This document shows, piece by piece, positions 1-64,000 of a stretch of 64,000 bases of DNA. The stretch covers positions 124,001-188,000 of the forward strand of contig NZ_JAQBOF010000019.1 in the NCBI RefSeq assembly GCF_028288185.1, read 5' to 3'. The stretch is from Mucilaginibacter sp. (lineage in GTDB: Bacteria; Bacteroidota; Bacteroidia; Sphingobacteriales; Sphingobacteriaceae). A program made the position numbers and the translations under genes. Each line of letters opens with the position of its first letter. Within the stretch, counting starts at the first letter, position 1. The notes beneath the pieces are model-generated. The model did not search any database and had not been told where the DNA came from. It saw only the letters and a list, made by a program, of their open reading frames with translations.

Positions 1-46
1 TCCAAACTATTGGTTTGTCGGGTGCTTCGAGTACGTTGGCTTTCAT
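1..46 (-). CDS. Alcohol dehydrogenase-like protein, N-terminal fragment (cut by window edge)
   Basis: Only the first 15 codons lie in the window; the ATG is at 46-44 on the minus strand and the reading frame runs off the left edge. The visible peptide MKANVLEAPDKPIVW resembles the start of zinc-type medium-chain dehydrogenases (alcohol dehydrogenase or quinone oxidoreductase), which open with a similar M-K-A-x-V-L-E-x-P-x-K-P pattern. No catalytic residues are visible. The gene is followed upstream by a palindromic repeat (66-161). The family call rests on a short match and is tentative. Confidence 0.45.
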   Translation of the reverse strand, partial: MKANVLEAPDKPIVW

Positions 47-65
47 AAAATATCTTATTAAAGCC

Positions 66-161
66 GTCATTGCGAGCGATAGCGTGGCAATCTCTACCCG
101 AAAGGTATACGAATTACCTATCGTGTAGAGATTGCCACACTCGTACCTCGTTCGCAATGAC
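66..161. repeat. GTCATTGCGA-type palindromic intergenic repeat, copy 1
   Basis: An imperfect long inverted repeat. The outer arms are GTCATTGCGA and TCGCAATGAC; the inner arms are GTGGCAATCTCTAC and GTAGAGATTGCCAC. Further copies of the same design lie at 5492-5519, 47783-47869, 53303-53395 and 53760-53843, always between genes. The unit could form one long hairpin in RNA from either strand. It looks like a dispersed REP/MITE-like element; no transposase is linked to it here. Confidence 0.85.
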
Positions 162-185
162 GCGCGGGTGTGTGGTTTTAAACAA

Positions 186-213
186 AAAAGGCAGCATATG
201 ATTGCTGCCTTTT
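186..213 (-). terminator. Intrinsic terminator of the superoxide dismutase gene
   Basis: A 10-bp perfect inverted repeat AAAAGGCAGC/GCTGCCTTTT with an 8-nt loop lies just past the stop codon of the superoxide dismutase gene and is followed on the minus strand by a T-rich stretch. Confidence 0.8.
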
Positions 214-230
214 AAAATTAGTCTGTTGCT

Positions 231-842
231 TTATGCTATCGCTTTAGCATATAATTCAGAAACATGAGCCCAATTGATCACGTTCCAGATAGCCGCCAAA
301 TAATCAGGGCGACGGTTTTGATATTTTAAGTAGTAAGCGTGCTCCCAAACATCGATGCCTAAAATTGGCGTGCCTTTTACTTCGGCAATATCCATTAAAG
401 GATTGTCTTGATTTGGAGTTGAAGTTACCGCCAGTTTTTTATCAGCAGTAACAATTAGCCATGCCCAGCCAGATCCAAAACGGGTAGCACCCGCGTCTGA
501 TACTTTTGTTTTAAACTCGGCGAATGAACCAAAGGTGCTTTTTATAGCATCGGCCAAAGTGCCAGTTGGCTCGCCGCCGCCACTTGGCGAAAGCAATGTC
601 CAAAACATGGTGTGGTTATAATGACCACCGCCGTTGTTACGCACCGCGGGCGGAAATTTTGAAATGTTTTTAATGATATCGTCAATGCTATGGTCAGCTT
701 CTGGCTTGCCTTCTAACGCTTTGTTAAGGTTAGTAACATAAGCATTGTGGTGTTTGCCATGATGAATTTCCATGGTAAGTTTATCAATGTGCGGTTCTAA
801 TGCATCCGTAGCATAAGATAACGCCGGTAGTGTAAATGCCAT
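231..842 (-). CDS. sodA: Superoxide dismutase, Fe/Mn family
   Basis: 203 aa, the normal length for this family; converts superoxide to hydrogen peroxide and oxygen. All four metal ligands can be placed: His27 (in MEIHHGKHH), His77 (in [11 protein letters not shown]), Asp164 and His168 (in DVWEHAYY). Gly73 ahead of the second His and Gln145 (in NQDNPL) match the manganese-type second coordination sphere, so Mn or cambialistic use is more likely than strict Fe; this is inferred from sequence only. There is no signal peptide, so it should act in the cytoplasm. It is a single gene with its own terminator at 186-213 and no co-directional close neighbour. Confidence 0.95.
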
Positions 843-941
843 ATTTTTTTTATTTAAAGTTTAAAGATTGTGTAGCAAATATAAGGTGTGAAGATGGTTT
901 TTGTTCTAAATTAATGTCACAAAATTCATTCTTTACAAACC

Positions 942-1082
942 CTCTTTCCGCCAAAGGCGAAGAGAGGGTCGACAAGCAAAGTGATGTCGGGATGAGTAAC
1001 CGCCGCCAAGCCGAACGCGTGCCATTGACTCACCCGGTCTACGCTGCGCTGGCCCCCCTCTTTTACAAGCGAGAAAGAGGGT
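942..1082. repeat. Compound inverted repeat with CCTCTTT/AAAGAGG arms
   Basis: Lies between superoxide dismutase and tadA. Outer arms of the AACCCTCTTT / AAAGAGGGTT kind enclose a GC-rich interior with ACTCACCCGGTCTACGCTGC. The interior resembles the inverted repeat at 27191-27236, which also carries GTGAGTCA/TTACTCAC arms. An open frame runs through it on the plus strand but has no protein-like composition. It belongs to the class of paired C-rich/G-rich intergenic elements also seen at 18744, 39838, 52359, 55137 and 62042. Confidence 0.6.
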
Positions 1083-1099
1083 TATTTATCTGTAATTGT

Positions 1100-1567
1100 C
1101 TACCTTTTACTCTTAAAAAAATCCCTCACCAGCTCCGCGCACTCATTCTCTCTTATCCCACCCGTTATAATAGTTTTTGGATGCGTTATTTTTTGATTTA
1201 ATCGCCCAAAACCCAACCGGGTATCATAAGCGCCGAAAACAATTTTGCCTATCTGGAACCAATAGGATGCACCGGCGCACATTACGCAGGGTTCCAGCGT
1301 TACATAAAGTGTACAGTCCTTTAAATATTTCCCACCCATAAAGTTGGCAGCCGCGGTTAGCGCCTGCATTTCTGCATGAGCAGATACGTCAACTAGCCGC
1401 TCGGTCAGGTTATGGCCCCGGCCTATGATCTTGCCCTGGCAGGTAACTATGGCGCCAATGGGTATCTCGTCTTCGGCTAAAGCCAATTTGGCTTCTTTAA
1501 GTGCCTCGTTCATAAAAAAATCATCCGGCGACAACGCGGGCTCATCCTCGAAACTAACGTACCTCAT
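1100..1567 (-). CDS. tadA: tRNA adenosine(34) deaminase TadA
   Basis: 155 aa. Deaminates adenosine 34 of tRNA-Arg(ACG) to inosine. The zinc site of the cytidine/deoxycytidylate deaminase fold is complete: His64-Ala-Glu66 (HAEMQ) and Pro93-Cys94-x2-Cys97 (PCVMCAGA). The stretch DEIPIGAIV near residue 35 and the C-terminal HPKTIITGGI also fit TadA better than guanine deaminase. The ATG at 1567 overlaps the end of the upstream SdpI-like gene by 14 nt; a shorter start at Met19 is possible since the family often begins close to the DDFFM motif. It is the last gene of a csaA-sdpI-tadA run on the minus strand. Confidence 0.92.
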   Translation of the reverse strand: MRYVSFEDEPALSPDDFFMNEALKEAKLALAEDEIPIGAIVTCQGKIIGRGHNLTERLVDVSAHAEMQALTAAANFMGGKYLKDCTLYVTLEPCVMCAGASYWFQIGKIVFGAYDTRLGFGRLNQKITHPKTIITGGIRENECAELVRDFFKSKR

Positions 1568-1937
1568 CCTCGTTATTAAAAGTTTTCTTTAAATGTTTTT
1601 CTGTTATCACCAACACCAATATTGCCGGTATTATGGCCGAAAGCAAAAGTGATACCGCTAAAATTTGACTTCGTGTTCTGGCAGGTGGTATGTAGATATA
1701 TACCACCATCGTTAATACTATCCCAAAAATAAAAACCAATATACCACAGCCCGCCATCCATCGCGCCGAGAAACGGTTGGCCTCATCCCATGTTTGCTGG
1801 TTTTTCATGGACGATATTGTTCTGTAACCATACAAGCTGTTGATCTGTTTTGGCGGAAAGCGCTGCATAATAACACCGGCCATATAAAATATGATGCCTA
1901 TTAATTGTGGACCTATTATATAGTTTATAAAATTCAT
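1554..1937 (-). CDS. SdpI family membrane protein
   Basis: 127 aa when started at the ATG at 1937, which leaves 1 nt after the csaA stop codon. A longer frame reaches back into csaA and is less likely. Three or four hydrophobic segments are visible (about residues 4-25, 65-88 and 95-117). The signature GYRTISSMKNQQTWDEANRF between the first and second segments is the conserved SdpI/YfhL block. SdpI of Bacillus gives immunity to the SdpC toxin, but most Bacteroidota members have no known role. Probably translated together with csaA and tadA. Confidence 0.8.
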   Translation of the reverse strand: MNFINYIIGPQLIGIIFYMAGVIMQRFPPKQINSLYGYRTISSMKNQQTWDEANRFSARWMAGCGILVFIFGIVLTMVVYIYIPPARTRSQILAVSLLLSAIIPAILVLVITEKHLKKTFNNEDEVR

Positions 1938-1938
1938 A

Positions 1939-2274
1939 TTATACCAATTTACTGCCGTTAGGTACCGGTTTATCAACGGCAGTTAATACAATATCACCGT
2001 TTTCATCGGCAAAACCTGTCACCAAAAACTCCGACATGAAGTTAGCTATTTGCTTTTTAGGAAAGTTAACCACACCTACTATCTGCATGCCTATAAGTTC
2101 TTCATGTGTGTAATGCTTCGTGATTTGCGCGCTCGACCATCGGATACCAAACTCACCAAAGTCTACTTTTACTTTATAGGCCGGTTTTCGGGCTTCGGGG
2201 AAATCGGCTGTTTCAAGTATAGTACCTACCCGTAATTCTACTTTTTCAAAGTCGGCCCAGGTGATGTTTTCCAT
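1939..2274 (-). CDS. csaA: tRNA-binding domain protein CsaA
   Basis: 111 aa, the full length of CsaA, a single EMAP-II-like OB-fold domain that binds tRNA and has been reported to have chaperone activity in Bacillus. Typical elements are DFEKVELRVGTI near the N-terminus, the SSAQITKHYT block and VVNFPKKQIANFMSEFLVTG, ending with PNGSKLV. It is cytoplasmic. First gene of the csaA-sdpI-tadA run with 1-nt and overlapping junctions, so a shared transcript is likely; two of the three genes deal with tRNA. Confidence 0.9.
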   Translation of the reverse strand: MENITWADFEKVELRVGTILETADFPEARKPAYKVKVDFGEFGIRWSSAQITKHYTHEELIGMQIVGVVNFPKKQIANFMSEFLVTGFADENGDIVLTAVDKPVPNGSKLV

Positions 2275-2398
2275 GGTGTAGTTAAGTTGATTGGGTAAAT
2301 ATAATTTATTTAGAATTTACCTGTATATAAATATAAAACACAGTGGAACAATTTGATAACGATTGTCGTATAAAGCAATATCACAATTAATTTTGAAG

Positions 2399-2803
2399 AT
2401 GCAAACCAGATCCAAACAGTTACTTGTAGTCACCGAAGATGCAGCAAGTATTACCATCCCTTTTAAAAAGAACGTTGTAAATATTAACAGCCTTAGCCGT
2501 ATTTTTCCGACGATACATGAGTTGAAGCCGGTCGGTATTGTGCTCGATTACGACTTTATAGGTAACGAGACCGAAAAGGTTTTGCGCCGTCTCACATCCA
2601 ACCCATTTTACAGCGATATAAAAATATATTGCTATAAATCGCGTCCGCATACCAAGGTTGATGGTTTGTTAACCGTCTTGGGCGTTAAGCAATTTATTTA
2701 TGCCGACACAGCTAAAAAACAAAAGTCAAACATCACCAGCAAACTGTTTGGTTATGTATTAGATGGTGTAATGGCTCCCAAACTTATTGATACCACTCAT
2801 TAA
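2399..2803 (+). CDS. Receiver-like hypothetical protein
   Basis: 134 aa from the ATG at 2399; an in-frame TTG at 2363 is possible but less likely. The pattern of short hydrophobic strands and helices resembles a response regulator receiver fold: LLVVTED at the start, IVLDYDF at the place where the phosphorylated Asp would be (Asp about residue 50), and KIYCYK later. The acidic pair near the N-terminus and the final KP motif of true receivers are absent, so this is at best a degenerate receiver. No output domain. Its stop overlaps the serS stop on the other strand by 4 nt. Function unknown. Confidence 0.6.
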   Translation: MQTRSKQLLVVTEDAASITIPFKKNVVNINSLSRIFPTIHELKPVGIVLDYDFIGNETEKVLRRLTSNPFYSDIKIYCYKSRPHTKVDGLLTVLGVKQFIYADTAKKQKSNITSKLFGYVLDGVMAPKLIDTTH

Positions 2804-4071
2804 TCTATCCACTCGAACCTGGTATAAGGCACCAATACTTCAGGTACTTTAATACCTTTTTCTGTTTGGTTATTTTCCAATAACGTAGCTACTATACGCG
2901 GTAAAGCTAAAGCGCTGCCATTTAGCGTATGCGCCAGTTGTGTCTTACCTTCGGCATTACGGAAACGCAGTTTTAACCTATTACTCTGAAAAGTTTCAAA
3001 ATTTGATACCGATGACACCTCTAACCAGCGCTGTTGTGCGGCACTCCAGGTTTCCATATCATAAGTTAAAGCCGATCCAAAACTCATATCACCCCCGCAA
3101 AGGCGCAATACGCGATAATGTAATCCTAATTTTTGCAGTAAGCTTTGTACGTGCAGACTCATTTGTTCTAATACATCGTAAGATGTTTCGGGGTTTACCA
3201 CCTGTACTATCTCTACTTTATCAAACTGGTGCAAACGATTTAATCCACGAACGTGTGCTCCATAAGAACCGGCCTCGCGGCGGAAACATGGTGTATGCCC
3301 ACAATTTTTAACAGGCAACTCATCCGCTTTTAAAATTACATCGCGATATAAGTTGGTAATAGGCACTTCGGCGGTTGGTATCAGGTATAAATTATCTTCG
3401 GTAACAAAATACATCTGGCCCTCTTTATCAGGCAACTGCCCGGTGCCAAAGCCCGATGCTTCGTTAACCATCAGCGGTACGCTTACTTCTTTGTAGCCCG
3501 CTTTCTCGGCCTCATCAATAAAGAAATTAATTAAAGCGCGTTGCAGCTTGGCCCCTTTGTTGGTGTAAACCGGGAAACCCGCGCCGGTTATTTTAACCCC
3601 CAACTCAAAATCAATTAGCTTATATTTTGCAGCCAGTTCCCAATGCGGTAAGGCGTTTGCAGGCAATTGGGGTATCGTGCCGTTTTGCAGCACTACCTCA
3701 TTTTCTTCGGGTGTTATTCCTTTTGGTACAGATGAGTGTGGCAGGTTAGGCAGCAAAACCAGTTTTTGATAAAGGCTATCCTCAATTATCGCTAACTCGT
3801 CATTATACTTTTTAATATCTTCTTTCCAAACACCGGTTTTTGCTTTGATGGTTTCGGCTTCCTCTTTTTTACCGTTGCGCATTAACTCGCCAATTTGTTT
3901 GGCTGCTGAGTTTGCTTCTGCGGAAGTATTATCCAATTTTACCTGGGTTTGGCGGCGGCTATCATCCAATTGGATAATTTCATCGACCAAATCAGGTTGT
4001 TTAAAATTTTTTACAGCCAAACGTTCTAAAACTTTGTCCCTGTTTTCGCGGATATAACTAACTTGCAGCAT
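2800..4071 (-). CDS. serS: Serine--tRNA ligase
   Basis: 423 aa, standard length. Residues 1-110 form the long antiparallel coiled coil that grips the tRNA-Ser variable arm, with heptads around QVKLDNTSAEANSAAKQI. The class II catalytic core follows: motif 2 at FRREAGSYGAHVRGLNRLHQ and motif 3 at TLNGSALALPRIVATLLE. It charges tRNA-Ser and tRNA-Sec with serine in the cytoplasm. The gene stands alone on the minus strand and converges on the receiver-like gene with overlapping stop codons. Confidence 0.97.
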   Translation of the reverse strand: MLQVSYIRENRDKVLERLAVKNFKQPDLVDEIIQLDDSRRQTQVKLDNTSAEANSAAKQIGELMRNGKKEEAETIKAKTGVWKEDIKKYNDELAIIEDSLYQKLVLLPNLPHSSVPKGITPEENEVVLQNGTIPQLPANALPHWELAAKYKLIDFELGVKITGAGFPVYTNKGAKLQRALINFFIDEAEKAGYKEVSVPLMVNEASGFGTGQLPDKEGQMYFVTEDNLYLIPTAEVPITNLYRDVILKADELPVKNCGHTPCFRREAGSYGAHVRGLNRLHQFDKVEIVQVVNPETSYDVLEQMSLHVQSLLQKLGLHYRVLRLCGGDMSFGSALTYDMETWSAAQQRWLEVSSVSNFETFQSNRLKLRFRNAEGKTQLAHTLNGSALALPRIVATLLENNQTEKGIKVPEVLVPYTRFEWID

Positions 4072-4096
4072 TGATATTATTTTTAGGCAAAGATAT

Positions 4097-4206
4097 AATC
4101 AGTTGGCGGTTTGCAGTGTTCAGTTTGCAGTTTTTTTGTGTTATGGATATTTTAAACTGAAATGTGAGCTTTGCCAACTGCAAACTAATAACTGCAAACT
4201 AAAAAA
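4097..4206. repeat. AGTTGGC/GCAAACT-type inverted repeat, copy 1
   Basis: Lies between serS and rsmI. The left arm is built of short words such as CAGTTGGCGGTTTGCAG and TTCAGTTTGCAG; the right arm is the near complement GCCAACTGCAAACT followed by AACTGCAAACT. A second copy with the same word usage sits at 42271-42395. The right arm ends directly at the rsmI start codon, so the rsmI leader would be structured. Confidence 0.7.
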
Positions 4207-4932
4207 ATGACCGGCAAACTATACCTTGTACCAACCCCAATAGGCAACCTGGAGGATATGACCTTTAGGGCCATACGCGTTTTAAAAGAAGCCGATTTGA
4301 TATTGGCCGAAGATACCCGCACATCCGCACCTATGCTGAAGCATTTTAATATTCATCAAAAGGTATTTTCGCACCATCAGCATAATGAGCATCAATCATC
4401 TAACGAGATCGTAAAGTTTTTGCTGGAAGGAAAGAATATCGCGTTGATATCTGATGCAGGCACGCCTGCGATATCCGATCCTGGTTTTTATTTGGTACGA
4501 GAGGCTTTAAAATTTGATATCCCGGTTGAGTGCCTGCCCGGCGCTACGGCCTTTGTACCGGCGTTGGTTAACTCGGGGTTCCCTACGGATAAGTTTTGCT
4601 TTGAAGGATTTTTACCTTTAAAGAAGGGCCGCCAAACGCGTTACAAGTTTCTGGCTGATGAGGAACGGACCATTATACTTTATGAGTCGCCGCACCGTTT
4701 GTTAAAAACATTGGATGAGATGGCAACTTATTTTGGTGACCGACAAATATCCGTATCGCGCGAGTTGACCAAAATGTTTGAAGAAACCGTCCGCGGCACC
4801 GTTACCGAAGTTAAAACCTACTATGAAACACATCCCGCAAAAGGCGAGTTTGTGATTTGCATTGCGGGGGCCTTGCCCAACGAGGCCGATAAAAAGAAAA
4901 AGAAGTATGAGGATGACGAAGAGGAGGATTAA
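4207..4932 (+). CDS. rsmI: 16S rRNA (cytidine(1402)-2'-O)-methyltransferase RsmI
   Basis: 241 aa. A tetrapyrrole methylase-fold enzyme that uses SAM to methylate the 2'-O of C1402 in the decoding centre. Family landmarks are present: LYLVPTPIGNLEDMTFRA at residue 5, LAEDTRTS near 35, LISDAGTPAISDPG near 82, LPGATAFVPALVNSG near 115 and YESPHRLLKTL near 155. It is a little shorter than the E. coli protein; the C-terminus is a short Lys/Asp/Glu-rich tail. The leader consists of the inverted repeat at 4097-4206. A DinB-like gene follows 35 nt downstream. Confidence 0.96.
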   Translation: MTGKLYLVPTPIGNLEDMTFRAIRVLKEADLILAEDTRTSAPMLKHFNIHQKVFSHHQHNEHQSSNEIVKFLLEGKNIALISDAGTPAISDPGFYLVREALKFDIPVECLPGATAFVPALVNSGFPTDKFCFEGFLPLKKGRQTRYKFLADEERTIILYESPHRLLKTLDEMATYFGDRQISVSRELTKMFEETVRGTVTEVKTYYETHPAKGEFVICIAGALPNEADKKKKKYEDDEEED

Positions 4933-4967
4933 CAATAGATAAAGGGGTTTAATGAATCTGAATTATT

Positions 4968-5486
4968 ATGGATGCTTATTTAAACAGTGCGAAAAAACAG
5001 TTTCAGTACTACAAATCGCTTGGTGAAAAAACAATGGCACAATTACAAGACAAAGATTTGTTTTGGTGCTATAATGAAGAGAGTAACAGCATTGCCATCA
5101 TTATACAACACCTTTGGGGCAATATGCTTAGCCGGTGGACAGATTTTTTAACCAGCGATGGCGAAAAAGAATGGCGCAACCGCGACCTTGAATTTGAAAG
5201 CGTAATTAATACCCGCGAAGAACTAATGGAGAAATGGAACGCCGGCTGGAAATGCCTGTTTGATGCTCTTGACTCTATAACACCTGCTGACTGGGATAAA
5301 GACATTTACATACGCAATGAGCGCCATAGTATAGTTGACGCTATAAACAGGCAACTGGCGCATTACCCTTACCATATTGGCCAGATAGTTTTTATTGGCA
5401 AAATGGCGGCGGGTGATTGGAAAGCGCTTACTATACCTAAAGGAAATTCGGCGGCATTTAATGCCGAGATGTTTAACAAAAAATAA
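4968..5486 (+). CDS. DUF1572/DinB-like family protein
   Basis: 172 aa. A DinB/YfiT-type four-helix bundle protein of the DUF1572 branch. The three histidines expected for the metal site are visible: His48 (in IIQHLWGN), His132 and His136 (in QLAHYPYHIGQIVF). Members of the superfamily include thiol-dependent transferases, but the substrate of this branch is not known. It follows rsmI in the same direction, and two other DinB-type genes occur in the window (41214-41720 and 62248-62694). Confidence 0.85.
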   Translation: MDAYLNSAKKQFQYYKSLGEKTMAQLQDKDLFWCYNEESNSIAIIIQHLWGNMLSRWTDFLTSDGEKEWRNRDLEFESVINTREELMEKWNAGWKCLFDALDSITPADWDKDIYIRNERHSIVDAINRQLAHYPYHIGQIVFIGKMAAGDWKALTIPKGNSAAFNAEMFNKK

Positions 5487-5491
5487 ACGCG

Positions 5492-5519
5492 CGTCATTGC
5501 TTCGTTCCTCGCAATGACG
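5492..5519. repeat. GTCATTGC-type palindromic repeat, short copy
   Basis: CGTCATTGC and GCAATGACG arms surround only about 10 nt (TTCGTTCCTC). It looks like a copy of the 66-161 element with the interior deleted. It lies in the 49-nt gap between the DUF1572 gene and lnt. Confidence 0.75.
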
Positions 5520-5535
5520 TGACGGCAAACAAAAT

Positions 5536-7185
5536 ATGATGAAGAAAAATATATTGCTATCCGTATTCTCGGGCTTGTTGCTTTGGTTAGCTTGGCCACC
5601 CATGCATTATACCACAGTATTTTTATTTTTTGGACTGGTACCGATGCTGGTAGCGATAGAAAACATCATTAAATCAACCTCGAAAAAAAAAGGGAAGTTG
5701 ATATTTAACACCACCTTCCTGGGATTTTTTATCTGGAACACGTTAAGTATTTACTGGGTTTATAATTCGCTAAAAATTGTGGGCGAGGTTGTGGCTATAC
5801 CTATTTCATTAATCCCTTATGCATTAGGACCATTATTAATGGCAACGGCTTGCTGGCTCTATTATAGGTTAAGGCTAGCAACTAATCGCAACTGGAGCTT
5901 GGCTGGCCTGGTTTGCTTTTGGATAGGCTATGAATACCTGCACCAAAGCTGGGACCTTAGTTTCCCCTGGATGACTTTGGGTAACGGTTTTGCGGTTACA
6001 CATCAATGGATACAATGGTATGAATACACCGGCGTTTATGGCGGCACCATTTGGATATGGATCATCAACATATTGATATTTTTAATTTACTCCGGACTTA
6101 GCGAAGCGCAAACTAAACCTGTAAGACAAAAGCTGATCATCGCGTTGGTAGCCATATTAATATTACCACTAAGTTTTTCTTTATACCGATATAGCAGCTA
6201 CCAAGAGCAATCAAATCCATCAAACATAGTAGTAGCGCAGCCTAATATTGACCCTTATGCTAAAGGCGGCGATATACCGGCTTATCAGCAGGTAGAGACT
6301 TTAACTAAGCTATCAGACTCCTTAGGCCAAATTAATACCGAGTTCTTTATGTGGCCGGAAACGGCGATACCTGACCCCATCAATGAGGACCATATCCGTA
6401 CCGATAATTACTTTGTACAGGCACAGCATTTTTTAGCTAAATACAAAAACGGCAACATTATAACGGGTGCCGAAACTTATAAGCTTTATAATACCCAACA
6501 AACTAAAACGGCTAATGTTATACCGGGCACAACACAATATATAGACAGTTACAATACCGCGGTTAGTATTGAAAACTCGGCCGAGGTGCATTTTTACCAT
6601 AAATCGAAACTAGTACCCGGGGCCGAATCATTGCCTTTCCCGAATGCTTTAGCATTTTTAAAACCGGTGTTTGCGCACCTGGGTGGTGCAACCGGAACAT
6701 ATGCCGGGCAGGATGAACCAAGCGAACTATATTCTGCCAGCGGTATTGGCGCCGCGCCGGTTATTTGTTATGAATCTATCTGGGGCGAGTGGGTGGCTAA
6801 GTCCGTTCGTAATGGTGCTCAATTCATTGCTATTATTACCAATGATGGCTGGTGGGAAAATACATCGGGCAAAGACCAGCATCTGGATTACGCCAAGCTG
6901 CGCGCTATTGAAACCCGCCGCTGGGTTTGCCGGTCAGCCAATACCGGGATCTCTGCTTTTATTAACCAACGGGGTGACATTGTGCAGCAAACCAAATGGT
7001 GGACCAAAACTGCTATTAAACAAAATATTAACCTAAACTCTGACATAACGTTCTATGTTGCCCATGGCGATTACTTGCCTAAAACCGCAAGTTTATTGGC
7101 TATTTTACTGGCTTTGTTTTTATTGGTTAGGGTTAGGCTAAAGAATAATAAAAACGTTGTCATTTCTGAAACGAGGCACGAGTGA
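5536..7185 (+). CDS. lnt: Apolipoprotein N-acyltransferase
   Basis: 549 aa. Transfers the third acyl chain to the N-terminal cysteine of lipoproteins at the inner membrane. The first 210 residues hold about six hydrophobic segments. The nitrilase-like domain follows with its Glu-Lys-Cys triad: Glu275 (WPETAIP), Lys356 (HKSKLVPGAE) and Cys411 (VICYESIWGEW). The spacing matches that of the E. coli enzyme closely. A last transmembrane segment lies near residues 515-535. Two adjacent ATGs (5536, 5539) can serve as start. The final residues VVISETRHE are encoded by repeat-like DNA (see findings). Confidence 0.95.
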   Translation: MMKKNILLSVFSGLLLWLAWPPMHYTTVFLFFGLVPMLVAIENIIKSTSKKKGKLIFNTTFLGFFIWNTLSIYWVYNSLKIVGEVVAIPISLIPYALGPLLMATACWLYYRLRLATNRNWSLAGLVCFWIGYEYLHQSWDLSFPWMTLGNGFAVTHQWIQWYEYTGVYGGTIWIWIINILIFLIYSGLSEAQTKPVRQKLIIALVAILILPLSFSLYRYSSYQEQSNPSNIVVAQPNIDPYAKGGDIPAYQQVETLTKLSDSLGQINTEFFMWPETAIPDPINEDHIRTDNYFVQAQHFLAKYKNGNIITGAETYKLYNTQQTKTANVIPGTTQYIDSYNTAVSIENSAEVHFYHKSKLVPGAESLPFPNALAFLKPVFAHLGGATGTYAGQDEPSELYSASGIGAAPVICYESIWGEWVAKSVRNGAQFIAIITNDGWWENTSGKDQHLDYAKLRAIETRRWVCRSANTGISAFINQRGDIVQQTKWWTKTAIKQNINLNSDITFYVAHGDYLPKTASLLAILLALFLLVRVRLKNNKNVVISETRHE

Positions 7186-7214
7186 GACATGACATATGGG
7201 GTTGGGATATATAT

Positions 7215-8072
7215 TTACTTCCCTTCTTCCCTACTCAAAATAAACGCTAACAGATCATTAATGGGTTGTTTAATGATTTTGCCGATGTGGATGTCCTGAG
7301 TTGCGGCGAGGGCGTTTAGCTCTTCGGCAAATACAAAGGCTATGGAACCTACAAAGTGACTTTTATAGGTATGGTATTCGGGATATGATTTGATGTTAGT
7401 GTCAATAAACTCTTGCAGACCTTTTTTTATCAGGCTGCTGCCGTATTCTGTTTTACGGATAACATTAAAAAACCGCGCGAACGATGCTAAGTAAGAGTTT
7501 GGCGAAGGTTTTTGGTAAACGTTCTGTATTACCTCTTCTTTAGTTAGTTGATAGGTGTTATTAAATAATGTGTGTATATCTTCGGGCATCAGGCCGTATA
7601 AAAAGTCGGTTATCAGGGCTTTGCCAAACCAGGTACCTGAGCCTTCATCGCCCAAAATAAAACCCAGGCCGTGCTTGCCCGAGTGTATCTCCTCGCCATC
7701 AAAAAAAGAAATGTTTGAGCCGGTGCCCAGTACGCAGCACAAGCCTTTCTCGTGCCCACAGGTGGCGTATGCCGACCCTAACAGGTCGCTATCAACACTT
7801 ATATAGGCTTTAGGAAATAATTGGCTTAGCGCGTTAGATACGATCTCATGCCTGTCCGGACTAGAACAGCCCGCGCCAAAAAAGTAAATTTCTTTAACAT
7901 CTGCGCTATGGGCCACCATATCGGTTGCCTGGTCCTGCAGTATTTTTACAATTTCTTTTTCTGTTAAAAAGTATGGATTTAGTCCCGGTGTTCTAAATGC
8001 CGTGGCTTCCTGCCTCGGTTGCTTAAGTAACCAATCTGTTTTTGTTGATCCGCTATCGGCAACTAAGATCAT
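7215..8072 (-). CDS. N-acetylglucosamine kinase-like protein (BadF/BadG ATPase family)
   Basis: 285 aa of the ASKHA ATPase fold. The phosphate-1 loop VADSGSTKTDWLL lies at the N-terminus; a phosphate-2 motif GTGSNISFF and the following GDEGSGTWFGK block are near residues 115-150. In Bacteroidota these proteins are annotated as GlcNAc kinases that feed amino sugars from cell wall or chitin into metabolism; the substrate here is inferred. Its start overlaps the stop of the receiver gene by 4 nt (ATGA), so the two are probably translationally coupled. Confidence 0.85.
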   Translation of the reverse strand: MILVADSGSTKTDWLLKQPRQEATAFRTPGLNPYFLTEKEIVKILQDQATDMVAHSADVKEIYFFGAGCSSPDRHEIVSNALSQLFPKAYISVDSDLLGSAYATCGHEKGLCCVLGTGSNISFFDGEEIHSGKHGLGFILGDEGSGTWFGKALITDFLYGLMPEDIHTLFNNTYQLTKEEVIQNVYQKPSPNSYLASFARFFNVIRKTEYGSSLIKKGLQEFIDTNIKSYPEYHTYKSHFVGSIAFVFAEELNALAATQDIHIGKIIKQPINDLLAFILSREEGK

Positions 8073-8446
8073 GGTAATTCCTCAAGAATTTTAATGGTAA
8101 GCGGCTTATGGATGAAATGAGTGATGTATTTATTGTCTGATGATCTTTTTATATCTGTAGGATCAAAAGATGATGACAATAAAAATATTTTTATGCTGTT
8201 TTTATCAATATTTAATTTATCGTAAGCCTCTAAAAATTCAAAGCCACTCATTACCGGCATCCTGATATCTAAAAAAATAACATCGGGTTTTACAGAGCCA
8301 TTGCCCAGCATCTTGATGGCTTCTGTCGGCGATTCGGTTACAATAATATTTTCGGCAAACTTGCTGCTCTCCAATAGCCGACGTGTGACGAAATTATCTA
8401 TGTAATTGTCATCAACTAGCAGGCATGTTTGATAAGATGCAGTCAT
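8069..8446 (-). CDS. Stand-alone response regulator receiver protein
   Basis: 125 aa, a complete receiver domain with no output domain. The acidic pocket Asp12-Asp13, phospho-acceptor Asp60 (IFLDIRMP), the Ser91-93 switch region and Lys114 (HKPL) are all present, so phosphorylation should be possible. No histidine kinase is adjacent. It may act as a shuttle or protein-protein switch. It overlaps the downstream GlcNAc kinase-like gene by 4 nt, an unusual pairing. Confidence 0.9.
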   Translation of the reverse strand: MTASYQTCLLVDDNYIDNFVTRRLLESSKFAENIIVTESPTEAIKMLGNGSVKPDVIFLDIRMPVMSGFEFLEAYDKLNIDKNSIKIFLLSSSFDPTDIKRSSDNKYITHFIHKPLTIKILEELP

Positions 8447-8474
8447 TATGCATCAAAAATAACTAAATATTTGA

Positions 8475-9797
8475 TTATTGGATACTTATGTTGTTAGTAA
8501 TTTGCTTTAACGTTATTTCTGCCACTTTGGATTGGTATTGCGCAGCAAAAAATGTGGATTGTGCATCTAAGTAATTCCTTTGCGCTTCGCGGATCTCTAA
8601 CGGGGTTATCGTTCCTATTTTATACTTATCCAGCGATATTTCGAGGTTACGTTTAGCTATAGCTACGTTTGATTGTCCCAGCCTTATCAAATCAAGGCCC
8701 GATAAATAACTTACATATAAGTTATTAATTTGTGCCTCTACATTTAACCGGCTTTGCTTTATATCAATAACCGCATTATCAATCTGTATTTTGGCATTGC
8801 GCTCTTTACGGGTTTGGTTAAAGCCATCAAAAATATTTATTGAAGCAGTAAGGCCGTAGTTTAAGCCATGTACATCCTGCTGCTGGGTAAAGCCTGCAGG
8901 TGTTTTACTATTGCTCCAGGCGTAACCCGCGTTTACACCTACTACGGGGTAACGTGTGGCTTGCACTTGTTTTAAGTTAATATCAGCAATACGCTTGTTT
9001 ATTTGTGCCGATATAATAGTTGGGTTTTGCGTTTGCGCACTGGCAATAATATCGCCTAAAACCATTTTGCTATCTACAACTATGGTATCGGCTACGGTAA
9101 AATCGGTTTGCAGATCGCGCACCAACAGTTGATTAAGCTTTATTTTTGATGCCTTGAACGTCTGTTGTAGTTTTAATAGGGTAGCGGTATCGGTATTTAA
9201 ATTTACCTGCGCATTTAATACATCCAAACGCGAGACGGTCCCTACGCTAAACTTATCGCTGGCATATTTTAATTGCGTATGCGAAATGGCAATGGCACCG
9301 TTTTGCGCTTTTATTTGCTCGTTTTGGTTAATCAGATCGTAATAGGTTAATATTACATCGCCGGTGGTGCTTAACACGGTATCGTGCGTGGTTACCGCGC
9401 TCAACTCATTTAATTGTTTAAGCTGATCATAATTGGCAAACATAGAGAACCCATTAAAAATGGTCCAGTTAAGGTTTGGGCCATAACTTAAACTGCTGTT
9501 TTTAGCACTGGGTATGGTAACTGTTGTACCGTCTGACTTTGTTTGAACAATATGCTGCCTGCTGTTGTTTTGTGTAAAATTACCCGTAACTACCGGTAAA
9601 AACCCGGCGTTACCAATGGTAACATTATTTTGTGCTATGTCTTTATTGTTTTTAGCCAATACAATGTTATAGTTGTTTTTTAAAGCTATTTCAACGGCTT
9701 CCCTTAGCGTTAATAAAGGCGCATTTTGTGCTTTAACAGTGGCAATAACTGCCATATAGCAAAACAGCAAGCAAGCTAATTTTTTAAGTTTCATCAT
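8475..9797 (-). CDS. TolC family outer membrane efflux protein
   Basis: 440 aa with an N-terminal signal peptide (KLACLLFCYMAVIATVKAQ). Two OEP repeats of the trimeric channel-tunnel fold are recognisable, with typical helical motifs LTLREAVEIALKNNYNI near the start and LEISLDKYKIGTITPLEIREAQ near residue 395. It forms the outer membrane exit duct of a tripartite pump. It is the last gene of the marR-adaptor-pump-TolC operon, 3 nt after the pump gene. Confidence 0.93.
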   Translation of the reverse strand: MMKLKKLACLLFCYMAVIATVKAQNAPLLTLREAVEIALKNNYNIVLAKNNKDIAQNNVTIGNAGFLPVVTGNFTQNNSRQHIVQTKSDGTTVTIPSAKNSSLSYGPNLNWTIFNGFSMFANYDQLKQLNELSAVTTHDTVLSTTGDVILTYYDLINQNEQIKAQNGAIAISHTQLKYASDKFSVGTVSRLDVLNAQVNLNTDTATLLKLQQTFKASKIKLNQLLVRDLQTDFTVADTIVVDSKMVLGDIIASAQTQNPTIISAQINKRIADINLKQVQATRYPVVGVNAGYAWSNSKTPAGFTQQQDVHGLNYGLTASINIFDGFNQTRKERNAKIQIDNAVIDIKQSRLNVEAQINNLYVSYLSGLDLIRLGQSNVAIAKRNLEISLDKYKIGTITPLEIREAQRNYLDAQSTFFAAQYQSKVAEITLKQITNNISIQ

Positions 9798-9800
9798 TGC

Positions 9801-12800
9801 CTATTCGTTTTCAATAGTTTTTACTTTTCTCTTTTTCTTTGTTGATGTTTCTGCAGGATCTTCCGCATCAGGGTCATGACGCACTTTTGAAGCAATAAGC
9901 ACATACATCATCGGGATAACATATAAAGTTAACACCAACGAGAATAACATTCCGCCAATAATTACGATACCTAATGATACCCGGCTTTTTGCACCGGCAC
10001 CCAATGCCAATGCAATAGGCACTGAGCCCAGTACAACCGCCATACTAGTCATTAATATTGGGCGCAAACGCGCGGTAGCAGCTTCAACAACAGCTTCGTA
10101 TTTAGCTAAGCCATGCTCCATACGCTGGTTGGCAAACTCAACAATTAATATACCATTTTTGGTTACCAAACCTACCAGGGTTATAATACCTATCTCGCTA
10201 AAAATGTTTAATGTTTGGTCAAATAACCACAATGATAGAAACGCCCCCGCAACCGCTAGCGGCACGGTAAGCATAACGATAACCGGGTCTTTAAAGCTTT
10301 CAAACTGGGCGGCCAACACCAGGTAGATCAATAACAGCGCGAAGATGAAGGCGTACATAATGTTAGAAGCACTCTCGGCAAAATCCCTTGATGCACCGCT
10401 TAATTCTGTACTAAAAGTCTCGTCCAATTGTTCTTTGGCAATCCGGTTCATTTCGTTAATACCGTCGCCCACCGTATGCCCCGGCGATAAATTTGCCGAA
10501 AACGTGGCCGACTTAAACCTGTTAAAATGGAATATAGCCGGTGGTGTAGCATCTTCATCAACCTTAACCACGTTATCCAACTGTATTAGTTTACCAACGT
10601 TGTTACGTACATAAATAGTTTTCAAGTCCAGCGGCTGATCGCGGTTGGCCCTATCGGCCTGGGCTATTACCTGGTATTGCTTACCATTTAACAAGAAATA
10701 GGCTAAACGGCCATTACTATAATATAACTGCAGCGTTTGCGCGATATCTGATACCGATACGCCCAGATCGCGAGCACGGGCACGATCTGTAACTACTCTT
10801 AACTCGGGCTTGGTAAATTTTAAATTCACATCCGGCGTTAAAAAAACCGGGCTTTTACTCACCTCGGCAAAAAATGCGGGCAGTACTTTACGGATCTTTT
10901 CAAAATCCTGGTTCTGTATTACAAACTGCACCGGCGCACCGCTTTTGGCACCGCCGCCACCGGCACTTATAGTCTGTTCCTGCTGCACATTTACCCGTGC
11001 ATCGGGCATACGGCTTACTTTTTTGGTTAGCCAATCGGCAATATCCTGTTGTGATCGTTTCCTTTCGCCTGGTGGTACCAAACCAATACGGCCAAAACCA
11101 CTATTTACAGCGCCATTACCACCGCCACCTGCGGCTATGATCTCCAGGTTTACATTCGCTTCGGGTATGGAGTCGGCTATCATATTGGATAAGTTATCCA
11201 TATACCTCGTCATATATTCGTATGATGCTCCTTCTGCGCCGGTTACGCCATATCGCAGCATGCTTTTATCATCAAGCGGGGCCAACTCAGATTTGATCAC
11301 TTTGTTAAGCCCTATAATTATACCAACCGATGCTACCAGGATGACTATTGCTATCCACCTGCGCTTCATAAAGTCAACCAGTGTTTCCGTGTAGGCATTG
11401 GTCATTTTTACAAAGAATGGCTCGGTGCGTTCGTAAAACTTTGATTTTTTTGAGTCCTTACGGATCAACTTAACGTTAAGCATCGGGGTTAATGACAGTG
11501 ATACAAATGCCGATATCAATACCGACCCCGCAACTACTACCGCAAATTCGCGGAACAATCGCCCTGTAAATCCTTGTAAAAACACAATGGGTAAAAACAC
11601 TGCTGCCAACGTAATGGAGGTTGATACTACTGCAAAGAAGATCTCGGCCGAGCCTTCAAAAGCGGCTTTACGGATCTCCATCCCAGCCTCTACTTTTTTG
11701 TAGATATTCTCCGTTACCACAATACCATCATCAACCACCAGCCCCGTGGCGAGGACTATCCCCAACAACGATAATATATTAATGGAATAGCCAAAAACAT
11801 ACATGATAAAGAATGCCCCTATCAATGATACCGGTATATCAATTAACGGCCTGAAAGCTATGAGCCAATCTCTAAAGAAGAGGTAAATAATAATTACCAC
11901 CAGTATAAATGATATGCCCAGCGTTTCTTCAACCTCGGTAATAGATTGATTAATGAACTGGGTATTATCTGTTAATACTTTTACGTGGATATCGGGCGGC
12001 AGGTCCTTCTTTAATTGTTCAAACCTTTTATAAAAGTCTTTAGCTATTTGTACATAATTTGCGCCGGGTTGCGGCACAATGGCTAATGCCACCTGCAATA
12101 CACCGCCTTCTTTAAACGCCGTTTCCTCATTGGCTGATCCCAGTACCGCGTAACCTACATCGCTTAACCTAATAACCCGGTTACTATCGGCACGGATAAT
12201 TAAGTTGTTAAACTCTTTTTCGGTACTCATTTTACCAATAGCACGGATGATGAGTTCGGTATTATTACCTTCAATTTTACCGGCAGGCAGCTCTACGTTC
12301 TCTTTATTTAAAGCATCGGTAATATCACTCGCGGCTAATCCTAATGATGATAGTTTAGCAGGATCTATCCATAAACGCATGGCATACTGCCGCTGACCTT
12401 GTATATTAATGGAGCTTACACCGGGTATAGTTTGCAGGCCTTCCTGTAATACGTTTTCTGCATAATCATCAACCTGGGTTATGTTACGCTTGTCGCTGGT
12501 TACAGATACAGTGATAATGTTATCAGCGTTGGCATCAGCCTTGGTAACTACCGGTGGGGCGTTAATGTCCTGCGGTAGCTGACGCTGTGCCTGGCTCACT
12601 TTATCGCGCACGTCATTAGCGGCGGTTTCCAGGTCGGCATCCAGATCAAACTCAACCGTGATATTACTTGAACCAACCGAGCTTTGCGATGATATGTTAC
12701 GGATACCCGGTACACCATTAATGGCTTTCTCTAATGGCTCGGTAATTTGCGATTCAATTACATCGGCGTTAGCACCCGAGTAACTGGTACTAACGGATAT

Positions 12801-12932
12801 AATTGGCGGATCTACCGAAGGGAAATCACGGATACCTAAAAAACTGTAGCCTATAATACCAAATACAACAATTACAATAGACATAACTGTTGCCAATACC
12901 GGCCTTTTTATACTAACTGAGGATAAACTCAT
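9801..12932 (-). CDS. RND family multidrug efflux transporter, AcrB/MexB type
   Basis: 1043 aa, full length. Proton-driven inner membrane pump that takes drugs from the periplasm and passes them through the adaptor and TolC. The N-terminal segment RPVLATVMSIVIVVFGIIGY is the first membrane helix; the paired acids Asp401-Asp402 in GLVVDDGIVVTEN (TM4) are the proton-relay residues. Two large periplasmic loops and the second half with GIGIITLVGLVTKNGILIVE-like sequence (TM10) follow. The tail is rich in Lys and Glu. Substrate range cannot be told from sequence. Located between adaptor and TolC genes on one transcript. Confidence 0.96.
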   Translation of the reverse strand: MSLSSVSIKRPVLATVMSIVIVVFGIIGYSFLGIRDFPSVDPPIISVSTSYSGANADVIESQITEPLEKAINGVPGIRNISSQSSVGSSNITVEFDLDADLETAANDVRDKVSQAQRQLPQDINAPPVVTKADANADNIITVSVTSDKRNITQVDDYAENVLQEGLQTIPGVSSINIQGQRQYAMRLWIDPAKLSSLGLAASDITDALNKENVELPAGKIEGNNTELIIRAIGKMSTEKEFNNLIIRADSNRVIRLSDVGYAVLGSANEETAFKEGGVLQVALAIVPQPGANYVQIAKDFYKRFEQLKKDLPPDIHVKVLTDNTQFINQSITEVEETLGISFILVVIIIYLFFRDWLIAFRPLIDIPVSLIGAFFIMYVFGYSINILSLLGIVLATGLVVDDGIVVTENIYKKVEAGMEIRKAAFEGSAEIFFAVVSTSITLAAVFLPIVFLQGFTGRLFREFAVVVAGSVLISAFVSLSLTPMLNVKLIRKDSKKSKFYERTEPFFVKMTNAYTETLVDFMKRRWIAIVILVASVGIIIGLNKVIKSELAPLDDKSMLRYGVTGAEGASYEYMTRYMDNLSNMIADSIPEANVNLEIIAAGGGGNGAVNSGFGRIGLVPPGERKRSQQDIADWLTKKVSRMPDARVNVQQEQTISAGGGGAKSGAPVQFVIQNQDFEKIRKVLPAFFAEVSKSPVFLTPDVNLKFTKPELRVVTDRARARDLGVSVSDIAQTLQLYYSNGRLAYFLLNGKQYQVIAQADRANRDQPLDLKTIYVRNNVGKLIQLDNVVKVDEDATPPAIFHFNRFKSATFSANLSPGHTVGDGINEMNRIAKEQLDETFSTELSGASRDFAESASNIMYAFIFALLLIYLVLAAQFESFKDPVIVMLTVPLAVAGAFLSLWLFDQTLNIFSEIGIITLVGLVTKNGILIVEFANQRMEHGLAKYEAVVEAATARLRPILMTSMAVVLGSVPIALALGAGAKSRVSLGIVIIGGMLFSLVLTLYVIPMMYVLIASKVRHDPDAEDPAETSTKKKRKVKTIENE

Positions 12933-12942
12933 GATGGGCAGC

Positions 12943-14046
12943 TTATTTAATTACTTTAATAATTTTTAAAGGAACTTTAGGACGCATTTGTATAATGCCC
13001 GATATCACCACACTATCACCCGGCTTTAAGCCGCTGATGACCTGGATCTTTGTATCGGTACGCACATCTGTTTTTACAGGTTTTGCAACTGCCATGCCTT
13101 TATGATAAACATACACTACGCTGCCCTTCAGATCGGGCACTACACACTCAGTAGGCAGCATAATTGTTTTGGGTACTTGGTCGAGCGCCAGGTTGATCTT
13201 GGCAAAGGCACCCGCTTTAAGCAATCCTTGAGGGTTATCGGCCTTGGCGCGGATGGTAATGGTGCGCGAGTTTACATCAATAGATGGCTCTATAGCATAC
13301 ACAACCGCTTTAAATTTTTGCTGTGAGCTAGGTACTGTAAAGCTCACTTTGCTTCCTTTGTTAATCAGCGATAAATATTTTTCGGGAATCGAAAACGTAA
13401 TTTTAGCCGGATCAATATTTACCAGCGAAGCTATCGAGGTATTTGCTGATAGATACCCCCCCGGACTTACCGAACGCAAACCAATTGTACCTGAAAATGG
13501 CGCCCTAATCTCCGTCTTAGCTATTTGAGCTTTTATTACATCACTTTGCGCTTTTAACGTATTTAAGCCGGTAAGCGAGGTATCATACTCCTGTTGGCTT
13601 ATGGCCTCTTTTTGCAGCAATATTTTGTTACGGTATTCATTTTGTTTAGCTAATGCTATTTGATACTCGTTTTGCTTTAAAGCGGCCACCTGGTCAAGGG
13701 CATATACTTTAACCAATAGCTGCCCCTTACTAACATGCGACCCTTCTGTAAAATATATGCCGGTAATGTTGCCCGCTGTCTCGCTTATCAGGTTTACCTT
13801 TTCGTTAGCATCTATGGTACCGGTTATGTCAATATTGTTATCAAGTGTGGTATCTTTAACTATCATCAGCTTTACCGACACGGGGCCGTTACGGCCGCCG
13901 CCCTTACCTTTACTACCTTTGGGGTCGCCGTCTTTGCCTTTGGTAATTGCATCCCGTTTTTTGGCATTATCGCTAAATAGCTTATTGTAAAGTAAAACGC
14001 CGACCACCAATGCCAGCAAAATGAATATGTAATACCTGGTTTTCAT
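12943..14046 (-). CDS. RND efflux periplasmic adaptor (membrane fusion protein)
   Basis: 367 aa. A single N-terminal membrane anchor (YYIFILLALVVGVLLY) is followed by a Lys/Gly-rich linker, then the lipoyl-like half motifs (GNITGIYFTEGSHVSKGQLL and IRAPFSGTIGLRSVSPGGYL) that flank a short coiled-coil hairpin, then the beta-barrel and membrane-proximal domains. It links the RND pump to the TolC channel. Third in the marR-led order, 10 nt ahead of the pump gene. Confidence 0.94.
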   Translation of the reverse strand: MKTRYYIFILLALVVGVLLYNKLFSDNAKKRDAITKGKDGDPKGSKGKGGGRNGPVSVKLMIVKDTTLDNNIDITGTIDANEKVNLISETAGNITGIYFTEGSHVSKGQLLVKVYALDQVAALKQNEYQIALAKQNEYRNKILLQKEAISQQEYDTSLTGLNTLKAQSDVIKAQIAKTEIRAPFSGTIGLRSVSPGGYLSANTSIASLVNIDPAKITFSIPEKYLSLINKGSKVSFTVPSSQQKFKAVVYAIEPSIDVNSRTITIRAKADNPQGLLKAGAFAKINLALDQVPKTIMLPTECVVPDLKGSVVYVYHKGMAVAKPVKTDVRTDTKIQVISGLKPGDSVVISGIIQMRPKVPLKIIKVIK

Positions 14047-14060
14047 ATCGTGATAATAAA

Positions 14061-14516
14061 TTAGATGGTATAAGATGCAGATTCTTTAAATTGTTCTAAG
14101 TTGTCCCTCATTTTAGCTAATACGCTTTCAAATATTTCCATATCATGTGCTGACACGTTTTTTGAGGCGGACCGATTCATGTGTTCAAAAACTCTTATAA
14201 TGTGGGGTACAGCTTTTTTAGCTTTATCTGTTACACCTAACAAATGCTGCCGCCTGTCAGCAGAGTTAACTTGCCGGTATACAAAACCTTTCTCGGTAAG
14301 CTCATCAATAATCTTTACAATTATTGATTTGTCCTTGTCCAATTTTTCGGCAAGAGCTTTTTGTGTGAGTTCACCATCATAGAAACAAATAACCGTCAAG
14401 GGGTAATAATAACGGTTAATGTCTAAATGCGCCATGTGGTTGCCCAGCACAGTTAAATATGCCTTGCCTAAAACATTTAGCTTTCGCGATACAGGCTCAA
14501 TTAATTTCACTTTCAT
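14061..14516 (-). CDS. MarR family transcriptional regulator
   Basis: 151 aa winged-helix protein. The helix-turn-helix is around TQKALAEKLDKDKSIIVKII, and the wing has the family DRR element (NSADRRQHLLGVTDKAKKA). It heads the efflux operon, 14 nt before the adaptor gene, and is divergent from the M61 peptidase gene. By analogy with MarR/EmrR it most likely represses its own operon and is released by pump substrates; the 119-bp divergent region is where its operator should be. Confidence 0.93.
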   Translation of the reverse strand: MKVKLIEPVSRKLNVLGKAYLTVLGNHMAHLDINRYYYPLTVICFYDGELTQKALAEKLDKDKSIIVKIIDELTEKGFVYRQVNSADRRQHLLGVTDKAKKAVPHIIRVFEHMNRSASKNVSAHDMEIFESVLAKMRDNLEQFKESASYTI

Positions 14517-14635
14517 AAGTTAGATTTATAAAAGTAATTAGTTACAAAGTAAAATAGTTGCGTGTATCAACCATTTTACAACAATTTAATTACATTAGCC
14601 TATTAAGGCAAATAGTAAAATTTATACATTGCGCC

Positions 14636-16432
14636 ATGAAAAAAAGTATATCAGTTATTTTTTCTTTAATTCTACTTTGTATGGCTACCATTGCTAATGC
14701 TGCAGATAATACCAATATTACATATACCGTTTCCTTCGCCGAGGCACAAGCGCATTATGCTGATGTAGAAATGAAAGTTACCGGGTTAAAGCAAAACACC
14801 CTTGAACTTAAAATGCCCGTTTGGACACCCGGCTCATACCTGGTGCGCGAGTTTGCTAAAAACATTGAAACACTTAGCGTAACTGCCAATGGAAAGCCAC
14901 TTTACGCACAAAAAATCCGTAAAAATATATGGCAGCTTAATACCGAGGGTATTGCAAGCGTGATTGTTAAATACCGCATTTACGCTTTCGAAATTTCGGT
15001 ACGTACCAGTTTCATCGATGCATCGCACGCGTTTCTGTCATCGCCTGATATTTTTTTATATCCGGGCAATATGCTGCATGCGCCTGCAACCATACATATT
15101 ATCCCTTATAAAGGATGGAAAACCGTATCAACCAGTTTAGAAAAAGTTAATGGGGATGCGTTTACACGATACTCGCCTGATTTTGATATTTTGTTTGACT
15201 CGCCTATAGAGGTGGGTACACAGGATGTTTTTGGCTTTGATGTCGACGGCGTAAAATATGAGGTTGCAATGGTTGGCGGCGGCAAATATGATAAAGAAAG
15301 GCTTAAAAATGACCTTGCAAAAATTGTAGCCGAAGAGGTGGCCATTTTTGGTGAGAACCCAAACAAGCACTATACCTTTATTGTACATAATGCCTTAAAA
15401 GGAGGCGGCGGTTTAGAGCATTTAAGCTCAACAACGCTGGGTGGATCGCGTGATGCGTATGCAACCGAAGTTGGCTACCAAAATTTTTTAAGCCTGGCCG
15501 CGCATGAGCATTTTCATTTATGGAACGTTAAGCGCCTGCGCCCGATAGTATTAGGTCCATTTGATTATGATAACGAAAACTATACCACCAATCTATGGAT
15601 AGCCGAAGGCTTTACTGCCTATTACCAGGATATTATAGTGCGCCGCACCCAGCTTTATACACCGGATAACTACCTGGATGTTTTAGTAGATGACATTAAC
15701 CAACTAGAAAACATACCGGGTGCTAAAGTGCAAACGCTATCGCAATCAAGCTATGACGCGTGGATAAAGGCTTATAGACCTAATGAGAACTCGGTAAATA
15801 CCGGTATATCTTATTACACCAAAGGTGCCATAGTTGCCTTAATGCTCGACCTTGAGATTATTAATAACAGCAAAGGCAAAAGCTCATTAGATGATGTAAT
15901 GAAGTACATGTACAACGAGTATTACCAAACAAAAAAACGTGGTTATACCGATGCCGAGTTTAAACAGGGTCTTGAAAAATTTGTCGGTAAAAATCTTGAT
16001 GATTTTTATGCCAAATACATTAATGGTTTAACACAGGTACCTTATGATAAATATCTGGCGTATGCAGGGTATAAAACTACCAATACGCTGGCCGATAATA
16101 ACGAAGCATATTTAGGCATAACGCAAATACCGCTTACCTCCCGGGTAATTGTGGCAACGGTGCAACGCGGCAGTGCTGCCTGGATTGATGGCATAAACGT
16201 TAATGACGAAATAGTTGCCATTGATAACAAACCATTACCCGAAACAGCCAACATTATTGCCGACAAGAAACCCGGCGATAAAATTGAAGTAACCGTTATA
16301 CGCGATGGCCTGGCGGTAGTACTACCTGTAACATTATTAAAAAGCACCAAGGTAAAATATAAAATCGAAGAGCTGCCAAACGTTTCTGCTGAACAACTTG
16401 CAGTACGGAAGAAATGGTTATCGCTTAAATAA
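14636..16432 (+). CDS. M61 family metallopeptidase with PDZ domain
   Basis: 598 aa from the ATG at 14636, chosen because it starts a clear signal peptide (ISVIFSLILLCMATIANA); a longer TTG frame begins at 14558. The glycyl aminopeptidase-like catalytic site has HEHFH with His290, Glu291 and His294 as zinc ligands and base, and Glu324 (in IAEGFTAYYQD) as third ligand. A PDZ domain occupies about residues 505-585 (SAAWIDGINVNDEIVAID). Secreted to the periplasm or surface; specificity is unknown, though M61 enzymes favour N-terminal Gly or Ala. It has its own terminator. Confidence 0.93.
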   Translation: MKKSISVIFSLILLCMATIANAADNTNITYTVSFAEAQAHYADVEMKVTGLKQNTLELKMPVWTPGSYLVREFAKNIETLSVTANGKPLYAQKIRKNIWQLNTEGIASVIVKYRIYAFEISVRTSFIDASHAFLSSPDIFLYPGNMLHAPATIHIIPYKGWKTVSTSLEKVNGDAFTRYSPDFDILFDSPIEVGTQDVFGFDVDGVKYEVAMVGGGKYDKERLKNDLAKIVAEEVAIFGENPNKHYTFIVHNALKGGGGLEHLSSTTLGGSRDAYATEVGYQNFLSLAAHEHFHLWNVKRLRPIVLGPFDYDNENYTTNLWIAEGFTAYYQDIIVRRTQLYTPDNYLDVLVDDINQLENIPGAKVQTLSQSSYDAWIKAYRPNENSVNTGISYYTKGAIVALMLDLEIINNSKGKSSLDDVMKYMYNEYYQTKKRGYTDAEFKQGLEKFVGKNLDDFYAKYINGLTQVPYDKYLAYAGYKTTNTLADNNEAYLGITQIPLTSRVIVATVQRGSAAWIDGINVNDEIVAIDNKPLPETANIIADKKPGDKIEVTVIRDGLAVVLPVTLLKSTKVKYKIEELPNVSAEQLAVRKKWLSLK

Positions 16433-16447
16433 AACTATTACAAACGC

Positions 16448-16477
16448 AAAAGGCTCCCGATAAAACGGGAGCCTTTT
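16448..16477 (+). terminator. Intrinsic terminator after the M61 peptidase gene
   Basis: Perfect 12-bp stem AAAAGGCTCCCG/CGGGAGCCTTTT with a 6-nt loop, 16 nt past the M61 stop codon. Because it lies between convergent genes, it can also end the transcript of the small membrane protein at 16497-16652. Confidence 0.9.
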
Positions 16478-16496
16478 TGCATTTTCCAATGTGCTA

Positions 16497-16652
16497 TTAG
16501 AGTGCTGTCGGTCTTCTTATTAAGCCTATTAATAATGCAATTACTGCAATTACCAGCAATACGTGGATTATTCCACCTGCCGAATAAAGAAAGAAACCTA
16601 ACGCCCATCCTATTACCAGGATAACCGCTATGATATACAATAGTGAGTTCAT
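16497..16652 (-). CDS. Lmo0937 family small membrane protein
   Basis: 51 aa, read on the minus strand from ATG at 16652 to TAA at 16497. The peptide starts MNSLLYIIAVILVIGWALGF and ends RRPTAL; two hydrophobic segments are separated by LYSAGGIIH. This is the pattern of the Lmo0937/DUF5670 mini-membrane proteins, which are common in Bacteroidota and often respond to stress. Function unknown. It faces the M61 terminator and lies 188 bp from ku. Confidence 0.85.
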   Translation of the reverse strand: MNSLLYIIAVILVIGWALGFFLYSAGGIIHVLLVIAVIALLIGLIRRPTAL

Positions 16653-16839
16653 AATTTGTTGTTTTTAGTTAATGTTTTCATAGATGTAACTATTTATTCA
16701 AAACCAATGCCATTACTTGCCCACTAATTATTTTATTGATCAATAACTTAATAATCGGTATAAAAACATTCTTTTATGGAATAATCTATTACTCCACTGT
16801 TGTATTTATTAAACATTGTGTAGCAAAACCAATAAAGCG

Positions 16840-17610
16840 CTAAGCACCTTTTTTAGTTTTTAAACTTTCCATCAATTGATCATAAAGATCAGTGCCGGTT
16901 GTTTTATGCGGCTTTAATTTTTTAACGGTAGCGCGTTTTCCTTTTGATTTTGCCTTGATGATATTTAGCAATGAATCATTGTATTCATCTTTAAATTTAG
17001 ATACATCAAACTTTTCGGCATATTGGTCTATCAGTGCCAGGCCCATATCCAATTCTTTTTTGCTGATGGTCATATCCGCTGCAATGTTAAGATCATCCGT
17101 ATCACGTATTTCTTGGGCAAAGCGTATGCGGGTTACTACCAATATGTTTTTAACAGGGTGTACTATACAAAGGCTTTCGGTACTGCGCAATACAAAGCGG
17201 GCCAGCCCGGCTTTTTTTGATTTTACCAGGGCTTGCAATAAAAGGCCGTAAGCTTTATTGTTTTTGGTATCAGGCTCGGTATAATATGATGTTTCGTAAA
17301 ACATGGGGTTTACCTCATCAACATTTACAAAACTTTCTATAGTGATAACCTTGCTTTTTTCGGGTGCGGCATCCTCAAAGTCATGCTCATCTATTATTAT
17401 ATATTCATCATCCAGCTTATAGCCTTTTACAATTTTATCGTAGGGCACTTCTTTGTTCGTATGTTCATTTACACGCTGGTAACGTATGCGCGAATGGTCG
17501 CGGCTATCCAGCATATCAAAATCAAGCGAGCTGGTTTGCACCGCCGAAAACAATTTTACCGGTATACTTACCAAACCAAAACCAATTGAACCTTTCCAGA
17601 TAGATCTCAT
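16840..17610 (-). CDS. ku: Non-homologous end-joining protein Ku
   Basis: 256 aa, typical for bacterial Ku, a homodimeric ring that binds DNA double-strand ends. The family start MRSIWKGSIGFGLVSIPVKL, the YQRVNEHTNKEV segment near residue 45 and the FYETSYYTEPD block near 105 are all recognisable. The C-terminus is a short Lys-rich tail that in other Ku proteins contacts LigD and DNA. Its usual partner ligase LigD is not in the window. The gene has no co-directional neighbour nearby. Confidence 0.95.
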   Translation of the reverse strand: MRSIWKGSIGFGLVSIPVKLFSAVQTSSLDFDMLDSRDHSRIRYQRVNEHTNKEVPYDKIVKGYKLDDEYIIIDEHDFEDAAPEKSKVITIESFVNVDEVNPMFYETSYYTEPDTKNNKAYGLLLQALVKSKKAGLARFVLRSTESLCIVHPVKNILVVTRIRFAQEIRDTDDLNIAADMTISKKELDMGLALIDQYAEKFDVSKFKDEYNDSLLNIIKAKSKGKRATVKKLKPHKTTGTDLYDQLMESLKTKKGA

Positions 17611-17811
17611 AGCTAATGTTTTATTAAGCTATAACTGTAAGTGAGGGAAAAGGGTTTTAAATTGTTATAGCAAAACGGTTTTAACGCGGGCTAGTTAAAG
17701 ATCAAATAATAAAGAACACCGAATATCCAATGTTGAATAAAGAAGGAATTCGGGGTTCGATATTAATTTACTTCCTAACTTGACAACATTGCTCATAACT
17801 TTACCCTAAAC

Positions 17812-17839
17812 AAAAAAGCCACCCATCGGGCAGCTTTTT
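17812..17839 (-). terminator. Probable intrinsic terminator of the DUF6515-like gene
   Basis: AAAAAGC and GCTTTTT arms enclose ACCCATCGGGC-like sequence, 33 nt past the stop codon of the minus-strand gene at 17873. The stem is imperfect in its upper half. Confidence 0.5.
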
Positions 17840-17872
17840 ATTTGTTATTTATAGGTGCTAATTTTTTATTGC

Positions 17873-18610
17873 TTATTCAGGCACGCTTGCAATGCGGTAT
17901 GCTGTGTTGCCATTACTGTCTGTTATAGCTTCATAATAAACATCATCAGGCCCTACATAATATTTCTTTTTATTTAAAGTAATTACTCGTGAGTGATCAG
18001 GCAGGTGATTTACAATATCACCAACTTGCGGAGCCTGTGCATTATCTGTACCGGCATTATCGGTATTTAATACACCATCTTTTCCGGCCACAACATATAC
18101 TTTATCTCCCTTGTCATTAATTACTATTTTATAGTATATACCATTATATTCAAAATATTGCTGGTTATCTATCATGATAGATTTAGCCCTATTGGGCAAT
18201 TGTGGCACAGCTGCACCAACTGGCGGAGCGGTTACTACATAGCCTTCATCATCACCATAAGGGCGATAGAATATGCCATTTGAGTAATAGTACAATGATG
18301 GCCCCATGTAAAATGGGTAATACCCATAAGGCAATGTATTTAAATAAAATCCTAATGACGGGTAGCCATAAAAACCATAAGGACTATAAGCCGAGCGATA
18401 ACCCAAATTTAGTCCTAAACCAATACCACTACGGAAACCGCCGCCAATACTTACGCTCCCGCCACCACCACCACGGCTAAAACTTCCGCCGCCGCTACCG
18501 CCACTGCTGGCATGTGCGCCGCCACGTTGTGCATCTGCGTTTAAAACCACCATTACCGAAAGCGCCCCGGTTAACAATAACGCTGACGCATATTTATATA
18601 ACTTTTTCAT
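17873..18610 (-). CDS. DUF6515-like secreted protein
   Basis: 245 aa with a signal peptide (ASALLLTGALSVMVVLNADAQ). A Gly/Ser-rich segment (about residues 29-65) is followed by a Tyr/Pro/Gly-rich segment. The C-terminal half has two repeated modules built around MIDNQQYFEYNGIYYKIV and TLNKKKYYVGPDDVYYEAI, each with a run of aromatic residues. This architecture is that of the DUF6515 family, common in Bacteroidota and of unknown function. It is exported, probably to the periplasm or cell surface. Confidence 0.75.
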   Translation of the reverse strand: MKKLYKYASALLLTGALSVMVVLNADAQRGGAHASSGGSGGGSFSRGGGGGSVSIGGGFRSGIGLGLNLGYRSAYSPYGFYGYPSLGFYLNTLPYGYYPFYMGPSLYYYSNGIFYRPYGDDEGYVVTAPPVGAAVPQLPNRAKSIMIDNQQYFEYNGIYYKIVINDKGDKVYVVAGKDGVLNTDNAGTDNAQAPQVGDIVNHLPDHSRVITLNKKKYYVGPDDVYYEAITDSNGNTAYRIASVPE

Positions 18611-18743
18611 ATCACTTAAAGAATCATAAACACAATTTAGAGCTATATAGTATCTGTTTGTTAAACTTTAACATTTATCTTTGGTTTGTTAGACAAATTT
18701 AGGTTGAAAGGGTTTAATTGAAGGTAAGAAATATTTTATAAAA

Positions 18744-18833
18744 AAAGCAGCCCCTAAATCCGATAGCTATTGGATCTCTCCTGGCAGAGGAGACTTTTTT
18801 AAAGCCCTACCTACCGGGGAGGTTGGGTGGGGC
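18744..18833. repeat. Paired C-rich/G-rich intergenic repeat (AGCCCC type)
   Basis: GCAGCCCCTAAATCCGATAG at the left and GGGGAGGTTGGGTGGGGCTT at the right form imperfect complementary arms, with a smaller CTCCTGGCAGAGGAG palindrome inside. It fills the space between the DUF6515-like gene and the histidine kinase 3' end and abuts the kinase stop codon. Confidence 0.6.
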
Positions 18834-20165
18834 TTATTCAATCACTTCCGCCGGAAAGATCAGCCTGAAATTACTGCCCAGGTCCTTAACCGAATCAACC
18901 TCAATTTTAATATGATGGAATGTTGCTATCGATTTTACAATAGGCAGGCCAAGGCCAAAACTATCCTGCTGCATTGATTGCCTGAATTTTTTAAAGCGAT
19001 TAAATATAAAAGGCATATCCTCTGTACTTATCCCAATGCCGCTATCGGTTATATTAACTATTAAATTACCGTTTTCATGCTCGGTGGTAATTACAATCTC
19101 GCCATCAACCTTGTTATATTTTATGGCGTTGTTAACCAGATTAAAAAACAGGTTAAATATTAAAAACTTGTTAACGTTTACCAACACCACATCCTGCGGG
19201 ATCAGGATATCAAACGTAAGGTTCTTATCGGCTAAACGAACAGATATTTCATCATTAACCTCCTGTAACAACTCACTTATAGAAATTTTATCTTCTTTTA
19301 AAAACTGCTCGTTTTCTATTTGCGATATCAGCAACAACGTTTTAGTAATACTTTTTAGACGATTTAATATTTTCTGCATTTCCAGCAAACGCACTTTTAG
19401 CTCATCCACAATATCCTCGCGCTCGAACATGTTTTCGATCTTTGATTGCAGGATAGATATTGGTGTCATTAACTCGTGCGATGCGTTTGATATAAACTCG
19501 CGCTCTTTTTGGAACGCCGCCTCAATCGTCTCTATCATTTGGTGGATACTGATATCCAGATACTGAAAATCAGATGTGCTGGTTTTAACCTCTTTGTACG
19601 ACCCGAATTTTGGGAACTTCTGCCCTATCAGCTTGGTTTTAATGATAAGGCCTAGCGGCCTTAATACCCGGTTGGTATAAAATAAATCGGCCAGGATGGT
19701 TAATAATATCATTATTACCAATACACCAAAGGCAATGTTTTGCAGCGGGGTACTGGTTTCATCAAGTGTGGCTATACTTTTGCCAATCTCTAATAAATAC
19801 TGTTTGTTGTTAAGTTTAAAGGTGTGGCTAAGTATGCGATATTCTATCGTATCGCGCTCAACCAGGCGTCTTTCGTTTTTAATGTTATCTGCAAAATGCC
19901 CGGGGACGGTATCATTCTCTATAGTAAGATACTCTTCTTTAAGCGGCAGGTAATAACTGCCATAAGTTTCACCATCGGGTATATAGTTTTTTATACCCCT
20001 GGTCTTTACTATCTGCAGGAATTTATTTTTTTGCTTGATTAAGTTATTATCAACATAACTACGGCTTATATTTTTTATTAAAACCGGCACCAACAATACA
20101 AACAGTACTACTATTACCAGTTTTGATATGGCATTAAACAGCGTAAGTTTTGTTTTTAGTTTCAA
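18834..20165 (-). CDS. Sensor histidine kinase
   Basis: 443 aa. Two transmembrane segments (about residues 12-32 and 143-165) bracket a periplasmic sensor region of about 110 residues. The dimerisation helix carries phospho-acceptor His230 in SNASHELMTPISIL. The ATPase domain shows the N box FNLVNNAIKYN, the G1 box TDSGIGIS and the G2 box FGLGLPIVKSIA. It should phosphorylate the OmpR-type regulator encoded just upstream (gap of 2 nt). The sensor region is not recognisable by eye. Last gene of a beta-barrel/regulator/kinase set. Confidence 0.93.
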   Translation of the reverse strand: MKLKTKLTLFNAISKLVIVVLFVLLVPVLIKNISRSYVDNNLIKQKNKFLQIVKTRGIKNYIPDGETYGSYYLPLKEEYLTIENDTVPGHFADNIKNERRLVERDTIEYRILSHTFKLNNKQYLLEIGKSIATLDETSTPLQNIAFGVLVIMILLTILADLFYTNRVLRPLGLIIKTKLIGQKFPKFGSYKEVKTSTSDFQYLDISIHQMIETIEAAFQKEREFISNASHELMTPISILQSKIENMFEREDIVDELKVRLLEMQKILNRLKSITKTLLLISQIENEQFLKEDKISISELLQEVNDEISVRLADKNLTFDILIPQDVVLVNVNKFLIFNLFFNLVNNAIKYNKVDGEIVITTEHENGNLIVNITDSGIGISTEDMPFIFNRFKKFRQSMQQDSFGLGLPIVKSIATFHHIKIEVDSVKDLGSNFRLIFPAEVIE

Positions 20166-20167
20166 TG

Positions 20168-20851
20168 TTAAGTATTCATTTTAACTTTATAACCCAGGCC
20201 ACGTACTGTTTCCAACCAATCGGGCGGTGCATAAACATTTAACTTTTTGCGGATGTTTTTAACATGCGCGTCAATATAGTTTGAATCGTAATCGTCATTA
20301 ATAACGCTGCCCCAAATATGCTCGCTTAGCTGCGTACGCGTTAGCGTCCGGTTTTTATGCAGGATGAGGTAAGCTATCAGGTCGAACTCTTTTTTGGTAA
20401 TACTGCTTACGGCAGTATCGCCGCAGGTAATTACCCTGTCGGTAAGGTTTATTAAAAAATCGCCCAACTCAACAATACTTTGTTTCAACCCAAATTTACG
20501 GCGCATAATAGCCTGCATGCGGCTTTGCAGCTCTAATAACGAAAACGGTTTGGGCAGATAATCATCGGCACCCAGATCAAGACCACGCACACGATCATAA
20601 ACTTCGGCACGGGCGGTTAAAATTATACAGGCTGCGTCGGGATTGTTTTTTTTGGCTTCTTTAAGCAGGTCAAGGCCATCATAATCTGGCAGGCCCAGGT
20701 CTATCAAAATAAAATCGTACAGGCTGGTGCCAATTTTCTCAGACGCTGATCGGCCGTTATAGCAAACATCAGTAACGTAGTTATGATTGGTCAGAAATAT
20801 TTCCAGTTCATGCGCCAATGCTTCCTCATCTTCAATAATTAAAACATTCAT
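20168..20851 (-). CDS. OmpR/PhoB family response regulator
   Basis: 227 aa. The receiver domain has Asp8, phospho-acceptor Asp51 (LIDLGLPDYDG) and the KPFSLLEL element near residue 101. The winged-helix output domain follows from about residue 130, with the recognition region LTRTQLSEHIWG and the C-terminal VRGLGYKVK. DNA-binding regulator partnered with the adjacent kinase. The gene starts 8 nt after the beta-barrel protein gene, so the barrel, regulator and kinase are likely made together. Confidence 0.94.
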   Translation of the reverse strand: MNVLIIEDEEALAHELEIFLTNHNYVTDVCYNGRSASEKIGTSLYDFILIDLGLPDYDGLDLLKEAKKNNPDAACIILTARAEVYDRVRGLDLGADDYLPKPFSLLELQSRMQAIMRRKFGLKQSIVELGDFLINLTDRVITCGDTAVSSITKKEFDLIAYLILHKNRTLTRTQLSEHIWGSVINDDYDSNYIDAHVKNIRKKLNVYAPPDWLETVRGLGYKVKMNT

Positions 20852-20859
20852 ACCTGTTA

Positions 20860-21723
20860 TTAATAAAAAACGTAGAAAAATGATGCATTTAAAAAAGACT
20901 CGTGCTTATTCTGCAAAGCGCCCTCTACATTAACCGGTATAGAGTATTTATAAGAAAACTCGAACGTATAATGCGGACGGTTATAAGCTATAGGTAACTT
21001 AAAGCTGTAGTTAAGTACATTAAGGCGCCCGTTATTAAAATCGTCATCAACACGCGGGCTGGCATTTAACTGCTTTTCGTGCTCTATGGAGTAACGCTGA
21101 ACAAAGTTTTGTGTACCCACAATAAAGCTTATGGCCGGGTTAAACGACAAGTAGTCTTTATCATCAAAAATATTGCCTTTAGTTTCAAAATATTTAGATT
21201 GGGTAACAGTCATAAAGAAATCGCTTGATTTACCAAAGAGATAATCTAACAGAACAGTTGATTTGAAGGGTTTCCAATCGTAGGAATTTTTCCAATTAAT
21301 ATCATTTGACGTGGCCGACTCTATGATCAACTCTTCTTTATTGAAGATAAATCTATTATAGGATATAGCACCTGCAAACCTTTTGGTTGGATGATAGGAA
21401 TAACCGCCACCCAGGTCAACTTCATCAACAGAAGTGCGATAACCTATCAGCCTTAATGCCGAGCCATAAATAAAAAAACCACCTTTGGTGTTATACACTA
21501 CATCGGTTGTGAAAAACGGGTAAGTAATAGGGCCCACACGGCCAAAAAACATAGCATCGCTACCATAATTAAAACCAACCGAAAGTGATTGTTTCCTGAT
21601 AATGGTATCGGTATCTTTTGCAGTGTAGTATATGCTGTTATAGGCAAAGCTATGCCTTAATACCGCTGCTTTGGTAGCGGTGGTACAGGTTATAATTAAA
21701 AGCAGTATACGCAGGTATTTCAT
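20860..21723 (-). CDS. Probable outer membrane beta-barrel protein
   Basis: 287 aa with an N-terminal signal sequence (YLRILLLIITCTTATKAA). The mature part is a series of alternating hydrophobic/polar strands rich in Tyr, Phe, Asn and Asp, for example FAGAISYNRFIFNKEEL and HYTFEFSYKYSIPV, and ends with an aromatic residue (SFFYVFY), as expected for an outer membrane barrel. I cannot assign a family. It lies 8 nt ahead of a two-component pair and 23 nt after a small basic secreted protein, so it may be part of the envelope signal that the kinase senses or the output it controls. Confidence 0.7.
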   Translation of the reverse strand: MKYLRILLLIITCTTATKAAVLRHSFAYNSIYYTAKDTDTIIRKQSLSVGFNYGSDAMFFGRVGPITYPFFTTDVVYNTKGGFFIYGSALRLIGYRTSVDEVDLGGGYSYHPTKRFAGAISYNRFIFNKEELIIESATSNDINWKNSYDWKPFKSTVLLDYLFGKSSDFFMTVTQSKYFETKGNIFDDKDYLSFNPAISFIVGTQNFVQRYSIEHEKQLNASPRVDDDFNNGRLNVLNYSFKLPIAYNRPHYTFEFSYKYSIPVNVEGALQNKHESFLNASFFYVFY

Positions 21724-21746
21724 TTAGTATCAGCTATTAGTTTAGG

Positions 21747-22088
21747 TTAATTGCCATTTCGTCTCGGTATTTCCGGCGGTCTGTCCAAACCTTCAGGGCG
21801 TCGCTGCCTTTTAGGTTTAGGTTTAACTTTAGAGTCCTGCACATTATCGGCGTCACCTATTTTTTCGGGCTTTGCTTGTCGTTTTGCTTTTGATATTTCC
21901 TTTATTTTTTTCGGATCATCGTCTGGCTGATGTTGTTTTTTGGTTGTATCTTTTTGCAATTGAGCATTCAAAATAAACCGCATAGCGTTGCCCTTAACAA
22001 AGCCATCATTGCCGGTTTTTATTTTAGCGGATGATAAGCCTGTTGCAAATATCAACAACATTACAATATATGCAAGCCGCTTTATCAT
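21747..22088 (-). CDS. Small basic secreted protein, unknown function
   Basis: 113 aa. A signal peptide (LAYIVMLLIFATGLSSA) is followed by a short conserved-looking stretch and then a long Lys/Arg/Pro/Gln/Asp-rich, probably disordered tail (about residues 48-113), ending RPPEIPRRNGN. No domain recognised. First gene of the run that leads into the beta-barrel protein, response regulator and histidine kinase. Confidence 0.65.
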   Translation of the reverse strand: MIKRLAYIVMLLIFATGLSSAKIKTGNDGFVKGNAMRFILNAQLQKDTTKKQHQPDDDPKKIKEISKAKRQAKPEKIGDADNVQDSKVKPKPKRQRRPEGLDRPPEIPRRNGN

Positions 22089-22287
22089 TGAAGAAAAGAA
22101 TTTTGTAAAATTTTTTCCAAAAAATCAGTTAATTAGTTAATTAAAGGTTACAGTGAGGCCACAGTTCTAATTTATAGTAATGGATTTAAACTTTATAATT
22201 TTTAAGTGGATTTTTTGAAGCACAATCAACAATATCCCGTTACCGGCATAAAAATGATTCATTACATTAGTTACAGCTTACCTGTAA

Positions 22288-23235
22288 TTATGCAATAGTA
22301 ATACCTTTTGATGGATATACACGGTGGTGGTCATCAATAATTACACAACCTATCTGGTTTAATTGATTTATCAGGTAAATACCGGCATTAACACCAATGG
22401 TCATTACAGGAGTAGCCATGGCATCGGCAAACTCGGCAGTTGGGCTAATTATGCTTACGCTTTTAATTTCGCTTACGGTAAAGCCATTTTTAGGTTTACT
22501 GGTGCTTAGTTTTTTATCTGTTATGGTAGCATACTTTTCAACGTTTACAGATGTAGCTACAGCCATATTGGCTATATCCATATCAGCAAATGGTTGAGCC
22601 TGCTGGCGCGGATCAGCAGTGGCAACGGTCCACGGTTCCATATCTGGCTGTAAACCCCAGGTAAGCAGGTCGCCGCCGGCGTTAATAACACCATTGCTTA
22701 CTCCCTCTAACTGTAATATATATTTTGCTCTATCCGCAGCATAGCCTTTACTGTTGGCGCCAAAGCCAATACGCATACCTTTTTCTTTTAAAAATACGGT
22801 GGTAGCTGTAGCATCCAATACTACATCTTTATAGTTTACAGTAGTATAGGTTGCAACTGCTGTATCATTATGGTCGTCAGCTTTATCGGCAGAGTAATAG
22901 GTAATATCAAACGCGCCATAGGTAAGTTCTGATATTTGCAGGGAACGGTCTATCAGTTTATAAATCTCGGCACTAACTTTTACCGGTTTTTTACCCGCGC
23001 TACGGTTAATGGTATTTACTTCGCTATCCTCGCTAAAAGTACTAAGTAATTTCTCAACCCTGTTAATTTCGGTAATGGCGCTGGTAATACGCTCGCCGGC
23101 CCAAACAGGATCATTTCCTACCACACTAATTTCAAACTTATTTCCCATCAGGCGCACTTCGCGTCTGTATATGGTTAAGTTATTTGCTAATACCTTTTTT
23201 AGAGCCAGCATAATCCAGTCTTTTATATCCGACAA
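22288..23235 (-). CDS. apbE: FAD:protein FMN transferase (ApbE family)
   Basis: 315 aa. ApbE moves FMN from FAD onto Thr or Ser of target proteins. Landmarks are LMGNKFEISV near residue 30, FSEDSEVNTINRSAG near 65, the FGANSKGYAADRA block near 158, GVINAGGDLLTWG near 180 and the metal-site region AEFADAMATPVMTIG near 268. Most family members are exported lipoproteins, but no signal peptide or lipobox is visible here, and none appears if the start is moved to Met9 or Met30. The target flavoprotein is not in the window. Confidence 0.88.
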   Translation of the reverse strand: MSDIKDWIMLALKKVLANNLTIYRREVRLMGNKFEISVVGNDPVWAGERITSAITEINRVEKLLSTFSEDSEVNTINRSAGKKPVKVSAEIYKLIDRSLQISELTYGAFDITYYSADKADDHNDTAVATYTTVNYKDVVLDATATTVFLKEKGMRIGFGANSKGYAADRAKYILQLEGVSNGVINAGGDLLTWGLQPDMEPWTVATADPRQQAQPFADMDIANMAVATSVNVEKYATITDKKLSTSKPKNGFTVSEIKSVSIISPTAEFADAMATPVMTIGVNAGIYLINQLNQIGCVIIDDHHRVYPSKGITIA

Positions 23236-23321
23236 CTAAATTAGTGTCGCTTTATGAAAACAAGATGAAAAGCCGATTATTATAAGTGCAAAAACCCTAT
23301 TATAATTATGCTTAAATTAAG

Positions 23322-24977
23322 TTATTTACAAATTGAATAAGGGTAGAGAACCTGCCCTTCGCCCATTAATAGCTGTACATTATCTTTATAATTGGCAGAA
23401 CTAACATCTTTTGCAGGGTTTTGCTTAGGATAAGTGATACCCGCAAGGCTGGTTAAAGTATAGATAAGGTTTTCTGAAGACAGTTTTGAATTTTTATGCG
23501 CTAACAGGTTTGCTACTTTAGCCGGATACTTTTGTTGAAGTTGGCCAGAGTACCACACAAAAAAAGGCACATGGGTAACATGTTTTGAAGGTGGTGCCCC
23601 TGTCATGTGATAGGTAGCATTACTTTTTCCATCTAAAAGATCCTCACCGTGATCGGCGATGTAAGCAACTGCCGAAAATTCATTCAATTTGTTTGCCATA
23701 CTAATAGCACTATCTATTACCGCGTCGGTATATACAATGGTATTATCGTAAGTATTTACCAGTATATTTTTGAATTTTCTATCGTTAACATCTTCGGGCT
23801 GGGTTTTATAGCTTGGTTTAAAAACATCAAAGCTATCCGGGTACCGCTCTGTATAATCAAAATGGCTACCCATTGTATGGATGATAATAAATTTCCTATC
23901 CCCTGGTTGTTTTAATATTTTACTTAAAGTGTCCAATAAAGTCATGTCTCTACCAAGATCCTTCTCAGGCAGTACACTGTATTTATTTTGCGCTTCATTG
24001 GCATGTACTGATATATTGCCCTCGTCGCCGGGCTGATTGGAAATCCAATACGTATTGAAACCCACTTCGTTAAAAGGAGCAAATATTCCCTTTCGTTTTA
24101 CATGTTCATCAAAATTTTGAGCCCCTACGCCGCTTAAAATTAACGGTACTGAATGTTCTGTTATAAAAGCACCGGTAGCAACGTTGCTAAATGATATCAA
24201 ATTTGCTCTTTTATCCAAATGTGGCGAGGTGTTCCTTGAATAGCCATTAATACCCCAGTTATCATACCTGCAGCTTTCGCCAATAATTAATAACACCACT
24301 TGCTTTTGATGAAGTGAAGTATCCAGCAACGCGTTAAATTTAAAAGCATCACGCTCTTTTTGTGTGCTTTTAATTAATTGTTTTTCAACCAAAAATCGGT
24401 TTATACCTTTGCCAATGCTGGTAGGAAAGGTGTTGTTTATGGTAGTCCTAGCAACATCGTAGTAAGTGTTTGTTTCAAATTTAATGTCCAGGAACGGTAG
24501 CAATAGTATTAACACTAAACTTATACCAGCTATATAATAAGCCACCTTTGAAGGCACAACCCTTACGCATTTATACACCAAAAAAACTATTAAGCTTATA
24601 TATATTGCATAAATAGTTAGCAACGGAATCCAATAACGCTTAAATAATTCTGTTGCCTCATTTTTATTTGTATTTAAAAAAAGCAGTGTAAGATCAGACG
24701 AAGCGCTGGTACTAAATGTTAGCGTATACAATAAATTTAAAGGTATAATTAAGAATAGTGGTGATAGTATTGCCAGGTATATTATTATATTTCTTCTGAA
24801 TATAATAACCGGAAATAAAAAAATGCTCAGAAAATAAAAAAACATCACCAGGGCCTGGAAATAACGTCCTAATAATGCTTGATGAATGAGTTCTGAGAGT
24901 GGGATTAATGCAATTAATAATACAAAAGCTATCGGAAAAAGAAGTCGTTCCTTGTCAGATGTATTTAACTTACTCAT
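23322..24977 (-). CDS. Phosphoethanolamine transferase (EptA/CptA-like, sulfatase fold)
   Basis: 551 aa. The first 175 residues hold about five transmembrane segments; the rest is a periplasmic alkaline phosphatase-like domain. Catalytic elements are visible: the first metal motif LLIIGESCRYDNWGINGYSR, nucleophile Thr273 in GAFITEHSVP, the IADHGEDLL metal motif near residue 450, and His residues in SKHVTHVPFF. Enzymes of this group add phosphoethanolamine to lipid A or core sugars and can lower polymyxin binding. The exact acceptor is inferred. A two-component system lies 2.5 kb downstream on the same strand. Confidence 0.85.
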   Translation of the reverse strand: MSKLNTSDKERLLFPIAFVLLIALIPLSELIHQALLGRYFQALVMFFYFLSIFLFPVIIFRRNIIIYLAILSPLFLIIPLNLLYTLTFSTSASSDLTLLFLNTNKNEATELFKRYWIPLLTIYAIYISLIVFLVYKCVRVVPSKVAYYIAGISLVLILLLPFLDIKFETNTYYDVARTTINNTFPTSIGKGINRFLVEKQLIKSTQKERDAFKFNALLDTSLHQKQVVLLIIGESCRYDNWGINGYSRNTSPHLDKRANLISFSNVATGAFITEHSVPLILSGVGAQNFDEHVKRKGIFAPFNEVGFNTYWISNQPGDEGNISVHANEAQNKYSVLPEKDLGRDMTLLDTLSKILKQPGDRKFIIIHTMGSHFDYTERYPDSFDVFKPSYKTQPEDVNDRKFKNILVNTYDNTIVYTDAVIDSAISMANKLNEFSAVAYIADHGEDLLDGKSNATYHMTGAPPSKHVTHVPFFVWYSGQLQQKYPAKVANLLAHKNSKLSSENLIYTLTSLAGITYPKQNPAKDVSSANYKDNVQLLMGEGQVLYPYSICK

Positions 24978-25108
24978 AGCTGTGATCTGGTTTTAATTAA
25001 TACATATCACACCTTTAGGGGAAGGAAATGAAGGTATGCCTATCACAAATATAATATTACAATACCATAAGTTAAGAATAAGTTAAAATTATTACATACT
25101 TACTGTAA

Positions 25109-26182
25109 TTAAGCCACCGTTCCTTCTTTTAATTTCTCGGCGTTCTCTGCAAACTGCAGGGCCTCCATAATTTCCTGTATGCCGCCGTTCATAACTTCTG
25201 ATAAATTATAAATGGTTAAACCTATGCGGTGTTCGGTTAAACGGCCTTGCGGATAGTTATAGGTACGTACCTTAGCAGACCTATCGCCGGTGGCAACCAT
25301 GGTTTTACGTTTTTTAGATGCTTCTTCCAGGTGCTTTTGCAGCTCCAGCTCGTATACTCTTGAGCGTAATACAGCTAAGGCTTTGTCGTAATTTTTTAGT
25401 TGTGATTTTTGATCCTGGCATTGTGCAACCAAACCGGTAGGTAAGTGTGTTAACCTTACTGCCGAATAGGTTGTGTTTACAGACTGCCCACCCGGACCTG
25501 ACGAACAGAACAGATCTTTACGGATATCGCTTACATTCAATACAATATCAAACTCATCAACCTCGGGCAATACCACTACCGATGCTGCCGAGGTATGTAC
25601 GCGGCCCTGTGTTTCAGTATCAGGCACACGCTGCACACGATGCACGCCCGATTCATATTTCAATGTTCCGTAAGCATCCTCCGCGTTTACGTTAAATACA
25701 ATTTCTTTATAGCCGCCTGCTGTGCCTTCGGTATAATCAACCAGTTCGGTTTTCCAGCCACGTTTTTCACAATACCGCATGTACATGCGGTAAAGGTCGC
25801 CGGCAAAAATAGATGCTTCGTCACCACCTGTGCCACCACGTATCTCAACAATAGCATTCTTAGAATCTTCCGGATCTTTAGGGATCAGCATTAAGCGTAT
25901 CTGCTCTTCTTTTTCTTCCTGTTGTACCAGCAATTCGTCCAGCTCAGATTTCGCCATTTCGCGAAACTCTTCGTCTTTCTCGGTAGATAATATTTCTTTA
26001 TTGGTATCTATATTGCTCATAATGTTGCGGTATATATTATACTCGTGAACAATCTTAGCAAGGTCTTTATATTCTTTATTCAACTGGGCAAAGCGCTTCA
26101 TATCAGCCATTGCGTCCGGGCTGCTTAGCTCGGCTTCTACTGCTTTCCAGCGTTGATAAATTAATTCTAATTTTTCTAACAT
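25109..26182 (-). CDS. prfA: Peptide chain release factor 1
   Basis: 357 aa, usual length. Recognises UAA and UAG stop codons. The tripeptide anticodon region is of the RF1 PxT type (Pro-Asp-Thr in [14 protein letters not shown]), which separates it from RF2 (SPF). The peptidyl hydrolysis motif GGQ is at residues 231-233 ([13 protein letters not shown]), where Gln is methylated in other bacteria. No methyltransferase gene (prmC) is adjacent. Single gene on the minus strand. Confidence 0.96.
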
Positions 26183-26245
26183 ATTCTATTTATTCAATCG
26201 GGCCAGGTAATCGGTCCGGCTTTAAAAAGCCCACAAAAATACAGT

Positions 26246-26340
26246 TTTTTAAGCTGAAAGTCTAAAGCAAAAAGCGTAAAGCTAAAAGGTTAAGTTATAA
26301 TGACAAAGCTTTCTGCTTTCAGCATTACGCTTTGAGCTCC
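26246..26340. repeat. AAAGC/GCTTT word-type inverted repeat
   Basis: GCTGAAAGTCTAAAGC and AAAAGCGTAAAGC on the left are partly complementary to GCTTTCTGCTTTCAGC and TTACGCTTTGAGC on the right. The right arm runs into the 3' end of lpxH, whose last codons lie inside it. It is related in style to the elements at 41719-41786 and 57318-57420. Confidence 0.6.
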
Positions 26341-27086
26341 TTCTCGAAGTATTGCAGGGTTAACTGCTCGCCATCAAACACCGCATACGAGTTATAATTA
26401 ACCCACTCGCCCAAATTAATATAGCGGCTTTTGTCGTTTAGTTGTATATCAAGGGGCAAATGGCGGTGGCCAAATACCAGGTAATCATAAAAATGGGTTT
26501 GTAATAACTCACGGCTGTAAACTACCAGCCACTCCTTTTCCATGCTTTTGCGTTTCTCATTGTTCTCGCCTGCTATACGGCTATGTTCCGACCAGTAATT
26601 AGCTATACCAACACCAAAATTGGGATGCAGCCTGGCAAATAACCACTGGCATAGTTTACTGCGAAATATTTTCTTTAACACCTTATACAGGCCATCGCCG
26701 GGGCCAAGGCCATCGCCATGATGCAGGTAAAACTTTTTGCCATTGCGCTCTATTTCCAGTTCGTTACTTATAATGGTTGCGCCTAGTTCACGTTCAAAAT
26801 AATCAAACATCCACATATCATGATTACCTTTAAACAAGGTTATTTTTATACCCAGATCGGTCAACTCGGCCAACTTGCCTAAAAAGCGGATATATCCTTT
26901 TGGCACTACCGTTTTATACTCAAACCAAAAATCAAAAATATCTCCCATTAAAAACACTTCTGCAGCATCGGCTTTTATCATATCCAGCCAACGTACCAAA
27001 CGGTCTTCGCGCTCGCGGCTTGAGGCATAGCTACCGGTACCTAAATGAAAATCAGAAGCGAAATAGAGTTTATTGCCTTTGGACAT
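26325..27086 (-). CDS. lpxH: UDP-2,3-diacylglucosamine diphosphatase
   Basis: 253 aa. Calcineurin-like metallophosphoesterase that hydrolyses UDP-2,3-diacylglucosamine to lipid X, the fourth step of lipid A synthesis, at the inner membrane surface. The metal motifs are in order: SDFHLG (residue 11), GDIFDFW (about 48), GNHD (about 93), HHGDG (about 122) and GHRH (about 207). The sequence is of the Bacteroidota LpxH-like branch and lacks a signal peptide. The last codons overlap an inverted repeat. Confidence 0.88.
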   Translation of the reverse strand: MSKGNKLYFASDFHLGTGSYASSREREDRLVRWLDMIKADAAEVFLMGDIFDFWFEYKTVVPKGYIRFLGKLAELTDLGIKITLFKGNHDMWMFDYFERELGATIISNELEIERNGKKFYLHHGDGLGPGDGLYKVLKKIFRSKLCQWLFARLHPNFGVGIANYWSEHSRIAGENNEKRKSMEKEWLVVYSRELLQTHFYDYLVFGHRHLPLDIQLNDKSRYINLGEWVNYNSYAVFDGEQLTLQYFEKELKA

Positions 27087-27190
27087 ATTGCATCAAAAGT
27101 ACGTTTTTATAGGAGAAAGGCGAAAGGTTTTTAGGGTTGATATAACGGTGTTCCATTTTGAAAGAGTAAAACAAAGCGCGACACTCTGAT

Positions 27191-27236
27191 GCGATTACTC
27201 ACTCCGACCAGAGAAGCGATGTTCGGGTGAGTCATC
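27191..27236. repeat. TTACTCAC/GTGAGTCA inverted repeat
   Basis: GCGATTACTCAC and GTGAGTCATCGC are complementary at 11 of 12 positions and enclose TCCGACCAGAG and GTTCGG segments. The interior resembles part of the element at 942-1082 (ACTCATCCCGACATC-like on the opposite strand). It lies between lpxH and the Asn/Gly-rich protein gene. Confidence 0.55.
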
Positions 27237-27252
27237 GCTGTATTCCAAACAA

Positions 27253-27277
27253 AAAGCCCTTCATTACTGAAGGGCTT
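27253..27277 (-). terminator. Intrinsic terminator of the Asn/Gly-rich protein gene
   Basis: AAGCCCTTCA/TGAAGGGCTT stem with a TTAC loop, followed on the minus strand by TTTTTGTTTGG, located about 25 nt past the stop codon. Confidence 0.85.
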
Positions 27278-27302
27278 GAATTATATTATTTGACTGTAAT
27301 TA

Positions 27303-27917
27303 TTAGTTATCGCCATGTCCACGGCCATTATTGCCATGTCCATTACCATTATCATGGCCATTACCTCCTTGGTTACCACGGCCATTATTGCCGTTACCAT
27401 GACCATTTCCATTATTTCCACGATCATCATGACCGCGTCCGTTATCTCCTTGGTTACCTTGACGATGACCATAATCGCTGTTTCCAGGTCCACGGCCATA
27501 ATTGTTACGATCTTGCCAGTGGTTACGGTATTTTGTTTCACGGCTATCGCGAATTACTGTTTGACCGCCACGGCCCCTATAGTTTGCATATCTTGTTCTG
27601 TAAGTTGCAGCACGTTCCCACGGGTTACGCTCATTAACTACTACTTTGTAGCTGTTGTAGGGGTCAAAATTGTACCTGCCGGGCAAAACTGAGCCACGTA
27701 CCCATGCATTGTTTTGAAGATAAATGTATTGATGGTTTGATACGTCATAATAAGAGTCAACATCAGGCATATAATAATAGCTTGCATGGTCATAACCTAC
27801 CGGGCCCCAGTCTGGCTGGCTACCAATATTGAACCCTAAACTAATTCGTAACTGCGCATCGGCTTTAAACATTAAGCAGCTAACTAGTAGTACTGCTGTT
27901 AAAATTATTTTTTTCAT
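27303..27917 (-). CDS. Secreted Asn/Gly/His-rich protein, unknown function
   Basis: 204 aa. Signal peptide KKIILTAVLLVSCLMFKADAQ, then a Tyr-rich folded part (about residues 25-110) and a low-complexity tail of Gly, Asn, Asp, Arg and His (about residues 130-204) built of units such as GNGHGN and NNGRGN. The first part could be a small periplasmic domain; the tail is likely disordered and might bind metals or polyanions, which is speculation. Several open frames on both strands over the tail are by-products of its repetitive codons. Confidence 0.75.
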   Translation of the reverse strand: MKKIILTAVLLVSCLMFKADAQLRISLGFNIGSQPDWGPVGYDHASYYYMPDVDSYYDVSNHQYIYLQNNAWVRGSVLPGRYNFDPYNSYKVVVNERNPWERAATYRTRYANYRGRGGQTVIRDSRETKYRNHWQDRNNYGRGPGNSDYGHRQGNQGDNGRGHDDRGNNGNGHGNGNNGRGNQGGNGHDNGNGHGNNGRGHGDN

Positions 27918-28045
27918 AATTGTAGTATTTGGTAGTATGACAATTATTCGGAGAAATAGTTTAGTTTATTTTTTGGCTATGATTTTTAGGGCGTAAGGAT
28001 TATAGGATTACATGCCTATTGTAATCCTATAATCATAGTCAACAA

Positions 28046-28073
28046 AAAAGCGACAGGTAATCCCATCGCTTTT
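28046..28073 (-). terminator. Intrinsic terminator of the processing protease gene
   Basis: AAAAGCGA/TCGCTTTT arms with a 12-nt loop, about 40 nt past the stop codon of the S41 peptidase gene; on the minus strand a T-rich run follows. Confidence 0.75.
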
Positions 28074-28109
28074 CTTGATTCTTGTATTTTGACTCTTGCT
28101 TCTTTACTC

Positions 28110-29855
28110 CTATTGCTCAGGCTTATCTTTTACTTCTTTTTTATCAGGCACTGCTGCAAGTACAGGTTTACCTATTACTTTATAAGCCCCATCGCCTTTT
28201 AATATAGCTGCAAGCTGGTTTTTGTCTTGCATTGTTTTAACGGCTTGTGCCAACACATTATCATATTTAAAGTTGGTTTCATAACGGCCTTTGTCAAAAT
28301 AATATCGGCCCACTATTTCATTCTCTACAGCTTGTTTAATTTCGGCTTTATGCAATTGCAGATCATTCTTTTTGCTGTTAAGCATTTTGGTTTTTAAAGC
28401 ATCATATTCACCTTGTATCTGGTCAAACTGCTTTTCTTTAGTAGCCTCGGTTTTCAAAGCGGTTAATACCTTTTCTGATATAGTATTATAGGTATAGTTT
28501 TTATCTGCCAGGTATTTTACAAAATCTTCATACTCGGCATCTGTTAAAGCAAACATGCGCGCATCTGCAATTTTTGGGTGGGCCAAACGGTATTTCGTAG
28601 CGTAATCAAATATAAACAGCTTACCTACCAGTGTTTGTGTTATGTTGGCAAATGTTTCGGGCTTAACAAAAACATCAGGGTATATGCCACTGCCATCATA
28701 AACAGAGCGGCCGTTTTTAGTTTTAAACTCGTGCATTAATGAGTCGGCAACTTTTACAACGGTACCGTCATCTTTACGGTGGGTATAATCAATCTCTTGT
28801 ATGCAGCGTCCGGACGGAACGTAGTATTTAGCAATAGTGATCTTTACCAAACTATTATAAGGCAACGGGAAAGTTTGTTGTACCAACCCTTTACCATAAC
28901 TGCGCTGGCCTATAATTATGGCACGATCCAGATCCTGTAAGGCACCGGCAACGATCTCGGACGCTGATGCCGAGCGCGGGTTTACTAATACCACCAATGG
29001 CAAATCGGGTGCTAATGGTGTAGTTGCTGTTTTGTACGTGTAGTTTTTATCTCTTACTTTCCCTTTTTGCGATACAACTTCAATATCCCTTTGCACAAAA
29101 AGGTTAACAATTTTTACCGCTTCCTGTAATATACCACCACCGTTCGAACGTAGGTCTAATATGATACCGTTAGGGTTATTCTTTTTTACGGCGATAAGTG
29201 CATCGGTTACTTCCTGGGCCGAGTTTTCTAAAAATCTATCCAGTTTTATATAACCCATGTTACCATCAACCATACCGTAATAAGATACGTTAGGCTGTTT
29301 AATTTCATCGCGGGCCAAGTCCTTTTCAACCGGCTTATCTTCATTATCGCGCTTAACCAGTAGTTTTACTATAGCGCCTTTTGATCCTTTTAGCAATTGG
29401 CTAACCTGGTCGCTGTTTTTTCCATCCAGTACAATATCATTTATTTTGACAACCTGGTCGCCGGGGCGTATGTCTGCTTTTTGGGCCGGGAAGCCTTCAA
29501 ATACACTGGATACATATACTTTGTTATTGCGCGAAAAAACGCTTGCGCCAATACCACCATATTGTGTACTTACATAGTGCAGCTTATAATCTTCAATTTC
29601 AGATTCGGGTACAAATTCGGTATATGGGTCAAGGCCATCCAGCATGGCATCGGCACCGGTCTTTAAAAATTTGGCCGAGTTAATATCATCAACATAGTTA
29701 ATATTAACCTCTTTATATAAGGATGCAAATACCTCCAGGTTTTTTGATATCTGGAACAGGTCATCACTAAAACTCCATATACCCAGGGATAACGCTATTA
29801 TACCCGCAGATAAAATGAACCCTTTATACTTAACTATCACACCCTTTTTCATCAA
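28110..29855 (-). CDS. C-terminal processing peptidase, S41 family
   Basis: 581 aa. One N-terminal membrane anchor (GFILSAGIIALSLGIWSF), a PDZ domain at about residues 95-170 (YGGIGASVFSRNNKVYV onward), then the S41 core. The Ser/Lys dyad is in place: Ser297 in PRSASASEIVAG and Lys322 in GQRSYGKGLVQQT, 25 residues apart as in E. coli Tsp. It would cleave C-terminal tails of periplasmic or membrane proteins. The region after about residue 430 is a long helical extension seen in Bacteroidota members. Confidence 0.94.
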   Translation of the reverse strand: MMKKGVIVKYKGFILSAGIIALSLGIWSFSDDLFQISKNLEVFASLYKEVNINYVDDINSAKFLKTGADAMLDGLDPYTEFVPESEIEDYKLHYVSTQYGGIGASVFSRNNKVYVSSVFEGFPAQKADIRPGDQVVKINDIVLDGKNSDQVSQLLKGSKGAIVKLLVKRDNEDKPVEKDLARDEIKQPNVSYYGMVDGNMGYIKLDRFLENSAQEVTDALIAVKKNNPNGIILDLRSNGGGILQEAVKIVNLFVQRDIEVVSQKGKVRDKNYTYKTATTPLAPDLPLVVLVNPRSASASEIVAGALQDLDRAIIIGQRSYGKGLVQQTFPLPYNSLVKITIAKYYVPSGRCIQEIDYTHRKDDGTVVKVADSLMHEFKTKNGRSVYDGSGIYPDVFVKPETFANITQTLVGKLFIFDYATKYRLAHPKIADARMFALTDAEYEDFVKYLADKNYTYNTISEKVLTALKTEATKEKQFDQIQGEYDALKTKMLNSKKNDLQLHKAEIKQAVENEIVGRYYFDKGRYETNFKYDNVLAQAVKTMQDKNQLAAILKGDGAYKVIGKPVLAAVPDKKEVKDKPEQ

Positions 29856-29912
29856 ATAAAAATCTTAAAATATAAAGCTACAAAAAACTGCCTGTAAAAT
29901 AGTTAACTCATT

Positions 29913-30128
29913 TTATAGCCTATTATTGTCAATATTCACCAAAGCTTTTTTTAAGGTGAATACCACATATTCGCGATTACGATTAACCAGCTTCATTATG
30001 TTGCTTATCAGAGCCTCTTCCTGCCCTTCTGTATAGTTTAACTGCGCATCTGTTAAATGGTTGTACTTACGTTGCACTTTAATTTTAACGCGTTCCCACT
30101 CTTTGTTGGTCATGCTTATTTCTGCCAT
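29913..30128 (-). CDS. CsbD-like small protein
   Basis: 71 aa. The pattern W-x5-K-x-K-x-KYNHLTDAQLNYTEGQEEAL, followed by a helix with alternating Arg/Glu, resembles the CsbD/YjbJ stress-protein family, which are small helical proteins induced by general stress. The match is by pattern only. It is co-directional with the S41 peptidase gene, 57 nt upstream of it. Confidence 0.6.
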   Translation of the reverse strand: MAEISMTNKEWERVKIKVQRKYNHLTDAQLNYTEGQEEALISNIMKLVNRNREYVVFTLKKALVNIDNNRL

Positions 30129-30262
30129 AAATAAAATATTTTCAACAAAAATATAAAAATACCATGTAAGGTAGCGGTAATTTTTTTGGTACAGCTATTG
30201 TTAAACCAATGTTGATGGTTATAATCAAACCATCACTTATTATAAATTAAATATCTAACACT

Positions 30263-30844
30263 ATGAAAAAGTATGTATTAAGCGCAATATTGCTGGTAGC
30301 TGTAAGCATTAGCACAAAAGCGCAATTTAGCCTCGGCGTAAAAGGCGGAGTAAATTACTCGAAAATAAGTACTGATAATGTTAACTCAACATCAGTTGCA
30401 GGCTATCAGGCTGGTTTATTTGCCCGCTTTGGTGGAGGTTTTTATGTACAACCCGAGCTTTATTTGAGCAGTAAAGGCGGCAAATTCGATTCGAACGCCA
30501 ATGGTACCAACTATACCGGCAATGTTAAATTCACTACTTTAAATGTTCCGCTTTTGTTGGGCGGCTCATTTGGCGCTAAAAATTTAAACTTCCGTATTAT
30601 GGCCGGCCCTGTTTATTCTTATTTAATGGATAAGAAAGAAAACTTCTCGGCAAACTTTGCCGGTGCCTATGCCGATTTTGGCAATTATAAAAACAGCACC
30701 CTAGGTTACCAGGCCGGTGCCGGTGTGGATATTGGCCCCATTACTACCGATTTACGGTATGAAGGTGATCTAACTAAAGTTAACGACAACTATGGCCAGC
30801 GCCAAAACATCTGGGCGCTAAGTGTTGGTTTTAAATTCTTTTAA
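30263..30844 (+). CDS. Outer membrane beta-barrel protein (PorT family type)
   Basis: 193 aa. Signal peptide YVLSAILLVAVSISTKAQ is followed by alternating strands typical of small eight-stranded barrels: FSLGVKGGVNYSKIS at the N-terminus, VQPELYLSSKGGK, LNVPLLLGGSF and the C-terminal WALSVGFKFF ending in Phe. This is the pattern of Bacteroidota PorT/OmpA-like beta-barrel proteins. Specific role unknown. Single gene with its own strong terminator. Confidence 0.85.
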   Translation: MKKYVLSAILLVAVSISTKAQFSLGVKGGVNYSKISTDNVNSTSVAGYQAGLFARFGGGFYVQPELYLSSKGGKFDSNANGTNYTGNVKFTTLNVPLLLGGSFGAKNLNFRIMAGPVYSYLMDKKENFSANFAGAYADFGNYKNSTLGYQAGAGVDIGPITTDLRYEGDLTKVNDNYGQRQNIWALSVGFKFF

Positions 30845-30872
30845 TATAAGCCAATAGCCTAAGGCAAAAAAC

Positions 30873-30911
30873 AAAAAGCCGTTACATCTTAGCTGATGTA
30901 ACGGCTTTTTT
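30873..30911 (+). terminator. Intrinsic terminator of the beta-barrel protein gene
   Basis: Perfect 16-bp stem AAAAAGCCGTTACATC/GATGTAACGGCTTTTT with a 6-nt loop, 29 nt past the stop codon. Confidence 0.92.
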
Positions 30912-30972
30912 GCGTTTATATATAATATTGCATCCATTTTTTGCATAACATTGTAATAACCAATCAATTTAC

Positions 30973-32241
30973 ATGAGATCTAAATTCACCTTAATTATAT
31001 TATTGTGCTTTATGGTGTGCTTTAGCGTAGCAATTAAAGCAGCAGTAATAGCCGATACTGTTCGCGTTAACAAATCATTAGATAGTTTAAAGATCGTATT
31101 CTTTGGTTCGTCTGTACCTTTTGGGTTTGGTGCCAAAAAAGACCGGGGGTACACCTATATGTTTACCGATATATTAGACAAACGTGCGGCAGATGGCACC
31201 GGAAAAAAATGGAAAACCGCCAACATATCCAAAGGGGGCGATAATACAGTACGCTTAACGCAACGATGGAAAAAAGAACTTGTACCGCAAAAGGCCAAGT
31301 ATGTTGTTTATGCTTTATCATTAGGTAATGAAATGATACATGAGCAAGGCGGATCACAACTTGTTCAGTTTGAAAAAAACATGACCAAGCTTATAGTTAT
31401 GGCGCGCGATAGTGGCTATGTACCTGTGGTAACCAACTGTTATACACGCAACGATTTTAATGCGAAAGACTATAATTTTGTAAAACAATTAAACACCTGG
31501 ATCAATACGCTTGATGTACCCTCTGTAAATTTACTGGGCGGTATTGATGATGGCACCGGCAAATGGGCACCGGGTAATTGGTATAACGCCGGCCACCCTA
31601 ATGATGCCGGGCACCAGGAACTGGCCTATACTATTGTACCGTCACTATTTGATGCTTTAAGCAATGGCAAGCCTCAGCCAAAAATGGTGGATGGATCAGG
31701 CATCGCATTTAAAGGTCAAACAAAGCTGATAGATTTTAAGCCTGATAATATTACGCATCCCTTTACTACCACTATAACTATTAAAGCTGATAGTAAAGGG
31801 CATATCTTACAATTAAAAGATAGCACCGGTAATATTAGCGCTATAAATATTACAGCTAAGGGTTTTATTGATTATACATCGCCGCAGTACCAGGAAATAT
31901 TGGGCACCACCAAAGTAACCGATGGCCAATGGCATAAAATTACTTTAACCCACTACTATGCCCGCAACGAAACCCAACTTTACTGCGACAGTACACTACA
32001 GGGTAGCGTAGCCGAAAGGCTTTCTATAAAAGAGCTTTATTTGGGCGATAAAAACGCTAAAAATATCTGGGCAAAGAATTGGTTCTTTTTCCGCGCGGGG
32101 CTGAACGCGGATGAGATAGCGGCGCTGACTAAGAACACACTTTTAAAATCGAGCTTGGAACTTTATGCACCACTAGATGATAAAAACGTATTGACAAACC
32201 TTGCCCAAAGCACTAATACCATCAGCTGGTTAAAGGATTAA
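30973..32241 (+). CDS. SGNH/GDSL hydrolase with C-terminal lectin-like domain
   Basis: 422 aa with signal peptide (TLIILLCFMVCFSVAIKAA). The SGNH hydrolase domain has nucleophile Ser47 (FFGSSVPFG), a GNE block near residue 118 (LSLGNEMIHE) and the Asp211/His214 pair in HPNDAGHQ. The C-terminal 190 residues look like a concanavalin A/LamG-like jelly roll (TDGQWHKITLTHYY near residue 320 is typical). Probably an exported carbohydrate or ester deacylase; substrate not predictable. Single gene with its own terminator. Confidence 0.85.
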   Translation: MRSKFTLIILLCFMVCFSVAIKAAVIADTVRVNKSLDSLKIVFFGSSVPFGFGAKKDRGYTYMFTDILDKRAADGTGKKWKTANISKGGDNTVRLTQRWKKELVPQKAKYVVYALSLGNEMIHEQGGSQLVQFEKNMTKLIVMARDSGYVPVVTNCYTRNDFNAKDYNFVKQLNTWINTLDVPSVNLLGGIDDGTGKWAPGNWYNAGHPNDAGHQELAYTIVPSLFDALSNGKPQPKMVDGSGIAFKGQTKLIDFKPDNITHPFTTTITIKADSKGHILQLKDSTGNISAINITAKGFIDYTSPQYQEILGTTKVTDGQWHKITLTHYYARNETQLYCDSTLQGSVAERLSIKELYLGDKNAKNIWAKNWFFFRAGLNADEIAALTKNTLLKSSLELYAPLDDKNVLTNLAQSTNTISWLKD

Positions 32242-32271
32242 TAAATGTGCCGATAACACCAATCAATAGCT

Positions 32272-32310
32272 AAATGGCTTCATTTTATACAGATGAAGCC
32301 ATTTTTATTT
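32272..32310 (+). terminator. Intrinsic terminator of the SGNH hydrolase gene
   Basis: Perfect 12-bp stem AAATGGCTTCAT/ATGAAGCCATTT with a 9-nt loop and a following T-rich run, 30 nt after the stop codon. Confidence 0.9.
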
Positions 32311-32367
32311 TAACCAATGGCTATATTTTTATACTTTGTGCCAACTGATCTGTTTCTCGTAATTAAC

Positions 32368-34503
32368 ATGAAAAAATCTCTTTTATCATTGATGGCGATA
32401 TTCGCTATCGGTACAGCCGCAAACGCGCAAAACGTTATGGATAAACCCATGGATCTGCCGGTGACCAACCCTTTCTTCACGCCAAGTAAATTGCACATGC
32501 AGGCGCCCGATTTTAGTCGTATTAAAAACAGCGATTTTAAACCGGCCATAGAAGAAGGCATACACCAGCAAATGGCCGAGGTACAAAAAATAGCCAACAG
32601 CTCCGCCACCCCTACATTTGAAAACACCGTAGTAGCAATGGAAAAAAGCGGACAACTGCTTGGCCGCGTTAACCGGGTATTTAATGTACTAACCGGCGCT
32701 AATACCAACCCCGAACTACAAAAAACCGAAGCGGAAACAGCCGCCATGCTGTCGGCAAATAATGATGCTATATATCTAAACACCAAGCTGTTTAAACGGG
32801 TTGAGGCTATTTATAATAAACGCAATCTGATTAAAGACGCTGAATCAAAACGGTTAATTCAGATCTATTATGACAACTTCACCCTGGCAGGCGCAAGGCT
32901 ATCTGATGCTGATAAAGAGATCCTAAAAAAATATAACCAGGAAGAAGCTACCCTGCGCACCAAATTTAATCGCCAGCTATTAGCAGGCACCAAAGCCGGT
33001 GGTTTGGTAATAACCGATAAAGCCGAGCTTGCCGGTTTAAGCGATGCAGAAATTGAGTTTGCCGCGCAAGCCGCAAAAGCTGCCGGGCAACCGGGCAAAT
33101 GGTTAATTGCTTTGCAAAACACTACACAGCAGCCTTTTTTGCAAACGCTAACCAATCGCGCTACGCGGCAGAAATTATTTGAGGCATCCTACAATCGTAA
33201 CGAAAAAGGCGATGCCAATGATACCCGCGAAACTATTACCCGCATGGCGCAGATCCGCGCGCTAAAAGCTAAATTATTGGGCTACCCAAGCTACTCGGCC
33301 TGGAAACTGCAAAACCAGATGGCTAAAACTCCGGCCACTGTCGAGAAGTTTTTAAATGATATGGCTCCGGCAACTATTGGTAAGATAAAAGTTGAGACGG
33401 CAGATATACAAGCCGTTATTGACCAGCAAGGCGGCGGCTTTAAAGTACAGCCATGGGACTGGGACTTTTATGCCGAACAAGTGCGTAAAGCCCGCTATGA
33501 CCTTGATGAAAACCAGGTAAGGCCCTATTTAGAGATAGATAACGTATTGCGCAACGGCGTGTTCTATGCCGCTAATTTACTATACGGACTTACTTTTAAA
33601 GAGCGCAAAGATATCCCCGTATATAACCCTGAAGTACGCGTATTCGATGTATTTGACAAAGACGGCAGCCAACTGGCCCTATTTTATTGCGACTATTTTA
33701 AACGCGACAACAAACGCGGCGGCGCATGGATGAGCAACATGGTTGGTCAGTCAAAGCTGTTGGGAACCAAGCCGGTTGTGTATAACGTGGCCAATTGCGC
33801 ACACCCTGCTCCCGGCGAACCGGCTTTGTTGACTTTTGATGAAGTACGCACCATGTTCCATGAGTTTGGGCACGCGCTGCATGGTATGTTTGCCAGCCAG
33901 AAGTATCCTACGCTATCGGGTACCGCTACCGCACGCGATTTTGTGGAATTCCCGTCGCAGTTCAATGAGCATTGGGCGTCTGATCCGAAAGTGTTTAAAC
34001 ACTACGCCGTTCATTATAAAACCAAACAACCTATGCCGCAAGAGCTGGTTGATAAAATAAACAAGGCCGGTAAGTTTAATCAAGGCTATTCAACCGGCGA
34101 ATTGTTGGCTGCCGATTACCTTGACCTGCAATGGCATAGCCTTGCAGAAGATGCCCCACCCGTTGCAGATGTAGACAAGTTTGAAGCAGACGCGCTGCAT
34201 AAAACGGGCGTTGATTTGCCGCAGGTGCCCCCGCGTTACCGCTCGTCATACTTTCAGCATATATGGGGCAGCGGATATGCATCCGGTTATTACGCCTATA
34301 TGTGGACATCGATGCTAGAGAACGATGCTTACTATTGGTTTAAAGAACACGGCGGCTTAACCCGCGCAAACGGCCAGCGTTTTAGGGATATGGTGCTATC
34401 GCGCGGTAATACCGAGGACCTGGGTAAGATGTTTCGTGATTTTAGGGGCCATGATCCGAGTGTGGTACCGATGATGTTGCAGAGAGGGTTGATGAATAAG
34501 TAA
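32368..34503 (+). CDS. dcp: M3 family peptidyl-dipeptidase (Dcp-like)
   Basis: 711 aa from the ATG at 32368, chosen because it opens a signal peptide (KKSLLSLMAIFAIGTAANAQ); the frame extends upstream to 32317. Zinc metallopeptidase of the thimet/Dcp type that removes C-terminal dipeptides. The motif HEFGH has ligands His498 and His502 with Glu499 as base (MFHEFGHALHGMF); the third ligand is in the FVEFPSQFNEHW block about 25 residues later. The C-terminal YAYMWTSMLENDAYYWF and MLQRG segments are typical. Predicted to act in the periplasm. Confidence 0.94.
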   Translation: MKKSLLSLMAIFAIGTAANAQNVMDKPMDLPVTNPFFTPSKLHMQAPDFSRIKNSDFKPAIEEGIHQQMAEVQKIANSSATPTFENTVVAMEKSGQLLGRVNRVFNVLTGANTNPELQKTEAETAAMLSANNDAIYLNTKLFKRVEAIYNKRNLIKDAESKRLIQIYYDNFTLAGARLSDADKEILKKYNQEEATLRTKFNRQLLAGTKAGGLVITDKAELAGLSDAEIEFAAQAAKAAGQPGKWLIALQNTTQQPFLQTLTNRATRQKLFEASYNRNEKGDANDTRETITRMAQIRALKAKLLGYPSYSAWKLQNQMAKTPATVEKFLNDMAPATIGKIKVETADIQAVIDQQGGGFKVQPWDWDFYAEQVRKARYDLDENQVRPYLEIDNVLRNGVFYAANLLYGLTFKERKDIPVYNPEVRVFDVFDKDGSQLALFYCDYFKRDNKRGGAWMSNMVGQSKLLGTKPVVYNVANCAHPAPGEPALLTFDEVRTMFHEFGHALHGMFASQKYPTLSGTATARDFVEFPSQFNEHWASDPKVFKHYAVHYKTKQPMPQELVDKINKAGKFNQGYSTGELLAADYLDLQWHSLAEDAPPVADVDKFEADALHKTGVDLPQVPPRYRSSYFQHIWGSGYASGYYAYMWTSMLENDAYYWFKEHGGLTRANGQRFRDMVLSRGNTEDLGKMFRDFRGHDPSVVPMMLQRGLMNK

Positions 34504-34504
34504 T

Positions 34505-36673
34505 TTAAAATACCTTTATTTTTATCCCTGCATTTATAACTACACCATCCAACGGTGCGTATATATCTTTAAATATTGGCGAGCTGATTGGCTCATTATA
34601 TATGCTGCCCCAGCGCGTTTGTCGTTGGTCGGTTATGTTTTCGCCATTGATGAATAGATCGAAATGCTTCCACATTTTTTGTATAAGCAGGCCAAAAGTG
34701 TAATATCCCCTACCGGTGGTACCGTCTGATAAAAGCTGTGGGCTGGTGTAAAACCCTTCTATACCAGCCCTAAAGCTGTTTTCAATTTCGTAAGTAACAT
34801 CGGCGCTTATTCTGTTTTTGGGAGTTAATGTTTGTGCCGATACTATGTTATTAAAATGCTGTTTGGTATCGGTATACGTATAGCCCAGGTAGATACCCAG
34901 CTCGTCCATTAAAATTTTAATATTTGTTTCGGTGCCTTTAGTATTAATGTAACCCGGCGCATTACTAAAGCTGTTATTAATTAAAATAAGCGGCTCATCT
35001 ACCCGCGTATAAAAAAACAACTGATTTACATTAACAACCGCATCGCCCAATACATTTCGGTAGTTAATATCGCCGTTTAACCCCACTGATTTTTCGGCAT
35101 TAGTTTGTCCGGTTACCAGCGGCTGTATGTGTTGATACCCTTGTTGTTCGCTTTCATCATTAAATACGGTCGGCATTTTATAGCCCATGCCGCCGCCAAT
35201 CCTACTGGTTAAATGATCATTTAATTTAAATAAAGTATTTATGCGGGGCAGTAGTATCAGACCATTGCTATGGTTAAGCGGTGCAGGGGTATTATAGTCT
35301 ATTCTTAAACCACTTTCTACCGAGAACCATTTAGTTGGTTTATACGTGTTTTGCACAAAAGCGCCAAAGGTATTAAGCGTATAACCTAATTGTGCATAGG
35401 GTTGTTGTAGGGTTAGATAATCGGTCCATGCATCGGCACCAATAACCCAGTTGGCCTTTTTGCCATTATAAACATAATTAACCTCGCTGTAGGAAGAGGT
35501 TTGCTGTGCCGAAAACCTATAATTAGGATCTGCCAGTCCGCGGTCGAAATAGCCTATTGTATTTTTAACATTAAACTGGCTTGCCGAGTCGATTATATGT
35601 GTAAACGACAATTGTGTAGAAAAGCGATAGGTTTTATTACGCTCAAAATATTGATGTAATGGATCTGTATTACCATTTACTACCTGCACATCGCCCCCTA
35701 GCCTGTTTTCGTAAGTCGCGTTTACGCCAATCCACGCTTTATTTTTATCATCAAAGTATAAAAACAACTTAGGGTTAACACTGATTCGGTTTGTCTTTGG
35801 CACTGCCGTAAACTCGGTATTAGCCGGCGAGTAGGCCCCATTGTAATTATAAGTGGTAAAAATTGTAGTACCTACATGCTGCCACTTTTGTGCATAGTAG
35901 CCACTGGCATCAACACCTTTGGCGCTATTACCATTTAATAAAAATGTTAGCTCTGGTTTATCTTGCGGAGTTTTACTTATTAAGTTAACCAAACCGGCTA
36001 TGGCACCGCCTCCGTACAATGTTGAAGCAGAACCTTTAATAAACTCGACCTGTTTTAAATTTAATGGCGATACCTGCATTAAACTTAACCCGCCCGAAAA
36101 GCCTTGGTATAAGGGCATACCATCCTGCAATAATTGCGTATACCGGCTATCAAGCCCTTGTATCCTAAAGTTTGATGTGCTGCTAACAGCCGATGTTTGT
36201 TGTACATGTATACCGGTAGTTTCGCCAAGCAGCATCTTAATATCGCCGGGCCGCATGGTGCCTTTTTCGTCCAATTCTTCCTGGGGCAAGGCTTCTATTC
36301 GGGTAGGTATATCCCGCAAATTTTGATTAGTACGGGTGGTTTGTACCATAACCTCGGCAAGCTCGCCTGATTCTGGTTCTAAGTAAACCTCCGCTTCAGC
36401 GCCGGTACTAACAAGAGGGAACACAACAGTTTTAGTTTGCGAAAGATAACCTATCAAACTAAATTTAAGTTCGAACTTGCCGTTTGGTACATTGGTTAAT
36501 ATAATTTGCCCTTCGGCATTTGCAGTGGCGCCAATGTTTAACGCAGGTATGCTAGCGGATACTTGTGGTAAAACCTGTTTAGTTTTATCGTCTTTAACAA
36601 TTACCTTGTATGTGTTTTGAGCGTAAATGCAATTACAAGTTAATATGGCCAGTAGTAATAAAAGATATTTCAT
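34505..36673 (-). CDS. TonB-dependent receptor with carboxypeptidase-like N-terminal domain
   Basis: 722 aa. Signal peptide KYLLLLLAILTCNCIYAQ; carboxypeptidase regulatory-like domain at about residues 20-110; plug domain at about 120-240 (LQDGMPLYQGFSGGLSLM; IKGSASTLYGGGAIAGLVNL); then a 22-stranded barrel ending GIKIKVF. The length is that of a siderophore/metal or vitamin receptor rather than a 1000-aa SusC protein, and there is no susD gene beside it. A small secreted protein of unknown role is encoded 85 nt upstream. The cargo cannot be inferred safely. Confidence 0.93.
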   Translation of the reverse strand: MKYLLLLLAILTCNCIYAQNTYKVIVKDDKTKQVLPQVSASIPALNIGATANAEGQIILTNVPNGKFELKFSLIGYLSQTKTVVFPLVSTGAEAEVYLEPESGELAEVMVQTTRTNQNLRDIPTRIEALPQEELDEKGTMRPGDIKMLLGETTGIHVQQTSAVSSTSNFRIQGLDSRYTQLLQDGMPLYQGFSGGLSLMQVSPLNLKQVEFIKGSASTLYGGGAIAGLVNLISKTPQDKPELTFLLNGNSAKGVDASGYYAQKWQHVGTTIFTTYNYNGAYSPANTEFTAVPKTNRISVNPKLFLYFDDKNKAWIGVNATYENRLGGDVQVVNGNTDPLHQYFERNKTYRFSTQLSFTHIIDSASQFNVKNTIGYFDRGLADPNYRFSAQQTSSYSEVNYVYNGKKANWVIGADAWTDYLTLQQPYAQLGYTLNTFGAFVQNTYKPTKWFSVESGLRIDYNTPAPLNHSNGLILLPRINTLFKLNDHLTSRIGGGMGYKMPTVFNDESEQQGYQHIQPLVTGQTNAEKSVGLNGDINYRNVLGDAVVNVNQLFFYTRVDEPLILINNSFSNAPGYINTKGTETNIKILMDELGIYLGYTYTDTKQHFNNIVSAQTLTPKNRISADVTYEIENSFRAGIEGFYTSPQLLSDGTTGRGYYTFGLLIQKMWKHFDLFINGENITDQRQTRWGSIYNEPISSPIFKDIYAPLDGVVINAGIKIKVF

Positions 36674-36758
36674 AAAAAATGCTGTGTCTATGCTTACACA
36701 TTGATGGATAGGAAATGCTTCAATTGTATGAAGTTTAATAATTGTTCAGCGGCAATTA

Positions 36759-37157
36759 TCAGGCGAGTGGTGGTCGGAGTATTTTTTTATGAAATTCTGA
36801 TATCGTTTTCGAAACATAAATATCCTGATAGGTAACCCGATATTCGTTAACAATAACAGTATTAAGTTGTGGGGGAATAATTATAGCACTGCAAACTCCC
36901 GCAGTATGTTGAAATTGAATACCCGATCCGGAATTTTGCGGAGCATCTCCTTTATTATGCCCTAAAATATCTTTACCGCCTAAAAGGTAATCGCCAATAA
37001 AATCCAACGCTCCTTTTTCATCTTGCGACACCAGTTTTTCATAAGAATGATACATAGTGGGCAAGTCGCTCATGAGCGAAAAATCGCCAAGAGGAAAAAT
37101 TACATTCCCGGCTAAAAAATAAATACAGAGGATATATACCGCTATTTTTTTGAACAT
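36759..37157 (-). CDS. Small exported protein upstream of a TonB receptor, unknown function
   Basis: 132 aa with an N-terminal hydrophobic segment (IAVYILCIYFLAGNVIFPLG) that can be a signal peptide or anchor. The next part reads DFSLMSDLPTMYHSYEK, followed by a Gly/Gln/His-containing middle and a single Cys near residue 90. I do not recognise a family. It is 85 nt upstream of, and co-directional with, the TonB-dependent receptor gene, so a shared function in uptake is plausible. It starts about 50 nt past the terminator hairpin of the tRNA-like unit. Confidence 0.65.
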   Translation of the reverse strand: MFKKIAVYILCIYFLAGNVIFPLGDFSLMSDLPTMYHSYEKLVSQDEKGALDFIGDYLLGGKDILGHNKGDAPQNSGSGIQFQHTAGVCSAIIIPPQLNTVIVNEYRVTYQDIYVSKTISEFHKKILRPPLA

Positions 37158-37209
37158 TCTGAGTGTAAAAGTATGATTATTTTAGTGTTTACAAAAAGGT
37201 ATAAAACAA

Positions 37210-37239
37210 GTAAAGCCCCTGATGGGCAGGGGCCTTTAC
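37210..37239 (-). terminator. Intrinsic terminator of the tRNA-like RNA pair
   Basis: GTAAAG-CCCCTG and CAGGGG-(C)-CTTTAC arms with a 5-nt loop make a 12-bp stem with one bulge. On the minus strand it is followed by TTGTTTTATA. It lies 33 nt beyond the second tRNA-like RNA and before the start of the next minus-strand gene. Confidence 0.8.
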
Positions 37240-37271
37240 TAACCAATTATAAACCTAAATTATGAGAAGAG

Positions 37272-37386
37272 CTGTAGGAGAAGGAGTCGAACCTCCACAG
37301 AGTGGTTATTCTTATTGCTAAGAGTTTCCCATGATCTCCGCCACCGCGACGAGGAGGTGTGTCTGCCAAAATTTCACCATCCTACA
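37272..37386 (-). ncRNA. tRNA-like RNA, second copy of a tandem pair (long structured variable arm)
   Basis: 115 nt including a G discriminator; no CCA is encoded. The acceptor stem is a perfect 7 bp (TGTAGGA/TCCTACA). A GTG/CAC D-stem has a Leu-type loop (AAATTTTGGCAGA) that keeps the GG pair. The T-arm is GGAGG-TTCGACT-CCTTC with the normal 7-nt loop. If the Leu template is followed, the anticodon stem is CCTCC/GGTGG with a central T-T mismatch and the loop is TCGTCGC (C at position 33, triplet GTC). The variable region is 44 nt and contains AGA/TCT, TGG/CCA and TCTTA-GCAA-TAAGA helices. It is far longer than in normal class II tRNA and I do not recognise it. Decoding is doubtful; charging is possible. 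Confidence 0.7.
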
Positions 37387-37418
37387 ATATTTATTAATTA
37401 ATTCACGCCAGTGAATTG

Positions 37419-37530
37419 CTGTTGGGGAAGGATTCGAACCTCCACAGAGTAGTTAGCCCGCTTCGGGTTTCCTATGGTCTCTACCACCGGGACAAGGAGG
37501 TGTGTCTGCCAAAAATTTCACCACCCAACA
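37419..37530 (-). ncRNA. tRNA-like RNA, first copy of a tandem pair (long structured variable arm)
   Basis: 112 nt including a G discriminator; no CCA is encoded. Acceptor stem TGTTGGG/CCCAACA (7 bp), GTG/CAC D-stem with AAATTTTTGGCAGA loop, T-arm GGAGG-TTCGAAT-CCTTC. Relative to the second copy, two acceptor pairs differ and both changes are compensated (A-T to T-A, A-T to G-C). The variable region is 40 nt with TAG/CTA in place of TGG/CCA and CCCG-AAG-CGGG in place of TCTTA-GCAA-TAAGA. The anticodon-like loop is TTGTCCC on the same T-T mismatched stem. A small AATTCAC/GTGAATT hairpin (37400-37417) separates the two copies. A promoter lies upstream at 37589-37620. Confidence 0.7.
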
Positions 37531-37588
37531 TTATGTGATGTTATTTATTTTAAAGAACGATTAAGCTTTTAGGTCCAATTGCTTGTTA

Positions 37589-37620
37589 CAAACATAACAG
37601 ACTTAGCAATTCCTTGCAAA
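37589..37620 (-). promoter_or_regulatory. Bacteroidota-type promoter for the tRNA-like pair
   Basis: On the minus strand, TTTG (37620-37617) is followed after 20 nt by TATGTTTG (37596-37589), a full match to the primary sigma consensus TTTG-N19/20-TAnnTTTG known from Bacteroides and Flavobacterium. Transcription would start near 37582, about 50 nt ahead of the first tRNA-like RNA. Confidence 0.65.
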
Positions 37621-37693
37621 TATTTCAACAAAAATATTTTATTTTTATTCAAATTATAATTATACTTGTATTTCAATAAAGATATTCAAATTT

Positions 37694-38170
37694 ATGTCCC
37701 ACAGAAAAGCTCAAAATTTAGAAATTGATAATCTGGATATTCAGATTTTATCAATATTGATGAAAAACGCCACTACCCCCTACACGGAAATCGCTAAAGA
37801 ATTGATCGTTTCCGGCGGAACAATACACGTGCGGATGAAAAAGTTGGAAGAAATGGGTGTAATTAAAGGTGCCAGTTTAGAGGTCGACCCACAAAAACTG
37901 GGTTATGACATTACCGCGTTCCTGGGTATATTTTTAGAGAAAGGCTCGCAGTATAATGATGCCGTTAAACAGCTAAAAACCGTTAAGGAGATAGTTGAAC
38001 TGCATTATACAACGGGCAGCTATAGCATTTTCGCTAAAATTATTTGCCATGATACCACCCACTTGCGCGAGGTATTGAACGAGCAGATACAAGGCGTAAA
38101 AGGCATACAACGTACAGAAACATTTATATCGCTTGAAGAAAGCATCAGGAGACAGATAACTTTGGAGTAA
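37694..38170 (+). CDS. Lrp/AsnC family transcriptional regulator
   Basis: 158 aa. N-terminal helix-turn-helix at about residues 13-62 (NLDIQILSILMKNATTPYTE and GGTIHVRMKKLEEMGVIKG), then the RAM/AsnC ligand-binding alpha-beta domain with FLGIFLEKG and the YSIFAKIICHD strand pair. Members form octamers and respond to amino acids or related small molecules. It is divergent from the tRNA-like unit, with 163 bp between them that hold the latter's promoter, so it may regulate that unit; this is inference. Confidence 0.92.
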   Translation: MSHRKAQNLEIDNLDIQILSILMKNATTPYTEIAKELIVSGGTIHVRMKKLEEMGVIKGASLEVDPQKLGYDITAFLGIFLEKGSQYNDAVKQLKTVKEIVELHYTTGSYSIFAKIICHDTTHLREVLNEQIQGVKGIQRTETFISLEESIRRQITLE

Positions 38171-38201
38171 TCCTTACTTAATACTTTATTATATACTACA
38201 T

Positions 38202-38238
38202 AAGACTTACGAAGTTTAAAAACTTCGTAAGTCTTTTT
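38202..38238 (+). terminator. Bidirectional intrinsic terminator (lrp-like gene and gltX)
   Basis: Near-perfect stem AAGACTTACGAAGTTT/AACTTCGTAAGTCTT followed by TTTTTATTT, between the convergent regulator and gltX genes. On the minus strand it is 27 nt past the gltX stop codon. Confidence 0.9.
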
Positions 38239-38264
38239 ATTTATAAGGGGGATTGTCGTAGTAA

Positions 38265-39767
38265 TTAGGCCGTGAACTCGATTAGAGCCTTCTCCACCCT
38301 ATCAATAGTTTCATCCTTACCCAACAACGCCGCTATATCAAAAACATGCGGACCAAACTTACCGCCAACCAGCATAATGCGGAACGGCAGCATCACATCG
38401 CCGGTTTTTAAACCTTTTTCTTCGGCTAATGCTTTAAATGAAGCTTCAAAATCGGCGGCTATCAATTTTTCTGTTGATTTTAACTGTTCTATTATCGCTT
38501 TAAAGAAATCTGTTTTCTCATTCGTCCATTTTGGTTTAACGGCGTTGAGGTCATACCCGGCAGGGGTTTGAAAAAAGTATGCCGACTGCTGATAAAAATC
38601 AGGCAGTAAAGTACAGCGGTCTTTTATCAATTCAATTATAGTTAATAGATAGGTATCGTCTTCAACAATAATACCTTTGTCGGTAAGCACCTTTTTAACT
38701 TCAACCTTTAACCTTTCGGCTTTTACCTTCTTTATCCATTCTGCATTGAACCATTTAGCTTTTTCAAAATCAAAACGGGCGCCTGCCTTGCTGATCCGGT
38801 CTATAGAGAATTTCGTAACCAGTTCATCCAATGTAAAAATTTCGTGCCCTGATCCATCATTCCAGCCCAACGTAGCCAGGAAATTAACAAAAGCTTCGGG
38901 CAGGAAACCCATACCGCTAAAACCTTCGGTACCTTCCCAATCTAACGCAAACACCGGGAAACCCAGGCGCGCTCCATCGCGCTTGCTTAGTTTGCCGTGG
39001 CCATCGGGTTTTAATATTAATGGTAAGTGAGCCCATTGCGGCATATCGGCTTTCCATCCCAGGTAATCCCATAATAATAAATGTATGGGTGCTGATGGCA
39101 GCCACTCCTCGCCCCTAAAGGCGTGCGATATCTTCATTAAATAATCATCAACCACAACCGCTAAATGATAGGTTGGCATTCCATCGGCTTTTAATAAAAC
39201 CTTATCGTCAATCGTGTTAGTTTCAAAACTAACGCGGCCGCGTATCATATCTGTAAAGCTAACCGTTTGGTCGGCAGGTATTTTTATGCGGATGACATGC
39301 GGGGTATGATCAGCCAATAATTGGTCAACCAAATGCTGCGGTAATGATAGAGAGTTACGCAAACCATCCCTATAAACCTGCCCGTATTGAAAGTTAGGGA
39401 TCTCCTTACGGTTCTTATCCAGTTCTTCGGCAGTATCAAAAGCATAATAGGCATGGCCCTGCATTACCAGGCGCTCGGCGTATTCTCGGTATAGCGTTTT
39501 ACGCTCGCTTTGGCGGTATGGCGCATATTGACCCGGCGTAACCGGGCTTTCATCGGGCGTAATACCGCACCAGTTTAAGCAATCAATAATATATTGTTCG
39601 GCACCTTCTACGTAGCGGTTTTGATCGGTATCTTCTATGCGTAAAACAAAATCGCCGTTATGTTTTTTGGCGAAAAGGTAATTAAACAAAGCAGTACGTA
39701 CGCCGCCCAAATGTAAACCACCCGTAGGGCTGGGTGCAAATCTTACTCTAACTCTTTTATCTGACAT
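38265..39767 (-). CDS. gltX: Glutamate--tRNA ligase
   Basis: 500 aa from the ATG at 39767; a 25-residue upstream extension of the frame is non-homologous. Class I synthetase that charges tRNA-Glu. The HIGH-type motif is FAPSPTGGLHLGGVRTALFN at the start; the KMSKS-type motif is GKLSKRDGA near residue 255. The Zn-less Bacteroidota form is followed by the helical anticodon-binding domain. A glnS gene is also present in the window (55600), so a non-discriminating GltX is not required for Gln-tRNA. Confidence 0.96.
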   Translation of the reverse strand: MSDKRVRVRFAPSPTGGLHLGGVRTALFNYLFAKKHNGDFVLRIEDTDQNRYVEGAEQYIIDCLNWCGITPDESPVTPGQYAPYRQSERKTLYREYAERLVMQGHAYYAFDTAEELDKNRKEIPNFQYGQVYRDGLRNSLSLPQHLVDQLLADHTPHVIRIKIPADQTVSFTDMIRGRVSFETNTIDDKVLLKADGMPTYHLAVVVDDYLMKISHAFRGEEWLPSAPIHLLLWDYLGWKADMPQWAHLPLILKPDGHGKLSKRDGARLGFPVFALDWEGTEGFSGMGFLPEAFVNFLATLGWNDGSGHEIFTLDELVTKFSIDRISKAGARFDFEKAKWFNAEWIKKVKAERLKVEVKKVLTDKGIIVEDDTYLLTIIELIKDRCTLLPDFYQQSAYFFQTPAGYDLNAVKPKWTNEKTDFFKAIIEQLKSTEKLIAADFEASFKALAEEKGLKTGDVMLPFRIMLVGGKFGPHVFDIAALLGKDETIDRVEKALIEFTA

Positions 39768-39837
39768 TATGGGGCAAAGATAATTTTTTAGTCGGGAAGT
39801 CTGAATGTTGGAAAGTCGGGATGATGTAAAGTTTAGC

Positions 39838-39960
39838 CTCACCTCAGCCCCTCTCCTTTGGAGAGGGGCTTTAAAGCGTTAATTTTAACACCTTGCATTC
39901 GAAGTCCTCTCCTTTGGAGAGGATTTAGGTGAGGCTATTAGAAGGATTTAGGTGAGGCCA
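39838..39960. repeat. CCTCACCT/AGGTGAGG paired repeat with CTCTCCTTTGGAGAG palindromes
   Basis: Starts GCCTCACCTCAGCCCCTCTC and ends ATTTAGGTGAGGC. Two CTCTCCTTTGGAGAGG palindromes lie inside, and the closing AAGGATTTAGGTGAGGC unit is present twice in tandem. It is between gltX and the histidine kinase gene. Confidence 0.75.
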
Positions 39961-40006
39961 AATAAATTATAAGATACAAACCTATTTTACGTTATTTGAA
40001 ACTGAT

Positions 40007-41221
40007 ATGATAAACGCCTACCAAAATAAAAGACTTTGGAAATATATACTGCTTGCCTTTGCAGTAATTATAGCCAGCGGGTCTTTATTTTATACTAATT
40101 ATTTGGCGCGTAATATTGCCAGGTCTGAGCGTACACGCGCGCAGGTTTGGGCAATGAGTATCAAGCAGGTAATATCTGCCGATGATAATGACTTTTTGCC
40201 TTATGTTTTTGCCGTTAGGGACAGTTCTTTGGTACCTGCAATTGTTACTGATGAGAAAGGCGATTTTCAATTCTCAAAAGGATTGGATACTACCAAAACA
40301 TTTATCCCCCCGGTGCCTGATGCTGTAAAGGATAAAAATGCCCCTAATTATGACCCTGATTATTTTAAGGCCGAGCTGGCTACTATGAAACACCAGCATG
40401 AGCCTATAAAAATAATTTTACCCAGGGGATATTGGCTTATATATTATAAAGACTCGCCATTATTAAGCCAGTTAAAGCTGTTCCCTTATGTACAGCTTTC
40501 GGTTATCTCGGTTTTCTTGTTATTGGCATATACGGCCTTTAACTCATCACGAAAATCTGAACAGAACCAGGTTTGGGTAGGTTTGGCTAAAGAAACCGCG
40601 CACCAACTAGGTACGCCCATATCATCATTAATGGCGTGGATTGAATTGATAAAAGATAAATTTAATGCCGAGGATGACCCGCTGATTGCCGAAATGGAAA
40701 ATGATGTACAGCGGCTGGAAATAGTGGCCGATCGTTTCTCGAAAATAGGCTCGAAACCAAAGTTGGAAGAGACCTCTGTTTTTGATGTGATTGAAGATTT
40801 TGTAAACTATTTTAAAGTGAGGGTTAGCAATAATATCAGCTTTGAAATAACCGGCGACCACGATCTGGTAGCAGGGTTAAACATACCACTGTTTGATTGG
40901 GTAATAGAAAATTTATTAAAAAATGCTGTAAACGCCATCGAAGGCAAGGGCAGCATTAGAGTAAATATAGGCACCAATAAAGCGAAGGACCATATAGTGA
41001 TAGATGTGATTGATACGGGTAAAGGTATCCCCAAATCTAAATTTATAACTGTGTTTCAACCGGGATATACCACGCGTAAACGTGGCTGGGGCCTGGGCTT
41101 ATCATTAACCAAACGCATTGTTGAAAATTACCATAACGGACACATCGTTGTGCGCGACTCTGAATTAGGGAAAGGCACTACCTTTAGGATAACATTAAAA
41201 AATATACGCTACAATGGATAG
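40007..41221 (+). CDS. Sensor histidine kinase
   Basis: 404 aa. Two membrane segments (about residues 11-30 and 160-182) enclose a periplasmic region of 130 residues. Phospho-acceptor His199 is in AKETAHQLGTPISSLMAWIE, the HisKA variant in which Gln follows the His. N box VIENLLKNAVNAIEG, G1 DTGKGIPKS and G2 GWGLGLSLTKRIVE follow. No response regulator is adjacent; the gene overlaps the following DinB gene by 8 nt. The cognate regulator must be encoded elsewhere. Confidence 0.92.
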   Translation: MINAYQNKRLWKYILLAFAVIIASGSLFYTNYLARNIARSERTRAQVWAMSIKQVISADDNDFLPYVFAVRDSSLVPAIVTDEKGDFQFSKGLDTTKTFIPPVPDAVKDKNAPNYDPDYFKAELATMKHQHEPIKIILPRGYWLIYYKDSPLLSQLKLFPYVQLSVISVFLLLAYTAFNSSRKSEQNQVWVGLAKETAHQLGTPISSLMAWIELIKDKFNAEDDPLIAEMENDVQRLEIVADRFSKIGSKPKLEETSVFDVIEDFVNYFKVRVSNNISFEITGDHDLVAGLNIPLFDWVIENLLKNAVNAIEGKGSIRVNIGTNKAKDHIVIDVIDTGKGIPKSKFITVFQPGYTTRKRGWGLGLSLTKRIVENYHNGHIVVRDSELGKGTTFRITLKNIRYNG

Positions 41222-41720
41222 ACCAAAAACCGAAGATTACGCGCCATTTTATGGCAAATACATTGCCCTTGTTAATGACGAACCTGTTTTAAACACGCTG
41301 GAAAAACTAAAAGACAGCACTTTTTATTTTTTTAACATGTTGACTGATGAGCAGGCCAACTATGCCTACGCCGAAGGTAAATGGACCATTAAAGAAGTGG
41401 CCGGCCATTTAACAGATGCCGAGCGTACGTTTGCTTACCGCGTACTAGCCTTTTCGCGCGGGCAGGAAGAGTTGCCGGGTTTTGATGAAAATACTTATGT
41501 AGAGCGGTCAAACTTTAACAGCCGTACCCTACAAGATCTGGCTGCCGAGTTTAAAACGGTTAGAGAAGCTAACCTATACATGCTGCGTGCCTTAACCCCT
41601 GACCAATTAGCCGCCACTGGTATTGCCAATGGCAGCAAAATAGCGGTAAACACTATCATTTATATAATGGCCGGCCATGAGCTGCACCATTTAAATATTT
41701 TGAAGGAAAGATATTTTTAA
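41214..41720 (+). CDS. DinB family protein
   Basis: 168 aa four-helix bundle of the DinB/YfiT superfamily. The three metal-binding histidines are present: His65 (KEVAGHLTDAER), His155 and His159 (MAGHELHHLNILKERY). Members are putative metal-dependent hydrolases or bacillithiol-type transferases; the reaction here is unknown. It overlaps the histidine kinase gene by 8 nt, so it is translated from the same transcript. Confidence 0.9.
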   Translation: MDRPKTEDYAPFYGKYIALVNDEPVLNTLEKLKDSTFYFFNMLTDEQANYAYAEGKWTIKEVAGHLTDAERTFAYRVLAFSRGQEELPGFDENTYVERSNFNSRTLQDLAAEFKTVREANLYMLRALTPDQLAATGIANGSKIAVNTIIYIMAGHELHHLNILKERYF

Positions 41721-41786
41721 GGTAAAAGGTTGAAAGGCGAAAGGTAAAAGATTTTTGCGCCCTTTTACATTACAGCCTTTTACCTT
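41719..41786. repeat. AAAGGTAAAAGG/CCTTTTACCTTT word-type inverted repeat
   Basis: GGTAAAAGGTTGAAAGGCG and AAAGGTAAAAG on the left; CCTTTTACATTACAGCC and CCTTTTACCTTTTTC on the right. It starts at the stop codon of the DinB gene and lies between convergent genes, where it could also act as a terminator. Confidence 0.65.
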
Positions 41787-41792
41787 TTTCAA

Positions 41793-42167
41793 TTATTCTT
41801 CTTCACGCTTTTTAGTATCTTTCTTTTCTATCAGATAAGCTACAAATAGGCCTGTTCCGCCAAATATGGCTATTAAAGAAAAATACAATCCTGCAATAAT
41901 GTCTTGGGTTTTTGAAGTCGGCATACTATAATCCAATAAAAAAGCCAGAAACAAACCCACGCCGGCACCTATTAACAGCAAACCCCAGGTAAGCACATAA
42001 TTACGGTTTATTGGTTTAGCTTCTTTATTGCTGCGTGGGTCCATGCCGCGCTCTATCATGGCCATTTTTTCGCGGTTATACAGGTAAAAAATACCAAACA
42101 CCATTGCAAACATAGCTGTGGTTACCACCATTGGTATAAGTAACGCCATTTGTTGTGTACTCATCAT
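41793..42167 (-). CDS. DUF6249-like membrane protein
   Basis: 124 aa. Three hydrophobic segments (about residues 8-28, 57-78 and 90-112). The cytosolic loop after the first has YNREKMAMIERGMDP, a hallmark of the DUF6249 family found in Bacteroidota and often encoded next to ECF sigma factor genes, as here. The C-terminus is charged (KKDTKKREEE). Function unknown. It is divergent from the sigma factor gene. Confidence 0.8.
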   Translation of the reverse strand: MMSTQQMALLIPMVVTTAMFAMVFGIFYLYNREKMAMIERGMDPRSNKEAKPINRNYVLTWGLLLIGAGVGLFLAFLLDYSMPTSKTQDIIAGLYFSLIAIFGGTGLFVAYLIEKKDTKKREEE

Positions 42168-42270
42168 ATTTAAATTTTAAAGGTTAATTTTTTCTGTTTC
42201 ATTACACCATAATTGGTGTATTTGTAAGCTATGACTACATAATTTTAAATGAGGTTACACCATATTTTAA

Positions 42271-42395
42271 AAAAGTTAGCAGTTCTTGGTATGCAGTTGG
42301 CAGTGCTGTGTATTTACGCTATCTTTATTAAAAGCTGGGGGTTATGTTATATAGTATGGTCTTGCCAACTGCCCGCTAAGAACTGCAAACTAAAA
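42271..42395. repeat. AGTTGGC/GCAAACT-type inverted repeat, copy 2
   Basis: AGTTAGCAGTTCTTGGTATG and GCAGTTGGCAGT on the left are matched by TTGCCAACTGCCCGC and AAGAACTGCAAACT on the right. Same word design as 4097-4206. It lies in the promoter region between the DUF6249-like gene and the sigma factor gene. Confidence 0.7.
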
Positions 42396-42440
42396 AAAGT
42401 TGTAACCTAACCAGAAGACATGTAGTCAGAGAGCATATAA

Positions 42441-43025
42441 ATGATGCAGAGCAAGCTTTCGGATATTGAATTGATTAAACTATCTCTTAAGGGGAACCAA
42501 TCCGCCTATGCCGATCTGGTAAGGCTTCATCAGCGTTTTGTGTTTACACTGGCTATGCGTTTTACCAAGAGCCGCGAAGATGCGGAAGAAGTAGCACAGG
42601 ATTGTTTTGTTAAAGCCTTTCGTTCTTTAGAGTCATTTAAACAGGAGTCGAAATTTAGCACCTGGTTATATAGTATTGTATATACCACGGCCATGACATC
42701 GCTGCGCAAAAAAAGACTGGATACTTCATCAATTGATGATGAGGAAACATATATACAAATAGAAAACGTATCGTCAGGTTATGATACTGATAATATTGAG
42801 AACAAGTCGAGATCATTTTACCTTAACCAGGCTATTGAACAGTTAACACCTGATGATGCTACTATAATTACGTTATTTTACAAAGGCGAACAATCTTTAG
42901 AAGAGATTGCACAAGCCCTGGGTATTGAAGCTAATAGCGTAAAAGTTAAACTATTTAGGGCGCGCCAGCGTTTGAAAGAAAGGCTGGAGCACAATTTAAA
43001 AAATGAGGTGAAAGAATTGATATGA
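42441..43025 (+). CDS. ECF RNA polymerase sigma factor
   Basis: 194 aa. Region 2 is at about residues 22-90 (FVFTLAMRFTKSREDAEEVA and QESKFSTWLYSIVYTTAM) and region 4 at about 130-180 (EQSLEEIAQALGIEANSVKV). It would direct RNA polymerase to a small regulon. It overlaps the next gene, a probable anti-sigma factor, by 4 nt. An in-frame ATG pair starts the gene. The stress or signal is unknown. Confidence 0.93.
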   Translation: MMQSKLSDIELIKLSLKGNQSAYADLVRLHQRFVFTLAMRFTKSREDAEEVAQDCFVKAFRSLESFKQESKFSTWLYSIVYTTAMTSLRKKRLDTSSIDDEETYIQIENVSSGYDTDNIENKSRSFYLNQAIEQLTPDDATIITLFYKGEQSLEEIAQALGIEANSVKVKLFRARQRLKERLEHNLKNEVKELI

Positions 43026-43528
43026 ACACCATGGAAGAAAAACTCTGGAACTATATTGATGGAACCTGCACACCAGTTGAACAGGATGCCATTGCCAGGC
43101 TTATTGAGCAGGATGAAGTGTACGCCAAAAAATATCAGGAACTGCTGGCGCTTAATCAGGAGCTTGCAGCCATAGAACTGGATGAACCGCCTATGGCCTT
43201 TACCTATAATGTAATGGAAGCCATACGCGCCGAAAACGCGATGCAACCCCTTAAGACCGCCATTGATAAACGGATCATTTTGGGCATATCTATTTTCTTT
43301 GTGTTCACTATACTGGCATTATTGGTATTTTCATTTGCCAATATCAATATTTCAGATATTCATGTAAGTACTGCTGACATCAAGTTGCCGGCTAATGTAA
43401 AACTACCCAGCACCAACAGCCTTTTTAACGGACCATTTTTAAAATGGTTTTTGATATTTGATGTAGTACTTGCCTTATTTTTAACAGATGCCTACCTGCG
43501 CAGAAAAAAAACAGCAAAACAAGTATAA
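43022..43528 (+). CDS. Probable anti-sigma factor
   Basis: 168 aa. N-terminal cytosolic part (residues 1-75) with LWNYIDGTCTPVEQDAIAR, resembling the helical zinc-finger-less anti-sigma domain of Bacteroidota; then two hydrophobic segments (about 84-108 and 140-158) with a short periplasmic loop. Encoded directly after the ECF sigma gene with a 4-nt overlap, the usual arrangement for a sigma/anti-sigma pair. No HxxxCxxC zinc motif is seen. Confidence 0.75.
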   Translation: MNTMEEKLWNYIDGTCTPVEQDAIARLIEQDEVYAKKYQELLALNQELAAIELDEPPMAFTYNVMEAIRAENAMQPLKTAIDKRIILGISIFFVFTILALLVFSFANINISDIHVSTADIKLPANVKLPSTNSLFNGPFLKWFLIFDVVLALFLTDAYLRRKKTAKQV

Positions 43529-43529
43529 G

Positions 43530-43550
43530 TGTTGTACAGTCTGTACAACA
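43530..43550. repeat. TGTTGTACA/TGTACAACA perfect dyad
   Basis: Two 9-bp arms with a 3-nt centre, starting just after the anti-sigma factor stop codon. A related TTGTACAA occurs at 43688-43695 and a second dyad TGACCA/TGGTCA at 43562-43579. No T run follows the dyad, so an operator or RNA structure is more likely than a terminator. Confidence 0.6.
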
Positions 43551-43747
43551 AAACCGACAAGTGACCATACAACTGGTCAGTTTACAGGTAATTATGTAAT
43601 CTGAATATCAACTTTTGCATAGTGTTAAAGTAACACTAATAGTATAATCAAAAAAAAATATAGAGCCAGCTATTTTTGGTATAGTAATTGTACAACCTTA
43701 CATGAACTGGTAAACTTACCGGTTTAATTGTGATAAGGTTTAGGTTG

Positions 43748-43779
43748 AAAGTCCCCCGGAGCAAGTCTAGGGGGCTTTT
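43748..43779 (+). terminator. Intrinsic terminator before the serine hydrolase 3' end
   Basis: AAAGTCCCCC/GGGGGCTTT stem with a 12-nt loop followed on the plus strand by TATTTTTT. It is about 220 nt past the anti-sigma factor gene and can also serve an unannotated RNA in this gap. Confidence 0.75.
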
Positions 43780-45169
43780 ATTTTTTACGGAGACTTAACT
43801 TCTGCCATTCGGCATCCTTGCCATGTGTATTATAGGTAATAAGTTTAAACGGCCGACCTGCACTTTCAATAAACTCAAATTCAATAGGCGCTTCTTTTAT
43901 ATAAAACCTGTTACTGCTTTTAGCATATAGCCTAACTTGTGGTAAACGGTCTTTAGGGTTACTGGCTTCTACAAATAATTGATTGTCTTTAAACGTAACA
44001 AGCATTTGGTGTTCAGTATTATAAATATAAGTTCCAGCATATCTACCCAAGCTATCAACCTTTAATTTGAGTTCGTGCTGCAGTGGTTTATTGATAGCAA
44101 GTCTTGCAATATCATTGGACAGTGTAACAAAATCCATGTCCTGTTCAAAACCGTTAAATAAAGCAGCTACAAAAACATCTTGTTCGGGTAAATAGATTTC
44201 ATCAGTTTGATAACCATCGGTTGATCCACTGTGTTCAATGGTCTTGCTTCCATCTAAATTTCTGATGAACCAGCCATAACCATATTCAGATAAGGAACCA
44301 TCAGGAAATTGGTACGGTGTATAGGCTTGTTGTAAAGTTTTAGGAGATACCAGCTTCCCGGCAGACAGAGCCTGGTGCCATTTAAAAAGATCTCCTGCAT
44401 TAGTCATAATACCACCGGCCGCATACATTATAGTCGGATCCTGAAGCTCTGCCGAATCCCAGTTCTTACCGCCAGATCGGGAATAGCCTGATGCTATATT
44501 TGTTGCAGTTGCATCCTTATGAATATAATAAGTGTGTTGCAGCCCGGCAGATTCAAATAAGTGCTTTTTTATATAACTTTCATAGGTTTGCCATGTTACC
44601 TGCTCAATAATATAACCCAGTAAGTAAAAATTAGAGTTACTATACTCGAATTTACTACCAGGTTTAAAATTTAAAGGTTCATCTTTAAAATAATCTACGC
44701 CTTGTGCCGGGGTATATTCATTACGATTTTTGGCGGGATCATGATTTTGAATAGTCATATAATCGGGTATCCCCGATGTTTGAGTCAGTACATTTTCAAT
44801 AGTGATCGGGTAACCTTTAGATGGAAACTCCTTTACATATTTCTGTATGCTGTCTTGTAATGATATTTTACCCAGCTCTACCAGCTGAAGGATGGCTATT
44901 GCTGTGTATTGCTTGGTCATAGAGCCAATCCTGAAAATCATGTCGGTTTGCATTGGTTTTTGGGTTTGTGGGTCGGCCATCCCAAAAGCCTTTGTATAAA
45001 TGATCTGCCCTTTTTTGGCAACTAAAACAACACAACCAGGGCCAACAAACGGAAATCTTTGTTTAATTAACCCATCGATAGCATCCTGCGATGATTGAGC
45101 GTAAGAGACTGCTGATGCAAGAAAAAAGCACCAGGACAAGACCAACATTTTAAAGTTGCAGTATTTCAT
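43778..45169 (-). CDS. Serine hydrolase, beta-lactamase class C/AmpC-like family
   Basis: 463 aa with signal peptide (MLVLSWCFFLASAVSYAQ). The beta-lactamase-fold domain has the SxxK motif Ser83-Met-Thr-Lys86 (RIGSMTKQYTA), the YSN motif in FEYSNSNFYLLGYI near residue 183, and a HSG triad in IEHSGSTDGY near residue 315. The C-terminal 110 residues are a lipocalin-like domain often found in such peptidases. Most relatives are esterases or D-Ala peptidases rather than true beta-lactamases. Single gene. Confidence 0.9.
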   Translation of the reverse strand: MKYCNFKMLVLSWCFFLASAVSYAQSSQDAIDGLIKQRFPFVGPGCVVLVAKKGQIIYTKAFGMADPQTQKPMQTDMIFRIGSMTKQYTAIAILQLVELGKISLQDSIQKYVKEFPSKGYPITIENVLTQTSGIPDYMTIQNHDPAKNRNEYTPAQGVDYFKDEPLNFKPGSKFEYSNSNFYLLGYIIEQVTWQTYESYIKKHLFESAGLQHTYYIHKDATATNIASGYSRSGGKNWDSAELQDPTIMYAAGGIMTNAGDLFKWHQALSAGKLVSPKTLQQAYTPYQFPDGSLSEYGYGWFIRNLDGSKTIEHSGSTDGYQTDEIYLPEQDVFVAALFNGFEQDMDFVTLSNDIARLAINKPLQHELKLKVDSLGRYAGTYIYNTEHQMLVTFKDNQLFVEASNPKDRLPQVRLYAKSSNRFYIKEAPIEFEFIESAGRPFKLITYNTHGKDAEWQKLSLRKK

Positions 45170-45198
45170 GAAGCATTTTAGCGTGTAAAGTAAAGATA

Positions 45199-45984
45199 CT
45201 AAATCTCCACCTCGCCACTAAACACCTGCACGGCGGGGCCTTCTAAAAAAATATCTGTAAACGTTTTGCCGTCGTAATTAAAGCGGATGTTGAGGTTGCC
45301 GCCCAATACTTTGATGGGGGTAGTGATCTGTCCGGTTTGTTGATGATGTTTGGCCATAGCCAGGGCAACGGCGGTAACACCGGTTCCGCAGGCAAAGGTT
45401 TCATCTTCCACACCGCGTTCAAAGGTACGTACAAAATAACCGTCAGTAATTGGTTCAACAAAATTTACATTGATACCTTTTTCACGGTAAGTAGCATTGT
45501 TACGGATAGTCTTACCTTCTTGGTACACGTTACGATGCTCCAGATCCTCCACCTGTTTTACATAATGGGGCGATCCGGTGTTGAGGACGTAGGCATCCTT
45601 ATCGGTGTTAATCTGTTCAACATTAATCATTTGTAGGCTTACCCAATCGCCGCTATCGGAAATTTTGGCATGATGCGGGCCATCAACGGCCAAAAATTCA
45701 GTATCGGTTTCAATAATACCTAAAAATTTAGCGAAAGCCACAATGCAGCGACCGCCATTGCCACACATGCTGCTGGGCTGCCCATCGGCATTATAATAAA
45801 CCATCTCAAAATCAAAACCTTCTTTATTTTGCAGAAACATCATGCCGTCGCCGCCAATACCAAAACGGCGGTCGCACAGGTCTGAAATCAACTTTGGATT
45901 GGTATGATCTATCCTGGTTTCACGGTTATCAACCAATATGAAATCATTGCCGGCACCCTGGTATTTATAAAATCGTATATTCAC
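45199..45984 (-). CDS. dapF: Diaminopimelate epimerase
   Basis: 261 aa. Converts LL- to meso-diaminopimelate for lysine and peptidoglycan synthesis without cofactor. The two-base catalytic cysteines are Cys74 (SMCGNGGRC) and Cys199 (FACGTGVTAVA). Start YKYQGAGNDFILVDNR is characteristic. Cytoplasmic. It is divergent from the DegP-type protease gene with 177 bp between them. Confidence 0.95.
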   Translation of the reverse strand: MNIRFYKYQGAGNDFILVDNRETRIDHTNPKLISDLCDRRFGIGGDGMMFLQNKEGFDFEMVYYNADGQPSSMCGNGGRCIVAFAKFLGIIETDTEFLAVDGPHHAKISDSGDWVSLQMINVEQINTDKDAYVLNTGSPHYVKQVEDLEHRNVYQEGKTIRNNATYREKGINVNFVEPITDGYFVRTFERGVEDETFACGTGVTAVALAMAKHHQQTGQITTPIKVLGGNLNIRFNYDGKTFTDIFLEGPAVQVFSGEVEI

Positions 45985-46010
45985 AATAATGTCATTTATT
46001 ATCAGCTACT

Positions 46011-46028
46011 TACTGTTAAGTAACAGTA
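46011..46028. promoter_or_regulatory. TACTGTTA/TAACAGTA dyad between dapF and the protease gene
   Basis: A perfect 8-bp inverted repeat with a 2-nt centre in the divergent control region, 27 nt from the dapF start codon. It has the size of a dimeric regulator site; no regulator is known. Confidence 0.4.
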
Positions 46029-46085
46029 TTGTTGCCGGGTAATTTTAATTTAACAAAATTTAACAAAAAAACCATTAACTAATCG

Positions 46086-46117
46086 TTGATAATGTAGTCT
46101 TAATGGTATTAAATTTG
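46086..46117 (+). promoter_or_regulatory. Bacteroidota-type promoter of the DegP-like protease gene
   Basis: TTG at 46086-46088, then 21 nt, then TAAATTTG at 46110-46117 (TAnnTTTG). It is 45 nt ahead of the start codon, which fits a primary-sigma promoter. Confidence 0.5.
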
Positions 46118-46161
46118 AGTTGTTAAATTATATAAACATAAATAAAGAAAGGCAAATATAA

Positions 46162-47697
46162 ATGAAAAAGATAGGTTTAACACTATTAACCGCATTTGCA
46201 GGAGGTGCACTGGCTTTAGGCGCATATAAGGTAATTGAAAGTAAATATGCCGATAATATGAGCTTTGAGGATAAGCAAAAAGTGTATTTCACCAGTAATA
46301 AAACAGCGCCTGTTGTATCATCAACCGGGGCGCTTGATTTTACAGAAGCTGCCGCGGCGGTAACCCCGGCGGTAGTATATATCAAAACAACATACAGCAG
46401 TCAATCAGGCGGTGGGCAAGACCAGTTAGAGCAAATGTTTGGTGATATGTTTGGCCAGCGTTCGCGTCCGCAGGGTCAGCAACAAGCTTCGGGCTCTGGT
46501 GTTATCATTTCAACCGACGGATATATTGTAACCAATAATCACGTGGTTGAAAAAGCGGATAAAATTTCCATAACCACCAATGATCACCGTATTTTTCAAG
46601 CTAAGGTGATCGGCACTGATCCAAACACTGACCTCGCCCTGATCAAGATCAACGCTACAGACTTGCCTATTGTAAAATTAGGTAACTCTGATGAAACCCG
46701 TGTAGGGGAGTGGGTATTAGCCGTAGGTAACCCATTTAACTTAACATCAACCGTAACAGCTGGTATTATAAGCGCCAAGGGCCGTAATATTGGTATTATT
46801 GGAAGTGAGGATAACCAGGACGATAATCCGTTTGGCCGTACCCGTAACCAACAAGCAGCACCCAAGCTGAATAAAGCTATTGAATCATTTATTCAAACAG
46901 ATGCGGCCATTAATCCTGGTAACAGCGGTGGCGCCCTGGTAAATACTAAAGGCGAACTGATTGGCATCAATGCGGCTATAGCATCGCACACCGGATCATA
47001 TGAAGGTTATGGTTTTGCCATACCGGTTAATCTGGCCAAAAAGGTATTGAACGATATTAAAAAATACGGTACCGTAAAACGTGGCTTTGTTGGCGTAAGC
47101 TTTACAGAATTGAATCCTGATGTTGCCCAGCAGCTTGGCGTAACCAATACCAACGGTTTGTATGTTAACGATCTGGTAGCAGGCGGTGGCGCCGAACAGG
47201 CTGGTATTAAAAAAGGCGATATCATTGAAAAAGTAGAAGGTGTAGCCGTATATGAATCATCAGACCTGCAGGAGCGTGTAGGCCGTTTACAGCCTGGCGA
47301 TAAAATAAACATGACCGTACTACGCGATGGCAAAGAGAAAAACTTTGCGGTAACGCTTAAAGCCGATGCTGCACCAACCACACGTACCGCTGTAGTTTCA
47401 AAATCGGCCGAGGAGCTGTTTAATAAACTGGGAGCAGGCTTCCAGCCGTTAACCTCTGCCGAAAAAGCGAAGTTCCATGTTAACTCAGGTGTTAAAGTAA
47501 CACAAGTTCGTCCGGGCCGTGTGTTTGATAATTTTGAGATCCCTGTTGGCTCTATCATTACCAGTATCAACAAATCGCCCATAAACAGTGTGGCCGATAT
47601 TGATAAGGCGATCACCAATCTGCGTAACGGTAACCTGGTAATTTCAGGCTACTATCCCGACGGAACAAACTTTAATAATATGTTCCAGGTACAATAA
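46162..47697 (+). CDS. Do/DegP-type periplasmic serine endopeptidase
   Basis: 511 aa. N-terminal signal or anchor (GLTLLTAFAGGALALGAY), then a trypsin-like domain with the triad His127 (NNHVVEKAD), Asp157 (NTDLALI) and Ser255 (NPGNSGGAL). Two PDZ domains follow (about residues 300-400 and 415-510). HtrA/Deg proteins degrade or refold damaged envelope proteins. Upstream are a TAnnTTTG promoter and a dyad; downstream is a strong terminator, so it is a single-gene unit. Confidence 0.95.
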   Translation: MKKIGLTLLTAFAGGALALGAYKVIESKYADNMSFEDKQKVYFTSNKTAPVVSSTGALDFTEAAAAVTPAVVYIKTTYSSQSGGGQDQLEQMFGDMFGQRSRPQGQQQASGSGVIISTDGYIVTNNHVVEKADKISITTNDHRIFQAKVIGTDPNTDLALIKINATDLPIVKLGNSDETRVGEWVLAVGNPFNLTSTVTAGIISAKGRNIGIIGSEDNQDDNPFGRTRNQQAAPKLNKAIESFIQTDAAINPGNSGGALVNTKGELIGINAAIASHTGSYEGYGFAIPVNLAKKVLNDIKKYGTVKRGFVGVSFTELNPDVAQQLGVTNTNGLYVNDLVAGGGAEQAGIKKGDIIEKVEGVAVYESSDLQERVGRLQPGDKINMTVLRDGKEKNFAVTLKADAAPTTRTAVVSKSAEELFNKLGAGFQPLTSAEKAKFHVNSGVKVTQVRPGRVFDNFEIPVGSIITSINKSPINSVADIDKAITNLRNGNLVISGYYPDGTNFNNMFQVQ

Positions 47698-47726
47698 GTA
47701 AATTTTAATAAGAGTGATTAATAAAA

Positions 47727-47753
47727 AGGACCCGGCCGCAAGCCGGGTTTTTT
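47727..47753 (+). terminator. Intrinsic terminator of the DegP-like protease gene
   Basis: CCCGGC/GCCGGG stem with a 5-nt loop and TTTTTT tail, 30 nt past the stop codon. Confidence 0.9.
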
Positions 47754-47782
47754 GTTGGAGAGAGGAACCCTTATATCCACGC

Positions 47783-47869
47783 GTCATTGCGAGGTACGAA
47801 GCAATCCCTAACTTTACAGAGCGGCTCTGCATATCGGGGATTGCCACGTCGTTCCTCCTCGCAATGACG
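47783..47869. repeat. GTCATTGCGAGG-type palindromic repeat
   Basis: Arms GTCATTGCGAGG and CCTCGCAATGAC with inner GCAATCCC/GGGATTGCC. Member of the family at 66-161. It lies between the protease terminator and the 3' end of the STN protein gene. Confidence 0.85.
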
Positions 47870-47921
47870 TTGTTTTTATTTTTTCCCCATTGCTTGTGTC
47901 CTCCTCACAAGCAATCATTCA

Positions 47922-49670
47922 TCAAAAGAAACTCAACCCCACAGTCCAGCCAACCCAGCCGCTCCAGCTATTACTGCTGGATATAAAACTATGGTGCAGA
48001 TCTCGAACGTAAGCATACCCATTAACCGGATTGCGCTGATCCGAATAAAAAAGGTTTAATGATGGCCCGGCGTTGATAGCAAACCATTTGCTAACCTTAT
48101 AGGTTAAACTGGCATCCAACCGGCTCAGCTGATTGGTCCGGGTCCAGTTACCCTGGTAAACATATTGCTGGGTGAGTTCGGGATTAATGGCCAAGTGCCT
48201 GCCCAGGCTAAACTCCCTGCCAAAACCAAGGCCGAAGGCATATAGCTTGCTGTTATCATTTACCCGAAGGCCGCCAGTCCAGATACTATATAGTTTTTGA
48301 CTGCCCGATTTGAAGGCCAAATTAGCATTCATGGTTTCGTTGCTTGACAGGGCCAGTTTATGGTACCCGTAACGCACAATGTTTATTAAGCCAATGCTGT
48401 AGCCCGATGAGGTATCGGCAATATTAATCAGGCCAATCTGTACGCCGCGCAAATTGCGGGCATAGTTAAAAAGCCCGGCTACCTGTACACCACTAAATTT
48501 TTGCTGCGCTATATTGCCGATACCAGCCAGCTGCAAAGCCGCAGCCTTTTGACCGGCTATATTGCCCAGCGCGGCGGCCTGTACGCCATTAACCCGGCCC
48601 CGGGTATGGTTGTATAAGGCAGATAGCTGTATGCCATCCAGATCGCGTTTTACGCTGTTGTGCAGTCCCGCGATCTGAAAGCCCCGAACACTGCCCAATA
48701 CGTTATTATATAGGCCACCCAACTGAAACCCGTTAACATTGCCACCCACTACATTGAATATACCGGCTAACTGAAAATCGCCAACATCGCCTTTATCAAG
48801 GTTGAAAATAAGACCTAGCTCAAAACCATCAACTCCGGCATTATATCCGCCTACGGCATTTAACGAAACGGTGTTAACCACCTGTCCGCTAAACTCGGCA
48901 TGGGTACTTACTCCCGGAATGGCCGATGCCTGGAAGGGGGCCTGCGCTATGAGGCCATGCAGGTTGGCTGCCTGTATTTGTTGTTTGGTGGAGATAAAAA
49001 GCCTCCCCAACGATGTATTTTCAATGCCTTCATAGTCATCACTGATCACATAATCAATCAGGCTTTTGGGTTTATTAGTATTTGGGTTTACGGTAACACC
49101 GGCTAAAAAGGTAATGGTGGTATCTTTATAAAATTCCTTACTGATGGTTATGGTAACCGGTTGGCCGTTATTTTTAAGGTGAAGCTCAAATTGCCCATCC
49201 TTGCCAGTAAGGGTTGATTGCAGCAGGGAACGATCGTACACACTGGCGTTTTCCAGCCTTTTGCCGCTCTGCTCATCGGCCACAAAACCGGTAATGCTGT
49301 ATTCGTCGCCCTCGGCAGCTGCCTTTTCGGTAGTTAGGGATAGTTGCAGCGGGGCATAACGCAAGATCACGAAATTGTGTGTTTCCTTATATTCAAAGCG
49401 GCTTTGCAGCATATGGTCAAGCACTTCTTTAATGGTCCAGTTATCGGCATTAATAGTTACCAGGCTATCCGTTTTTACAATATTGCTGTTGTATGAGAAA
49501 GTGAAGTTGCCCTTTTCCTCAATGGTTTTTAACACCGTGCCCAGGCGCATATTGTTTACATGTACCGATATGTTTTTGGCAAGGATGGATTCGGCTGCTG
49601 CCCCGCGACTAATTATCGGGAAGACTAATATCATTAAAGTGAAAAGGAGGTATCGGCGTAAACAGCTCAT
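47922..49670 (-). CDS. STN-domain protein with carboxypeptidase-like domain and surface repeats
   Basis: 582 aa. Signal peptide; STN (secretin/TonB N-terminal) domain at about residues 30-105; carboxypeptidase regulatory-like domain at about 125-200. Residues 264-435 hold about nine repeats of 19-22 residues with the core G-x-Q-L/I-A/G-G-L-x-N (for example VNGFQLGGLYN, LRGVQIGLIN). They resemble the LA_2272-type surface repeats. The last 147 residues look like outer membrane strands ending SFF. STN domains normally pass a signal to FecR, whose gene is adjacent, but there is no TonB receptor barrel and plug here. Possibly a non-transporting signal receptor. Confidence 0.8.
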   Translation of the reverse strand: MSCLRRYLLFTLMILVFPIISRGAAAESILAKNISVHVNNMRLGTVLKTIEEKGNFTFSYNSNIVKTDSLVTINADNWTIKEVLDHMLQSRFEYKETHNFVILRYAPLQLSLTTEKAAAEGDEYSITGFVADEQSGKRLENASVYDRSLLQSTLTGKDGQFELHLKNNGQPVTITISKEFYKDTTITFLAGVTVNPNTNKPKSLIDYVISDDYEGIENTSLGRLFISTKQQIQAANLHGLIAQAPFQASAIPGVSTHAEFSGQVVNTVSLNAVGGYNAGVDGFELGLIFNLDKGDVGDFQLAGIFNVVGGNVNGFQLGGLYNNVLGSVRGFQIAGLHNSVKRDLDGIQLSALYNHTRGRVNGVQAAALGNIAGQKAAALQLAGIGNIAQQKFSGVQVAGLFNYARNLRGVQIGLINIADTSSGYSIGLINIVRYGYHKLALSSNETMNANLAFKSGSQKLYSIWTGGLRVNDNSKLYAFGLGFGREFSLGRHLAINPELTQQYVYQGNWTRTNQLSRLDASLTYKVSKWFAINAGPSLNLFYSDQRNPVNGYAYVRDLHHSFISSSNSWSGWVGWTVGLSFF

Positions 49671-49686
49671 AGATGCGGTAGAATTG

Positions 49687-50685
49687 TTATTTCAAAATGA
49701 TCTGCTTGTTTTGATGTTCAACCTTTATTTTAAAAGTACTGGTTCTAAAAGTATCGGTTATAATAGTCACGATCTCATCAACAGACAGCCCCTTGAAGGT
49801 AGTGGTAATAGGCAGGTTCTCGAATGATTTATTGGCTATCACGATGTTGGCTCCGTATATCTCATTCAGCGTTTGCACCACCTCATGCAGTGGCGTTTTA
49901 TCGCACACCAGTTCATTGGTTAAGTAATAGTTGTACAGCTTGCCTTTGCTTACCTCCTTGGCTAATAAGCCTTGTTCCTGGGTAACAGTTACTCTTTCGC
50001 CGGGGCTCAGGTCTACGCTGTTTTGTTTTTTGCTCACCTTTACAATGCCTGTTTCCACAATTACTTCGGTTTTGCCATTACGGCTCTTGATATTGAATGA
50101 CGTTCCAACTACCCTAACCGTTACATCATTCACCTTAATTATAAAAGGCTTTGTTTTATCAGGAGTAACTTTGAAAAAAGCCTCACCCCGCAAACTCACC
50201 GGGCGGATATTGCTGGTGAACTTACCCGGATATACAATGGTCGAATTGCTGTTCAATGTAATAACCGATCCATCGGGCAGGGTTTGTGTATGTACCTTGT
50301 TCTTACTGTCGATGCGTACAAACGAAACCGATCCGTTATCATAAATGTGATTAAACGTTAACCAAAGTACGGTGCATATTAAAACAACCGATGCCGCAAG
50401 GCCTATCCATTGCGAGGGTTTCAGCCTTTTCATTAATGTTTTGCGTGGAGCTGGTGCGGTGTTTTTAATCCGGTTTTGTAAGCGGATAAAGGCATCATCC
50501 TTATTCACATTCCGTGCAGTAACCGGGCTTTGGTCCCATATCAGCTTAAACTCATCAAAAAGCTTGCGGTTGGTATCACTGGCAGCAACCCACTCTTCCA
50601 CCAGCAAATGCTCGGCGGGCGTAGCTTCGCCTGCCAGGTATTTTACCAGCAAATCATCATCTATAGGCGTGCCTGTATTACTCAT
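49687..50685 (-). CDS. FecR family anti-sigma factor
   Basis: 332 aa. Cytosolic N-terminal helical part (residues 1-85), one membrane segment (IGLAASVVLICTVLWLTF), a periplasmic FecR domain at about 120-215 (QTLPDGSVITLNSNSTIVYP) and a C-terminal DUF4974-type STN-like domain. It holds or activates the ECF sigma factor encoded directly upstream, which it overlaps by 8 nt, in response to contact with an outer membrane STN domain. Confidence 0.94.
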   Translation of the reverse strand: MSNTGTPIDDDLLVKYLAGEATPAEHLLVEEWVAASDTNRKLFDEFKLIWDQSPVTARNVNKDDAFIRLQNRIKNTAPAPRKTLMKRLKPSQWIGLAASVVLICTVLWLTFNHIYDNGSVSFVRIDSKNKVHTQTLPDGSVITLNSNSTIVYPGKFTSNIRPVSLRGEAFFKVTPDKTKPFIIKVNDVTVRVVGTSFNIKSRNGKTEVIVETGIVKVSKKQNSVDLSPGERVTVTQEQGLLAKEVSKGKLYNYYLTNELVCDKTPLHEVVQTLNEIYGANIVIANKSFENLPITTTFKGLSVDEIVTIITDTFRTSTFKIKVEHQNKQIILK

Positions 50686-51307
50686 ACAACCATTTCATTA
50701 TTAAAAGTAAAACAATCGGTAAAAATTCTGCCAGTTTCTGGCGCATCATACGCAGTGCCTTGCCCATCTGGTTCTCCACTGTTTTGATGGAAAGCCCCAT
50801 GTGGTCAGCTATTTGCTGGTATTTGAGTTGCTCAAAGCGGCTCAGTTGAAATATAGTACGGCATTGCTGCGGCAGTTCGCTCATGGCGGTATCAATGCGC
50901 TGTTGCAGCTCGGCGGTAACCACTTTTTGCGAAGCCTGTTCTTCCTCCTGGTCCAACTGCCCGGCATAGTACACATCAAACGTTGCCCTAACTTTTTGGT
51001 GTTTTAAATAGTTCAGGCTTTCGTTATGTACCGCGCGATACAGGTAAGCCTTTAATGAACCATCCGTTTTAAGCAGACCACGTTTTTCCCAGATCCGGCA
51101 AAATACATTTTGAACAATTTCCTCGGCCATTTCATCATCCTTTAAAAAGGTATAGGCGTAACCGTGCAGACTTTCGAAATGTGTTTTAAATAACCATTCA
51201 AATGCCTTTTCGCTGCCCTGTTTTAATAAATTGATGACCGTGCTATCGCTGTATTCCACTTGAAACGGGTGAAAGTATGCGCTAAAGATAGCTTGTTTGG
51301 CGATCAT
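50678..51307 (-). CDS. ECF sigma factor, FecI-like
   Basis: 209 aa. Sigma-70 region 2 at about residues 35-100 (FEWLFKTHFESLHGYAYTFL and EIVQNVFCRIWEKR) and region 4 at about 135-190 (LPQQCRTIFQLSRFEQLKYQ, then IADHMGLSIKTVENQMGKAL). Of the Bacteroidota RpoE/FecI kind that pairs with FecR. It heads a three-gene cassette with fecR and the STN protein. No SusC/SusD-type transporter follows. Confidence 0.94.
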   Translation of the reverse strand: MIAKQAIFSAYFHPFQVEYSDSTVINLLKQGSEKAFEWLFKTHFESLHGYAYTFLKDDEMAEEIVQNVFCRIWEKRGLLKTDGSLKAYLYRAVHNESLNYLKHQKVRATFDVYYAGQLDQEEEQASQKVVTAELQQRIDTAMSELPQQCRTIFQLSRFEQLKYQQIADHMGLSIKTVENQMGKALRMMRQKLAEFLPIVLLLIMKWLYE

Positions 51308-51337
51308 ATTTATGAAGTGCGGATGAAAAGCGGCATT

Positions 51338-52018
51338 TCAGGCCAGTTGTATTTGGATGGTATAAAGCGAGTGGTGTATATCAACCTTGCTGCAAATGCC
51401 GTTGGTGTACGAGTAAAAATTGTAATTACCATCGGGTAGGTCAATACGGTATACATGCGGCGAAACCTGCTTTACCTGCAAAAACTGTTGAAAATTGTCT
51501 GAGTAGATCTGCTCGTTATTATCAGGCTCGCGGCAATACAGTAGCATGAGGTTAGCGCCAATATACTTTTGATCAAGCTGCTTGCTTTTGCCGTCGGCCG
51601 TAGCCTGGTAGCAATCGCCGCAAGCCTTGGTTTGCCTACTGGCCTTTTCCTTACCGTTTACCTTGCGGCAAATGTTGGAGTTGATGAGCTTGCCACCCTG
51701 AAAAACCGATTCCTCGTTAATATCTACGTTAATGCTCATGATAAACCGCATTTTTACTTCGGATATCATCTTCAGGTACAGATCATCGCCATTGCGTTTC
51801 TGGTACAGGTCCATATGGCCCACAATTTTGCCGCTGTGCAGCACATTATATTTTACGGTGTGCTCCTGCGCTAATAGGCTGCCCGAAAAGCAAAGTACGG
51901 CCAGCAGTGTAGTCACCTTTTTTAAAGGGTTGAAAAAATATAACGGGTTGATATTTCTGTTCTTCAGGAAAGGAACAAGGTGTTTTTTAAAGAGCCAGAT
52001 CAATAATGCGGTTATCAT
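51338..52018 (-). CDS. DUF6134-like secreted protein
   Basis: 226 aa. A long N-terminal region with two hydrophobic parts (residues 3-15 and 36-50; the second, KKVTTLLAVLCFSGSLLAQ, is a good signal peptide) suggests the true start may be at a later codon; no in-frame Met lies just before it. The mature part (TVKYNVLHSGKIVGHMDLYQ onward) fits DUF6134, a family of about 170-residue periplasmic or lipid-binding-like beta proteins of unknown role. Cys residues near 110-135 may form a disulfide. It is co-directional with the sigma/FecR cassette but read before it, with 30 nt between. Confidence 0.7.
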   Translation of the reverse strand: MITALLIWLFKKHLVPFLKNRNINPLYFFNPLKKVTTLLAVLCFSGSLLAQEHTVKYNVLHSGKIVGHMDLYQKRNGDDLYLKMISEVKMRFIMSINVDINEESVFQGGKLINSNICRKVNGKEKASRQTKACGDCYQATADGKSKQLDQKYIGANLMLLYCREPDNNEQIYSDNFQQFLQVKQVSPHVYRIDLPDGNYNFYSYTNGICSKVDIHHSLYTIQIQLA

Positions 52019-52412
52019 GGTGGTAAAGTTTTAATGTACGGTGAACAACTGTATGATTCTTAACTACAGCTATTACAACATATTAAAGCTTTACCCCTAC
52101 GTGATTTCATAATAAATACTAAGATAGAAAAAATGATCTACTAAACTAGTAGATCATTTTAAAGTGAAGCAAAGAGCAAGGACAAAATAGAAATTGTCAT
52201 CCTGAGGAACGAAGGATCTACTCGCGAATGTGCATGGCGCTTAATAGATGCTTCACGCTGTTCAGCATGACAAAAAACGTTATTTCCTAAACTCTCTTAT
52301 TGGAAAAAAGCAGTTATAAAAAACTTAATAATTCGTACCTTGTTAGTAGCAAAACCTAAAGCCTCTTTCCTTCGAAGAGGGGCTTGGATTGAGGATCTTA
52401 ATCACGAACACT
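52019..52412. other. 394-bp gene-free region with a long perfect hairpin and two repeats
   Basis: Between the divergent DUF6134-like and metallopeptidase genes. It holds a 14-bp perfect inverted repeat AAAATGATCTACTA/TAGTAGATCATTTT at 52130-52160; a GTCATCCTGAGG/CAGCATGACA repeat at 52197-52272; and a C-rich/G-rich half-element (CCTCTTTCCTTCGAAGAGG) at 52359-52396. I see no protein-like frame. Confidence 0.7.
52197..52272. repeat. GTCATCCTGAGG-type intergenic repeat
   Basis: Starts GTCATCCTGAGGAACGAAGG and ends CACGCTGTTCAGCATGAC. The outer arms are imperfectly complementary. It is a different family from the GTCATTGCGAGG element, though it has the same GGAACGAAG core. Confidence 0.7.
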
Positions 52413-53282
52413 ATGCAATGGCTTGGAAGACGCGAAAGCGATAACGTAGAAGACGACCGCGGTGGCAGTGGTGGAGGCGGCGGTGGTCGCTTTGCCCTGG
52501 GCGGCGGTATTGTAAGCATTATAGCGCTGGCTATTTACTATTTTACTGGGGTTGATACCTCGCAACTACTAAGCCAGGTAGCCAGCAATGGCCCGGCGCA
52601 AACTGAGCAGCGGGCCAAAGACCCTAACGCGCCTAAAGACCAAGCGTCACAATTTGTAGGGGTGGTGCTGGCCGATACCGAGGATATCTGGACCAAGATC
52701 TTCAGCGATATGGGTAAAACTTACGAAAAGCCCTATTTAAGGCTGTTTAGGAATGCTGTACAATCGGGTTGTGGTAATGCCAGCTCGGCAAGCGGGCCAT
52801 TCTATTGTCCGGCAGATGCGAGGGTGTATATTGATCTTTCTTTTTATGATGAACTGAAGACCCGTTTTGGCGCTGCCGGCGATTTTGCACAGGCTTATGT
52901 GATAGCGCACGAGGTTGGGCATCATGTGCAGAACCTGCTGGGTATTTCGGCCAAGATGGACGAGGCCCGAAACCGCCTCAGCGAAACAGCATACAACAAG
53001 CTATCCGTAAAGCTGGAGCTACAAGCCGACTTTTTTGCCGGTGTATGGGCGCATTATGAACAAAGCATGAAAAAAGTGCTCGACGCAGGCGACATTGAAG
53101 AAGCCCTGAATGCCGCCAACGCCATCGGCGACGACCGCCTGCAAAAACAAGCCCAGGGCCGTGTGGAACCCGACAGTTTTACCCACGGCACCAGCGCTCA
53201 ACGCATGTACTGGTTTAAAAAAGGCTACGAAACCGGTGATATTAATCAAGGCAATACTTTTGGGGATGGGGATTTGGAGTAG
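52413..53282 (+). CDS. YpfJ-like neutral zinc metallopeptidase
   Basis: 289 aa from the ATG at 52413; an upstream TTG at 52389 is in frame but inside a repeat. A Gly-rich stretch (residues 17-28) and one membrane segment (GIVSIIALAIYYFTG) are followed by the peptidase domain with HEVGH: ligands His166 and His170, base Glu167 (VIAHEVGHHVQNLLGIS). The later QADFFAGVWAHY supplies the third ligand region, as in the YpfJ (PF04228) family. Substrates are unknown. The stop codon lies 21 nt before a palindromic repeat. Confidence 0.92.
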   Translation: MQWLGRRESDNVEDDRGGSGGGGGGRFALGGGIVSIIALAIYYFTGVDTSQLLSQVASNGPAQTEQRAKDPNAPKDQASQFVGVVLADTEDIWTKIFSDMGKTYEKPYLRLFRNAVQSGCGNASSASGPFYCPADARVYIDLSFYDELKTRFGAAGDFAQAYVIAHEVGHHVQNLLGISAKMDEARNRLSETAYNKLSVKLELQADFFAGVWAHYEQSMKKVLDAGDIEEALNAANAIGDDRLQKQAQGRVEPDSFTHGTSAQRMYWFKKGYETGDINQGNTFGDGDLE

Positions 53283-53302
53283 GGGGATGGCCTCATAACC
53301 AT

Positions 53303-53395
53303 GTCATTGCGAGGTACGAAGCAACCGCGAACCGTGCAAGTCCGCCCTGTAAGCGCCGAGATTGCCCCTCCGCCAGTCGGCGGATCGCAATGACA
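53303..53395. repeat. GTCATTGCGAGG-type palindromic repeat, left of the GIY-YIG gene
   Basis: GTCATTGCGAGGTACGAAGC at the left and CGGATCGCAATGAC at the right. Member of the 66-161 family; 50 bp upstream of the GIY-YIG nuclease gene. Confidence 0.85.
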
Positions 53396-53445
53396 TATTT
53401 ATTTTTTTAATTGTATTGGGTAATTAACATTATGCCTTAGCCAAA

Positions 53446-53742
53446 ATGAAAATACATGAATACTATGTTTACATTTTAACCAATAAGGCAAATACAGTTC
53501 TGTATGTAGGTGTTACGAACGACTTAAAAAACCGTATATCAGAACATAAATTAAAAATATATAAAGGATTTTCGGCTAAGTACAACTGTGATAAATTGGT
53601 TTACTACGCAGCATTTCAATGGATACAGGATGCCATCGCAAGAGAAAAACAACTAAAAGCAGGTTCAAGACAAGATAAAATTGATCTGATAGTTGCCGAT
53701 AACCCATCATGGAAAGATTTGAGCGATGGGTGGTATGATTGA
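53446..53742 (+). CDS. GIY-YIG nuclease superfamily protein
   Basis: 98 aa, one catalytic domain. The two tyrosine strands are HEYYVYILTN and VLYVGVTND, with Arg30 and His34 (LKNRISEHK) and Glu67 (AIAREKQLK) as active site residues. The C-terminal NPSWKDL is also conserved. This YhbQ/UPF0213-like type is single-domain and cytosolic; its DNA target is not known. Copies of the palindromic repeat lie on both sides (53303-53395 and 53760-53843). Confidence 0.9.
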   Translation: MKIHEYYVYILTNKANTVLYVGVTNDLKNRISEHKLKIYKGFSAKYNCDKLVYYAAFQWIQDAIAREKQLKAGSRQDKIDLIVADNPSWKDLSDGWYD

Positions 53743-53759
53743 TAAACCCGTCCCTCCAT

Positions 53760-53843
53760 GTCATTGCGAGGAACGAAGTAATCGCGAACTAAACAAACCC
53801 GCTCTGTATGCGTGAGATTGCCACACTATCGTTCGCAATGACA
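53760..53843. repeat. GTCATTGCGAGG-type palindromic repeat, right of the GIY-YIG gene
   Basis: GTCATTGCGAGGAACGAAGT at the left, GAGATTGCCACAC and TTCGCAATGAC at the right. It begins 18 nt past the nuclease stop codon. A further half copy (TGTCATTGCAATTACG) is at 53874-53892. Confidence 0.85.
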
Positions 53844-53973
53844 TAGTTTATATTTTACATTGTTTTTCCGCCATGTCATTGCAATTACGTGATGATTATA
53901 AGGAACACTGGGGACATCCGAACACGCGAACATCTTTCATCTTCCTGTGTTATTGCTTACATTAGCAACACAC

Positions 53974-54801
53974 ATGAAAAACCACCACTATACCATTCTC
54001 TTCATAGCCGCTCTTGCGGCGCTTAGTTCCTGCTCGCCAAAGGGGCCGTATGCTTTAACCAACAAGGTGTACACAAACAAAACCGATTCGGTGGTGAGGG
54101 TTATTGAACTGGCGCAGCCGGCCATGCTCACGGATAGCGCGGGTGCTGCTGTACCCAGCGAGTGGGTGGGTACGGTGAACTTTAACCTGCGCAAGCCCAA
54201 CTATGTGATCATTCATTTCACCGCGCAGGACTCGATACAGCAAACGCTGAAAACTTTTACACTAGTGCGGCCACAGGTGAGCGCCCATTATGTAGTGGCC
54301 AAGGATGGCAAAGTATACCACATGCTTAACGATTATCTTCGGGCCTGGCATGCAGGTATAAGTCGCTGGGGTAGCATAACGGATATGAACAGCGGCTCTA
54401 TCGGTATTGAGATTGATAATAACGGCAAGGAGCCTTTTAATGATGTGCAGATAAAAAGCCTGCTGGCATTGCTTACACAGCTTAAAAAGGTGTACGGCAT
54501 ACCTACGGCCAATTTTATCGGTCACCAGGATATAGCACCACTCCGTAAGCCCGACCCGGGACCACTTTTCCCCTGGAAACTGCTAGCCCAAAAGGGATTT
54601 GGCTATTGGAGCGATGAGCTGCTGGAGTTGGCCCCCGATAATTTTGACTATGCCACGGCCCTCAAACTCATTGGCTATGATACCCGCGATCTGCCGGCGG
54701 CCATCGTAGCCTTCAAGCGCCACTTTGTTCAAACCGACGAAACCCCAACCATGACCCAGCTGGATCTGAACATTTTGTATAATGTGTATAGGAAGTATTG
54801 A
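53974..54801 (+). CDS. N-acetylmuramoyl-L-alanine amidase, lipoprotein
   Basis: 275 aa from the ATG at 53974; an upstream GTG at 53947 is less likely because the ATG starts a lipoprotein signal peptide with lipobox ALSSC (Cys20). The amidase_2 (AmpD/PGRP-like) domain has the zinc ligands in VIIHFTAQDS (about residue 72), AWHAGISRW (about 125) and GHQDIAPLRKPDPGPLFPW (about 185). It would cut the bond between MurNAc and the peptide stem in the periplasm. Confidence 0.92.
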   Translation: MKNHHYTILFIAALAALSSCSPKGPYALTNKVYTNKTDSVVRVIELAQPAMLTDSAGAAVPSEWVGTVNFNLRKPNYVIIHFTAQDSIQQTLKTFTLVRPQVSAHYVVAKDGKVYHMLNDYLRAWHAGISRWGSITDMNSGSIGIEIDNNGKEPFNDVQIKSLLALLTQLKKVYGIPTANFIGHQDIAPLRKPDPGPLFPWKLLAQKGFGYWSDELLELAPDNFDYATALKLIGYDTRDLPAAIVAFKRHFVQTDETPTMTQLDLNILYNVYRKY

Positions 54802-54809
54802 GTTTTGTG

Positions 54810-55070
54810 TTATTGCCGGGAAGGGACAGGTTTTGCGGAACCAAAAGGCGTAAAGCCGTGGTCCATTTTGTATAGCTTGCTATCTTTAAAATAATAAAAC
54901 TCGGCGCCCTGGTTATCCAGGTAAACGGTTCTGCGTTCAGAGAGTTCAACCTGTGTGGCATAAGGATGTTGTTTAATAAATCGCTGCTCGGGCATACCCA
55001 GCGATATCCGCTGGCTCGAACAGCTCATCAACAATACAACCAACAGCAAGGGTAGGATTAACTTTTTCAT
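54810..55070 (-). CDS. Small lipoprotein, paralogue of the 55190 gene
   Basis: 86 aa from the ATG at 55070 (an upstream in-frame ATG at 55082 is possible). Lipobox LLMSC. The mature part reads GMPEQRFIKQHPYATQVELS, then YYFKDSKLYKMDHGFTPFG. It aligns over its full length with the next lipoprotein (55190-55453): GM-x-EQ-x5-H-x-YA-x2-VE-S, EFYYFK/KFYYFK, L/MYxMDxG(F/Y)xPFG. Family of unknown function. Confidence 0.75.
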   Translation of the reverse strand: MKKLILPLLLVVLLMSCSSQRISLGMPEQRFIKQHPYATQVELSERRTVYLDNQGAEFYYFKDSKLYKMDHGFTPFGSAKPVPSRQ

Positions 55071-55145
55071 AAAATGCATCATAATGAGTGTAAAACACTT
55101 TAATGAGTATATACCCTTACTCCAATCGCTGGATTTAGCCCCTAA

Positions 55146-55176
55146 CCCCCTGAAGGGGGAACTTTTGATGTGCTTG
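55146..55176. repeat. 31-bp direct repeat, copy 1
   Basis: CCCCCTGAAGGGGG palindrome plus AACTTTTGATGTGCTTG. Identical over 31 bp to 55496-55526. Together the copies bracket the second lipoprotein gene. It forms part of a longer CCCCTAACCCCC element. Confidence 0.85.
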
Positions 55177-55189
55177 TTTGCTTGTGAAT

Positions 55190-55453
55190 TTAACGTGAAG
55201 GTACTTGAGTTTTGGTTCCAAATGGTATATAACCCTCATCCATCAGGTACATTTTACCCTCTTTAAAATAATAAAACTTATAGCCAGTATTATAAAGCTC
55301 TTTATAAACATTTCTGGATGCCGAAATCTCAACCCGTTCAGCATAACTGTGCTCTTTATTATACTGTTGTTCGCTCATGCCCATAAACACTTGGGTAACT
55401 TTACAGCTGGCAAACAATATTGCGATCAATAAGGATAGGAATAGCTTTTTCAT
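55190..55453 (-). CDS. Small lipoprotein, paralogue of the 54810 gene
   Basis: 87 aa. Lipobox LFASC with a short hydrophobic signal (KKLFLSLLIAILFASC). Mature part GMSEQQYNKEHSYAERVEIS, then FYYFKEGKMYLMDEGYIPFG and ending VPSR. Paralogue of the preceding gene (both end PSR or PSRQ). It is read before it on the minus strand, so the two may result from a tandem duplication. Confidence 0.75.
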   Translation of the reverse strand: MKKLFLSLLIAILFASCKVTQVFMGMSEQQYNKEHSYAERVEISASRNVYKELYNTGYKFYYFKEGKMYLMDEGYIPFGTKTQVPSR

Positions 55454-55495
55454 ATCAATTAGAGGGTTAAAATTGAGAAAGGTTTAACCCCCTAG

Positions 55496-55526
55496 CCCCC
55501 TGAAGGGGGAACTTTTGATGTGCTTG
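55496..55526. repeat. 31-bp direct repeat, copy 2
   Basis: Identical to 55146-55176. It is followed by the glnS terminator; an inverted third copy of the C-rich core (CTCCCCCTTCAGGGGG) is at the 3' end of glnS. Confidence 0.85.
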
Positions 55527-55540
55527 ATACCAGAAAATAA

Positions 55541-55574
55541 AAAAAGTCCGATTCTTATAAAATCGGACCTTTTA
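55541..55574 (-). terminator. Intrinsic terminator of glnS
   Basis: GTCCGATT/AATCGGAC stem with flanking A/T pairs and a 7-nt loop; on the minus strand it is followed by TTTTTTTATT. It is 26 nt past the glnS stop codon. Confidence 0.88.
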
Positions 55575-55599
55575 AATATATTAATCAGGAACTCCCCCT

Positions 55600-57267
55600 T
55601 CAGGGGGTAGGGGGGCTTTTCCAGCCGTCCTTCAACGTCACTGTTCTGTTAAATACCAGCTTATCAGCAGTCGAATATTTATCCAGCGTAAAATAACCTT
55701 TACGCATAAACTGTACAGGCTTGCCTGGTGTGGCATTGGCCAGATCAGGTTCAATGTAGGCTGTAGGCAGTATCTGCAAACTGTTGGGGTTCAGGTAATC
55801 CTTAAAATCACCATCTTCATTCTGTGGATTTTCCACCTGGAACAGGCGATCGTACAACCTTACTTCGGCAGTTTTGGCATGTGGTACGCTTATCCAGTGA
55901 ATGGTTCCTTTTACGTTGATACCACTAGTGTCATGGCCAGATTTTGACTCAGGCAGATAGCTGCAGTGGATCTCGGTGATGTTGCCATCTGCATCCTTCA
56001 CAAAATCATCGCATTTAATGATATAGGCATTCTTTAAACGTACCATCAGCCCTACACCCAGGCGGAAAAATTTCTTGGGCGGAACTTCCATAAAGTCTTC
56101 ACGTTCTATCCACAGCTCGCGGCTAAACGGAAACTCACGGCTTCCATCTCCGCCTTCAACCTCAGGGTTGTTTTCGCCATGCATAATTTCGGTTTCACCT
56201 TCGGGATAATTGGTTAGGATGCATTTTATAGGGTCGAGCACCGCCATACGGCGCCAGGCTGTTTTGTTCAGATCCTCGCGGATACAGAATTCCAGCAAAC
56301 CAACGTCGATCATATTTTCGCGTTTGGCCACGCCGATGCGTTCGCAAAATTCACGGATAGAGGCAGGCGTATAACCACGGCGGCGTAAACCACTGATAGT
56401 AGGCATCCGCGGATCGTCCCAGCCTTCTACATGACCTTCGGTAACCAGTTGCAGCAGCTTGCGCTTGCTCATTACGGTATAGTTCAGGTTAAGGCGCGCA
56501 AACTCATATTGTTTTGACGGGAATAGCTCCAATTGCTCAATAAACCAATCATACAAAGCACGGTGGGGTATAAATTCCAGCGTACAGATGGAATGGGTGA
56601 TTTGCTCAATAGCGTCTGATTGGCCGTGGGCAAAATCATACATCGGGTAAATGCACCACTTATCGCCGGTACGGTGATGGTGGGCATGTTTAATGCGGTA
56701 CATTAATGGGTCGCGCAGGTGCATGTTTGGTGCGGCAAGGTCAACCTTGGCGCGCAATACTTTAGCGCCATCGGGATATTTGCCAGCTTTCATATCGGCA
56801 AATAGTTGCAGGTTTTCTTCAACCGAGCGACTGCGATATTGGTTTGGTGTGCCGGGTTCTGTAGGCGTGCCTTTTTGCGCGGCTATCTCTTCGGCAGAAC
56901 TATCATCAACATAGGCTAGTCCTTTTTTGATGAGGGCAACAGCAAATTCATATATCTGGTCAAAATAATCAGAAGCGTACAATTCATTGGCCCATTCAAA
57001 ACCAAGCCATTTTACATCATCCTTAATGCTGTCAACGTACTCAGTTTCTTCTTTGGTGGGGTTTGTGTCGTCAAAACGCAAATTGGTTTTGCCGTTATAT
57101 TTTTGTGCCAACCCGAAGTTTAAGCAAATAGATTTGGCATGCCCAATATGCAGATAGCCATTTGGCTCGGGCGGAAAACGGGTTAATACCCTGCCACCGT
57201 TTTTACCGGCAGCTATATCTTCTTCAACAATTTCCTCTAAAAAGTTCAGTGATCTTTCTTCGCTCAT
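55600..57267 (-). CDS. glnS: Glutamine--tRNA ligase
   Basis: 555 aa from the ATG at 57267; the frame extends 26 codons upstream into repeat-like DNA. Class I synthetase that charges tRNA-Gln directly. HIGH motif in [12 protein letters not shown] (about residue 45) and KMSKS-type motif in [10 protein letters not shown] (about 275). The anticodon-binding beta-barrel domains follow. The C-terminal residues (KSPPTP) and the stop codon lie in a C-rich palindromic repeat shared with 55146 and 55496. Confidence 0.95.
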
Positions 57268-57317
57268 AAATACTTTAGCAATAACTGCAAAAGTAACAAA
57301 AAATTTGCCCCTTAGAG

Positions 57318-57420
57318 GGATAAAGGACAAAAGGATAAAAGACAAAGGATTTTCTTTTTATAGCGGAAAACGGATAATGTTCATACGTCCTTTATCCTTT
57401 TGTCTTTGTTCTTTTGTCCA
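57318..57420. repeat. AAAGGACAAAAGG/CCTTTTGTCCTTT word-type inverted repeat
   Basis: GGGATAAAGGACAAAAGGAT and AAAAGACAAAGG on the left; CCTTTATCCTTTTGTC and TTTGTTCTTTTGTCC on the right, with TTTTCTTTTTATAGCGG between. Same style as 26246-26340 and 41719-41786. It sits between glnS and the next minus-strand gene. Confidence 0.65.
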
Positions 57421-57421
57421 A

Positions 57422-57688
57422 TTACTGGGCCGGGATGATATTATGGCTCATCAATATGCGCATCAGCACATCAACAGAAACATCGCGGGTAATATCAATA
57501 CAGATGTTGGTGCGCTTGCCAATTTTTACCTGGCAAAGGTTATAATGAAACTCCAGTATCAATCCGCGCAGGCTACCTGAATTAATAACGATGATTTCGT
57601 CGTTCAGTACCTCACAGGTATTACTGGTGCGGTTAAAGTAGCTGCACAGGTTTTTAATAAGGCGGTATATGGGTAATGACAGGATCAT
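57422..57688 (-). CDS. Hypothetical protein downstream of an SDR gene
   Basis: 88 aa, basic and rich in Asn/Ile/Cys. No signal peptide or clear domain. It starts 4 nt after the stop codon of the short-chain dehydrogenase gene on the same strand, which argues for translation as part of the same operon. I do not recognise a family. Confidence 0.55.
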   Translation of the reverse strand: MILSLPIYRLIKNLCSYFNRTSNTCEVLNDEIIVINSGSLRGLILEFHYNLCQVKIGKRTNICIDITRDVSVDVLMRILMSHNIIPAQ

Positions 57689-57692
57689 AAAT

Positions 57693-58484
57693 TCAGGACT
57701 CTAAAATAGTGTTTAATCTTCGTTTAATAATCATATCTTTCACAGAAGCTGGCAATAAACTGTTCAGTAAAACCAGCAAACGGTTAATTATGCCGGGGAT
57801 GATCTCTTTTTTACCCTGCAGCAGCCCATCAATAGCTATGCGGGCAACCTGTTCAGGTTCCAGTATGGTGGCTTTTGATATGCCTTTCAGCGTATTGTTC
57901 ATCACCAATAATTCGGGTTTGGTGTTGATGCCTCCCGGACTAAGCAGGCTTATTTTTACATTTGACCCGTACAATTCCAGCTGCAAACATTTGGTAAAAT
58001 AGCGAATGAATGATTTGGTGGCGCCATACACTTGCTTTTTAGGTACCAAAAATAAACCACCAAGGCTACCCACATTTAAAATATAAGAGGTAACGGCGGA
58101 ATCGGCCTGGGCCAGAAACAGGCGGGTAAGCAGTACCGGGGTAACCACATTTAGTTCTATCTGCATTTTATAAAAAGCGGCGCTTTTTTCCTCAAACCAC
58201 GACCAGTTACCCAGGCCTGCATTGTTGATGAGCAGGTGCGCCGTGATGTCTTGCTCCTGTAGATAGTCGAAAATTTCGAGATAGCTTTCGGTCCGGGTCA
58301 AATCAGTTTCCAGATAATTAACCTTTACCGAAAAGTTTTTACGGATGAACGAGGCCAGTTCAGGCAGGCTTGATGACGGCAATGCAACCAGCATCAGATT
58401 GATGTTCCTGCCGGCAAGCTCAATGGCGAATGATTTGCCCAGGCCTTCGCTGGCACCGGTTATAATAGCGGTTAATGGTGACAT
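57693..58484 (-). CDS. Short-chain dehydrogenase/reductase
   Basis: 263 aa, classical SDR. Nucleotide-binding motif TGASEGLGKSFA at the start, NNAGLGNWSW near residue 87, catalytic Tyr-x3-Lys in QVYGATKSFIRYF near 153 and a serine in LNVGSLGG near 140. The C-terminal half (KKEIIPGIINRLLVLLNSLLP) is like that of the DltE/KR-like group that acts on fatty or steroid substrates. Cofactor choice and substrate are unknown. It overlaps the upstream epimerase gene by 13 nt. Confidence 0.9.
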   Translation of the reverse strand: MSPLTAIITGASEGLGKSFAIELAGRNINLMLVALPSSSLPELASFIRKNFSVKVNYLETDLTRTESYLEIFDYLQEQDITAHLLINNAGLGNWSWFEEKSAAFYKMQIELNVVTPVLLTRLFLAQADSAVTSYILNVGSLGGLFLVPKKQVYGATKSFIRYFTKCLQLELYGSNVKISLLSPGGINTKPELLVMNNTLKGISKATILEPEQVARIAIDGLLQGKKEIIPGIINRLLVLLNSLLPASVKDMIIKRRLNTILES

Positions 58485-59554
58485 ATTAGGTTTATTTGAT
58501 TGTTTTCTGAATTATGATGCAAAATATTAAAGGACTCTCCCGGTTTTTTTTCTTTGATCCCATAATCCTTATTCTTTGACCCTCTTATATACTCAACGGT
58601 TTTGCGTAAACCTTCGGCAAAAGGAGTGATGTTGTAATTTAGATGGGTTTCGGCCTTATTGCTGCAATACTTTTGATCGTATTTCAAACGCTCGGCAAAC
58701 TCTGGTAAAAATACAGGCGATAAGCCGGTGAGCCGGGTTTTTAGCCACTCCATCCTGCTGTAAAGTTCAATGATATTTAGTGGCACCTTGATCATGCCTA
58801 GCTGCTTTCCTGATACATCTTGCAGGGTTGTAAAAAAATCATTAAAGCTGATGTCATGACCGCCCAAAATGTAGCGCTCGCCGGTAATGCCTTTATTCAT
58901 AGCAGCTATATGGCCCGCAACCACATCATTCAAAAAAGCATAATTGGCTATCTGCCTGCCATTACCGGGAATAATGCGCCATTTGCCTTTTAAATAACCC
59001 GATACCATTTTACCTACCGTGTTGCTATCCGTTACCGGACCTTCGCCATATACCCTTGATGGATTTACAGTTACCACCTGCATGCCTTGCTTTACAAAAT
59101 TTTGCACCTCCAGCTCGGCCAGGTATTTGGTGCGTTCATAAGCAATTGGAAAACCGGTTATACGCGGATCGTGCTCCGTCATCGGGTGCTTTATGGTTGG
59201 CCCCCATACGCCGCAAGTTGAGGTATATACCATTCGTTCTACGCCTGTTTTACCGGCTGTTTCCAATACGTTTCGGGTGCCGGTAACGTTGGTTTCATGG
59301 TACTCGTCAGGGTTGCGGCACCACATTTTGGCCATGGCTGCGGTATGATAAACCTGGGCGCAGCCATCCATCGCCCTTGCCAGGCTTTGTTTGTACAGGA
59401 TATTGCCCAACACAGGCTCAATATTCCGATGCTTTATCAGGTAGGGATGATCGGTACTACGGCATAAGGCTTTTACGTCATAACCGGCAGTGGCCAACTC
59501 GAGGGTAAGCCGTCGGCCAATAAAGCCCGTGGCTCCGGTAACTAATACTTTCAT
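58472..59554 (-). CDS. NAD-dependent epimerase/dehydratase family protein
   Basis: 360 aa, extended SDR. N-terminal VTGATGFIGRRLTLELATAG, GCAQVYHTAAMAKMW near residue 80, and catalytic Tyr-x3-Lys in AYERTKYLAELEV near 155, similar to dihydroflavonol 4-reductase-like and 3-beta-hydroxysteroid dehydrogenase-like proteins. The last 40 residues (from SKNKDYGIKEKKPGE on) are atypical and derived from repeat-like DNA (CTTTGATCCC and CTTTGACCC words). It overlaps the following SDR gene by 13 nt, so they are coupled. Confidence 0.88.
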   Translation of the reverse strand: MKVLVTGATGFIGRRLTLELATAGYDVKALCRSTDHPYLIKHRNIEPVLGNILYKQSLARAMDGCAQVYHTAAMAKMWCRNPDEYHETNVTGTRNVLETAGKTGVERMVYTSTCGVWGPTIKHPMTEHDPRITGFPIAYERTKYLAELEVQNFVKQGMQVVTVNPSRVYGEGPVTDSNTVGKMVSGYLKGKWRIIPGNGRQIANYAFLNDVVAGHIAAMNKGITGERYILGGHDISFNDFFTTLQDVSGKQLGMIKVPLNIIELYSRMEWLKTRLTGLSPVFLPEFAERLKYDQKYCSNKAETHLNYNITPFAEGLRKTVEYIRGSKNKDYGIKEKKPGESFNILHHNSENNQINLICHH

Positions 59555-59711
59555 ACCAGTATTACACCTGTTGACTTGTTTACCCCTATGCGTTATAAAT
59601 ATTAATTTTTAACTGTAAACTTTGAATGAATTACACCTTTAATTACCTATAGTTTTATATTATAAAATAATTAAATTTGGGAGCAAACATTTATTCCAAA
59701 CCTTAATTGAT

Positions 59712-60074
59712 ATGAATATGTACCCGGATCCCAATATGAATTATGCAGATATAACCCCCGAAGAAATGGGTTTTTTGCATCAAGCCACAGAGGGACTTAA
59801 TGAAAATCAGAAAAGATATTTTTATACGGTGTATAACAGCAAAAGGAAAAACTCGCAGGAAATATTGCTTTTTACTTTACTGGGATTTGTTGGCTGTGCA
59901 GGTATTCAACGTTTTATTTTGGGTCAGATAGGGATGGGGATTCTTTATATTTTATCCTGTGGGCTCTGCTTTATTGGAACTATTGTTGACCTGATTAAAA
60001 ATAAATCGCTCACTTTGGAGTATAATAAGAACATGGCCTACGAAAGTCACCGGATGGCCCTGATGACACCTTAA
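59712..60074 (+). CDS. TM2 domain-containing protein
   Basis: 120 aa. A short N-terminal cytosolic part with MGFLHQATEGLNENQK, then a TM2 domain at about residues 52-100: two hydrophobic helices (ILLFTLLGFVGCAGIQRFIL and IGMGILYILSCGLCFIGTIV) joined by a Gly-rich turn, with the DLI element after. TM2 proteins are small membrane proteins of unclear role. TAAATTTG (TAnnTTTG) at 59672-59679 could be its -7 box, though no good -33 element is seen. Confidence 0.85.
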   Translation: MNMYPDPNMNYADITPEEMGFLHQATEGLNENQKRYFYTVYNSKRKNSQEILLFTLLGFVGCAGIQRFILGQIGMGILYILSCGLCFIGTIVDLIKNKSLTLEYNKNMAYESHRMALMTP

Positions 60075-60119
60075 AAAAAATACACTACTCCGGTCAATGC
60101 TTTATACTCATATTTGTTC

Positions 60120-61217
60120 ATGAAATTAGCTGTACTTACTGCATATCTGGAAAGCCTGGCACCGCTGGTATACCAGGAAGATTATGATAATGCAGGTCTT
60201 ATTGTTGGTAACCCCGAGCAGGAAGTTAGCCAGGCGCTGCTCTCACTTGATTGTACCGAGGCCGTGGTTGATGAAGCTATTGCCACAGGCTGCCAGGTTA
60301 TTATATCGCACCATCCCATAGTTTTTAAGGGCCTTAAAAAGTTCAATAGTAAAACGTATGTGGAAAGAGTGGTGGAAAAAGCTATTCGCAGCCGCATTGC
60401 TATTTACGCTATACACACCAACCTGGATAATATTATGGGCGGTGTAAACCAGCGTATTTGCGATACCCTGGGGTTAAAAAACTGTCGTATACTGGTACCT
60501 AAACATAACCTGTTAAAAAAACTGGTGACCTTTGTGCCGGGCAGCCATGCCGATGCAGTGCGTGATGCCTTATTTGCCGCAGGTGCCGGGAATATTGGCA
60601 ACTATAGCGAAACAAGTTTTAATACCGATGGTACAGGTACTTTTAAAGGAAACGAGAATACCAACCCATACGTAGGTGAACCGGGTACACGCAGCCTGGA
60701 AAATGAGGTGCGCATTGAAACCATTTACCCGGCCAATTTGGAGAGTAAGATACTGATGGCGTTGATACTAACTCACCCTTATGAGGAGGTGGCTTATGAT
60801 CTTTTTAACTTAACCAACCAGCATCAGCAGGTAGGGGCGGGCATGATAGGCGAATTGGAAATACCACATAACGAGGAGTCATTCTTATTCCACGTGAAAG
60901 ATAAAATGCGTACTCATGTGATCAGGCATACAGCCTTAACAGGTAAACACGTTAAAAAAGTGGCCGTTTGCGGTGGTGCAGGGGGCTTTTTATTAAAGCA
61001 TGCCATTGCGGCAGGAGCCGACGTTTTTGTCACTGCAGATTACAAGTATCATGAGTTTTTTGATGCCGAAGGAAAAATAGTGATTGCCGATATCGGACAC
61101 TTTGAGAGTGAACAATTTACGGCGCAATTATTGTATGAAATAATTAGAAAAAAATTCACTACCTTTGCCGTCCGTTTAACAGAAGTAAATACAAACCCTG
61201 TCAAATATTTTATTTAA
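60120..61217 (+). CDS. Nif3-like dinuclear metal center protein
   Basis: 365 aa from the ATG at 60120 (a TTG at 60114 is in frame). The YbgI/Nif3 fold holds metal ligands in ISHHPIVF (about residues 63-64), HTNLDNI (about 100) and, near the C-terminus, IADIGHFESEQF (about 325). The middle of the protein (about 130-240) contains the CutA1-like insertion found in long forms. Often annotated as GTP cyclohydrolase I type 2; the reaction is not settled. It is coupled to the next gene by a 1-nt stop/start overlap. Confidence 0.93.
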   Translation: MKLAVLTAYLESLAPLVYQEDYDNAGLIVGNPEQEVSQALLSLDCTEAVVDEAIATGCQVIISHHPIVFKGLKKFNSKTYVERVVEKAIRSRIAIYAIHTNLDNIMGGVNQRICDTLGLKNCRILVPKHNLLKKLVTFVPGSHADAVRDALFAAGAGNIGNYSETSFNTDGTGTFKGNENTNPYVGEPGTRSLENEVRIETIYPANLESKILMALILTHPYEEVAYDLFNLTNQHQQVGAGMIGELEIPHNEESFLFHVKDKMRTHVIRHTALTGKHVKKVAVCGGAGGFLLKHAIAAGADVFVTADYKYHEFFDAEGKIVIADIGHFESEQFTAQLLYEIIRKKFTTFAVRLTEVNTNPVKYFI

Positions 61218-61960
61218 TGGAACAAACCGTAGAACAAAAGCTTAAAGCTTTATACGAACTACAAACTATCCACACCAAAATTGATAGAATTCGCCAGGTA
61301 AGAGGCGAGCTGCCAATGGAAGTTGCCGATCTGGAAGATGATGTTGCAGGTCTTGAAACCCGCATTCAAAAGATCAAAGCTGAGCTGGATGATGTAGAGG
61401 ATGAAATAGTAACCCGCAAAAACCTGATCAAAGAAGCTCAGGCTAATATCAAAAAATACGAAACGCAACTTAACGAAGTTAAGAACAACCGTGAGTATGA
61501 TGCCATATCAAAAGAAATTGAGATACAGGGATTAGATATACAGGTAAGCGAGAAAAAAATACGTGAGTATGGCTTTGAGATCACCTCAAAAACCCAGATC
61601 TACGAAAAAGCCCTTGCTGATCTGGAAGCACGCAGGAGTGATCTTGATGCCAAGAAGGATGAGTTAGGTACCATTACTGCCGAAACTGAAAAGGAAGAGA
61701 ATGAGCTTACCTCACAGGCAGAAAAAGCAACCGAAAACATTGAAGAACGTTTGTTAACCGCTTACACCCGTTTACGCCAGAATGCGAAAAACGGATTAGC
61801 TGTGGTAACTATTCAGCGCGATTCATGTTCAGGATGTTTTAACCAGATCCCGCCTCAGCGTCAATCTGATATCCGTCAGCGTAAAAAGATTATCGTTTGC
61901 GAGCATTGCGGACGTATCCTTGTTGATGAGCAAATGGCATTAGAAACTGAAGAAGCATAA
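61217..61960 (+). CDS. Coiled-coil protein with C4 zinc ribbon
   Basis: 247 aa. Residues 1-180 form a long coiled coil, with Glu/Lys-rich heptads such as ADLEDDVAGLETRIQKIKAE. The C-terminus has a C4 zinc ribbon: CSGCFNQI and CEHCGRIL (CxxC twice). This is the CT398/YbgI-associated family often encoded next to Nif3; a link to protein secretion or nucleic acids was proposed for chlamydial members. The start ATG overlaps the nif3 stop codon (TAATG). Confidence 0.92.
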   Translation: MEQTVEQKLKALYELQTIHTKIDRIRQVRGELPMEVADLEDDVAGLETRIQKIKAELDDVEDEIVTRKNLIKEAQANIKKYETQLNEVKNNREYDAISKEIEIQGLDIQVSEKKIREYGFEITSKTQIYEKALADLEARRSDLDAKKDELGTITAETEKEENELTSQAEKATENIEERLLTAYTRLRQNAKNGLAVVTIQRDSCSGCFNQIPPQRQSDIRQRKKIIVCEHCGRILVDEQMALETEEA

Positions 61961-61980
61961 GTAATAGCTTAAAATATTAG

Positions 61981-62007
61981 AAAAGGCGCCCATAAGGCGC
62001 CTTTTTT
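61981..62007 (+). terminator. Intrinsic terminator of the nif3/zinc-ribbon operon
   Basis: AAAAGGCGCC/GGCGCCTTTT with a 4-nt loop and a T run, 20 nt past the stop codon. Confidence 0.9.
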
Positions 62008-62041
62008 GTTGGGGTAAATTAATGGTGTTTGTTCGATATAC

Positions 62042-62166
62042 ATTCCCTCCCTTGGGAGGGGTGCGATTGATTTGAGTGCAGAGGCAGGGAGGGGTTTCCA
62101 CGCGGGATTCGAAAAGCGTTGCTTATTAAACTCCTACCTTCCCTTCCCCAAGGAAGGGATCGCACT
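62042..62166. repeat. Paired CCCTCCC/GGGAAGG intergenic repeat
   Basis: CCCTCCCTTGGGAGGGGTGCG at the left and CCCCAAGGAAGGGATCGCA at the right are imperfect complements, with GGCAGGGAGGGG and CTACCTTCCCTTCCCC inside. Same class as 942, 18744, 39838, 52359 and 55146. It fills most of the gap between the zinc-ribbon gene and the following DinB-like gene. Confidence 0.65.
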
Positions 62167-62247
62167 ATTCCCCTTCTTTTCAATATCCTCCAAATAGCGT
62201 GAGCTTATTATTCGTAACAATTATTTATCTTGTGAATTCAATCTACA

Positions 62248-62694
62248 ATGATGATAGCCGTATTAAAAAAACTATTTCTCAGGGATCTGGCCAAACTAAA
62301 AACCGAGATCGAATTATATCAGGACGAAAAAAACATTTGGCGTATTGATAAGCAGATCACTAACACGGCCGGGAACCTGTGCCTGCATTTAATTGGCAAC
62401 CTGAATACCTATATCGGCGCTGAATTGGGGCAAATCGGCTATATCAGGGACAGGCCGCTGGAGTTTTCGGCCCGCAACATCCCTCGGGCTGAATTATTAA
62501 GAGGAATTTATGAAACCAGCCTGATGCTGGCCGATACATTCGGCAAGCTAACAGATAAACAACTGGATGAAGAATATCCGCAGGAAGTAATGGACGTAAA
62601 AGTAACTACCGGTTATTTTTTAACCCATTTAGCCATGCATTTATCCTACCACCTGGGGCAGGTTAATTATCATAGGCGGTTGCTGGATAATTGA
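62248..62694 (+). CDS. DinB/DUF1572-like family protein
   Basis: 148 aa. Helix-bundle protein with the metal triad His47 (NLCLHLIGN), His131 and His135 (LAMHLSYHLGQVNYH). Third DinB-type gene in the window. Role unknown. It is followed by the DUF2809 gene with a 1-nt stop/start overlap (TGATG), so the two are co-translated. Two ATGs stand at its start. Confidence 0.88.
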   Translation: MMIAVLKKLFLRDLAKLKTEIELYQDEKNIWRIDKQITNTAGNLCLHLIGNLNTYIGAELGQIGYIRDRPLEFSARNIPRAELLRGIYETSLMLADTFGKLTDKQLDEEYPQEVMDVKVTTGYFLTHLAMHLSYHLGQVNYHRRLLDN

Positions 62695-63074
62695 TGCACA
62701 GATCAAGGATTATATATGGCGGCCTTATTGCTATTACCATTATTACCGGCCTGCTATCTCGTCATTTTTCTTTTGTCCCACTATTTATAGGCGATATTCT
62801 TTGGGCGCTGATGGTTTACTTTATTGTGCGGTTCCTGGTTATCGGTAAACCAGTTAAATTCATTGTGATAGCTAGCCTGCTGTTTTGTTACCTGATAGAG
62901 TTTAGCCAGCTTTATAAAGCACCCTGTATAAATGAACTCAGGCATACACTTTTCGGTCGCCTGGTTTTGGGCGCGGGCTTTTTATGGAGCGATTTGTTGT
63001 GTTATACTGTTGGGGTTGTTATTGGTGTTTGGATTGATGGGCAACTCGATACCTACAAGGTCAAACTAAATTAA
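62694..63074 (+). CDS. DUF2809 family membrane protein
   Basis: 126 aa from the ATG at 62694. Four hydrophobic segments (about residues 8-24, 28-48, 53-70 and 90-110), with FSQLYKAPCINELRHT in the loop after the third, the typical DUF2809 signature. Small integral membrane protein of unknown role. It converges on a lipoprotein gene with overlapping stop codons (63071-63074). Confidence 0.85.
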   Translation: MHRSRIIYGGLIAITIITGLLSRHFSFVPLFIGDILWALMVYFIVRFLVIGKPVKFIVIASLLFCYLIEFSQLYKAPCINELRHTLFGRLVLGAGFLWSDLLCYTVGVVIGVWIDGQLDTYKVKLN

Positions 63075-63532
63075 AATTTCTTACGCTGGCCTTTTGAATA
63101 TTCAGCGATGATAATAATGTTTTTTGTTTGGTTAAACATCACTATGGTATACCCATTTTGCTGCGTTACAGTTTTGCCAAAAACTATATCCGTATTTTCT
63201 ATTGTTTTATGATCATCTGAGTCATCGTCTTCTGACTCTTTTTTAAATATTGCGTCGTGCGGCATAATCTTAAAACCGTTTGCCTTATTCAAAAAATAGC
63301 TTTTAACAGCCTGTTCACTACCAGAAAAATAGGTTAATACAAACAGTTTTTTGTCAGACATATCTGCTTCTGCATGCTCCTGGATATTAACTCCATTAAG
63401 TGAAATTTTTAAGCCCGGACAATAGAGCTGTAACCTTTGTTTTGCCTCATCAAATAAATGGCACGAGCTTAAGAAAACCGGTACTATAAATAGCAGCAGG
63501 GATTTTAACAGTTGGTTTTTGTGAAAGGGCAT
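63071..63532 (-). CDS. Hypothetical lipoprotein
   Basis: 153 aa with signal peptide and lipobox (SLLLFIVPVFLSSC, Cys24). The mature part has a hydrophilic, acidic stretch EDDDSDDHK at about residue 105 and beta-rich flanks (KLFVLTYFSGSEQAVKSYFL; YTIVMFNQTKNIIIIAEY). No family recognised. The stop codon overlaps that of the DUF2809 gene on the opposite strand by 4 nt. Confidence 0.7.
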   Translation of the reverse strand: MPFHKNQLLKSLLLFIVPVFLSSCHLFDEAKQRLQLYCPGLKISLNGVNIQEHAEADMSDKKLFVLTYFSGSEQAVKSYFLNKANGFKIMPHDAIFKKESEDDDSDDHKTIENTDIVFGKTVTQQNGYTIVMFNQTKNIIIIAEYSKGQRKKF

Positions 63533-63575
63533 GATTTATTAGGTTTATGTAGCTAATCTAATAAATATATGTTAT

Positions 63576-64000
63576 TCAAAACATACTCGTCTGCTTGCCT
63601 TTCATGGGTACAAATAAGCTATAGTCGTATTCAGGCATCTCCCGGCCGGCCATAAAGCGGTTACAGGCCATCCGGAACATCTGGTGGACAGATTCGGCCA
63701 CCTTGCCCTCGCCGCTCATACGGCGGCCGAAATCGCTGTCATTTAGCTTGCCATCATGGCATGATTTTATCATGTTCAATACTTTCTCGGCCCGGTCAGG
63801 AAAAGCCTTATATATCCAGTCGCTGAATATTTCGGCAATGCTGCCGTTCAGGCGTACAAGGGTAAAGCCGGCAGCTAAGGCCCCCCTGTCGGCAGCAGCT
63901 TTAATGATGTTGGGTACCTCGTTACTGTTCAGTCCGGGAATAATAGGGGCGGCCATCACTCTTACCGGGATGCCTTTTTCTGTTAACTTTTGTATCACCG
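63576..64000 (-). CDS. Radical SAM protein, PA0069/SplB-like family (C-terminal part, cut by window edge)
   Basis: At least 141 residues are visible; the frame continues past 64000 so the N-terminal radical SAM core with its CxxxCxxC cluster site is not in view. The visible part begins with IQKLTEKGIPVRVMAAPIIPG, the strand-helix end of a TIM-barrel-like SAM domain, followed by RGALAAGFTLVRLNGSIAEI and an C-terminal helical part with FGRRMSGEGKVAESVHQMF. This agrees with the PA0069-type radical SAM family, distantly related to spore photoproduct lyase. Function unknown. Confidence 0.82.
   Translation of the reverse strand, partial: VIQKLTEKGIPVRVMAAPIIPGLNSNEVPNIIKAAADRGALAAGFTLVRLNGSIAEIFSDWIYKAFPDRAEKVLNMIKSCHDGKLNDSDFGRRMSGEGKVAESVHQMFRMACNRFMAGREMPEYDYSLFVPMKGKQTSMF

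Follow-up and report, generated by a model that had tools for sequence, protein, structure and literature searches.

The synthesis of asparagine on a tRNA has been described in bacteria that also possess both AsnRS and GlnRS (PMC4206432). In a survey published in 2014, 18 out of 547 genera, some of them belonging to the Bacteroidetes, harbored AsnRS, GlnRS, and GatCAB and no asparagine synthetase, and the synthesis of asparagine on tRNA-Asn was thought to be possible in such genera (PMC4206432). As regards the bases involved, aspartate identity has been assigned to G73, G34, U35, C36, and C38, with G2-C71 as a minor element and G1-C72 strictly conserved, while U1-A72 is given as the amidation signal and G1-C72 and U20a as antideterminants (PMC9976931). 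In E. coli, the regulator AsnC is reported to activate asnA, and to do so less in the presence of asparagine (PMC8707732).

The locus described in this work belongs to a window of 64,000 nucleotides, i.e., the whole stretch of Mucilaginibacter sp. DNA that was analyzed, and comprises two copies of a tRNA-like RNA that is carried by many Bacteroidota and has no Rfam family of its own.

The Locus and the Fold of the RNA

The two copies are located on the minus strand, at the positions that the original prediction had assigned to them: 37419-37530 (copy A, 112 nt to position 73, the CCA end not being encoded; 126.6 bits with the covariance model) and 37272-37386 (copy B, 115 nt; 127.5 bits). As had also been proposed, the pair is flanked by a promoter and a terminator. 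The Bacteroidetes-type promoter TTTG-N20-TATGTTTG (37620-37589, minus strand) exhibits a pattern that was found in all the 23 genus loci scanned, and an intrinsic terminator, recognized by eye, lies 3' of copy B (37240-37201, minus strand), several other genomes having a similar downstream sequence. The leader contains the sequence GTTCTTT (37552-37558, minus strand; by eye), which we take to be BoxA-like and which precedes many homologues too. A gene coding for an AsnC-type regulator of 158 aa (37694-38170, plus strand), resembling the NCBIfam AsnC family, is oriented divergently from the RNA unit.

The cloverleaf consists of an acceptor stem of 7 bp, a D stem of 3 bp, an anticodon stem of 5 bp, a two-stem variable arm, and a T stem of 5 bp. 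The features from which the likeness to tRNA had been deduced were recovered, that is, the 7-bp acceptor stem with compensated differences between the two copies at pairs 4 and 7, the Leu-like D arm and the TTCGAnT T loop in both copies, and the enlarged variable regions, of 40 nt in copy A (37444-37483, minus strand) and 44 nt in copy B (37297-37340, minus strand). In each of them an outer stem is followed by an inner stem, a GAA...UAA internal loop, and a terminal hairpin. Both of the coordinated swaps that had been noticed are there: the inner stem is TAG/CTA in copy A and TGG/CCA in copy B, and the hairpin is CCCG/CGGG in the former and TCTTA-GCAA-TAAGA (hence TCTTA/TAAGA) in the latter. 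The U-U mismatch of the anticodon stem is also present in both copies, but it proved to be typical of the genus and its close relatives only, with a C-G pair in many other families.

Across 65 copies, the variable region ranges from 37 to 122 nt, and its terminal part may be anything between a small hairpin and a large insert. The internal loop recurs in the form RAN...YAA in 51 of the 65, and we assume that it resembles the UAA/GAN motif. A UUGACCAC block, which might be contacted by a protein or in a tertiary interaction, is embedded in 21 of the 65 copies, always with a variable region of at least 67 nt (e.g., L074:1479-1653, L104, and L100).

The structure of the RNA rests on comparison, because the folding of the single copies gave no support, being no better than that of shuffled sequence (z 0.30 and -0.43). 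In an alignment of 65 copies (63 of which distinct, two weak hits, L124 and L125, being left out) that was fitted to the model, 18 out of 28 base pairs showed changes on both sides; each of the six helices was supported, and double changes occurred at every one of the acceptor pairs 3-7. In this fitted alignment, 97.7% of the cells were paired, slid structures pairing 51-61%, and double-change cells numbered 217 versus 57 in shuffles. An unfitted alignment of 58 distinct full-length copies (56 from the genus and two from genome G037, identical copies being counted once and three incomplete or deviant rows removed) revealed both-side changes in six pairs, a result equalled by 6 of 500 shuffles; the count of further pair types in the same alignment was reached by 83 of 500 shuffles. 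Thus, the homologues with covariation whose absence was to count against the original prediction do exist.

A further idea was dropped. The sequence ACACCTCCTTG (37492-37502, minus strand), found in the genus, presumably resembles the 3' end of 16S rRNA, and the ACCTCC of this region could pair with the GGAGGT of the T arm within the RNA; both the likeness and the pairing were set aside, the sequence having been lost or changed in the majority of the other families.

Relation to tRNA Models and Distribution

ARAGORN called no tRNA in the window, and the Rfam check that had been proposed for the locus gave no match in the window with cmscan at the gathering threshold and, even with the limit relaxed to E<=10, no hit to a tRNA within 37150-37700. 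When the own genome was searched with RF00005, copy A attained 30.1 bits against a cut-off of 29. It thus matches the tRNA model marginally, the two copies lying at the very edge of that model, and ten homologous loci matched no Rfam 15 family at gathering. It follows that a known ordinary tRNA class, which was the other observation expected to speak against the prediction, did not emerge as a clear match, although copy A does reach RF00005 marginally. The RNA has neither the leucine anticodon nor the variable arm of normal size of a tRNA-Leu, and its variable region of 37-122 nt is not the short loop of class I. All the rows fit 7 acceptor and 5 T-stem pairs, in an alignment that was fitted to such a structure, and not the extended acceptor and T stems (8/4, 9/3, 13 bp); the T stem of two rows contains an additional base. 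In the same genome there is an ordinary tRNA-Asp, which has G1-C72, A37, and the loop CUGUCAC.

A DNA search of 60 genomes, the own one included, found the RNA in 36 of the 37 genomes of the same genus, the missing genome being 71% complete, and gave a match in 2 of the 23 genomes outside it. Types A and B form separate groups and are usually in tandem, type B being located elsewhere in four genomes. With the covariance model, which was built from the 58 aligned copies, the RNA was found in 50 of the 295 genomes of the class among the matches listed, which go down to about 7e-10; weaker copies beyond these could be missed in the genomes that we call RNA-negative. RNA-positive genomes were defined by the long length class of the matches (at least 104 nt, 55.9 to 133.8 bits). 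The class search also listed a shorter class of matches, of 80-86 nt and none above 62.4 bits, which we regard as ordinary class II tRNAs. Length was used as the divider because two long matches score under the best short ones. The 104-nt match of one genome (G264) became 195 nt long, with 97.1 bits, on a renewed search. A second model, run with permissive filters on 40 of the 245 RNA-negative genomes, yielded, among the matches listed, hits that were all of 72-91 nt. Finally, a 23-base pattern was found in at least 119 stretches of a genome contig collection; among the matches listed, 80 out of 80 stretches were Bacteroidota by title, including Chitinophaga, Algoriphagus, Cyclobacterium, Belliella, Segetibacter, Marivirga, and Portibacter. 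No paper on the RNA was found among the open-licence papers listed, as judged by titles and abstract starts in a collection covering few subscription journals.

Identity Bases and Associated Genes

The anticodon loop is UUGUCCC in copy A (37489-37495, minus strand), with GUC at 34-36 followed by C37 and C38, and UCGUCGC in copy B (37346-37352, minus strand), with C33, GUC, G37, and C38, so that the lack of U33 noticed earlier in one copy concerns the latter. In the 65 rows, GUC and C38 are each found in 64, and G73, G2-C71, and U1-A72 in all of them, the G1-C72 of the tRNA-Asp type being absent. The 58-row alignment has GUC and C38 throughout (58/58), and a set of 55 hits including the weakest has GUC in 52, C38 in 52, and U1-A72, G2-C71, and G73 in 55 each. 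The deviating copies are L109 (CUC), L120 (A38), L124 (UUC and A38), and L125, which is devoid of most of the loop. In the 65 rows, the D loop is GGCAG, GGCAA, or GGUAG, with no U20a; the own tRNA-Asn, which has U1-A72, and the own tRNA-Asp both have GGUUA, hence U20a (in the numbering used here). The RNA joins an aspartate identity set to the amidation signal and is free of U20a. Against a charging with aspartate stands the fact that G1-C72, used by the AspRS of E. coli, is lacking in this RNA. We also inspected AspRS at a site where Leu or His matters for Asp/Asn specificity. The own enzyme has Leu there, as have those of E. coli and T. thermophilus (1eqr, 1efw), and the Asp/Asn enzyme of P. 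aeruginosa (4wj3) has His. Over the 15 genomes compared, the residue is Leu, Lys, Phe, or Met (Leu, Lys, or Phe in the other RNA-positive ones) and does not separate RNA-positive from RNA-negative genomes, so that it is weak evidence.

U33 and a purine at position 37 are nearly universal among decoding tRNAs. In the 65 rows, position 33 is U in 50, G in 9, and C in 6 (not U in 15), and position 37 is U in 44, G in 12, C in 8, and A in 1 (a pyrimidine in 52). One or the other feature is lost in 56 of the 65 copies, in agreement with the doubt already cast on normal decoding; both are kept in 9 of the 65 and, in the genus-level alignment, in 22 of the 58, and the loops of those nine copies do not by themselves bar decoding. 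The view that the RNA is charged or bound like a tRNA and used outside translation finds support in the aspartate identity set and in the cloverleaf shared by many families. We consider such a use likely rather than proven, since charging is a step that we infer and since nine copies keep both loop features.

GatB (TIGR00133) was found in all the 50 RNA-positive genomes. It was also found in 177 of the 245 RNA-negative ones at E<=0.001 and in 166 over the cut-off, and because of the latter the presence of GatCAB does not imply that of the RNA. Since bacteria lacking GlnRS depend on GatCAB to make Gln-tRNA, the informative set is represented by the genomes harboring GlnRS (101 with a match, 100 over the cut-off). 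Of these 101, 26 have GatB over the cut-off and the RNA, 8 GatB without the RNA, none the RNA without GatB, and 67 neither, these counts being uncorrected for kinship and seven of the 67 having weak GatB matches under the cut-off; the corresponding numbers by family are 8, 1, 0, and 28. Three families only (f1, f2, and f36) hold both states, and in them the RNA and GatB are always in step. The eight exceptions with GatB and without the RNA (G047, G092, G129, and others) are confined to a single family, f12, whose GatB is divergent (E about 1e-105). AsnRS was over the cut-off in 78 of the 80 genomes tested (50 RNA-positive and 30 RNA-negative), and the matches of the other two, G139 (RNA-positive) and G067 (RNA-negative), were weak only and probably represent AspRS. 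The AsnRS sample covers 42 of the 101 GlnRS genomes, and AsnRS was over the cut-off in each of the 26 that have both GatB and the RNA; as these 26 possess GlnRS and AsnRS, neither Gln-tRNA nor Asn-tRNA should require GatCAB in them. As for GlnRS itself, the own genome carries two full genes (55621-57189 of the window, minus strand, and G000:C22:16980-18554), and G276 is the only other genome with two GlnRS matches, the second of which is partial.

The asparagine synthetase genes were surveyed in the same 80 genomes. The asnA gene was found in 1 of the 50 RNA-positive versus 5 of the 30 RNA-negative genomes (one just under the cut-off). The sole RNA-positive genome with asnA (G224) is the one whose RNA has the anticodon CUC (L109), and within the own family two genomes (G076 and G291) have asnA and are devoid of both GatB and the RNA. 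No AsnC gene was found within the fetched 3 kb of asnA in the six genomes with an asnA match, so that no site was seen at which the RNA directly takes the place of asnA. Besides asnA and the CUC copy, the genome G224 has a short AsnRS-like frame, 346 aa long (G224:C2:595933-596853, L109:2072-2186). Another genome of the same genus (G094), which also has asnA, carries a 76-nt gene (L246:1500-1576; G094:C23:55338-55413) to which the second model gave 68.5 bits and which ARAGORN called tRNA-Asp(atc).

The asnB family was over the cut-off in 71 of the 80 genomes, 46 of the 50 RNA-positive ones included, and its presence does not separate the two groups within this sample. The best asnB-family gene was placed by eye in a capsule/polysaccharide locus in each of four RNA-positive genomes of the own family (G000, G004, G266, and G116), and the other two matches per inspected genome were taken for putative glutaminase domains of other enzymes; the inspection covering these four loci, a housekeeping AsnB may still be present in RNA-positive genomes. 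No asnB was over the cut-off in four RNA-positive genomes (G037, G196, G277, and G324), the first of which had neither asnA nor asnB over the cut-off, and in five RNA-negative ones (G112, G226, G278, G303, and G068, the last having asnA). Three of the latter (G226, G278, and G303) have GatB, no AsnA, no AsnB over the cut-off, and no RNA that we could find; they represent a gap in the argument, because GatB occurs there without the RNA or a known synthetase.

The product of the divergent gene scored 178.9 bits with the NCBIfam AsnC family, under its cut-off of 227, the next family giving 86.8; its best PDB match is the E. coli AsnC (2cg4), and it shares 47% identity with E. coli AsnC over 149 aa. 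The gene is located divergently beside copy A in all the 36 genus loci with flank, and an AsnC gene (38-75% identity) stands beside 28 of the 45 loci of other genera or families. The remaining 17 have no AsnC in the fetched flank, one of them ending at a contig edge, and the loci without AsnC exhibit no common flanking gene by eye. Among the seven neighbours of the window that were tested, AsnC alone recurs past the closest relatives. The divergent arrangement is like that of asnC and asnA in E. coli.

Possible Function and Comparison with Known Systems

The reading that we favor, and that we regard as fairly probable, is that the RNA is a dedicated acceptor on which aspartate would be loaded by AspRS and converted into asparagine by GatCAB under the control of AsnC, that is, a form of tRNA-dependent asparagine synthesis. 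The scheme that we infer comprises charging, amidation, exclusion from the ribosome, release of asparagine, and AsnC control. AspRS would read the GUC anticodon, C38, G73, and G2-C71 and put aspartate onto the RNA; GatCAB would see U1-A72 and amidate the bound aspartate to asparagine; the long structured variable arm, together with the anticodon loop that is altered in most copies, would bar the product from translation; asparagine would then be freed or handed on; and the divergent AsnC-type regulator would tune the synthesis of the RNA to the asparagine supply. The loss of decoding features with the aspartate identity kept would make sense because an Asn-RNA entering translation would put asparagine at Asp codons, and a separate carrier with the Asp anticodon would dispense with the need for a relaxed AspRS. 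As for the broader idea that this Bacteroidota family is a dedicated non-decoding cofactor for asparagine, belonging to a module that can replace asparagine synthetase, we believe it only a little more than we doubt it.

The same identity and GatB evidence would also agree with an RNA that is charged and amidated and whose asparagine or aspartate is passed to the cell wall, a lipid, or a peptide instead of becoming free asparagine, similar to the way in which certain tRNA-Gly species supply the bridges of peptidoglycan; the asnB family being over the cut-off in 46 of the 50 RNA-positive genomes is in its favor too. However, AsnC is the only recurring one of the seven neighbours, the loci without it share no gene by eye, and asnA is rare in RNA-positive genomes, so we deem this handing-over unlikely. 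The large variable arm with its recurring internal loop (51/65) and UUGACCAC block (21/65), as well as the adjacency of AsnC, might suggest a regulatory or scaffold RNA binding AspRS, GatCAB, or AsnC, e.g., a sensor of Asp/Asn charging and not a carrier. This appears decidedly improbable to us, in that the fixed G73, U1-A72, and G2-C71 suggest an acceptor end in use. It is very hard to believe that the RNA is an ordinary decoding tRNA for aspartate with an odd arm: the GUC anticodon, the nine copies of 65 keeping U33 and a purine at 37, and the score of copy A just above the Rfam tRNA cut-off would fit, but a canonical tRNA-Asp is present in the genome, U33 or the purine at 37 is missing in 56 of the 65 copies, the genus has the anticodon-stem mismatch, U1-A72 takes the place of G1-C72, and ARAGORN rejects the RNA. 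Lastly, decayed tRNA-Leu genes, which the Leu-like D arm might recall, can practically be dismissed in view of the presence of the RNA in 36 of the 37 genus genomes, of the 217 double-change cells versus 57 in shuffles, and of the conserved promoter.

If the dedicated-acceptor reading is true, it bears on the puzzle, raised in PMC4206432, of GatCAB occurring beside AsnRS and GlnRS without asparagine synthetase. A new RNA family would be added to a large bacterial phylum, and metabolic annotation would be affected, such genomes being otherwise called asparagine auxotrophs. To our knowledge, it would also be the first non-decoding RNA devoted to making a standard amino acid.

Among known systems, the Bacillus cereus tRNA-Other and the staphylococcal cell-wall tRNA-Gly are tRNA-like RNAs that serve, or are expressed, outside ordinary decoding; they concern different amino acids, and we know of no link between them and GatCAB or AsnC. 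The allo-tRNAs and tRNA-Sec are likewise unusual tRNAs with long variable arms (PMC7609411), but they have extended arms, whereas the RNA described here has 7 acceptor and 5 T-stem pairs and a variable region of 37-122 nt. In the asnC-asnA pair of E. coli, a divergent AsnC gene likewise stands beside an asparagine-making unit, the partner here being an RNA and not an enzyme gene. The asparagine synthesis based on tRNA-Asn in Deinococcus, Thermus, and Bdellovibrio has the same predicted chemistry, with GatCAB acting via U1-A72 (PMC4206432). In those bacteria, however, the carrier is the decoding tRNA-Asn, with the anticodon GUU, and AspRS is non-discriminating, whereas here a separate RNA, with GUC in 64 of 65 copies, could be charged by a discriminating AspRS.
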